From: Nitrospirales bacterium
GTDB lineage: Bacteria; Nitrospirota; Nitrospiria; Nitrospirales; UBA8639
Assembly: GCA_020027535.1 (NCBI GenBank)
Contig: JAHRAK010000125.1
Span: 1-37,697, forward strand
Direction: 5' to 3'
Length of the DNA stretch: 37,697 nucleotides
Of this stretch, positions 1-37,697 are shown piece after piece. Within the stretch, counting starts at the first letter, position 1. Every line of letters starts with the position of its first letter. The notes under the pieces were generated by a model. The model was not told where the DNA came from. It was given only the letters and a program-made list of their open reading frames with translations, and ran no database searches. A program made the translations under genes and the position numbers.

Positions 1-3
1 GTA

Positions 4-38
4 AGACAACCCCCTCAATCCCCCTTATCAGGGGGACG
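4..38 (-). repeat. Palindromic GC-rich intergenic repeat (CCCCCTGATAAGGGGGATTGAGGGGGTTGT family), inverted copy
   Basis: agacaaccccctcaatcccccttatcaggggga is the reverse complement of the copy at 4107-4142 and similar to 37621-37663. Confidence 0.8.
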
Positions 39-51
39 TTATAAGAGAGCC

Positions 52-84
52 TCTACCCCCCTGATAAGGGGGGCAGGGGGGTTC
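52..84. repeat. Second partial copy of the same repeat family
   Basis: taccccctgataaggggggcaggggggttc; shares CCCCCTGATAAGGGGG; matches the reverse of 37580-37610. Confidence 0.65.
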
Positions 85-301
85 AGCTCTGACGCCAACC
101 ACCCGCCGCACGACCGCTTCGCCAGCGACGACGCCACGAGAAGAAGAGGCTCAGGTCGGCAGCAGAAACAGGCTGGCCCTTCTTTCCGAGTTCCTTGCTT
201 GTGGTTGTTCCTCCATTCTGTCAACGAATGACTGAATCTTGACAGGAATCCTCCATGCAGGCGTACTGCCTGCACACCAAGAGATGAAAATGAGATGAAT
301 C

Positions 302-392
302 TGTCATCCCCGACATCTTTCATCGGGGATCCAGGGTTTTCCTCTTCTCATCGGGGCCTTGGACTGGATTCCGGGTCAAGCCCGGAATGACG
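302..392. repeat. Palindromic intergenic element, GTCATCCCCGACAT...GGAATGAC type
   Basis: tgtcatccccgacat...attccgggtcaagcccggaatgacg; terminal inverted similarity; related copy at 3882-3981. Confidence 0.65.
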
Positions 393-402
393 GATTCGGG
401 AG

Positions 403-429
403 GTCATTGGTTATTTTCATACCAATGAC
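403..429. repeat. Perfect 9-bp inverted repeat upstream of glyQ
   Basis: GTCATTGGT-tattttcat-ACCAATGAC. Confidence 0.7.
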
Positions 430-608
430 ACTGTGGTGTGGGCAGGAAGGTAGGCCACCATCCCAGTCTAGCTTGGAATCTATCGGGGAGTCGCGACCAG
501 AGCCCTGTGCTTGACACTCACGGGGTTTGTTGCTACTTTCCAACATTTATACCATTCTATTTGCCGGTCAGGTCGAACGGCTATCTGGTCCTGGCGGCAA
601 CTATTGCC

Positions 609-1532
609 GTGACCGTTCAAAATCTTATCCTCTCGCTTCATCAGTTCTGGGCAAAGCAACACTGTCTCATTTGCCAGCCGTATGATTTGGAAAAAGGTGC
701 CGGCACCTTCAATCCGGCCACCTTTCTGCGTGCCTTGGGGCCGGAGCCCTGGCGCGCGGCCTACGTCGAACCCTGCCGTCGTCCCACCGACGGCCGGTAC
801 GGAGAAAACCCCAACCGGTTGCAGCATTATTATCAGTACCAGGTGGTCATCAAGCCTTGCGTGGATACGATCCAGTCGTTGTACCTGGAGAGTCTCTCGA
901 CGCTGGGGATCGATCCTCGAAAACATGATATCCAGTTCATCCAGGATGATTGGGAATCTCCGACGTTGGGCGCGTGGGGGCTGGGGTGGGAAGTCCGGCT
1001 CGACGGCATGGAGATTACTCAATTTACCTATTTCCAGGAAGCCGGCGGGCATACGCTCGATCCGGTGACCGTGCAACTCACCTATGGGACGGAGCGGATT
1101 GCCATGTATTTGCAGGGAGTAGACAGCGTGTACGATCTCCGGTGGTCCGAAGACGTCAGCTACGGCGATCTCTTCCACGATTCGGAAGTCCAGTTTTCCC
1201 GGTATCATTTCGAGGTCGCGGATATTGACATGATCCGGACGATGTTTGCGTCCTGTGAGAAAGAATGTCGCACGTTGTTACAACAAGGGCTCGTTCTCCC
1301 GGCCTACGATTATTGTATGAAAACTTCTCACTTGTTCAACGTCCTGGATGCGCGGGGCGCGCTGAGCGTGGCTGAACGAACGGGATTTATCGGGCGCGTG
1401 CGCGGGCTCGCACGGGGCTGTGCGGATGCCTACGTCGAAAGAAGAAAAAGCCTGGGGTTCCCGTTACTGGCCGGGTCGGAGGCGACGCCTGCCGCGTCTT
1501 CCAAAGGAAAGCCGAAGCGTCTTCCATCATAA
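609..1532 (+). CDS. glyQ: Glycyl-tRNA synthetase alpha subunit
   Basis: Contains [62 protein letters not shown]. The ORF is open from 438, but GTG at 609 gives [14 protein letters not shown], matching typical GlyQ N-termini. Confidence 0.95.
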
Positions 1533-1550
1533 TTTTTCATAGCCTGCCTT

Positions 1551-3785
1551 ATGCCATCCCGACGGTCCACTTCAAACCAAGTGTCCACGAAAGACCCTAA
1601 ACGAAACCGTCTTCCCACCACGTCCTTCCTGTTGGAAATCGGGTCCGAGGAGTTGCCGTGGCAGATGATTCAACCGGCCATGACGCAACTCGCTCAATTG
1701 CTGGAAGGCTTTTTGGCGAATCATCGTCTCTCCCATGACTCTCTCCGGACGTTCGGGACCCCGCGTCGTCTCGCGGTCCTCGTCCAAGGATTGGCTGCGA
1801 AGCAAACACCGGTCCTGCAGGAAACGCTGGGTCCGTCCAAAGCCGTGGCGTTCGACGCCGAAGGACATCCGACCAAAGCCGCGGAAGGTTTCGCGAAATC
1901 TCAAGGAGTGGACGTCGGCACATTGGAGACTCGGGAAACGCCCAAAGGGGTCTACCTCTGTGCGGTTAAACGGGAAAAGGGGGTGCCCGCGGCCAAGGTC
2001 TTCACCGAGCATCTTCCCGGTCTTCTTCGACAACTCACCTTTTCGAAAACCATGAGATGGAATGCGTCGGGGGTCCGGTATCCACGGCCTATCCGGTGGT
2101 TGGTCGCAGTCGCAGGCAGTCAGGCCTTGTGCTTCGACTTCGCCGGAGTCCGGTCAGGCGGCCATTCTTGGGGCCATCGATTCTTGTCGCGTGAGAAACC
2201 CGGCGTGACGAGCCAGGGTATCAGGATCCGACGGCCGGAACTGTATGAAGCGGCATTGGCCCGCGGGGGCGTGACGGTTGATCCGGCCAGAAGGCGCGAG
2301 GTGCTTGCCGGACAACTCAAACAGCTTGCCCGTTTGGTCAACGGACGGGTGTACCAGGCGAATCATGAAGAACTCCTCGACCAAGCGGTGTTTTCATTGG
2401 AATGTCCCAACGTTCTTAGCGGGACGTTTGACCAAACCTATCTGGCCTTGCCTCCGGAAGTGCTGATTACTTCCATGAAAGAGCATCAGGGATTTTTCTC
2501 AGTCGTCAACCGGAAAGGGGAACTCCTGCCCCGGTTTTTCGCGCCGACCAACATGAACGTGAGAAATATGGACCTGATTACCGTCGGCAACGAGCGGGTC
2601 CTGGCCGCTCGTCTGGCGGACGCCCGGTATTTTTTTGACGAGGATCGCAAGACGAAACTGGCCGATCGCGTGCCTCAACTGCATGGTGTCGTGTTTCATA
2701 AGCAACTGGGTTCCCTGTATCAGAAAACCGAACGGATGATTTCACTGGCGGGAGCCCTGGCTGATGCTGCCGGTGTCCCGGAGGTGAAGGAGTCGTGCCA
2801 GCGGGCGGCGCTCTTGAGCAAGGCCGATCTGGTGACGGGGATGGTCGGGGAATTTCCGACGCTCCAGGGCGTGATGGGGGAAAAATATGCGGCGCATGAT
2901 GGAGAATCCATCGAGGTTTGCAAAGCCATAGGGGAATACTATCAACCCCGAATACCGGATGATGCCGTCCCCCAGACCACGGTAGGCCGTCTGCTGGCGC
3001 TGGCCGACCGGTTGGATGCCCTGGCGGCGTTTTTCTATGCCGGGATTGTCCCGTCCGGCTCGGAAGATCCTTATAGCCTTCGTCGAAGCGCGTTTGGCGT
3101 GATTCGAATCGTGGTCGAAGCCGGGTTGACCATCAACCTGGGAACCATTCTGCAGCAGGCACAACACCTGCTTGATAAGCAAGGCGTCAAAGCGGGCGGA
3201 CACCCATTCGCTTCGCTCAGGGCAGGCTCCGGTTCGCCTCCTTCGACTTCGCTCAGGACAAGCTTACATCAATTCTTGGAGGAGCGGCTGCGTTATTATG
3301 GCCGGACCGTGCCGGGCTATCGTGAAGACGTGATGGACAGTGTGCTGGCCCGTGACGATGATGCCGAATGCGATCTCCGTGATTTGTTTTTGCGCATGGA
3401 TGCGTTGCAGGCCATTACGAGTCAACAGGACTTCGAGTCGTTGATTGTCGGATTCAAGCGGGCGCACAGGATCGTGAAAAAAGAAGCCTGGACGGCCAGG
3501 ACCGTTGAAGTCGCGCTGTTGACCCACCCGACGGAGCAGGCGTTACATCAGGCCGTGCAAACGGCCAAACGTGCGGTTGGGCAATCGCTTGAAGCTCATG
3601 ATTATCACGGGGCCCTGCAGCAACTCATCGGGTTGAAAAGCCCCATCGACCAGTTTTTCGATGGTGTGCTGGTGAACGCCCCGGAATCCGAGGTGCGGGC
3701 GAACCGGTTGTCGTTATTGTGCCAGGTCGATGACCTGTTCTCGGTATTCGGGGATTTGTCTCAAATCCAGGTGCAAGGCCAGTAG
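1551..3785 (+). CDS. glyS: Glycyl-tRNA synthetase beta subunit
   Basis: FLLEIGSEELPWQMI N-terminus, TFGTPRRLAVLV, SKTMRWN, FFAPTNM motifs; directly follows glyQ. Confidence 0.95.
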   Translation: MPSRRSTSNQVSTKDPKRNRLPTTSFLLEIGSEELPWQMIQPAMTQLAQLLEGFLANHRLSHDSLRTFGTPRRLAVLVQGLAAKQTPVLQETLGPSKAVAFDAEGHPTKAAEGFAKSQGVDVGTLETRETPKGVYLCAVKREKGVPAAKVFTEHLPGLLRQLTFSKTMRWNASGVRYPRPIRWLVAVAGSQALCFDFAGVRSGGHSWGHRFLSREKPGVTSQGIRIRRPELYEAALARGGVTVDPARRREVLAGQLKQLARLVNGRVYQANHEELLDQAVFSLECPNVLSGTFDQTYLALPPEVLITSMKEHQGFFSVVNRKGELLPRFFAPTNMNVRNMDLITVGNERVLAARLADARYFFDEDRKTKLADRVPQLHGVVFHKQLGSLYQKTERMISLAGALADAAGVPEVKESCQRAALLSKADLVTGMVGEFPTLQGVMGEKYAAHDGESIEVCKAIGEYYQPRIPDDAVPQTTVGRLLALADRLDALAAFFYAGIVPSGSEDPYSLRRSAFGVIRIVVEAGLTINLGTILQQAQHLLDKQGVKAGGHPFASLRAGSGSPPSTSLRTSLHQFLEERLRYYGRTVPGYREDVMDSVLARDDDAECDLRDLFLRMDALQAITSQQDFESLIVGFKRAHRIVKKEAWTARTVEVALLTHPTEQALHQAVQTAKRAVGQSLEAHDYHGALQQLIGLKSPIDQFFDGVLVNAPESEVRANRLSLLCQVDDLFSVFGDLSQIQVQGQ
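3195..3267. repeat. CTTCGCTCAGGRCARGCT-type repeat inserted in frame in glyS
   Basis: Two direct units: cattcgcttcgctcagggcaggct (about 3205-3228) and ccttcgacttcgctcaggacaagctt (about 3240-3265). Confidence 0.75.
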
Positions 3786-3810
3786 GGGGTAGTATGTGGT
3801 TTGTTGACAT

Positions 3811-3863
3811 TCCCCCTCACCCCAGCCCTCTCCCTTGATGGGAAAGGATGAAGGTGAGGGTGG
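3811..3863. repeat. CCCTCACCC...CTCTCCC...GGTGAGGG palindromic intergenic repeat
   Basis: ccccctcaccccagccctctcccttgatgggaaaggatgaaggtgagggtgg; related copies at 35936-35974 and 36025-36066. Confidence 0.75.
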
Positions 3864-3881
3864 TAAAAGCCTTTGACTTTG

Positions 3882-3981
3882 CTGTCATCCCCGGCTCGAT
3901 CGGGGATCTAGGCCTTTGTCTTCGTGGCGGAGGAAAAAGAAAAGACACTGGATGCCCGATTAAAAATGTCGGGCATGACAG
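3882..3981. repeat. GTCATCCCCG...CGGGCATGACAG palindromic element
   Basis: ctgtcatccccggctcgatcgggg ... gcccgattaaaaatgtcgggcatgacag; terminal inverted repeats. Confidence 0.7.
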
Positions 3982-4000
3982 AAGGAGGCAGTACCCTACA

Positions 4001-4092
4001 GTAGGTCGGGTTAGCCGAAGGCGTAACCCGACATTCGACCCGCTCAACGGTCGATGCGCTATGTCGGATTACGCTACGCTAATCCGACCTAC
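4001..4092. repeat. REP/BIME-like nested palindrome
   Basis: Ends gtaggtcgg...ccgacctac; internal hairpins gtcgggttagccgaaggcgtaacccgac and gtcggattacgctacgctaatccgac. Confidence 0.8.
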
Positions 4093-4106
4093 AAGAACTC
4101 CAGGCA

Positions 4107-4142
4107 GTCCCCCTGATAAGGGGGATTGAGGGGGTTGTTTTA
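4107..4142 (+). repeat. CCCCCTGATAAGGGGGATTGAGGGGGTTGT repeat
   Basis: cagtccccctgataagggggattgagggggttgtttt; copies at 4-38 (inverted) and 37621-37663. Confidence 0.8.
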
Positions 4143-4238
4143 CAAAGGAGAGGAACTGGGGCACAAAAGGAACCCGTAAAAATTGTCAACGAATGACTGA
4201 ACACATACAAGGATGACACGCTGGAGGAATAACAGGCC

Positions 4239-4328
4239 AAATAGAGCAGAAAAGCATCTAAAAGGAGCTAAAAAGTACCCAAAAAGGTGCAAAATAGTAT
4301 CTAAAATGATGCAAATATACGCGAAAAA
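4239..4328. promoter_or_regulatory. Phased A-tract region, predicted intrinsically curved DNA
   Basis: A-tracts centred near 4240, 4251.5, 4261.5, 4272, 4283, 4292.5, 4304.5, 4314 and 4326; mean spacing about 10.7 bp. Confidence 0.6.
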
Positions 4329-4355
4329 GCACCTTAACGTATCAGGTTTGTCGCC

Positions 4356-4805
4356 ATGACTTTTTCCGAGTCCGGATTCCGATGGTTTCGCCGTGGGATT
4401 ACGTTCAGTTTGATCGTCGTCTGTAACGTGGTGCTGTTGGCGGCGTTGTGGATCTCCGGTCTGGATTTGGATTTCGTTCTGACCAATTCGGAACTCTACG
4501 ATCCGGAATCGGGGCATTGCGTGGGGGTGGCCTGGACCGAGGTGTCGGGGGTCGAGGGGCCGGTCCGGGTGTGTTCGGAATGGTTGGATACGACCGACCC
4601 CACCGGGCGCGTCCATACATTACGGGCGGGAGAGCCGTTGGCCATGAGTACCGAAGGGAATCTGTATTATGAAAACCTCAGAAGTGCCGACCATTGGGTG
4701 TTGGGGCTGTTGTTGTTTACCGTTGCGGTCATCTATCTGGGCATGCGGACCAAACGCGTGCTGTTGACCTGGTACGAGACGCGTCTTCGACAAAATGAGC
4801 GTTGA
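4356..4805 (+). CDS. Small membrane protein of unknown function, two predicted TM helices
   Basis: ITFSLIVVCNVVLLAALWISG near the N-terminus and WVLGLLLFTVAVIYLGM near the C-terminus. Confidence 0.7.
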   Translation: MTFSESGFRWFRRGITFSLIVVCNVVLLAALWISGLDLDFVLTNSELYDPESGHCVGVAWTEVSGVEGPVRVCSEWLDTTDPTGRVHTLRAGEPLAMSTEGNLYYENLRSADHWVLGLLLFTVAVIYLGMRTKRVLLTWYETRLRQNER

Positions 4806-4912
4806 ATAAATTTTTGAGGGGAATCCGATCGTTGTGCTAAATTTTCATTTCGGAGGTTCACCGGCAGGAACGAAGGAGTTGTCTTGTGCCGGTCAAGGGG
4901 GAGAACTCATGC

Positions 4913-7750
4913 ATGCGTAACAAGAAGTACGTCTATTCTTTTGGGGACGGCAAAGCCGAAGGCACCGGTACCATGAAGGCGCTGCTCGGGGGGAAGGGTG
5001 CCGGCCTCGCGGAAATGACCAATCTGAAGATTTGCGTCCCTGCGGGATTCACCATCACGACAGACGCCTGCCTCGAATATTTCAGTGCCCGAAAACGCTA
5101 CCCGGCCGGCATGTGGGATCAGACCCTGAAAGGGCTGAAGCGGGTGGAGCGGTTGATGAACGCGGGGTTCGGGGACCCTCGAAACCCGTTGTTGGTGTCC
5201 GTACGGTCCGACGCGCGCGCGTCCATGCCCGGGATGATGGATACGGTGTTGAACCTCGGCTTGAACTCGGAGACCGTCAAGGGGTTGGCCGACAAGACCG
5301 ACAATGCCCGCTTTGCCATGGATTCGTACCGCCGGTTTATCACGATGTTCAGTTCCGTGGTGATGGACGTGCCCCGTGAAAAATTTGAAGAGGTCTTGGA
5401 AAGCAAGAAACAGGAGATCGGGGCTGCGAACGATACCGACCTGTCCGCGCGAGCCCTCGGCGAGTTGGTCGCCACGTATAAACGCATCGTGCATCAGGAA
5501 ACCGGCCGGGCGTTTCCCGAGGACCCGCTCGAACAACTCGACATGGCGGTCCGGGCAGTGTTTGCATCCTGGTTCGGCGACCGGGCGGTGACCTATCGGA
5601 AGATCTACGGCATCCCGGATAAGTGGGGCACCGCGGTCAACGTCGTGGCCATGGTCTTCGGCAACATGGGCGAGACCAGTGGGACCGGCGTCATGTTTTC
5701 CCGAAACCCTTCCACGGGCGAGCGGGCGATTTTCGGGGAATGTCTCTTGAATGCCCAAGGCGAAGACGTGGTGGCGGGTTTACGCACGCCTCTTCCCGTA
5801 TCCGCCCTGAAAGACGCGCTGTCCGTTGCCTATCGGTCTCTTATGACCACCCAAAAGATTCTGGAGAAACATTATCGTGACATGCAGGACATGGAGTTTA
5901 CGATTCAGGAAAGTAAGCTCTATATGCTGCAAACGCGGGCCGGCAAGCGAACTGGGATCGCCGCGGTGCGGGTCGCCGTGGATATGGTCAAAGAACGGCT
6001 GATCGATAAAAAAGAAGCCGTGCGCCGGGTCGAACCGGAACAGTTGGCGCAGTACCTGTATCCTATTTTTGAACAGGCCGAAGAAAAGAAGTTTCAACCG
6101 ATCGGCAAAGGGCTGCCGGCCGGGCCGGGCGCCGCCTGTGGAAAAATTGCCCTCACTCCGGATCATGCCGTGGCCCTGAAGGCTCGTGGAGAAAAAGCCG
6201 TGTTGGTCCGGAAAGAAACCAGCCCGGACGATATTCACGGCATGCACGCCGCGGAAGGCTTCCTGACCGCCACGGGAGGGATGACCTCCCATGCCGCGGT
6301 GGTCGCCCGGCAAATGGGCAAGGTGTGCGTCGCCGGGTGTGAAGACGTGGAAGTCTTCGAGGAGGAAGCCAAGGTTCGCATCGGCCCCTCGGTCTTTAAA
6401 GAAGGGGATTATATTTCCATCAACGGCTTTTCGGGTTTTGTCTACGGCGGGATGTTGTCCGTGGTGGATTCGGAAGTGATCCAGGTGCTCCAAGGCAAAC
6501 GTTCGGCCTCGCAATCGGACAAGATCCGCTATTTCTTCACCATCCTGAAATGGGCGGATGAGATCCGGCATCTCAACGTTCGGGCGAATGCCGATGACCC
6601 GGATCAGGCCAGAATTGCGCGCGGGTTCGGTGCGGAAGGGATCGGCCTTTGTCGAACGGAACATATGTTCTTTTCGGAAGATCGTGCGCCGATCATGCAA
6701 GCGATGATCCTGGCCTCGAACCGAAAAGAGCGCGAGCAGTATCTTGAGCAACTGCTTCCCCTCCAGAAACAGGATTTCATCGGGCTCTATCGGGAAATGA
6801 AAGGGTACCCGGTCACCATCCGGCTGTTGGATCCGCCCTTGCACGAGTTTTTGCCGAAACGCGAACAACTTATGGTCGAGATCGCGCGAGCCGAGGCCGC
6901 GAACGTGAATTCACCGGAAATCGAGGAAAAACGAAAAATGTTGTCGCGGGTTGAAGAGTTACATGAATTCAATCCCATGCTCGGACTTCGGGGCTGCCGC
7001 CTGGGCATTACCATGCCTGAAATCACGCGCATGCAGGTACGAGCGATCATGGAAGCGGCCTGCGAGGTGGCCAAGGAAGGGAAAAAGATCGTGCCGGAAA
7101 TCATGATCCCCCTGGTGGGCATGTCATCGGAAATGAAGGCGCAAAAAGCCCTGATCAAAGAGGTTGCCGACGAAACCATGAAACGCTGCGGGAAGACCTT
7201 GACCTATTTGGTCGGAACCATGATTGAGTTGCCGCGGGCCGCGGTCACGGCCGGACAGATCGCCGAAGATGCCGAGTTCTTCTCTTTCGGCACGAATGAC
7301 CTGACCCAAACCACGTATGGATTTTCCAGGGACGATGCCGCTAAATTTACGAGCTTTTATCGCGACAACGATCTGTTGGCGTTCGATCCTTTTGTCGTGC
7401 TCGACCGGGAGGGGGTGGGCGCGGTCATGCGGTTGGCCATGCGCGAAGGGCGAGCGACTCGTCCTGATATCAAACTCGGGATTTGCGGGGAACACGGCGG
7501 GGAACCCAGTTCCGTTGAATTTTGCCATCACCTTGGTCTCGACTACGTGAGCTGTTCTCCCTATCGGGTTGCCATCGCCCGGTTGGCCGCGGCCCAGGCC
7601 GCGTTGGATGACGAAGATGAACGCCCGGAGTCGAAGAACAAAACGGCGAAGGCTTCGGCCAAGCCCCGCGCACGTCGGGTGACTGCCGCGACGTCTTCGT
7701 CCAAGTCGAAAGCCCGAGGGCAGTCACGCAAAACCCGATCCCGCCGGTGA
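4913..7750 (+). CDS. ppdK: Pyruvate, phosphate dikinase
   Basis: YVYSFGDGKAEGTGTMKALLGGKGAGLAEMTN; TGGMTSHAAVVARQMGKVCVAGC (catalytic His loop); GICGEHGGEPSSVEFCHHLGLDYVSCSPYRV. ATG 4913 follows ggggga; the ORF track starts at GTG 4886. Confidence 0.95.
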   Translation: MRNKKYVYSFGDGKAEGTGTMKALLGGKGAGLAEMTNLKICVPAGFTITTDACLEYFSARKRYPAGMWDQTLKGLKRVERLMNAGFGDPRNPLLVSVRSDARASMPGMMDTVLNLGLNSETVKGLADKTDNARFAMDSYRRFITMFSSVVMDVPREKFEEVLESKKQEIGAANDTDLSARALGELVATYKRIVHQETGRAFPEDPLEQLDMAVRAVFASWFGDRAVTYRKIYGIPDKWGTAVNVVAMVFGNMGETSGTGVMFSRNPSTGERAIFGECLLNAQGEDVVAGLRTPLPVSALKDALSVAYRSLMTTQKILEKHYRDMQDMEFTIQESKLYMLQTRAGKRTGIAAVRVAVDMVKERLIDKKEAVRRVEPEQLAQYLYPIFEQAEEKKFQPIGKGLPAGPGAACGKIALTPDHAVALKARGEKAVLVRKETSPDDIHGMHAAEGFLTATGGMTSHAAVVARQMGKVCVAGCEDVEVFEEEAKVRIGPSVFKEGDYISINGFSGFVYGGMLSVVDSEVIQVLQGKRSASQSDKIRYFFTILKWADEIRHLNVRANADDPDQARIARGFGAEGIGLCRTEHMFFSEDRAPIMQAMILASNRKEREQYLEQLLPLQKQDFIGLYREMKGYPVTIRLLDPPLHEFLPKREQLMVEIARAEAANVNSPEIEEKRKMLSRVEELHEFNPMLGLRGCRLGITMPEITRMQVRAIMEAACEVAKEGKKIVPEIMIPLVGMSSEMKAQKALIKEVADETMKRCGKTLTYLVGTMIELPRAAVTAGQIAEDAEFFSFGTNDLTQTTYGFSRDDAAKFTSFYRDNDLLAFDPFVVLDREGVGAVMRLAMREGRATRPDIKLGICGEHGGEPSSVEFCHHLGLDYVSCSPYRVAIARLAAAQAALDDEDERPESKNKTAKASAKPRARRVTAATSSSKSKARGQSRKTRSRR

Positions 7751-8868
7751 ACGACGTCGAGCAAGACGTCCTTTTCATGAGACAGGCCCTCAGGCTTGCG
7801 GCTCGAGGCCGGGGGACGGTTCGCCCGAACCCCATGGTCGGCGCCCTGGTCGTGGCGAACGGGACGGTCGTGGGATCAGGTTATCACAAACGGGCCGGTG
7901 GCCCCCACGCGGAAATCGTCGCATTACGACAAGCCCGGGCCCGGGCGCGTGACGCGACCCTCTATACCACGCTCGAACCCTGTTGCCATACGGAGAAACG
8001 TACCCCGCCCTGCGTGCCGGAGATTTTGCAAGCGGGGATTCGTCGCGTCGTCGTCTCGATGCGCGATCCCAATCCCCACGTGGCGGGTCGCGGCATCCGG
8101 CAACTCCGGCGGGCGGGGATTTCCGTGGACGTTGGTTGTCTCGGCAACGAAGCGGCCACGCTCAATGAGGGCTATCTGCATTGGATTCAAACCGGCCGGC
8201 CCTTTGTCGTACTCAAGGCGGCGATGACGCTGGACGGCAAGATTGCCACGGCGACCGGTGAATCGCAATGGATCACGGGAACCAAGGCACGAGCACACGT
8301 CCATCAACTGAGAAGCCGGTTCGACGTGATTGCCGTGGGCGCGGAGACGGTTCTCAAAGACGATCCGCAATTGACGGTCAGGGTCGCCGTGGGTAAAAGG
8401 TCCTCGACCGGCATCCGTCAACCGGTTCGGCTGATCTTTGACAGCCGTCTGCGGATTCCCTTCGGCGCACGCGTGCTTCAGGGGATCGAAGAAGCCCCGA
8501 CGGTCATTGCCACGACGAACATGGCCGGCCCTCGAAAAGTCGAACGATTACGAAAGATGGGTGTGCAAGTCCTGGTGCTGCCTCGAAAAGGAACCCGCGT
8601 CTCTCTTGGCAAGTGTCTTCACGCCCTTGGGAAAAAAGGGATCACCAGTATGCTGGTGGAAGGAGGGAGTGAGCTGAACGCCGCTTTTTTACGTGCAGGC
8701 TTGGTGAACCGGGTCTGTCTGTACGTGGCGCCGGCCTTGTTGGGCGGACAACAGACCAAAGGCCTGTTGGGCGGCCGCTCGCCTCGACGTTTGACCGAAG
8801 TCGTCCCGGTGTCCAATCTTCATATTCAATCTCTGGGCGAGGACGTGCTCATCACGGGAGATGTGTAA
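7747..8868 (+). CDS. ribD: Bifunctional diaminohydroxyphosphoribosylaminopyrimidine deaminase / 5-amino-6-(5-phosphoribosylamino)uracil reductase
   Basis: RPNPMVGALVV, GGPHAEIVAL, LYTTLEPCCHTEKRTPPC, LKAAMTLDGKIATATGESQWIT; GTG start overlaps the ppdK stop. Confidence 0.93.
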   Translation: MNDVEQDVLFMRQALRLAARGRGTVRPNPMVGALVVANGTVVGSGYHKRAGGPHAEIVALRQARARARDATLYTTLEPCCHTEKRTPPCVPEILQAGIRRVVVSMRDPNPHVAGRGIRQLRRAGISVDVGCLGNEAATLNEGYLHWIQTGRPFVVLKAAMTLDGKIATATGESQWITGTKARAHVHQLRSRFDVIAVGAETVLKDDPQLTVRVAVGKRSSTGIRQPVRLIFDSRLRIPFGARVLQGIEEAPTVIATTNMAGPRKVERLRKMGVQVLVLPRKGTRVSLGKCLHALGKKGITSMLVEGGSELNAAFLRAGLVNRVCLYVAPALLGGQQTKGLLGGRSPRRLTEVVPVSNLHIQSLGEDVLITGDV

Positions 8869-8931
8869 GAGAGAATCAGCCTGTTATATTAAGGCATACA
8901 ATCGACCGTTCAGCACTCAAGGGAGGGTGTC

Positions 8932-9585
8932 ATGAAAAAAGTCGCTGTCGTTTTATCGGGCTGTGGGTTCTTGGATGGAGCGGAGATCACCGAAGCGATC
9001 AGTACGTTGGTGGCTATCGGGCAACACGGTGCGGAGTATACGTGTTTCGCGCCGGATAAGGACGCGGCCGAGACGAATCACCTGACTCAACAGGCCACCG
9101 GCCAAACGAGAAACGTGTTGCAGGAAGCGGCCAGGATTGCACGAGGAGACATTCACCCCCTCGAGGGACTCAAGGCGCAGGACTTCGATGCCTTGGCGTT
9201 TCCCGGCGGGTTTGGGGCGGCGCTGCATCTGTGTGATTTTGCACAAAAGGGGAGCGGGGGACAGATCGATCCGCAAGTCCTGCGTATCGTGAAAGAATTT
9301 CACGAGGGCCGGAAACCCATTGCCGCGATTTGTATTGCCCCGGCTATCATGGCCTTGGCATTCGGCGAGAAAGGCGTGAACGTCACGATCGGCGAGGATC
9401 AGGGAACGGCTTCGGAAGTCGAAAAGACCGGGGCCAAGCATACCAATTGCGCGGTCGAGAAGTTCGTGGTGGATTCCGCCAATAAAGTCATCACCACGCC
9501 GGCCTATATGTACGGAACGGCCAAGCCGCACCAGATTTTCGAAGGGGTCAGCGGCGCCATCGCCGAATTGATGAAGATGGCGTAG
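8932..9585 (+). CDS. elbB: ElbB-like DJ-1/PfpI superfamily glyoxalase
   Basis: MKKVAVVLSGCGFLDGAEITEA, ALAFPGGFGAALHLCDFA, PIAAICIAPA, ITTPAYM. Confidence 0.85.
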   Translation: MKKVAVVLSGCGFLDGAEITEAISTLVAIGQHGAEYTCFAPDKDAAETNHLTQQATGQTRNVLQEAARIARGDIHPLEGLKAQDFDALAFPGGFGAALHLCDFAQKGSGGQIDPQVLRIVKEFHEGRKPIAAICIAPAIMALAFGEKGVNVTIGEDQGTASEVEKTGAKHTNCAVEKFVVDSANKVITTPAYMYGTAKPHQIFEGVSGAIAELMKMA

Positions 9586-9624
9586 GGACGTCAGCGCAGA
9601 CTTTCAATAGGTCGCCCACCGTAA

Positions 9625-11490
9625 ATGGAACTGCTCCGATCTACTGACGAGCCTCTTCGTCTTCTCCGGACCGTCTTCGGGCATTCTTCTTTTCGTTTGC
9701 GCCAGGAGGAAGTGATTGATGATCTGCTGGCCGGCAGGGACGCCATGGTCCTGATGCCGACGGGCGGGGGCAAATCGTTGTGTTACCAGGTGCCGGCCAT
9801 GATGCGTGACGGGGTAGGCGTCGTGGTGTCGCCCCTGATCGCGTTGATGAAGGATCAGGTGGACGCGCTCCGCCAGTGCGGGGTACGGGCGGCCTGCCTG
9901 AACTCCACCCTGGACTTTGAGGAGGTACGGGCGGTGGAAGCGGCGGTGAACGGCGGGAAGCTGGATTTGCTCTACGTCGCGCCGGAGCGCCTGCTGCAGG
10001 AGCGTACCCTGGAATGGCTGGATGCGCAAACCATCGCCTTGTTCGCCATTGACGAAGCTCACTGCGTGTCGCGCTGGGGGCACGACTTCCGCGAAGAGTA
10101 TTTGCAGTTGTCGGTGCTGCACGAACGGTATCCCTCGGTCCCGCGCATCGCCTTGACGGCCACCGCCGACCATGCAACCCGTCGAGAAATCATCACCCAA
10201 CTGCAACTGGAAGAGGCCAATGCCTACGTCCACAGTTGTGACCGTCCCAACATCCGCTACGCCATCTCCGACGACGATAACGGGCGCGAGCGCCTGTGGC
10301 GTTTTCTGCAAAGCGAGCATCCTGCTGACGCCGGCATCGTCTATTGCCTGACGCGCAAAAAAGTGGAGGAGACCGCCGAGTGGCTGCGCGCCCGTGGGCG
10401 TGACGCGCTGCCTTACCACGCGGGTCTTTCGGATCACACGCGCCGCCGGCATCAGGAGCGTTTCCTGCGCGAAGATGGTGTGGTGATTGTCGCCACGGTT
10501 GCGTTTGGTATGGGCATCGACAAACCGGACGTGCGTTTTGTCGCCCACCTCAGCCTGCCGAAGAGCATTGAGGCTTATTACCAGGAAACGGGGCGTGCCG
10601 GCCGCGACGGCCTGCCGGCCAGCGCGTGGATGAATTACGGCTTGAGGGAAATCATCATCTTTCGCCAGTGGCTGTCCGAGTCCGAAGCCGACGCGGCGCA
10701 TAAGCGGGTAGAGCATCAGAAACTGGAAGCCATGGTGGGCCTGTGCGAACTCACCACCTGCCGCCGTCGTGCCATCCGCGCCTACTTCGGCGAAGAGCCG
10801 GGAAAAGCCTGCGGCAATTGCGACAACTGCGTGGACCCGCCGCAGACCTGGGACGGCACCGAGGCCGCGCGGAAGGCCATGACCTGCGTCTCCCGCACCG
10901 GCGAACGCTTCGGCGTGAATTACCTGGTCGACGTGCTCATCGGTAAGGACCATGCACGTATCCGCGACTGGCGCCACGACCGATTGGAAGTGTTCGGCAC
11001 CGGCGCGGAGCACACCGCCACCGAGTGGCGCTCCATTTTTCGCCAGCTCATTGCCCAGGGCTGTCTCCGGGTGGACGCCGAGCGTTTCGATGCCCTGCGC
11101 CTGACGGAAGAATCGTTCCCGGTGTTGCGCGGTGAGCGTGGGTTGACCCTGCGTCGATTGCGGCGTGCCGTGGCGGTGAAAAAAGGAAAGGTTGCCGTGA
11201 CCCATGCGCCGCTTGCGCCAACCGACGAAGCTCTGTGGCAGGCTTTGCGGAAGGCGCGTACGGCCCTGGCCCGGGAGCAGGGGGTGCCGCCTTATGTCGT
11301 GTTTCACGACACGACCCTGCGTGAGTTGGTGCGGCTCAAGCCCCTGAAACGGGAAGACATGGAGCGAATCCAAGGTGTTGGTGAGCATAAACTGAGGAAA
11401 TATGGCGAAGCTTTTTTACGGGTCGTGCGGGAACATGTGCCGGCGGAGTGTGAGGATCAACCGAAGGATCTTGGCTTGCCGAGTTCGTGA
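9625..11490 (+). CDS. recQ: ATP-dependent DNA helicase RecQ
   Basis: FRLRQEEVIDDLLAGRDAMVLMPTGGGKSLCYQVPA, DEAHCVSRWGHDFR, ATVAFGMGIDKPDVRFVAH, CRRRAIRAYFGE...CGNCDNC, C-terminal HRDC-like region. Confidence 0.93.
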   Translation: MELLRSTDEPLRLLRTVFGHSSFRLRQEEVIDDLLAGRDAMVLMPTGGGKSLCYQVPAMMRDGVGVVVSPLIALMKDQVDALRQCGVRAACLNSTLDFEEVRAVEAAVNGGKLDLLYVAPERLLQERTLEWLDAQTIALFAIDEAHCVSRWGHDFREEYLQLSVLHERYPSVPRIALTATADHATRREIITQLQLEEANAYVHSCDRPNIRYAISDDDNGRERLWRFLQSEHPADAGIVYCLTRKKVEETAEWLRARGRDALPYHAGLSDHTRRRHQERFLREDGVVIVATVAFGMGIDKPDVRFVAHLSLPKSIEAYYQETGRAGRDGLPASAWMNYGLREIIIFRQWLSESEADAAHKRVEHQKLEAMVGLCELTTCRRRAIRAYFGEEPGKACGNCDNCVDPPQTWDGTEAARKAMTCVSRTGERFGVNYLVDVLIGKDHARIRDWRHDRLEVFGTGAEHTATEWRSIFRQLIAQGCLRVDAERFDALRLTEESFPVLRGERGLTLRRLRRAVAVKKGKVAVTHAPLAPTDEALWQALRKARTALAREQGVPPYVVFHDTTLRELVRLKPLKREDMERIQGVGEHKLRKYGEAFLRVVREHVPAECEDQPKDLGLPSS

Positions 11491-11560
11491 TCCTGCGGTC
11501 GCCGTGCCCTTGGTGGTGTGCTTGTATGGGGTGAAGTTTACGGGCGATTCTTGTTTCAGA
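11487..11560 (+). pseudogene. Fragment of an alpha/beta-hydrolase gene similar to the downstream esterase
   Basis: Translation RDPAVAVPLVVCLYGVKFTGDSC compared with YDPDVAFPLVVCLHGAGFTGDSY in the 12136-13482 gene. Confidence 0.7.
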
Positions 11561-11762
11561 CCAACTTCACAAACTCTTCGATGCCGAGATCGACTTGTCT
11601 GATGATGGCTCGCAACGTGCCCCTGTCCAGTTCTTTGTGGTCGGGAACAACGACTTGAGCGAAGGGATGGTCGCGACGCAGAATCATGTGGCTGCTGTGT
11701 TGCCGTTTCAGGCGGAATCCAATTTTGCCTAATGCTCTAACGCAGTCACGTCCCGAAATCAT
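11556..11762 (-). CDS. hicA: HicA-family type II toxin (putative mRNA interferase)
   Basis: MISGRDCVRALGKIGFRLKRQHSSHMILRRDHPFAQVVVPDHKELDRGTLRAIIRQVDL; conserved dsRBD-like HicA pattern. Confidence 0.87.
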   Translation of the reverse strand: MISGRDCVRALGKIGFRLKRQHSSHMILRRDHPFAQVVVPDHKELDRGTLRAIIRQVDLGIEEFVKLV

Positions 11763-11775
11763 CGGGAGAGACCAC

Positions 11776-11982
11776 TCATACGGCAACGACCATTGCCTCA
11801 AAGCGTTCTGTTGGCACCGGCAGCCCGTCTTCTTCTAGAGAAGCGACGTAGCCTTCAATGGCCTCTTTGACGTTGGTAATGGCTTCTTCCTTCGTTTTTC
11901 CCTGGCTGATGCAACCGGACAAGCTGGGACATTCAGCGACCCAATATCCATCTTCACCGGGATAAACAACGACTTGTCTCAT
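11776..11982 (-). CDS. hicB: HicB-family antitoxin
   Basis: VVVYPGEDGYWVAECPSLSGCISQGKTKEEAITNVKEAIEGYV; immediately upstream of hicA on the same strand. Confidence 0.9.
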   Translation of the reverse strand: MRQVVVYPGEDGYWVAECPSLSGCISQGKTKEEAITNVKEAIEGYVASLEEDGLPVPTERFEAMVVAV

Positions 11983-12135
11983 CCTTTCGCCTTTCTTTCG
12001 AGTGAGTTGTCCTCATGCGGTTTCAGCGGCGGGTATTTTAGATCATTGGTCTTTACGCTCAGGCCCGAGGACGTGAAAACCGCTGCTCTGTCACCTGATG
12101 CCGAGATGAGAAAATTAGACGCTATTGACGGTGTG

Positions 12136-13482
12136 ATGGTCAAGCACTTATATGTACTTATGGGTTTTCTTCGTGTTCCCTCCTGGATTTTAGTCGGAAT
12201 CCTGACCGTTGGCGGGCTGTCCGTTGATGCCGGTGCGTCGGGGCAGGCCGCACGGGCCGGTGCGGTGGCCGTACCGCCCCAGGTCTCAAGCCAATCCCTG
12301 GCGACGCTCATTCCGCAGTATCTGACGAACGAAGATCGTGAACAGGCCGAGTCCTTGTTGCAGGCGATTCTGGTTCATCCTCAAGCGAGTCTTGAACGGG
12401 TGCGCAAGGTCCTTCGAGAACGACGAATCTATGAGTCGGCTCCGGTGGGCATGCTTCCGAGTCAGCCGGTTCGTGTTCGCGGCAAGACTTTGTCTTATGG
12501 GTTGTTCGTGCCTCCTGCTTATGATCCGGATGTCGCCTTTCCCCTGGTGGTGTGTCTGCACGGGGCGGGCTTTACGGGAGACTCTTACCTGGAGCGATGG
12601 GCAACGCGGTTGGGCGAGTCGCATATTCTCGCTTGTCCGACGTCCATGGCGGGGACGTGGTGGACCAAGCTGAGCGAAGAGTTGGTCCTCGCGACCATCA
12701 AGACTGTCCGCGCGCGTTATCGCATCGATCCCGATCGCATTTACTTGACGGGCATGTCGAACGGCGGCATCGGCGCGTGGATTATCGGGATGCATCACGC
12801 GCCGCGGTTTGCGGCGGTGGCGCCGATGGCCGGTGGCATTGATGATGTCTTGTATCCCTTTCTGGAAAATCTTCGACAGACGTCGTTGTACGTGATCCAT
12901 GGGGCCAGGGATCAGATCATGCCGGTCTGGCTGAGCCGAAACGTGACGAACGAGTTGGCCCGGCTCGGTATCGCGTTCACGTATCGAGAACATGAATGGT
13001 CGCATCCGCATGCCGGGGGCCATTTTTTCCCTCGACAGGAGTTGCCGGCCCTGGTGGAGTGGTTTGATCATCAACGCCGTGATCCGTATCCGCGGAGAGT
13101 GGCCGTGGTTCGTGACGCGAGTCACTTGACGGATTTCGGGTGGGTGCGCATCGATGCCACCGACCGTATCGCCATGTTTTCAGAGCAGTTGATCGATCAG
13201 CACGGTGACCTGATCAAAAACAAGGTCTATGCGAGACTGGCGGTTGAAGTGAGAGGCGAGAATCATCTTGAGGTCAGAACCGACCGGGTCCGGCGATACA
13301 CCCTCTTTTTGAACGACGCATTGACCGATTTCTCCAAACCCGTGACCGTGGTGACCAACGGCCGAACCAGTTTTCAGGGCATGGTGACGCCCCGAGTTGA
13401 GACTCTGCTCCGCGACGTGCGACGGCGACAGGACGTTGACGGCCTCTTTCCCGCCCACTTGACGATCGATGTGTTACCGTGA
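12136..13482 (+). CDS. Secreted alpha/beta hydrolase (esterase/depolymerase-like)
   Basis: Hydrophobic N-terminus; PLVVCLHGAGFTGDS; YLTGMSNGGIGAW nucleophile elbow (G-x-S-x-G); C-terminal ~130-aa accessory region. The ORF track opens at 11974, but ATG 12136 precedes the signal-like segment. Confidence 0.8.
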   Translation: MVKHLYVLMGFLRVPSWILVGILTVGGLSVDAGASGQAARAGAVAVPPQVSSQSLATLIPQYLTNEDREQAESLLQAILVHPQASLERVRKVLRERRIYESAPVGMLPSQPVRVRGKTLSYGLFVPPAYDPDVAFPLVVCLHGAGFTGDSYLERWATRLGESHILACPTSMAGTWWTKLSEELVLATIKTVRARYRIDPDRIYLTGMSNGGIGAWIIGMHHAPRFAAVAPMAGGIDDVLYPFLENLRQTSLYVIHGARDQIMPVWLSRNVTNELARLGIAFTYREHEWSHPHAGGHFFPRQELPALVEWFDHQRRDPYPRRVAVVRDASHLTDFGWVRIDATDRIAMFSEQLIDQHGDLIKNKVYARLAVEVRGENHLEVRTDRVRRYTLFLNDALTDFSKPVTVVTNGRTSFQGMVTPRVETLLRDVRRRQDVDGLFPAHLTIDVLP

Positions 13483-13517
13483 ACGTTCGGAACGCGTGTC
13501 CTATTCCTTAGTTGCCC

Positions 13518-15029
13518 ATGGCTAAAGCTCTTGCCATTCTTGGAACGGGCTCCGACGTCGGAAAGAGTCTTGTCACGGCGGGACTGGGACGGATCTTCCA
13601 TCGTGCCGGCATTCGCGTGGCTCCGTTCAAATCTCAAAACATGGCTCTCAATTCGTTCGTGACCGTGGAGGGCGGGGAGATGGGCCGCGCTCAAGTCCTT
13701 CAAGCGCAGGGATGTGGACTTTCTCCGCACGTGGACATGAATCCCATCCTCCTTAAACCGGAAGCGGACCAGCGCTCGCAGGTGGTCGTGCAGGGGAAAG
13801 TGTGGCGAAGTCAGGATGCCGGAAGCTATTTCGACTCCAAAACGGAGCTGTTTCACTATGTACGGGAGAGTTACGAACGGTTGGCTGCGCAATACGAGTT
13901 GATCATCATCGAGGGTGCGGGCAGCGCGGCTGAGGTGAATTTATGTGATCGGGATATCGTCAATTGGCCGGTGGTTCAGATGGCCGATGCCAGGGTCATC
14001 CTCGTGGCGGATATCGACCGGGGTGGGGTCTTCGCCCAGGTGATCGGCACCCTGGACTTGCTGAAGCCTCACGAACGGGAACGGGTGCTCGGCGTGGTGA
14101 TCAACAAGTTTCGCGGGGATCGGCGTCTCTTCGATGACGGCGTGGCCATTATCGAGAAGCGAACGGGAATTTCCGTTCTTGGCGTACTTCCGTTTTTACG
14201 CGACCTTGTGCTCGATCAAGAAGATAGCGTGACAATCGAATCGGGTTCGACCGTGACCCCCTTTTCATCGGAGACGGTCAACGTTGCGGTCATCCTGTTG
14301 CCTCGTATGAGCAACTTTACGGATTTTAACGCGTTGGCCGCGGAATCCGACATCACGTTGCGGTATGCCAAAGTTCCCCAGGACGTTGTTGACGCGGACG
14401 TCATTATCCTTCCGGGTAGTAAACAGACGATTCAGGATCTTCACGACGTCAAAGAAAAAGGGTTTGTCCCGATGATGGCCTCACACGTTCGGGCCGGGCG
14501 GGAGGTCGTTGGCCTATGCGGAGGATTTCAAATGCTGGGAGGACGGATTGACGACCCTCATAAAGCGGAAGGTGGTGGGCAAACGGAAGGTCTTCGACTT
14601 TTGCCGATCGACACCGAACTGCATTGTGAAAAACAGACCGTACAGGTGCAGGCGAATCCCTTGATGCCCGGAGTGTCCGGCGCGGAAATGGTTCGGGGCT
14701 ATGAAATTCACGTGGGGATCACCTCTCGTCGTCAGGGCGCCCCGTGTTTTCGAATTCTTGACGAGAGAGGAGACAGAGAAGACGGTGCCGTTTCCCCGGA
14801 TGGGTTGGTGTGGGGCACCTATATTCACGGCGTGTTCGATGATCCATCCTTTCGTCGCGCCTGGATCAATCGTGTTCGGATCAGAAAAGGGTTGACTCCG
14901 AATGATATTGCGGACTCCAGGAACGTGACCCGACGACTGACGGCGGCCCTTGATGATTGGGCCGATCACGTTGAACGCCACCTCGATAAGAAGCTCGTCT
15001 TTCAGGCGTTACGTCTTCCTATCGCTTGA
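13518..15029 (+). CDS. cobQ: Cobyric acid synthase
   Basis: ILGTGSDVGKSLVTAGLGRI, VAPFKSQNMALNSFVT, MGRAQVLQAQ, VGLCGGFQMLGGRIDDP. Confidence 0.93.
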   Translation: MAKALAILGTGSDVGKSLVTAGLGRIFHRAGIRVAPFKSQNMALNSFVTVEGGEMGRAQVLQAQGCGLSPHVDMNPILLKPEADQRSQVVVQGKVWRSQDAGSYFDSKTELFHYVRESYERLAAQYELIIIEGAGSAAEVNLCDRDIVNWPVVQMADARVILVADIDRGGVFAQVIGTLDLLKPHERERVLGVVINKFRGDRRLFDDGVAIIEKRTGISVLGVLPFLRDLVLDQEDSVTIESGSTVTPFSSETVNVAVILLPRMSNFTDFNALAAESDITLRYAKVPQDVVDADVIILPGSKQTIQDLHDVKEKGFVPMMASHVRAGREVVGLCGGFQMLGGRIDDPHKAEGGGQTEGLRLLPIDTELHCEKQTVQVQANPLMPGVSGAEMVRGYEIHVGITSRRQGAPCFRILDERGDREDGAVSPDGLVWGTYIHGVFDDPSFRRAWINRVRIRKGLTPNDIADSRNVTRRLTAALDDWADHVERHLDKKLVFQALRLPIA

Positions 15030-15055
15030 CAAACGAATCCCGGGTTCCCTATAAG
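15026..15055 (+). promoter_or_regulatory. Sigma70-like promoter before the first cobalamin riboswitch
   Basis: TTGACA (15026-15031), 18-nt spacer, TATAAG (15050-15055); overlaps the cobQ stop codon. Confidence 0.6.
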
Positions 15056-15078
15056 TCTTTGCAACATCAGATATGGTA

Positions 15079-15231
15079 CGCACGGGTGCAGGGAAGAAGG
15101 TGCAACTCCTTCGCGGTCCCGCCGCTGTAACCGGAAACGAACCCCGCGGATGCCACTGTCAACGATTGATTTTGACGGGAAGGTGCGGGAAGTAGGTTAG
15201 GATCCGGAAGCCAGAAGACCTACCCGGGCTG
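15079..15231 (+). ncRNA. Cobalamin riboswitch upstream of btuF
   Basis: gggtgcagggaagaaggtgcaactccttcgcggtcccgccgctgtaa ... agccagaagacctaccc (B12 box). Confidence 0.92.
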
Positions 15232-15310
15232 AGAATCCTGTTTTCGTCGTTCTGAATCGGACTGACGAGCAGGATTCACGACTTTCGATCCCTCGTGGGC
15301 TGGGGAGCGG

Positions 15311-16411
15311 GTGAGGATGAAGACGCGGGAACAATCCTCAGGGTCGTTTAGGCCTTGGGGATTTTTTATTTTGTCAGGCGTTCGGCTTGTCCGGGATTGT
15401 CGGCAGACGCAAGGGAGGAAATGGTCCCTTCGTGTTGTCTGTATCCTGACGATGACCGTTCTGGTTGTCCCCGTCTGTGAACCGCTATTTGGTTTTTCCG
15501 ATCACTCCACGACCATGAAACGTCGCCAACAGGGAATTCTCACCGGCATGCCGTTCATGGCCAACGTGGCACCTCGCACCTTCGTCGATGATCTTGGCCG
15601 TAAGCTCTATCTTGCTCAACCACCGAAGCGCATCGTGTCGCTGGCTCCGAGTATCACGGAAATGTTGTTTGCTCTTGGCCTGGATCAGGAAATCGTCGGC
15701 GTGACGGAATTTTGCAACTATCCTCCTGCTGCATTGGAAAAACCGAAAGTCGGGTATGCCCAACCAAATTTGGAATCCATTGTTGCGCTCAGGCCGGAAC
15801 TCATTGTCGCGCCGAAATCTTTTTTGAGAGTCGACTTGCTCAATCGGTTGGAACAATTGAAGATCCCGACGCTGCTTCTCGATCCCCAAACCGTTGAAGA
15901 TATTTTGCGCCACATTCAACTGTTGGGCCGCATGGTGGGGCGAGTCCCCGAATCCATCAAGGTGACGGAAAACATTCGCAAGCAAATGACCGTGCTGACC
16001 GCTCAATTGGTCGGGCGTCCACGCCCTACGCTGTTATTCGTGATCAATACCGATCCCCTCATTACGGTCGGTCCGGGAAGCTATATTCATCAATTGATCG
16101 AACTGGCCGGGGCAAGAAATGCCGCCGAACACGCGGGGACCGCTTATCCGCGTCTGAGCATCGAGGAAGTGCTCCGGCAAAACCCCGAGTTTTTGCTGTT
16201 CCCGATGGGTCGTTTCGAGGGAATTCCGCAAGCCGAGCAGGATCAATGGCGGCGGTGGACGTCTCTTGAAGCGGTCAAACGGAATCAATTCGTGCACATC
16301 GACAGTGACATCCTCAATAGACCGGGGCCGCGAGTGATCGAAGCCCTGGAAGTGCTCATTACCATACTCCACCCTGACGCGGTTCCCTCCGCGGCGGGGC
16401 AGGAGGAATGA
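15311..16411 (+). CDS. btuF: Cobalamin ABC transporter substrate-binding protein
   Basis: PKRIVSLAPSITEMLFALGLDQEIVGVTEFCNYP...KPKVGYAQPNLESIVALRPELIVA; between the riboswitch and btuCD. Confidence 0.9.
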   Translation: MRMKTREQSSGSFRPWGFFILSGVRLVRDCRQTQGRKWSLRVVCILTMTVLVVPVCEPLFGFSDHSTTMKRRQQGILTGMPFMANVAPRTFVDDLGRKLYLAQPPKRIVSLAPSITEMLFALGLDQEIVGVTEFCNYPPAALEKPKVGYAQPNLESIVALRPELIVAPKSFLRVDLLNRLEQLKIPTLLLDPQTVEDILRHIQLLGRMVGRVPESIKVTENIRKQMTVLTAQLVGRPRPTLLFVINTDPLITVGPGSYIHQLIELAGARNAAEHAGTAYPRLSIEEVLRQNPEFLLFPMGRFEGIPQAEQDQWRRWTSLEAVKRNQFVHIDSDILNRPGPRVIEALEVLITILHPDAVPSAAGQEE

Positions 16412-16421
16412 GCACACGGCC

Positions 16422-17588
16422 ATGGCTTCCGTCACCTCTCATTCAGGAAAACCCCATGCCGGCGTTACGTCAGCCGTGCCGGCGCCGGCTTTTCTCTCCC
16501 GGGCCGAACCTGCCGCTTCTGCAGAAGGGTTTCGGCCTGCGCAAGCGGTTGCCACACTTTCACCCATAAAATGGATCGGCGTGTCCGGCGGGTTGGGGGC
16601 GTTGGCCCTCGTGGCCTTCGTGGCTTGTCTGGGATTCGGGACCGAGACCATTTCGTTTGCGAACGTTGCGGTGCTCTTGGCTCAGGGGCCGTTTGCCGAA
16701 GGAGCGACGCGAAACGTGCCTCACCACATTATTCTCTGGCAGGTCAGAGTCCCCAGGGTCTTGCTTGCCTTTATGGTCGGCGGAAGCCTGGCTGCCGTGG
16801 GGGCGTCGCTTCAGGCGTTGCTTCGGAACCCCTTGGCCGATCCCTACGTCATCGGTATTTCGAGCGGGGCCGCACTCGGCGCGGCCATGGCCGTCCTGTT
16901 TGGCGTCGGTTTTTCCATTCTGAGTTTGTCTGTTTTGCCGTTTTCCGCCTTTCTTGGTGCGTTGCTTGCTCTCCTCATTGTCTATCGCATTGCCGTGTCC
17001 TATGGGAGTTTTTCGATTCATACGCTCTTGTTGGGCGGAGTGGTCCTGAATGCGATTTTTTCGGCGCTCATCCTGTTTCTGACGAGTTTGGCCGACCCGT
17101 ATAAGGCCTCGGGGATGTATGCGTGGCTTATGGGCTCGTTAACGGGCCCGGATTTCCAAACCGTATTGGTTCTGGCCGTGTATCTGCTCTTCGGGGTGGC
17201 TGTCCTGGTTTCCCAAGCGTCTGCCTTGAACCTGCTCACGCTTGGAGAAGAGGCGGCTCGTTCGCTGGGGGTCGAGGTTGAACGCGTGAAGCGCGTCCTC
17301 TTTGCCGCGGCCGCGCTATTGACGGGATCGGTCGTGGCCTTTAGCGGCTTGATCGGATTTGTCGGACTCATCGTGCCCCATGCGGTTCGCCTGGTGTTCG
17401 GCGCCGACCATCGGCTGTTGTTGATTGCGTCGGGGATTGTCGGGGGCATCTTCCTCATGCTGGCGGATACCTTGGCCAGGACGCTGTTGAGCCCGGCGGA
17501 AATTCCCGTGGGCGTCGTGACGGCCCTGGTCGGAGGACCGCTCTTTTTATATTTGCTGATTCAGCAACGCAGGAGAATCGTCTCGTGA
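16422..17588 (+). CDS. btuC: FecCD-family cobalamin ABC transporter permease
   Basis: WQVRVPRVLLAFMVGGSLAAVGASLQALLRNPLADPYVIGISSGAALGA; GLIGFVGLIVPHAVRL. Confidence 0.92.
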   Translation: MASVTSHSGKPHAGVTSAVPAPAFLSRAEPAASAEGFRPAQAVATLSPIKWIGVSGGLGALALVAFVACLGFGTETISFANVAVLLAQGPFAEGATRNVPHHIILWQVRVPRVLLAFMVGGSLAAVGASLQALLRNPLADPYVIGISSGAALGAAMAVLFGVGFSILSLSVLPFSAFLGALLALLIVYRIAVSYGSFSIHTLLLGGVVLNAIFSALILFLTSLADPYKASGMYAWLMGSLTGPDFQTVLVLAVYLLFGVAVLVSQASALNLLTLGEEAARSLGVEVERVKRVLFAAAALLTGSVVAFSGLIGFVGLIVPHAVRLVFGADHRLLLIASGIVGGIFLMLADTLARTLLSPAEIPVGVVTALVGGPLFLYLLIQQRRRIVS

Positions 17589-18415
17589 GCGAACGTCCGG
17601 AAACGCCGGCTCTTTCGCCTCTGAGGCTCACCGATGTGACGTTCGGGTTCGGACGAAAGGAAACGGCCGCTCAGTCTCCGGTTTTGAAAAACCTCTCGCT
17701 CACGATTGCGTCCGGGGAAGTGCTGGGCATCCTGGGTCCCAATGGCTCCGGGAAAAGTACCCTGCTGAAAATACTCATGAGAGTCCTGGTTCCTCAACAG
17801 GGGAAGGTTGAAATGTTTGGGCAACCCCATGCTGCGTTTTCCCAGGCCGAGATTTCCCGTCACGTGGCCTTCGTTCCTCAAGAAACCCAGCAGGCCTTTC
17901 CCTTTACGATCAATGAAATGGTGTTGATGGGTCGATATCCCCACCACAATCGAGCGTGGGCTCTGGGATGGGAAGGAGCACAGGATCGTGCCGTCGCGAT
18001 GCAGGCGATGAGAGATCTGGACGTATCCCACCTGGGGACCCGGCTGATTACCAACGTCTCAGGCGGGGAGCGACAACGAGCCGTGATTGCCCGGGCTTTG
18101 GCCCAGGAGCCGGAGATCCTGCTGTTGGATGAACCGACGGCCTTTCTGGACCTCCATCACCAATTGGATATTGCGAGAATCATTCGCCGTTTGAATCGAG
18201 AACGTGGGTTGACCGTCGTGCTTGTATCCCATGATCTGAATTTAGCCAGTCAATACTGCGATCGATTGGTGCTGTTACGGGAAGGGGAGATTGTGACCAT
18301 GGGTTCACCGGAAGAAGTCGTTGCCGGGGAATCTCTGGAACGGGTCTATGGCTGTCCTGTTCTCCTTGATCAACACCCGCAAACCGGCAAGCCAAGAGTC
18401 ACCTTGCCGGTTTGA
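17585..18415 (+). CDS. btuD: Cobalamin ABC transporter ATP-binding protein
   Basis: GILGPNGSGKSTLLKIL Walker A; NVSGGERQRAVIARALAQEPEILLLDEPTAFLDLHHQ. Confidence 0.92.
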   Translation: MSERPETPALSPLRLTDVTFGFGRKETAAQSPVLKNLSLTIASGEVLGILGPNGSGKSTLLKILMRVLVPQQGKVEMFGQPHAAFSQAEISRHVAFVPQETQQAFPFTINEMVLMGRYPHHNRAWALGWEGAQDRAVAMQAMRDLDVSHLGTRLITNVSGGERQRAVIARALAQEPEILLLDEPTAFLDLHHQLDIARIIRRLNRERGLTVVLVSHDLNLASQYCDRLVLLREGEIVTMGSPEEVVAGESLERVYGCPVLLDQHPQTGKPRVTLPV

Positions 18416-18524
18416 AAAAAACGTAACGGCAATATATCCAAGTGGCCGATGTGGTGACGGCCTTGAAACGTTCACCGCACGTATTACACATTCAACAATT
18501 CAGGAGGCGTTCCTAAGGACAAAA

Positions 18525-18675
18525 CAACGACAGCGACGGGGAAGATGGTGCAAATCCATCACGGTGCCGCCACTGTAAGCGGGGAATGATCTGCAAGAGA
18601 CCACTGTGAACGGAACGTTCATGGGAAGGTGCAGGGTAGTGATGATCCGCGAGTCAGGAGACCCAACTGCCGTTG
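18525..18675 (+). ncRNA. Cobalamin riboswitch upstream of btuB
   Basis: acggggaagatggtgcaaatccatcacggtgccgccactgtaa ... gagtcaggagacccaactgcc; P1 caacgacag/ctgccgttg with one mismatch. Confidence 0.92.
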
Positions 18676-18714
18676 ACCTCTGGACCCACCCTTCGAGTCA
18701 AAGGGAGGTAGCGT

Positions 18715-20703
18715 ATGTTTCATCGGTTCGTTTTTACGTATCTTCTTCTCCACGTATTTTTGATTCCCGCATTCTCTTTCGGTGAATCGCCCCCGGCTTC
18801 TCCGGACGTCCAGACCCTGGACACCGTAGTCGTGAGCGCCACAAAAACGCCGATTCTCCTTCGTCAGGTGACGAGTGCGGTCGAGGTCCTGACCGAAAAA
18901 GATCTCAAACGCCGCCAGGTCAAGACGTTGGTGGAGGCTCTTCGTCTTTCACCGGGCCTGGCGGTTTTGCAAAACGGCGGCCCGGGCGGCACGGCAAACG
19001 TACGGATTCGAGGAGGAAGTTCCAGACAAACTCTGGTTCTCATCGATGGAGCGATCGTGAATAGCGCGACGTCGGGAGATTTTAATTTTGCCCACTTGAC
19101 GACCGACAATATTGAAAAAATCGAAATCGTGCGGGGCGCCCAGAGCACACTGTGGGGGGCGGATGCCATGGGTGGAGTGATCAACATCACGACGAAACGG
19201 GGACGTGGGCCCTTGAAGGCCGGTGCCTTCTTCGAATACGGATCGTTCAATACGTTGCGGGAAGGCGGGCACGTTTCCGGTAGCAAGGGGTCGGTTGACT
19301 TTTCCGTAGCTCTCTCCCGGTGGGATACGACGGGCATCTCGCAGATCAACGCTCGAAGAGGGGCTACCGAACGCGATGCCTATCGGAATTGGCAGGTTTC
19401 TTCCCGCATCGGCATGACCCTGCCTTCCGAGGGCCGGCTCGACTTCAATTTTCGATGGTGGAACGGCTCGATCAATGTCGACAGCAGTTCCGGTCCCTCG
19501 GACGTCATCAACTACAGAAATGAGAGCGAGCGATTCATCTTCAGCGGAACCTATCGGCAACCGCTGACCGATTGGTGGACTCACGCGTTGACGCTTTCCC
19601 GGTCCCAAAATTCTCTTCTGGATGATCCGGGAACGTTACAGCGCAATCTGGTGACCGGAATGACGAGAACGCCCTTTGGTTCCGGGAATCCCAATGAAAT
19701 ACGCGTCGTGGCGAATCGAATCGAAAGCCAACACGACTTTCGCCTCAATCAATACGTCACGTTGACCGCGGGCTATCAATTTCGTGAGCAGACGGGAGAG
19801 AACGAGGGAGGGTTCAGTCCGTTCCCGGCGAAGATTATCTCGTCTCATGCCGGTTTCGGCCAAATGCAATTCAGTCTGTTTGATCGGGTTCTTGCTACTG
19901 CCGGGGTTCGGCACGACCGTTTTAACACATTTGGCGATGCCACGACGTATCGCGTCACCGGAGGATATCTGGTCAAGGAAACGAACACGAAAATACGCAG
20001 CAGCTATGCCACGGGATTCCGGGCTCCAACGGTCAATGAATTGTTCTGGCCGGACTTCGGCAATCCCGATGTGAAGCCGGAACAAAGTCAAAGTTTCGAC
20101 GTGGGTGTGGATCAGACTTTGTTTGCCGATAGGGTGACCATCAGCGGCGGCTATTTCTGGAATCGGTATCGCGATCTCATCCAAACCATTCAGAGTGCAG
20201 CGGTGTGTGGGACAGGCCCTTTTGGAGCCAATTATTGTCCCATCAACGTGGCTTCGGCTAAATCGCAAGGGTGGGAGGGTATGGTGAACGTTGTCCTGGT
20301 TCAAGAACAACCGTGGATGAAACGATTGGAACTGAAAGGACAATACACCATGACCCTGACCCGTGATCTTATGACCGGTACCAGATTGCGTCGTTGGCCG
20401 GTCGATCAAGCGAGTCTGAGTCTGTATTATCAACCAGTGGCTCCCCTCACCATGATCCTTGATGTTCGTTTTGTGGGGTCACAATTCAATGACAGGGAAA
20501 ATACCCAGCGTGTCGACTCGTTTGAAGTAGTCAATTTGGCCGTGAACTATGATCTCTCCGATCAATTCCAAGCCTACGTCCGGGTGGATAATGTTTTTGA
20601 CAAAGAGTATGAAGAAATATTGTTTTTCGGCACACCGGGACGCTCGGTTTTCGGCGGAATTCGAGCGAATTTTGATCTGCCGTTTGGGTCAAGTATGCAG
20701 TAG
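18715..20703 (+). CDS. btuB: TonB-dependent vitamin B12 receptor
   Basis: DTVVVSATKTP TonB box, plug domain GGPGGTANVRIRGGSSRQTLVLIDGA...EKIEIVRGAQSTLWGADAMGGVINI, 22-strand-type barrel. Confidence 0.9.
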   Translation: MFHRFVFTYLLLHVFLIPAFSFGESPPASPDVQTLDTVVVSATKTPILLRQVTSAVEVLTEKDLKRRQVKTLVEALRLSPGLAVLQNGGPGGTANVRIRGGSSRQTLVLIDGAIVNSATSGDFNFAHLTTDNIEKIEIVRGAQSTLWGADAMGGVINITTKRGRGPLKAGAFFEYGSFNTLREGGHVSGSKGSVDFSVALSRWDTTGISQINARRGATERDAYRNWQVSSRIGMTLPSEGRLDFNFRWWNGSINVDSSSGPSDVINYRNESERFIFSGTYRQPLTDWWTHALTLSRSQNSLLDDPGTLQRNLVTGMTRTPFGSGNPNEIRVVANRIESQHDFRLNQYVTLTAGYQFREQTGENEGGFSPFPAKIISSHAGFGQMQFSLFDRVLATAGVRHDRFNTFGDATTYRVTGGYLVKETNTKIRSSYATGFRAPTVNELFWPDFGNPDVKPEQSQSFDVGVDQTLFADRVTISGGYFWNRYRDLIQTIQSAAVCGTGPFGANYCPINVASAKSQGWEGMVNVVLVQEQPWMKRLELKGQYTMTLTRDLMTGTRLRRWPVDQASLSLYYQPVAPLTMILDVRFVGSQFNDRENTQRVDSFEVVNLAVNYDLSDQFQAYVRVDNVFDKEYEEILFFGTPGRSVFGGIRANFDLPFGSSMQ

Positions 20704-20779
20704 TATGTTATTCTCCACGACAGGGACGATACCAATGGACGTTTCAACCCGCACGTCCAAGAGATGAAAACGGTGTTCC

Positions 20780-21361
20780 ATGCGGATCAGTAAAGTCTAT
20801 ACCAGGTCGGGCGATGCCGGGAAAACCCGCTTGGCCGGCGGGCAGGAAGTGTGGAAGGATTCCTTGCGCGTGGAAGCCTATGGCACGGTCGATGAGTTGA
20901 ATTCGGTTATCGGCATTGCCAGGGCGTTGAATGCGGATCAAGCGGATGGCGTGAAGACCAAGTCAACTCTTGAAGAGCACCTGCGGTGGATTCAAAACAA
21001 GTTGTTCGATCTGGGAGGGATCCTTGCCACGGCTCCGGGAGAGACCTTCAAGAACATGCCGGTGGTGACGGCCGATCACGTGGTCCGGTTGGAACGTCTG
21101 ATTGATGCCTGTCAGGAAGACCTGGAGCCGTTAAAAGAGTTTATCCTGCCGGGAGGCGGAACGGTGTCCGGGTTTTTGCACCAGGCCCGAACCATTTGCC
21201 GGCGTGCCGAGCGCCTCTGTGTGAGCTTGTCTCGCGAAGAAGATGTTCCCGCCGAGCTTGTGCGGTTCTTGAACCGGTTGAGTGACGTCCTGTTCGTGTT
21301 GGCGCGCTGGGTTGCGAAAACGCAAGGGGAACCCGAGTATTTATGGGAACGGGAAACCTGA
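20780..21361 (+). CDS. pduO: PduO-type ATP:cob(I)alamin adenosyltransferase
   Basis: KVYTRSGDAGKTRLAGGQEVWKDSLRVEAYGTVDELNSVIG; FILPGGGTVSGFLHQARTICRRAER. Confidence 0.92.
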   Translation: MRISKVYTRSGDAGKTRLAGGQEVWKDSLRVEAYGTVDELNSVIGIARALNADQADGVKTKSTLEEHLRWIQNKLFDLGGILATAPGETFKNMPVVTADHVVRLERLIDACQEDLEPLKEFILPGGGTVSGFLHQARTICRRAERLCVSLSREEDVPAELVRFLNRLSDVLFVLARWVAKTQGEPEYLWERET

Positions 21362-21428
21362 GATGCGTTGTCAACGTTTCGCGTTCGACTCCCGTTTGTC
21401 CTCCGTCCTGAGTCCTGAGTCGTTTTCC

Positions 21429-21962
21429 ATGAATGCCGGTGACGGTTCTTCTCATCTGTGTTTCGTTCTTGGAGGTGCGCGTTCCGGGAAAAGCCGTCTG
21501 GCCTTCACGTTGGCGGGACAGGCTTTGCCCAGGGCCTTTGTCGCGACGGGAGAGGCGGGTGATGAGGAGATGGCCGCGCGCATTCGAAAGCATCGACAGG
21601 ATCGTGACCCATCCTGGGAAACACAGGAAATTCCCATTGACGTGAGCGGATGGCTTAAAGCCCATGGGGCGGCGTATAAGACGGTGGTGATCGATTGCCT
21701 GACCTTGTGGTTATCGAATCTTCTGGGTAGCGGGGTTCAGTCGTCACAAATCCCTACCTGTACGGATGAGTTGATGCAATCGGCTCGAATGGTTCCCAGC
21801 ACGGTGGTGTTGGTGAGTAATGAAGTGGGCCTGGGCATTGTGCCCGGTGACGCCGTGACACGGCAATTTCGAGACCTTGCGGGAGCCATGAATCAACGCG
21901 TTGCCGCGGCGGCCGATGCCGTCTATTTTTCCGTGAGCGGTCTTCCCATGAAATTAAAATAG
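21429..21962 (+). CDS. cobU: Adenosylcobinamide kinase / adenosylcobinamide-phosphate guanylyltransferase
   Basis: CFVLGGARSGKSRLAFTLA; VVIDCLTLWLSNLL; LVSNEVGLGIVPGDAVTRQFRDLAGAMNQRVAAAAD. Confidence 0.92.
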   Translation: MNAGDGSSHLCFVLGGARSGKSRLAFTLAGQALPRAFVATGEAGDEEMAARIRKHRQDRDPSWETQEIPIDVSGWLKAHGAAYKTVVIDCLTLWLSNLLGSGVQSSQIPTCTDELMQSARMVPSTVVLVSNEVGLGIVPGDAVTRQFRDLAGAMNQRVAAAADAVYFSVSGLPMKLK

Positions 21963-21977
21963 CGGTCTTGTCATAAC

Positions 21978-23048
21978 ATGAGCGAAGATGACATTGATCT
22001 GATCCTTCCGGCTTTGAGGCTTCCCAACGAGGACGTTCGGTTGCAGGCGCAAGCCCGGCTCGATTCGCTCACCAAACCGGTGGGGAGTTTGGGACGACTC
22101 GAGGACGTGGCCGCACAGTACCTTGCGATTACCGGAAATGTTTCGGCTCTACAACTCGACCCCGTCGTGTTTGTGTTGGCGGCTGACCACGGCGTGGCGG
22201 CTGAAGATGTGAGCGCGTATCCGCAATCCGTGACCGCGCAAATGGTGAAGAATTTCGTCCACGGCGGGGCCGCTGTGAACGTACTGGCTCGCCATGCCGG
22301 AGCATCCCTGTGTTTGGTGGACATGGGAGTGGCTGAAGATCTCGGGGCATATGCCGGTCTTCTGGATCGTAAGATTGCCTTTGGAACCAATAATTTCCTT
22401 CGTGAACCGGCGATGTCCCCTGAGCAGGCGTTGCAGTCGATTCAGGTTGGGATGGATTTGGCAAAAGCCGCATGCGCGGACGGGAAAAATCTCATTGCCG
22501 TCGGGGAAATGGGTATCGGCAATACGACGGCGAGTGCCGCCATCGTTTCGGTGCTGACCGGACAAAGCGTGGAAGCGGTAACGGGCCGGGGAACCGGCGT
22601 CGATGATCAAACGTTGAAGCGTAAAATTGCCGTTATTGAGCGGGCTCTTGCGTTGCATCACCCGTCTCCTTCCGATGCCATTGAAGTCTTGACGAAAATT
22701 GGGGGATTCGAAATCGGCGGGATGGCCGGTCTGATGCTCGGGGCTGCGATCTGTCACGTGCCGGTCGTGCTGGACGGCTTTATTACGGGAGCGAGTGCGC
22801 TGCTCGCCGTGGCGCTGGAACCCCGGTGCCGGGAGTATCTCATCGCGTCACACCTGTCACGGGAGCCCGGACACCGGATTGTACTCGATCACCTGGAGTT
22901 TGATCCGTTGTTGGATTTGCGGATGCGGCTTGGGGAGGGGACCGGCGCCTGTTTGGCTGTCACGCTCATTCACGCTGCCTTGAAAATCTATCGTGAAATG
23001 GCCACGTTTGAGGAAGCACGGGTTTCCGGTTCGCTGCCCCAATCATGA
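21978..23048 (+). CDS. cobT: Nicotinate-nucleotide:dimethylbenzimidazole phosphoribosyltransferase
   Basis: LTKPVGSLGRLEDVAAQ; ADHGVAAEDVSAYPQSVTAQMV; GEMGIGNTTASAAIVSVLTG. Confidence 0.93.
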   Translation: MSEDDIDLILPALRLPNEDVRLQAQARLDSLTKPVGSLGRLEDVAAQYLAITGNVSALQLDPVVFVLAADHGVAAEDVSAYPQSVTAQMVKNFVHGGAAVNVLARHAGASLCLVDMGVAEDLGAYAGLLDRKIAFGTNNFLREPAMSPEQALQSIQVGMDLAKAACADGKNLIAVGEMGIGNTTASAAIVSVLTGQSVEAVTGRGTGVDDQTLKRKIAVIERALALHHPSPSDAIEVLTKIGGFEIGGMAGLMLGAAICHVPVVLDGFITGASALLAVALEPRCREYLIASHLSREPGHRIVLDHLEFDPLLDLRMRLGEGTGACLAVTLIHAALKIYREMATFEEARVSGSLPQS

Positions 23049-23067
23049 GTCCGGAGCCTGGACGTCC

Positions 23068-23832
23068 ATGATCAGATCCTCCCTGTTGGCGTGGCATTTT
23101 CTCACGATCATCCCTCTTTGCAAAGCTTCGCACGTTCAGCCCATCCCGCGTGAACTGGCGTCCTCCATGCAATGGTACCCTGTGGTCGGTCTGATCATTG
23201 GAGGAATACTTGGCGCGGGCGATGTCTTATTCAACATGGTCTTGACGCCGGATATGACGGCGCTGCTGGTCCTGTGCGTCCTGGTTGTCCTGACCGGAGG
23301 TCTGCACCAGGACGGATTAGCCGATACCATTGACGGGTTAGGCAAGCGAGGAAGTCTGTCAGAGCGGTTAGCCGTCATGAAGGATGGGAGCATTGGCGCC
23401 TTGGGTGCGACCGGCTTGATCTTGGCGCTTGGGTTACGCTTTGAAGGCATCCTTCACCTGCCTGCTCCTGATCGCATCCTTCTGTTGTTATGCATGCCGG
23501 TGATCGGGAAATGGACCATGGTGGTGAGTACGTTCGGCAGTTCGCATGGTCGGCCGGGTGGTGGCCTTGCTTCAGACTTTTTTAATGAAATCCGGCTGAG
23601 AGACGTGCTGTGGGCCACCGTCTGGGCCGGAGTGTTTCTTTGTGCAACCCTCGGATGGCAGGCGGGCGGGTTGCTCCTGGGGCTCGGCGTCGTCGTGGCA
23701 CGCGGCATGGTTTTCATGTGTTCTCGTGTTTTCGGCGGGATCACGGGAGACGTGCTTGGCGCGATCAATGAAGTGACGGAGATCCTGTTTCTGATTACCG
23801 CCCCGATGATCCTGATGCTGGTGGCATTCTGA
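23068..23832 (+). CDS. cobS: Adenosylcobinamide-GDP ribazoletransferase (cobalamin synthase)
   Basis: MIRSSLLAWHFLTIIPL; GGLHQDGLADTIDGLGKRGSLSERLAVMKDGSIGALG; GGITGDVLGAINEVTE. Confidence 0.93.
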   Translation: MIRSSLLAWHFLTIIPLCKASHVQPIPRELASSMQWYPVVGLIIGGILGAGDVLFNMVLTPDMTALLVLCVLVVLTGGLHQDGLADTIDGLGKRGSLSERLAVMKDGSIGALGATGLILALGLRFEGILHLPAPDRILLLLCMPVIGKWTMVVSTFGSSHGRPGGGLASDFFNEIRLRDVLWATVWAGVFLCATLGWQAGGLLLGLGVVVARGMVFMCSRVFGGITGDVLGAINEVTEILFLITAPMILMLVAF

Positions 23833-23835
23833 TTC

Positions 23836-24033
23836 GTGAAACGTAATCTCAAGAAAACGTGCGGGCGATGCGGCTGTGCGTTCACGTGCGGGCTGTATGG
23901 GTGCTGGTGTGCCGGCGTGCAGGTTTCCGATGCCCAATACGCGATCATTGCCGAACGGTTCGCGGATTGTCTGTGCCCGTCATGCTTGAAGGCCCTATGT
24001 GCGGGGGGCTTGCTCTCAATGTCGGCTGATTGA
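23836..24033 (+). CDS. Small cysteine-rich CWC-family protein
   Basis: KTCGRCGCAFTCGLYGCWCAGVQV...CLCPSCL; 65 aa with nine Cys, tightly packed between cobS and cbiB. Confidence 0.8.
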   Translation: MKRNLKKTCGRCGCAFTCGLYGCWCAGVQVSDAQYAIIAERFADCLCPSCLKALCAGGLLSMSAD

Positions 24034-24905
24034 ACGGTTTTGAGCGTATGATCGCCGTCAATCTTTTGGCAGCGTGTGTCCTTGACGGGTTACTTGGAGA
24101 TCCCCGGTGGATGCCGCATCCGGTCAGGTTGATAGGTGCATTCATCAACTGGTGTGAGCCGATGATCAGAAACCGGTTCACCTCCGGTCAAAGCCGGCGC
24201 ATTGCGGGACTCCTCCTTGTCATGTTCGTCCCGGGGTTCAGCTTCTTGGCGGCATGGGGTTCGTTGCACGTGGCCTTTCTGGTGCATCCCTGGCTTGGCA
24301 ACCTTCTGTGGATTGTGTTGGGATACACGACGTTGGCGGCGAAGGATTTAGCGAAGCACGCGTGGGAGGTCTATGACCGTCTTCACCCCGGATCGTTAGG
24401 GGAGGCTCGTCAAGCCGTTTCGCTCATGGTCGGACGAGAGACCGACCGGTTGACGGAAACCGAGATCGCCGGAGCCACCATCGAGAGCGTGGCCGAAAAT
24501 ACGTCAGATGGTGTGATTGCGCCATTGTTCTATCTTGTCGTTGGTGGTCCGCCATTGGCATTAGCTTATAAAGCCATCAATACCTTGGATTCAATGATCG
24601 GGTATCAGGACGCATTGTACCGCGATATCGGATGGGCATCGGCCAAACTCGATGATCTGGCGAATGCCATTCCGGCTCGACTCAGCGCGGGGTTGCTGGT
24701 ACTGGCGTCTTCCTTTCGCCATGCCGCCGTTGCCAACGTTTGGAGCATCTATCGACGAGATTGCGCCAAGCATGCCAGTCCCAACAGCGGTCATCCCGAG
24801 GCGGCCATGGCCGGTGCGTTGGGAGTTCTGTTGGGCGGGCCGGGTGTCTACGGCGGCATTCGAGTCGAACGCCCCCAATTCGGTGATCCGACGAATGTGC
24901 CGTAA
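24030..24905 (+). CDS. cbiB: Adenosylcobinamide-phosphate synthase, interrupted by an in-frame TAA before the last helix
   Basis: CVLDGLLGDPRWMPHPVRLIGAFI; ESVAENTSDGVIAPLFYLVVGGPPLALAYKAINTLDSMIGYQ. The same frame continues to 25004 with SRHIPMAIELMWISFGLATVLGVGFTTLWNAL. Confidence 0.9.
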   Translation: MNGFERMIAVNLLAACVLDGLLGDPRWMPHPVRLIGAFINWCEPMIRNRFTSGQSRRIAGLLLVMFVPGFSFLAAWGSLHVAFLVHPWLGNLLWIVLGYTTLAAKDLAKHAWEVYDRLHPGSLGEARQAVSLMVGRETDRLTETEIAGATIESVAENTSDGVIAPLFYLVVGGPPLALAYKAINTLDSMIGYQDALYRDIGWASAKLDDLANAIPARLSAGLLVLASSFRHAAVANVWSIYRRDCAKHASPNSGHPEAAMAGALGVLLGGPGVYGGIRVERPQFGDPTNVP

Positions 24906-24985
24906 TCCCGACATATTCCCATGGCGATTGAATTGATGTGGATTTCATTCGGACTGGCCACCGTGCTTGGTGTGGGCTTCACGAC

Positions 24986-26107
24986 GTTGTGGAACGCTCT
25001 TTAAGCCATGGCGGGAACGTGTATCACGCAGCCCGAGCGTCATCTCGGGACGCATTGGAGTTTTGTGATTTCAGCGCCAGTATCAACCCTCTCGGCGTTC
25101 CTCTTGCTGCACGTCGTGTCTTGCAAACCGCCATTCGTAAGATTCAACATTACCCGGACCCCGAGGGCCGGGCCCTTCTTGAAGCCATTGCCAAACGCCA
25201 CGGTATTTCCCCGGATAACGTGTTGCTGGGGAATGGAACGGTCGAGCTGATTTATGCCATTCCTCCCGCCTTGAACATCAGACACGGGTTGATCATTGGT
25301 CCGACCTTTTCCGAATATGAACGGGTATTGACGTTGGCACATGCTCGCGTGACATGTGTCCTGGCACGCTTGGAAGACCATTGTCGCCCCCCCATTCCGG
25401 AGGCGCTGGCAACAGTACAACAACCGCCCGCTACCGGGGCCGGGAAGCGCCCTCTGCCGATTGATGCCGTGTTCCTGTGTAATCCGAACAGTCCGACCGG
25501 TCAGAGCGTCTCGCGAAATAGCGTTTATCGCATCTTGGAGGAGGTCAAACGACACGGCGGATGCCTGATTGTGGATGAGACGTTCGTGGAATTCTGCGAG
25601 GAAAAGTCCGTTATCCGCCGGGCTGTTTCCGATGATTCGCTGCTGGTGCTCAGAAGTTTTACCAAGTTCTACGGGATTCCAGGCCTTCGGATCGGATATG
25701 CCGTCGGGACGGAAAAGAGGGTTCAAGCTATCAGGAATCGGCTTCCACCCTGGTCCGTGAATACGTTGGCCCAGGAAGCAGCCTGGGCCTGTTTGCAGGA
25801 CCATCGTTACAGAAAAAGGACTTTGCTGTTTTTCCAAAAAGAGCGTCCGGTCTTCAGACGGGCGCTTGAGCGGATTCCAGGGTTTCGGGTATATCCTTCA
25901 TCTGCAAATTTTTTTCTGGTAGAGTTGCCCAGGCCGCTGACAAGTCATAAGGTACAGGCTGCGTTAATGGAGCACGGCTTTCTTGTCAGAGATTGCTCGA
26001 CTTATCCCGGGCTTGATGAACGAATGCTTCGTTTCGCCGTGAGAACGTCAAACGAAAATGCTCGGTTGGTGAAACACTTGCAGCACGTGGTGAATGCGCA
26101 ACAATGA
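24986..26107 (+). CDS. cobD: Threonine-phosphate decarboxylase (PLP-dependent, class I/II aminotransferase fold)
   Basis: SHGGNVYHAAR...CDFSASINPLGVPL; NPNSPTGQ; LRSFTKFYGIPGLRIGYAVG. GTG 24986 is a likely start; the ORF track opens at 24938. Confidence 0.9.
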   Translation, partial: VVERSLSHGGNVYHAARASSRDALEFCDFSASINPLGVPLAARRVLQTAIRKIQHYPDPEGRALLEAIAKRHGISPDNVLLGNGTVELIYAIPPALNIRHGLIIGPTFSEYERVLTLAHARVTCVLARLEDHCRPPIPEALATVQQPPATGAGKRPLPIDAVFLCNPNSPTGQSVSRNSVYRILEEVKRHGGCLIVDETFVEFCEEKSVIRRAVSDDSLLVLRSFTKFYGIPGLRIGYAVGTEKRVQAIRNRLPPWSVNTLAQEAAWACLQDHRYRKRTLLFFQKERPVFRRALERIPGFRVYPSSANFFLVELPRPLTSHKVQAALMEHGFLVRDCSTYPGLDERMLRFAVRTSNENARLVKHLQHVVNAQQ

Positions 26108-26580
26108 AAATTCGGAACGTGATCGGGTTTGGGATTCTTGGTGTTCTTCTCGTCGTGGGTTTCGTGTTTTCCCGTCCCCAAGGGGGAACGCCCGATGTGC
26201 CGGATGATCCCGAGGCGCACGAAGCGCTGGAATTGGTGCGTTCCCATCCTGCTCGAAATGCCCCGACGTTGGAGGATGCGATCAATCAGTACGTCGAAGA
26301 GTTGAACGCGCAGGGAACGTCCCTGCATCAAGGTGAGTGGCAGGTGGGAAAAGAACGCCCCGGCGTCTATGCGGTCAGGATGCTGGTTCGTGAGAAAGGG
26401 TTTAATGAATGGATTGAACGGGAGTTTGCCTGGCGGGTCACGTTAAAGGATAAGACCATCAGGGTGATTTCTCTGCCCGCCATTCACTTTATGCCGTTTC
26501 ATGAGTTGCCGCCGTTGCCGCACCAGGATCAGATATCAGGGACACTCATGGAGCCTCCGGTGGAAAAGCGACTTGGATGA
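26104..26580 (+). CDS. Hypothetical protein with N-terminal TM/signal anchor
   Basis: Overlaps the cobD stop (ATGA-type); NVIGFGILGVLLVVGFVFS followed by a soluble region. Confidence 0.65.
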   Translation: MKIRNVIGFGILGVLLVVGFVFSRPQGGTPDVPDDPEAHEALELVRSHPARNAPTLEDAINQYVEELNAQGTSLHQGEWQVGKERPGVYAVRMLVREKGFNEWIEREFAWRVTLKDKTIRVISLPAIHFMPFHELPPLPHQDQISGTLMEPPVEKRLG

Positions 26581-26875
26581 CGCCGTTTTCCACGCGTGTT
26601 CGGAAACAGGGCACAGCCCACTCCGGTGTGGGATTCTCAATGCATTGTCCCGTGCGCACGTTGAATTCCCATCCGTGCCACGGGCATTCGACGACGTCTC
26701 CTTCCAGCGTCCCTTCCCCGAGCGGGCCTCCCGCGTGAGGGCACGTATTATCCAGCGCCAGAATTTCCCCATCGACGTTAAATAATGCCACGCCGGGAGC
26801 GTCGTCGAGTTCAACCGACGGGCACGTTCCCGGTTCGAGGTCTTCCAGTTTGGCAACGTCGTGATATTGCGTCAT
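26546..26875 (-). CDS. Rieske [2Fe-2S] ferredoxin-like protein
   Basis: CPHAGGPLGEG...CPWHGWEFNVRTG (C-x-H ... C-x2-H); start at MTQYHDV. Confidence 0.9.
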   Translation of the reverse strand: MTQYHDVAKLEDLEPGTCPSVELDDAPGVALFNVDGEILALDNTCPHAGGPLGEGTLEGDVVECPWHGWEFNVRTGQCIENPTPEWAVPCFRTRVENGVIQVAFPPEAP

Positions 26876-27004
26876 GGTAAATTTCTCCGAAAGAGTGCGA
26901 ACCTTATCAAGGCCATTCGTCCGGGTGCAAGCCGTGAAGCGTGACCGTTGTTGCTTCGGCATCGTTCCTGATGCTATACAAGCGTTCAAACTCCGGGGCA
27001 GTCG

Positions 27005-27535
27005 ATGACGCTCTTATTAAATGCCACATATGAACCCTTGCGGGTCGTGCAATGGCAGAAAGCCATTACCCTTCTTTGCCAGGGGAAGGTCGAGGTCCTC
27101 GAATTCTATGATCGGGACATTCGAGGGGTGTCGATCAGTTTCAAACTGCCCTCGGTGATGCGGCTTCTGAAAATCGTCAAATTGAAGTCCAATCATCGGG
27201 CCGTCAAGTTTTCGCGGATCAACATTTTTACTCGCGATAAATATACGTGCCAGTACTGTTGCAAACGGTACCGCACGGAAGAACTCACGTTTGACCACGT
27301 GGTGCCGATTGCCAAAGGCGGGACAAAGACCTGGGAAAATATCGTGACGGCGTGTTGGCGCTGTAATAACAAGAAGAGCGGACGAACCCCGGAAGAAGCC
27401 ACGATGCGCTTGAAGAAGAAACCACAAAAGCCGAGATGGAATCCGACCCTCACCATCATGATCGGCATTCGGAATGCTCCGGAAAGTTGGCGGGATTATC
27501 TCTATTGGCACATGGAGTTGGACTCTGATGAATAA
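27005..27535 (+). CDS. HNH endonuclease family protein
   Basis: RDKYTCQYCCKRYRTEELTFDHVVPIAKGGTKTWENIVTACWRCNNKKSGRTPEEA. Confidence 0.9.
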   Translation: MTLLLNATYEPLRVVQWQKAITLLCQGKVEVLEFYDRDIRGVSISFKLPSVMRLLKIVKLKSNHRAVKFSRINIFTRDKYTCQYCCKRYRTEELTFDHVVPIAKGGTKTWENIVTACWRCNNKKSGRTPEEATMRLKKKPQKPRWNPTLTIMIGIRNAPESWRDYLYWHMELDSDE

Positions 27536-28160
27536 TGCCGGTTTTCAAATTTCGTTGGACCTGTATGGCCGCTTATGCGTGGTGATCGGTGGTGAAGACG
27601 AAGCGGCACACAAAACCGCCCTGTTGTTGGACGTTGGGGCCAAAGTGACCGTGGTGAATCCCACCTTGAACGGGCCGCTGCGGAAGCTCACGGCTGCCGG
27701 AAAAGTCCTGCATCGGGGACGACGTTTTCGATCGATGGATACCCAGGGAGCCTTTGTCGTCCTCAATACGCTGCCGGATGATACGGATCTTGCAAAAACG
27801 TTACGTGCCTTATCGGAAGATGAACGGTTTCTGGTGTGGTCGATTGATCAGCCGGAGTTGTCGAATTTCATGATGCCCGCCTTGGTCCAACGCGGGGCTC
27901 TTCGCGTGGCGATCAGTACGGGTGGGGCGTCTCCCGCGCTTGCCGGTACCTTGCGGCGGAACGGCGAAGAGATTTTTGATGAGGAATTTGAAAAGTTTTT
28001 GGATTGGCTGGGAGCGTTACGTCAAGACGTCCGGGCCAATGAGCCGAGCATGGAAAAAAGGCGAGAGCGATTGAAAGCGGCGGTCGAAGGGTTCCGGTTG
28101 ACCGGAAACGTGGAGTATCCCGCTGCCTGGATCGCGCAGAAAGCCTCTTCCGATTCATAA
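27528..28160 (+). CDS. Precorrin-2 dehydrogenase / sirohydrochlorin ferrochelatase-like (CysG N-domain type)
   Basis: SLDLYGRLCVVIGGEDEAAHKTALLLDVGAKVTVVNP; FMMPALVQRGALRVAISTGGASPALAGTLR. Confidence 0.85.
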   Translation: MNNAGFQISLDLYGRLCVVIGGEDEAAHKTALLLDVGAKVTVVNPTLNGPLRKLTAAGKVLHRGRRFRSMDTQGAFVVLNTLPDDTDLAKTLRALSEDERFLVWSIDQPELSNFMMPALVQRGALRVAISTGGASPALAGTLRRNGEEIFDEEFEKFLDWLGALRQDVRANEPSMEKRRERLKAAVEGFRLTGNVEYPAAWIAQKASSDS

Positions 28161-28175
28161 CGAGGATGGTGCGGT

Positions 28176-28484
28176 ATGATCTTATTGGAATTCAGCATGT
28201 CTCCCCTGGGAAAAGGCGAAAGCGTGGGGAAATATGTCTCCCGATCTTTAAAGATTATCGACAAAAGCGGAGTCGATTACCGGCTGAATCCCATGGGGAC
28301 GGTGCTCGAAGGAGAATGGGACGAGGTGCTTGACGTGGTTCGTCAATGTTATGAGCGGATGAAGAAGGATTGCGACCGCGTCTCCTGTACGATGAAAGTT
28401 GATTATCGGAAAGGACACACGGGGCGCCTGAGCGGGAAAGTGGCCAGTGTGGAAAAACGGCTTAAGAAGAAATTGAAGACGTGA
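28176..28484 (+). CDS. MTH1187-family (YkoF-like) thiamine-binding protein
   Basis: MILLEFSMSPLGKGESVGKYVSRSLKIIDKSGVDYRLNPMGTVLEGEWDEVLDVV. Confidence 0.88.
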   Translation: MILLEFSMSPLGKGESVGKYVSRSLKIIDKSGVDYRLNPMGTVLEGEWDEVLDVVRQCYERMKKDCDRVSCTMKVDYRKGHTGRLSGKVASVEKRLKKKLKT

Positions 28485-29649
28485 AGTCCGTCAGGGGTTC
28501 ATACACGCGAGTCACTTTTGCCCCGAGATTGCAGAGAACCTCATAGGGAATCGAGTCCTGCCAGTTCGCCAGATCGTAGGCCGTGATCTCCTGATTTTCC
28601 GATTTGCCCATCAAAATCACGTCGTCACCCGGTTTGATCGTGGGGCCGTCGGTGACGTCGACGACGGTCATATCCATACAGATTCGCCCGACGATCGGGA
28701 AGCGTCGGTCGTGAATGATGACTTCTCCCGTATTGGAGAGCCGGCGGTTATACCCGTGGGCATAGCCGATGGGAAGAATCGCCAACCGGGAGTCCCGCCG
28801 CGTGCGATAGAGGTCACCGTAACCCACGGGTTCTCCTTTCCCGGCCGTTTTCATGTGCACGACTTTGGTCGTCAGGGACATGACCGGCTGAAGGGAAACA
28901 AGAGTGTTCCTGTCCGGCACCGGCGTGTACCCGTATAACAACAGTCCGGGGCGAACCATATCCAATTGAGCCTGAGGGTGCCAGAGTATCCCCGCGGTGT
29001 TGGCGGCATGCCGGCAGGGACGAGGCCCATTGACGGCATGCCGGCTCGAAACGGATTCGTGAAATTGATCGAGTTGGTGAAGGGTAAACGTCGGGTCGGG
29101 GTTATCGGCATCGGCCAGATGAGTCATGAGCCCCTGACACACGAGGGTGTGGGAAAACATGGGAGATTGCAAGAGGGGGCGCACCTCTTGGGAGGCGAAT
29201 CCCAAGCGTCTCATGCCGGTGTCCACCTCGACGTGAACGGGGTAGGGGCGAAGGTCTTGTGAAACTTCTCGGCTCAGGGCATGCACGGTGTCGGCATCGG
29301 AGAGCGTGGGAATCAGGTTGGCCTGCACGAGATCCTTGACTTGCCCGGGTAAGATCCCACCCATCACGATAATGTCTTCGAGTATTCCGGCTTTTCGCAG
29401 GAACACTCCTTCTTGTACCGTGGCCACGCCGAATCGTCGGACGTCGAGTTGCGACAGGGCTTCGGCGATGGCGATGCACCCATGGCCATAGCCATCGGCT
29501 TTGATCACCGCCAAAATTTCAACGTGCGGTGCGAGAACGCGACGAAGTTCACGGAGATTATGCGCAACGGCGTGAAGATGAATGGTAGCCAGAGTCGGTG
29601 ACAGCGAGGAAGAAGCGGTCACGGAGGCTGGGGACGCGGGAGAGGACAT
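28462..29649 (-). CDS. alr: Alanine racemase
   Basis: ILAVIKADGYGHGCIAIAEAL PLP-Lys motif; VGRICMDMTVVDVTD; IPYEVLCNLGAKVTRVY. Confidence 0.93.
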   Translation of the reverse strand: MSSPASPASVTASSSLSPTLATIHLHAVAHNLRELRRVLAPHVEILAVIKADGYGHGCIAIAEALSQLDVRRFGVATVQEGVFLRKAGILEDIIVMGGILPGQVKDLVQANLIPTLSDADTVHALSREVSQDLRPYPVHVEVDTGMRRLGFASQEVRPLLQSPMFSHTLVCQGLMTHLADADNPDPTFTLHQLDQFHESVSSRHAVNGPRPCRHAANTAGILWHPQAQLDMVRPGLLLYGYTPVPDRNTLVSLQPVMSLTTKVVHMKTAGKGEPVGYGDLYRTRRDSRLAILPIGYAHGYNRRLSNTGEVIIHDRRFPIVGRICMDMTVVDVTDGPTIKPGDDVILMGKSENQEITAYDLANWQDSIPYEVLCNLGAKVTRVYEPLTDFTSSISS

Positions 29650-30209
29650 TAAATCTCTAAGATTTCTTCCTCTTTTTTCTTGAGAAGTTCATCGACCAGC
29701 TTGATCTTGTCGTCCACGATTTTTTGAATATTCGCCTCGCCGCGGCGCAAGTCGTCTTCGGTAATCGTTGAGTCTTTTTGGAGGCGCTTGAGTTCATCAT
29801 TCCCCTCTCGACGAATGCCCCGAATGTGGATTTTCGTCTCTTCCCCGTATTTTCGACACACTTTCACGAATTCCTTTCGACGTTCCTCGCTTAAGGCGGA
29901 AATCGGAATACGAATCACCTTTCCGTCGTTGGACGGATTCAAGCCGAGATCAGAGGAAAGAATGGCCTTTTCAATGTCTTTCATGCTGGTGGGGTCCCAC
30001 GGCTGGACCATGATTAACCGGCTGTCAGGCATCGAGAGGTTCCCGACCTGTTGCAAGGGGGTCGGCGTCCCATAGTAATCAACTTTAATATGATCGAGGA
30101 GCGACAAGGAAGCCCGACTGCCTCTGATCGAGGCGAGTTCTTTTTTAAGGTGCTCGAGGGCGCCATCCATTTTTTGTGCGAGTTTGTCAATCGTTGTCTG
30201 GGACGACAT
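29649..30209 (-). CDS. frr: Ribosome recycling factor
   Basis: ALEHLKKELASIRGSRASLSLLDHIKVDYYGTPTPLQQVGNLSMPDSRLIMVQPWD. Confidence 0.95.
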   Translation of the reverse strand: MSSQTTIDKLAQKMDGALEHLKKELASIRGSRASLSLLDHIKVDYYGTPTPLQQVGNLSMPDSRLIMVQPWDPTSMKDIEKAILSSDLGLNPSNDGKVIRIPISALSEERRKEFVKVCRKYGEETKIHIRGIRREGNDELKRLQKDSTITEDDLRRGEANIQKIVDDKIKLVDELLKKKEEEILEI

Positions 30210-30221
30210 GATGAACCCCGG

Positions 30222-30950
30222 TTACGTGAGGACCGCGTCTTGTTTCACGAGGGTCCCGATTTTCTCTCCCAGGACCACGCGTTTCAAATTGCCCGGTTCG
30301 GTGAGATTGAACACGATCAAGGGAAGATTGTTATCCATGCACAGCGTAATGGCCGTGGCATCCATGACCTTCAAGCTTTTGTTGAGTATGGAAAGGAATG
30401 GCAGTTCATCAAACATTTTTGCCGACGGGTTATTCAGCGGATCGGAATCATAAATTCCGTTGACCTTGGTTCCCTTCAAGATCACGTCGGCCTTAATTTC
30501 CATCGCTCGCAGGGCCGCGGCCGTGTCCGTCGTAAAATACGGGTTCCCGGTGCCGGAGGCAAAAATCACGACCCGTTTTTTTTCAAGGTGCCGGATGGCC
30601 CGTCGCCGGATGTAGCTCTCGGCTAACTGCCTCATTTCGATGGCCGATAACACGCGCGTGGAGACCCCGGCTTTCTCAAGCGCGTTTTGTAACGCAAGGG
30701 CATTCAGCATGGTTGCAAGCATGCCCATGTAGTCGGCAGCCGCGCGTTCCATCCCGTCTGCGCTGGCGGCGATGCCTCGAAAAATATTCCCGCCGCCGAT
30801 AACCAACGCGACCTCGACTTCCATATTCACGACCTCGTGAATCTCATCGGCGAGCGTCGTGAGGATATCGGGGGCAATGCCGTAGGTTTGTTCCCCTGCA
30901 AGCATTTCCCCACTGATTTTGAGGAGAATGCGGTGGTACTGAATAGGCAT
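30222..30950 (-). CDS. pyrH: Uridylate kinase
   Basis: [46 protein letters not shown]. Confidence 0.95.
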
Positions 30951-31546
30951 CAGTCCTGGCCTAGTTGGTATCGCGTAAAACGGGCAATGCTGATGTTTTC
31001 ACCAAGTTTGGCAATTTTTTGTGTGAGGATTTCGGTGATCGTGACGTTGGGATCTTTGATGAAACTTTGCTCAAGGAGGCACTGTTCCTGGTAGAACTTC
31101 TCTAATTTACCTTGAACGATTTTTTCAATGGCGGCGGCAGGTTTCCCGAGTTCTTTCGCCTGTGCCAGGTAAATGGCCTTTTCCCGTTCGACTTGCTCGG
31201 GGGCGACTTGGTCGCGTTTGACGTAGGCAGGACTGGCGGCAGCAATTTGCAGGGCGACGTCTTTGACCAATTCCTGAAATTCGTCATTGCGAGCGACAAA
31301 GTCCGTTTCACAATTGACTTCGACAAGGACGCCGATTTTGCTCCCGGCGTGGATATAGGATGAGACGACGCCTTCCTTGGTTTCCCGCCCGGCTTTCTTT
31401 TGAGCCGCGGCCAGACCGCGTTGACGAAGGAGGTCAATGGCTTTTTCAATATCCGAATCGGTTTCTTTCAGCGCGTTTTGACAATCAAGGATTCCGGCTC
31501 CTGTCTTGCCGCGTAGTTCTTTCACCAAGGTACCCATGCTGGACAT
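30950..31546 (-). CDS. tsf: Elongation factor Ts (short form)
   Basis: [41 protein letters not shown]. Confidence 0.95.
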
Positions 31547-31599
31547 CGCGTATCCTTCTCCCTTATTTGGCTAAAGATGAAAATATTGCCGACGGCGTT

Positions 31600-32409
31600 C
31601 TATGAGGAAGGCGCTTGAACGCTTTCCACCTGACTCTCGGTTGAACGGGCGGAGATCAAGTCGGTCATAATGGTGTCTTCTTCTCCTCCACTCGAATCCT
31701 CCTGCTTGTTTCGAAGGGCCTGGCCCTCCAGACAGGCGTCTGCAATCTGAGCGGTAAAGAGTTTCAATGAGCGGATGGCATCATCGTTTCCGGGGATTGG
31801 AAAATCAATCCGGGTGGGATCACAATTGGTATCCACGATGGCCACAACGGGAATGCCCAAACGATTGGCTTCCTTGACGGTAATGTGTTGAATGCGCGTG
31901 TCGAGGACGTAGATACATCCGGGCAAATTCTCCATTGTCTTGATGCCGCCCAAATATTTCTCCAGTTTGCCCCGCTCTTTTTCCATCAGCAACACTTCTT
32001 TTTTCTTCAGCCGTTCATGGGTTCCATCGGTTTGAGCGGCTTCGAGTTTCTTGAGTTGGCGGATACTTTTCCTGATCGTTTCGAAATTGGTGAGCATACC
32101 CCCCAGCCAGCGTTGGGTGACGTAATACATTCCACATCGCGTGGCTTCTTCTTCAACGATGTCGATGGCTTGACGTTTGGTGCCCACGAAGAGGACCGAT
32201 TCCCCGGCCGCAACGGTATCCCGGACAAAAGTATAGGCGTCGAGAAAGAATTTAGCGGTTTGTTGTAAATCAATGAGATAGATGCCGTTTCTTTCTCCGA
32301 AGAGATAAGACTTCATTTTGGGATTCCAACGATTGGTTTGATGTCCAAAATGTACGCCTGCTTCTAACATGTCTTTGATGGATACCATATTGGGGTTTTT
32401 CGCCTCCAT
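31600..32409 (-). CDS. rpsB: 30S ribosomal protein S2
   Basis: [66 protein letters not shown]. Confidence 0.96.
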
Positions 32410-32452
32410 TCAAGTAGGGATATTAGGAAACTTCGCCATCGTTTCAAAAAGG

Positions 32453-32497
32453 GACTCTGATGAGAGTCGTACCACACGGCCAAGGGCGAGTCCGCCC
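32453..32497 (-). promoter_or_regulatory. Two small hairpins in the putative rpsB leader
   Basis: gactct-gatg-agagtc (32453-32468), followed on the minus strand by CCCTTTTT, and gggcg-agtc-cgccc (32484-32497). Confidence 0.4.
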
Positions 32498-32515
32498 AAT
32501 TAATAAACCAAAAAG

Positions 32516-32544
32516 ATTTAACATACCCCTTGTTTTTAATGCAA
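32516..32544 (-). promoter_or_regulatory. Sigma70-like promoter for rpsB
   Basis: Minus strand TTGCAT (32544-32539), 17-nt spacer, TTAAAT (32521-32516). Confidence 0.5.
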
Positions 32545-32866
32545 GGTCAATTGCCATGCTTTCCTGTAAAAGAGCAAAACGACGTAGGAACCGACGCCCT
32601 CGCCGACGGAGCCTGGTGAGAAATGCGGGTTAGGGGAGCTTGAAGCTTTGACGGGGATTCCTGAATGCCGGTAGAGTGATTTTTTGTTTGATGGATGACC
32701 TCTGTGTGCCGGATGAGGGGTTCACACTCATCCCTCGCGGCCATTGTCGGCGAATGAATGAACGTATACCGGAATGGCAACAAAGGGTGGGGCTTCCGGT
32801 GTGAAAACCTTTGAATAGTCAACACAATCATACGTTATTCACGATTTTTGAAATGAGGGTTTAAGA

Positions 32867-34222
32867 ATGGTTGAAGTTCCTATCAAATTGTATATTCAGG
32901 GTCTTGCCAAACAAGCCAATGCCGCGACTCGTGCCCTGTCGTTGATGACGGGGCATGACCGTGCCTTGGCCCTCAGAGCCATGGCGGAACAGTTGGAAGC
33001 GAGCATGGAAGACGTATTGGCGGCCAATCAACAGGATCTCGATGCCATTCCTAAGGAACGGGGGATGGAGGAGTATCGGAAAGCGAGAAAACAGATATCC
33101 GTGACGGAAGAAAATCTTCTCGATCTCGTCGCCTTTATTCGTGGGATTGCGGAGGAACCTGATCCCACGGGCGAAGTGTCGCAGGGCTGGGTGACGCAGG
33201 AAGGTTTGCAGATTCATCGGGTTCGTGTCCCTATCGGGGTGATCGCCGTCATTTCCGAATATGGTCCGTCCGTGGTCGCCGAATCGTTTGCGATGTGTCT
33301 CCGGTCGGGAAACGTGTGTGTGGTGCGGGGCGGCAAGGAATGGTTTGCGACCAATGCTGCAGTGGCCAAAGTCTTGCGTGATACGGCGGAACAACACGGC
33401 GTCCCTCAGGGGGCTCTCACGTTTGTGGATCGCCCCGACCGTGAGGGCGTGCTTGAATTGACCCGATTGCGAAACATGGTTCACGGCGTCGTTCCCAAAG
33501 GAAAAGCGAGCTTGCGCAAAGCCGTGATGGAGCAGTCCCGGGTCCCGGTCTTGGGGTATGACGGCGGAGTGTGTCACGTCTACGTCGATAAAGAGGCGGA
33601 CGTGCCGTTGGCTCAAGGGATCGTGGTGAATTCCAAGATTCAGGATCCGTTTGCCACCAATGCCGCCGATACGGTGTTAGTCCATCAGGCCATCGCACGG
33701 CAGTTGCTGCCGGGCCTGCTCCGGCGATTGCTCAGTGAATTTACGGTGGATCTTATCGGCTGTCCGAAAACCATCTCCATGATGGGAATCATGGCCATGA
33801 CCGGGCATAAGGGGATTCGAGCAGCCACGGACGAGGATTGGGAACAAAAGAGGCAGTCCCTGACCCTGGGAATTAAAGTCGTCAAGGATCTCGACGAAGG
33901 CATTGCACACATTGCGGCCTTTGGGCCGGGGCATACCGATACCATCGTGACCCGTCAATATGAAACCGCGATGCGATTCGTCCGGGAAGTGGATTCCGGC
34001 TCGGTGTTGGTGAATGCTTCGACCCGCTTGCATTCAGGGCCGCAAATGGATTTGGGCGAGGAACTGGGAGTGAATACAGCTCATTTCCACGTGAGAGGGC
34101 CGTTGACGCTCCGATCCCTGACGACTGAAAAATACGTCGGGTTTGGATCCGGCCAATTACGACAGCCTCATCCCGTTCCTCAGGCCTACGAAGATGCGAT
34201 GATGTTATCGGCGAAATTCTAG
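32867..34222 (+). CDS. ProA-like glutamate-5-semialdehyde dehydrogenase homologue lacking the expected catalytic Cys
   Basis: VRVPIGVIAVISEYGPSVVAESFAMCLRSGNVCVVRGGKEW; GVCHVYVDKEAD; FVREVDSGSVLVNASTRLHSGPQMDLGEELGVNT; NSKIQDPFATNAADTVLV at the active-site segment. Confidence 0.85.
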   Translation: MVEVPIKLYIQGLAKQANAATRALSLMTGHDRALALRAMAEQLEASMEDVLAANQQDLDAIPKERGMEEYRKARKQISVTEENLLDLVAFIRGIAEEPDPTGEVSQGWVTQEGLQIHRVRVPIGVIAVISEYGPSVVAESFAMCLRSGNVCVVRGGKEWFATNAAVAKVLRDTAEQHGVPQGALTFVDRPDREGVLELTRLRNMVHGVVPKGKASLRKAVMEQSRVPVLGYDGGVCHVYVDKEADVPLAQGIVVNSKIQDPFATNAADTVLVHQAIARQLLPGLLRRLLSEFTVDLIGCPKTISMMGIMAMTGHKGIRAATDEDWEQKRQSLTLGIKVVKDLDEGIAHIAAFGPGHTDTIVTRQYETAMRFVREVDSGSVLVNASTRLHSGPQMDLGEELGVNTAHFHVRGPLTLRSLTTEKYVGFGSGQLRQPHPVPQAYEDAMMLSAKF

Positions 34223-34275
34223 GAATTTCGTCGAATTCTCTCTTCCAACGGGGCCCACGGCCCGGTTTCGCGCTC

Positions 34276-35718
34276 ATGGCCAAATTGGACATTGCCCGGC
34301 ATCTTGCCGCATGGGGACTTCGCGGGTTTTCCGATGAAGATTCCTATTATGCCTGGCAACGACAATCCTTATCCGGAGAGCAACTTCGGCTTCTTCAGCA
34401 AGCGGTTCAAACCCGTCACGAAGGAGGGGACGCGGATCAGGAATTTTATGATCTGGCGGCATCCCCAGACGTTCTTCCTGTTTTATACAGCCAGCGATAC
34501 GGCTACTATCACGTGCTCGGCCCCGCGATCGCGGACGTGCTGGAAGCCGGGCAGCAGGTTTTGGACGTCGGGTGCGGGGTCGGGATTCTCACGACCTGGT
34601 ACGCGACCTGTTTCCCTGACGTGACGTTTCTGGGTATTGATCGGTCTCTGAAATCGATTGAAGTGGCGCGGCGGTTTGCTCAATCGGTTCATCTCGAGAA
34701 CGTGAGCTTTCGCCATTGCGAAATGCCTCAAGACGAGATCCCCTGGACATTTGATACCATCGTGTCCACTCAGGCTCTTTTTCAATCGGAATCCGATCCG
34801 GGGCTTCCGAGTCGGAGTTGGACGACCTTTGAACGTGATCGGGATACACGGCAACAACGGAGTCTGGAAGAGAGGACGGGCATCGGTCTTCGTTTGGACC
34901 GGCTGTTGCAAGTGCTGGCTCCCTCGGGCCGGTTCGTGTGCTTTGAAAAGGCCGTTCACCTGGGAAGACGCGTGTTGTTCCAGCGGGCCTTGGAATCGAG
35001 AGGGTGTGTTCCGGTTGCGGATCCGCGGTTGCTGACGTATTCAGAACTCGGGGAGCCGGTTGAGGAGGGGCCTTTGTACGTGATGAAACGAGGTGCCGTT
35101 TTTCCTGCCGTGGCGTTACGGGAGGACGTGCGACCTGATCCGCAACAGGGGGTGTATCGTTGCCAAGGCACCCATGCGGATTTCGTGTATGCCAAGTTGA
35201 CGAAAAATGACACGCATTCGGAAAAGGTGGTTGAGAAGTTCGGAGACAAGAATGGCTGGCACGAAACGGGACGAACGGGTGGGGGGTTGGGCTATGTCCG
35301 TCTCATGATTCATGCGACGTTTTCGGGTCTTTTGGTTGGAGCGATGGAATTGCAGCCCCTGATGGTTGATCTTGTCAGGCATGAACTGAAACAAGGCCGA
35401 GAGCCTATCGAGACTCGCCTGATACGTATCTGGCCGGAACAGGAGAGCGGTCCACTCGAAGAGACTCCTCTTTATGAAAACCATTTTCCTGTGGCCGAGC
35501 AGGTGTGGCAACAGCTTCCGGATCGGGTGGTCCTGCGAGAGCAGACCGACGAGGAAGCGGATGGGCGACAACGGCACATCGAATACGGGCGCTGTGCCGG
35601 AAATCTCCATTACCTGTATTGGGCGAATACCTTTGATCAACGGCAAATCGTGATCATGGAGCAGGAGCGAAGCGCCCTCTTGGAGACCTATTATTCCGAA
35701 GCAACCGGTGAGCGATAG
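34276..35718 (+). CDS. SAM-dependent class I methyltransferase with an unknown C-terminal domain
   Basis: VLDVGCGVGILTTWYATCFPDVTFLGIDRSLKSIEVARRFA; ~200-aa C-terminal region not recognised. Confidence 0.8.
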   Translation: MAKLDIARHLAAWGLRGFSDEDSYYAWQRQSLSGEQLRLLQQAVQTRHEGGDADQEFYDLAASPDVLPVLYSQRYGYYHVLGPAIADVLEAGQQVLDVGCGVGILTTWYATCFPDVTFLGIDRSLKSIEVARRFAQSVHLENVSFRHCEMPQDEIPWTFDTIVSTQALFQSESDPGLPSRSWTTFERDRDTRQQRSLEERTGIGLRLDRLLQVLAPSGRFVCFEKAVHLGRRVLFQRALESRGCVPVADPRLLTYSELGEPVEEGPLYVMKRGAVFPAVALREDVRPDPQQGVYRCQGTHADFVYAKLTKNDTHSEKVVEKFGDKNGWHETGRTGGGLGYVRLMIHATFSGLLVGAMELQPLMVDLVRHELKQGREPIETRLIRIWPEQESGPLEETPLYENHFPVAEQVWQQLPDRVVLREQTDEEADGRQRHIEYGRCAGNLHYLYWANTFDQRQIVIMEQERSALLETYYSEATGER

Positions 35719-35767
35719 AGAATGGTTCAGGAGGGAAGGCGGCTTTTTCAGGATTCTGCCGGAAGAA

Positions 35768-35843
35768 TGGTGGCGGTGGAGGGTTTCGAACCCCCGGCCC
35801 GCGGCTTATGAGTCCGCTGCTCTACCACCTGAGCTACACCGCC
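35768..35843 (-). tRNA. tRNA-Met (anticodon CAT), 3' CCA encoded
   Basis: Minus strand GGCGGTGTAGCTCAGGTGGTAGAGCAGCGGACTCATAAGCCGCGGGCCGGGGGTTCGAAACCCTCCACCGCCACCA; perfect 7-bp acceptor stem. Confidence 0.93.
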
Positions 35844-35935
35844 ACGTGTCGTTCCATGATGGATATACCACATGGCATGATTTGCCGACAATGTGTATTC
35901 ATTTAGGAGATGTGTCTTCAAGTTCTCTCTCCTCG

Positions 35936-35974
35936 TTTCCTCTCCCTTGATGGGAGAGGATTAAGGTGAGGGTG
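35936..35974. repeat. CTCTCCC...GGTGAGGGTGAG repeat copy
   Basis: tttcctctcccttgatgggagaggattaaggtgagggtgag, like 3811-3863. Confidence 0.7.
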
Positions 35975-36024
35975 AGTGGAAGCTCAAGCAGCCTGAGGCA
36001 TGGCCCTGGCATCGCACCGTGTAG

Positions 36025-36066
36025 ACCCCCTCACCCTGCCCTCTCCCTCTAGGGGAGAGGATTTAA
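36025..36066. repeat. CCCCCTCACCCTGCCCTCTCCC...GGGGAGAGG repeat copy
   Basis: accccctcaccctgccctctccctctaggggagagg; abuts the stop codon of the 36063-37262 gene. Confidence 0.7.
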
Positions 36067-37262
36067 GTGGTGCGTTTGTCGTCGATTTCCCCGGCCAGCG
36101 CATTCAAAACCCCGAGTGCCTGTTCACTGAGTTCGGCCGTTTGTTCATCGGGTTGGTGGGCGGGGAGTGCATCGTCTTTGGATTTTGGTCTTGTGGTTTT
36201 GAGGAGTTCTTCTTCGAGCTCATCCAGCGTAGGTTCGGAGTCGGATTGGATGGCAAACAACCGCTGCAGGGCAAAGATGGCCCGGGCATGGCTGTGCCAG
36301 GGCCCACTATGTTCACTGTCATGAACGCGAGTGATCAGTTGCCAAAAGCCCGATTCGGCTGTTTCAGGTATGGTGCCGTCCGCCAAGGTCTTGAGTTTTT
36401 CAATCAGCGCCTCTTCCGTTCGCTCAATGCCGGGGATGAAGGTGACAATCGAACGCTGAGTGGGCCGTCTGGAAAGAACGCGTAGCGTCTCTCTCCAGAG
36501 ATCCGGGTACGCTTGCTGAGAGCCTGATGACGCCGATTCTTCATCGAGTTTTGCCTGGAGAGCCGTGATGTATTGGGTTAACGCCTTGACCTTTCTTGCG
36601 GAAAGGCTTCCCAGCGGAATTCCCCAAATATGAGCGACTTCGTGATCCTGCAGGGAGGAGATCCCCGAGAGTTCATACTCCTGCTCGGCATTTTTCAGTC
36701 GCCGTCGTTGCCGTTCACGTCGTCGGAGCAGGGTCTGATATTCAACAAGCAGCCGTTCGCGGTGAAAGTCGTCTTCGGAGATTTCTTCTTGTTCCAAGGT
36801 GCGGTCCAACCGTCGGATTTCCGGTTTCGGGAGTGCGGATACGGCCGTTTTTTTGCGTTCCTTCAACTCCGTCCGGTCAACCTGAAATTTCGAAGTGAGC
36901 AATCCTTCAGCCGCCAGAATGGTTAAATCGGCCAGAGCTATTTGCTTTTTTAGGTATTCGACCTGGAGCCAGGGACGTTCGCGTTTTTGACGAAGAAACC
37001 CGCTGTATTGTCCGATTCGCCCGGTGACCTCATGGATAGCAGCCACAAGCGAGGTTCTTTTCTTGGGTTGATCCCCGGCCATAAAACGAGAGTCCGGCTG
37101 ATCCTCCACGATAAATTGAATATCCTCTTCAGACGGTTCCAGGTACTGAAGGAGGAGCAGGCGGACCATGATCCGGCTTTGTACGGGAAGCGTCTCAATG
37201 ACGGTTTCGATGAGTTCAAACGTGAGCGGCGAATGAGTGATGGCTGTGGTCATGTTCGTCAC
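36063..37262 (-). CDS. Hypothetical protein, charged/coiled-coil-like central region
   Basis: 399-aa ORF; start overlaps the upstream ORF stop (ATGA-type coupling). Confidence 0.75.
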   Translation of the reverse strand: MTNMTTAITHSPLTFELIETVIETLPVQSRIMVRLLLLQYLEPSEEDIQFIVEDQPDSRFMAGDQPKKRTSLVAAIHEVTGRIGQYSGFLRQKRERPWLQVEYLKKQIALADLTILAAEGLLTSKFQVDRTELKERKKTAVSALPKPEIRRLDRTLEQEEISEDDFHRERLLVEYQTLLRRRERQRRRLKNAEQEYELSGISSLQDHEVAHIWGIPLGSLSARKVKALTQYITALQAKLDEESASSGSQQAYPDLWRETLRVLSRRPTQRSIVTFIPGIERTEEALIEKLKTLADGTIPETAESGFWQLITRVHDSEHSGPWHSHARAIFALQRLFAIQSDSEPTLDELEEELLKTTRPKSKDDALPAHQPDEQTAELSEQALGVLNALAGEIDDKRTT

Positions 37263-37480
37263 GCTTCGTCTTTCGTTTCCAAATATTGTGCAACGTATTC
37301 ACGGACGTCTTGAATCATTCCTTCGGCGTACAACTTTCGAGGAATTTTTACGACGTGCAGGTCTTCCAGTTTCATGCCTCGCTCGAGAGCCCATTCTTCA
37401 TCGGAATACAGCGTGACGGCGCCGTCCGGATGACGGTACACGAACAGGATGTCATTTTCTTGATCACGAGTCTCTTCCAT
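37259..37480 (-). CDS. Hypothetical small protein
   Basis: MEETRDQENDILFVYRHPDGAVTLYSDEEWALERG...; the ORF track opens at 37522 but the internal Met gives a more natural start. Confidence 0.65.
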   Translation of the reverse strand: MEETRDQENDILFVYRHPDGAVTLYSDEEWALERGMKLEDLHVVKIPRKLYAEGMIQDVREYVAQYLETKDEA

Positions 37481-37543
37481 AGGCCTAACGAAGCGCGATG
37501 CTTTCGGGATAGCACACCACAATAAACTCTGTCAAAAGAATCC

Positions 37544-37577
37544 CTCATGCAGGGCGGATACGCAGGTCCGCCCCTAC
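37544..37577. repeat. GGGCGGATACGCAGGTCCGCCCCTAC palindromic repeat
   Basis: gcagggcggatacgcaggtccgcccctac, inverted repeat gggcgga/tccgccc. Confidence 0.6.
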
Positions 37578-37579
37578 TG

Positions 37580-37663
37580 AACCCCCCTTCCCCCCTTATC
37601 AGGGGGGAGAGGAGTTCTGCCGTCCCCCTGAGAAGGGGGATTGAGGGGGTTGTCTTTCAAAGG
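37580..37663 (+). repeat. CCCCCTTATCAGGGGG and CCCCCTGAGAAGGGGGATTGAGGGGGTTGT repeats
   Basis: Same families as at 4-84 and 4107-4142. Confidence 0.8.
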
Positions 37664-37697
37664 CGAGGGAAAGAAAAAACGGAAAGTGTCAACGAAT

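Follow-up and report, generated by a model that had tools for sequence, protein, structure and literature searches.

Gene organization of the locus

The stretch of DNA analysed here (the window) comprises 37,697 nucleotides of contig JAHRAK010000125.1 of a Nitrospirales bacterium (GenBank assembly GCA_020027535.1). Two neighbouring genes in the window are the subject of this study.

32867-34222, forward strand: ProA paralogue lacking the catalytic Cys, a candidate dead ProA of 451 aa, identified by its NF001221 and TIGR00407 scores
34276-35718, forward strand: co-conserved partner gene, lying downstream of the paralogue in the same orientation at 101 of 101 loci; its 480-aa product is a SAM-dependent class I methyltransferase whose C-terminal domain(s) are of unknown family

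The ORF of the paralogue begins with ATG and encodes 451 aa without a frameshift in the window sequence, in agreement with an initial annotation of this DNA, which had described the gene as intact. The encoded protein passed the cut-offs of both NCBIfam equivalog models for ProA, scoring 402.4 bits with NF001221 (cut-off 289) and 322.4 with TIGR00407 (cut-off 317.45). Because these curated cut-offs are passed, automatic annotation would designate the protein an active glutamate-5-semialdehyde dehydrogenase, and Nitrospirales genomes would seem to hold two ProAs. The predicted structure, of moderate confidence (pLDDT 78, with a poor region at residues 386-411), best matched 1o20 (E 1.7e-39) and 8zok. 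The paralogue is a full-length homologue of ProA (PDB 1o20, 8zok, 4ghk) with the same fold and 34-37% structure-aligned identity.

Loss of active-site residues in the paralogue

Comparison with canonical ProA revealed substitutions at the following positions.

33656-33658, forward strand: Thr264 (ACC) at the nucleophile position, equivalent to C598 of Drosophila P5CS by ungapped alignment; Ser, Ala, Thr or Pro in 96 distinct relatives
33263-33265, forward strand: Gly133, an invariant Arg (ESRPNV motif) in canonical ProA; Arg in 87 of 87 canonical proteins with a residue there and in 0 of 96 paralogues
33848-33850, forward strand: Lys328, an invariant Glu in canonical ProA; Glu in 88 of 88 canonical proteins, and Lys, Gln or Pro in 96 of 96 paralogues
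34034-34036, forward strand: Ser390, aligned with D715 of Drosophila P5CS by an ungapped match in which residue 369 corresponds to chain residue 694; Asp in 4 of 96 paralogues

The codons at 33653-33661 read GCC ACC AAT, of which ACC specifies residue 264. The initial annotation proposed that Cys had become Thr at this residue, and ungapped alignment to solved ProA/P5CS chains confirmed the change. Residue 264 aligned to the Cys of the E. coli, T. maritima, Burkholderia, human and plant proteins. Residues 238-276 matched residues 572-610 of the Drosophila P5CS chain (7f5t_A), again without gaps, so that residue 264 corresponds to C598, which has been named as the catalytic residue (PMC8963878). 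Cys occupied the nucleophile position in all 88 canonical ProAs compared. It was absent from the paralogue and from 96/96 relatives, which had Ser (40), Ala (30), Thr (14) or Pro (12). Misreading of a Cys codon was ruled out, since these distinct homologues come from independent genomes. Site 264 is thus free to vary; the term "Thr-type" used in the initial annotation understates this variation and was too narrow.

The occurrence of Ser, Ala, Thr or Pro in relatives indicates that Thr264 is not a substitute nucleophile; a stand-in role of Thr or Ser was ruled out by Ala or Pro in 42 of the 96 proteins. C144, C151 and C299 are invariant or nearly so in the paralogues. They occur equally in Cys-intact Nitrospirales ProA, so none of them is a replacement, and migration of the nucleophile to another Cys was rejected. 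No paralogue-specific Cys was found elsewhere in the protein when it was compared with Cys-intact Nitrospirales ProA. Thus, Thr264 falls on the catalytic Cys of the solved structures, and no other Cys takes over.

Unlike ProA, the paralogue also lacks the invariant residues R133, E328 and D390. P5CS R712 and D715 are reported to bind gamma-glutamyl phosphate (PMC11061531). The equivalent of R712 (R387) is kept, whereas that of D715 is lost: position 390 was Asp in 88 of 88 canonical ProAs, and mostly Ala, Ser or Gly in the paralogues. R387, N265, K257 and G212 are common to ProA and the paralogue, and R154 is kept in all paralogues with one exception. At the NADPH site, R154, G212 and K/R146 are retained. 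The residue aligned with P5CS R525, which contacts the NADPH adenine, is Lys, Pro, Arg or His, and cofactor binding by the paralogue is accordingly uncertain; the loop containing R525 is reported to be less conserved in GPR enzymes (PMC11061531). Five other residues (W159, R217, D268, H314 and P354) are invariant specifically in the paralogue clade. These comparisons suggest that the substrate site has been dismantled and the scaffold partly preserved. The GGKE, GxCHVYVD and VNASTR motifs, which the initial annotation described as kept, are indeed present in the window protein; however, the Cys of GxCHVYVD drifts to Thr or Ser clade-wide. In the segment directly after VNASTR, an Asp that is invariant in canonical ProA has been lost across the paralogue clade.

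The paralogue further differs from ProA in an extra, invariant C-terminal tail.

34166-34219, forward strand: paralogue-specific C-terminal tail PHPVPQAYEDAMMLSAKF, past the end of canonical ProA; P434, H435, P436, P438, Y441, D443, A444 and M446 invariant

In the paralogue alignment the tail consists of 18 residues (PHPVPQAYEDAMMLSxKF), eight of them invariant.

Linkage of the paralogue to a methyltransferase gene

Unlike ProA, the paralogue is linked to a methyltransferase gene and not to proline genes, and it coexists with a true ProA. Clustering of the neighbouring genes at 40 loci revealed one gene family common to all of them, downstream of the paralogue on the same strand, and this arrangement was found in 101/101 loci once further genomes were added. 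The initial annotation recognised the paralogue but overlooked this linked gene. The gap between the two genes ranged from 6 to 285 bp (median 121), and a range of this width makes no case for tight translational coupling. The paralogue is carried by two Nitrospirales families, termed here f1 and f3; families f2 and f4 are without it. The partner is the only neighbour common to f1 and f3, and the remaining neighbourhood differs by family. In f1, rpsB-tsf-pyrH-frr lies upstream of the pair. In f3 loci L099-L109, genes observed near the pair, on the other strand, encode G6PD, a 6PGD-like dehydrogenase and a beta-eliminating lyase. The partner profile scored at least 410 bits in f1 and f3 and at most 66 bits elsewhere in the phylum, a distribution identical to that of the paralogue.

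The partner contains a SAM-binding Rossmann domain with the D.GCG motif (D97, G99, C100 and G101 invariant). It shares this domain and the D.GCG.G motif with class I SAM-dependent methyltransferases (Pfam Methyltransf_31), and its fold is near that of DnrK-type O-methyltransferases. Unlike the known members, it scored below every NCBIfam cut-off shown, and its methyltransferase core is preceded by a long helical extension at the N-terminus and followed by an additional C-terminal domain in one or two copies.

35149-35397, forward strand: first copy of the C-terminal alpha-beta4-alpha domain, absent in f3; based on secondary structure and on hhalign to the second copy
35464-35715, forward strand: second copy, universally kept (ENH...DGRQ.H.E.G...YLYWANTFDQRQ); one per genome and, within the order, only in f1 and f3

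Homology between the two tandem domains, each of ~80 residues, was supported by hhalign (E 1e-6, prob 91). Partners from f3 hold one copy, and it is the second that is kept in both families. Searches of Pfam and PDB found no sequence relative of this domain, and a whole-chain fold search matched the methyltransferase core only.

Nitrite oxidation was considered as the reason for the distribution of the gene pair, and a simple tie was rejected: an NxrB-like beta subunit (best match to TIGR03478, below that cut-off) is present in f2 genomes lacking the pair, besides f1 and f3. A weak terminator-like hairpin at 34208-34234, with twelve pairs and a T-rich tail, overlaps the stop codon of the paralogue; a folding scan of relatives found no conserved terminator. 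Downstream of the pair, the reverse-strand ORF at 36063-37262 (399 aa) had no Pfam match; at about half of the 40 loci a relative of it (cluster 8) occurs close to the pair.

Distribution and evolution of the paralogue

A second, Cys-containing proA, for which the initial annotation had suggested a search, is present in the same assembly. It encodes a canonical ProA with STCNAMETLLV (C122:2601-3857, on contig C122), and proB lies on contig C87. The assembly is a draft of 140 contigs with 100% completeness and 3.3% contamination. In the tree, the canonical copy falls among those of its genus, indicating that it is not foreign. The paralogue and canonical ProA are ~45% identical and always co-occur in f1 and f3.

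Among 60 relatives, all f1 and f3 genomes yielded a full-length paralogue apart from two assemblies of poor quality, G027 (64% complete), which gave no match, and G031, which gave fragments only; the 12 f2 and f4 genomes had canonical ProA only. When 246 evenly sampled Nitrospirota genomes were searched with the paralogue profile, the protein was detected in 78/78 f1 and f3 genomes and in 0/168 others. Seventy-seven of the 78 scored at least 687 bits and the remaining one was cut by a contig end; other Nitrospirota peaked at about 486 bits, the score of ordinary ProA. Family f3 probably corresponds to the classical Nitrospiraceae. One locus (L045, JACZVJ010000093.1) is titled "Nitrospinota bacterium"; its paralogue agrees in score and motifs with that of an f1 genome of Nitrospirales (G015), so the title looks mislabelled.

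In the phylogenetic tree, the Cys-less paralogues grouped in a single clade with support 100, whose sister group was the canonical ProA of f1 and f3, and branching within the clade followed the families. These relationships indicate that a single old duplication took place and that inheritance has since been vertical. Median dN/dS over 91 genus-level pairs was 0.119 for the paralogue vs. 0.073 for canonical ProA. The paralogue is therefore under purifying selection, and is slightly less constrained than the enzyme. This selection, together with the 96 distinct Cys-less homologues, ruled out sequencing error and decay.

Proposed role of the paralogue

Duplication, residue loss, conservation and strict linkage to the methyltransferase gene are all evident at the sequence level. 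We propose that the paralogue is a ProA-derived pseudoenzyme that serves the methyltransferase as a non-catalytic subunit, an explanation to which we give about an even chance of being correct. According to this proposal, proA was duplicated in the common ancestor of the two Nitrospirales families, and one copy stayed the proline enzyme. In the other, the nucleophilic Cys disappeared together with parts of the site for gamma-glutamyl phosphate, but the ProA fold was retained; this copy acquired the conserved C-terminal tail and became fixed beside the uncharacterised SAM-dependent methyltransferase. It would no longer reduce gamma-glutamyl phosphate, and may bind the methyltransferase via the tail and/or an oligomerisation surface, thereby activating it or presenting a substrate or ligand, as HisZ acts on HisG.

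The initial annotation had suggested a repurposed, non-dehydrogenase ProA or pseudoenzyme rather than decay. The second ProA, monophyly, purifying selection, universal retention and further residue losses all favour that suggestion, and the paralogue probably has no ProA activity. As expected of a pseudoenzyme, the catalytic residue has been lost clade-wide while an active-type paralogue persists, and the gene has been kept under purifying selection. ALDH16A1, a human pseudo-aldehyde dehydrogenase of the ALDH superfamily, is without the catalytic Cys and is regarded as a pseudoenzyme (PMC10650815). It shares this loss with the paralogue; however, it is eukaryotic, belongs to a different subfamily and has no methyltransferase pairing, whereas the paralogue clade is bacterial and ProA-derived.

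The closest functional analogy is HisZ, the regulatory subunit of the short-form ATP phosphoribosyltransferase. HisZ is a dead HisRS paralogue that activates HisG, and formation of their complex is proven (PMC10795190). Like the proposed pseudoenzyme, it is a paralogue of an amino-acid enzyme that is catalytically inactive and serves another enzyme. In the Nitrospirales loci the partner enzyme is encoded alongside and co-inherited; this genetic side of the analogy is the weaker one. Unlike HisZ, to which it is not homologous, the ProA paralogue is only presumed to form a complex. The paralogue presumably acts together with the methyltransferase and, as HisZ does for HisG, would most likely serve it as a partner without catalytic activity, although the linkage could result from shared regulation instead of a complex. 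A more specific proposal, which we hold tentatively, is a two-subunit methyltransferase system specific to Nitrospirales, in which the new-family domain of the methyltransferase would dock to dead ProA, the latter being an essential scaffold or ligand-sensing subunit (e.g. for NADP(H) or a glutamate/proline intermediate).

The main alternative is a new, Cys-independent enzyme activity. Having lost ProA chemistry, the paralogue would act on, e.g., an imine, alcohol or pyrroline-like compound and would share a short pathway with the methyltransferase, whose presence fits a biosynthetic step. Retention of K257, N265, R387, G212 and R154 counts against our proposal to the extent that it is also compatible with an altered enzyme, and the clade-specific invariants W159, R217, D268, H314 and P354 point the same way. 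The ALDH-like fold tolerates Cys-free oxidoreductases, of which histidinol dehydrogenase is an example. However, the old catalytic site contains no paralogue-specific conserved acid/base or nucleophile, residue 264 being Ser, Ala, Thr or Pro; the counterpart of the NADPH-adenine contact varies; and no further pathway gene is linked in both f1 and f3. We consider such an activity possible but rather doubtful. Regulation of canonical ProA/ProB is unlikely. A dead copy could tune proline synthesis by entering mixed ProA oligomers or by competing for gamma-glutamyl phosphate, and this would suit the oligomerisation of ProA and the constant co-occurrence of the two related proteins. Linkage to the methyltransferase rather than to canonical proA or proB argues against it, as does loss of the G5P-binding Asp in the case of substrate competition, and the universal partner would be left unexplained.

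It is very improbable that the paralogue has remained a gamma-glutamyl phosphate reductase in which Thr/Ser or another Cys serves as the nucleophile. Both equivalog cut-offs are exceeded and Cys144, Cys151 and Cys299 are conserved, but these Cys residues are shared with the intact enzyme, site 264 is often Ala or Pro, and R133, E328 and D390 are gone as well. A decaying duplicate, an assembly chimera or a sequencing error might be suspected in a draft of 140 contigs; the intact ORF, purifying selection, vertical phylogeny and the inclusion of single-contig genomes among the 96 homologues make the chance of this negligible.

Neither a Cys-less ProA nor this ProA-methyltransferase pair was described in the open-licence full-text literature searched. 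The pseudoenzyme proposal describes a clean case in which an ancient metabolic duplicate lost its nucleophile and was then retained in every near-complete f1 and f3 genome sampled, and the linked methyltransferase with its undescribed domain provides a ready, directly testable functional hypothesis.

Elsewhere in the window, two long ORFs on opposite strands overlap fully. The reverse-strand ORF (9604-11388), for which Pfam gave no match, is probably spurious; the forward-strand ORF (9625-11490) encodes a RecQ-type helicase.
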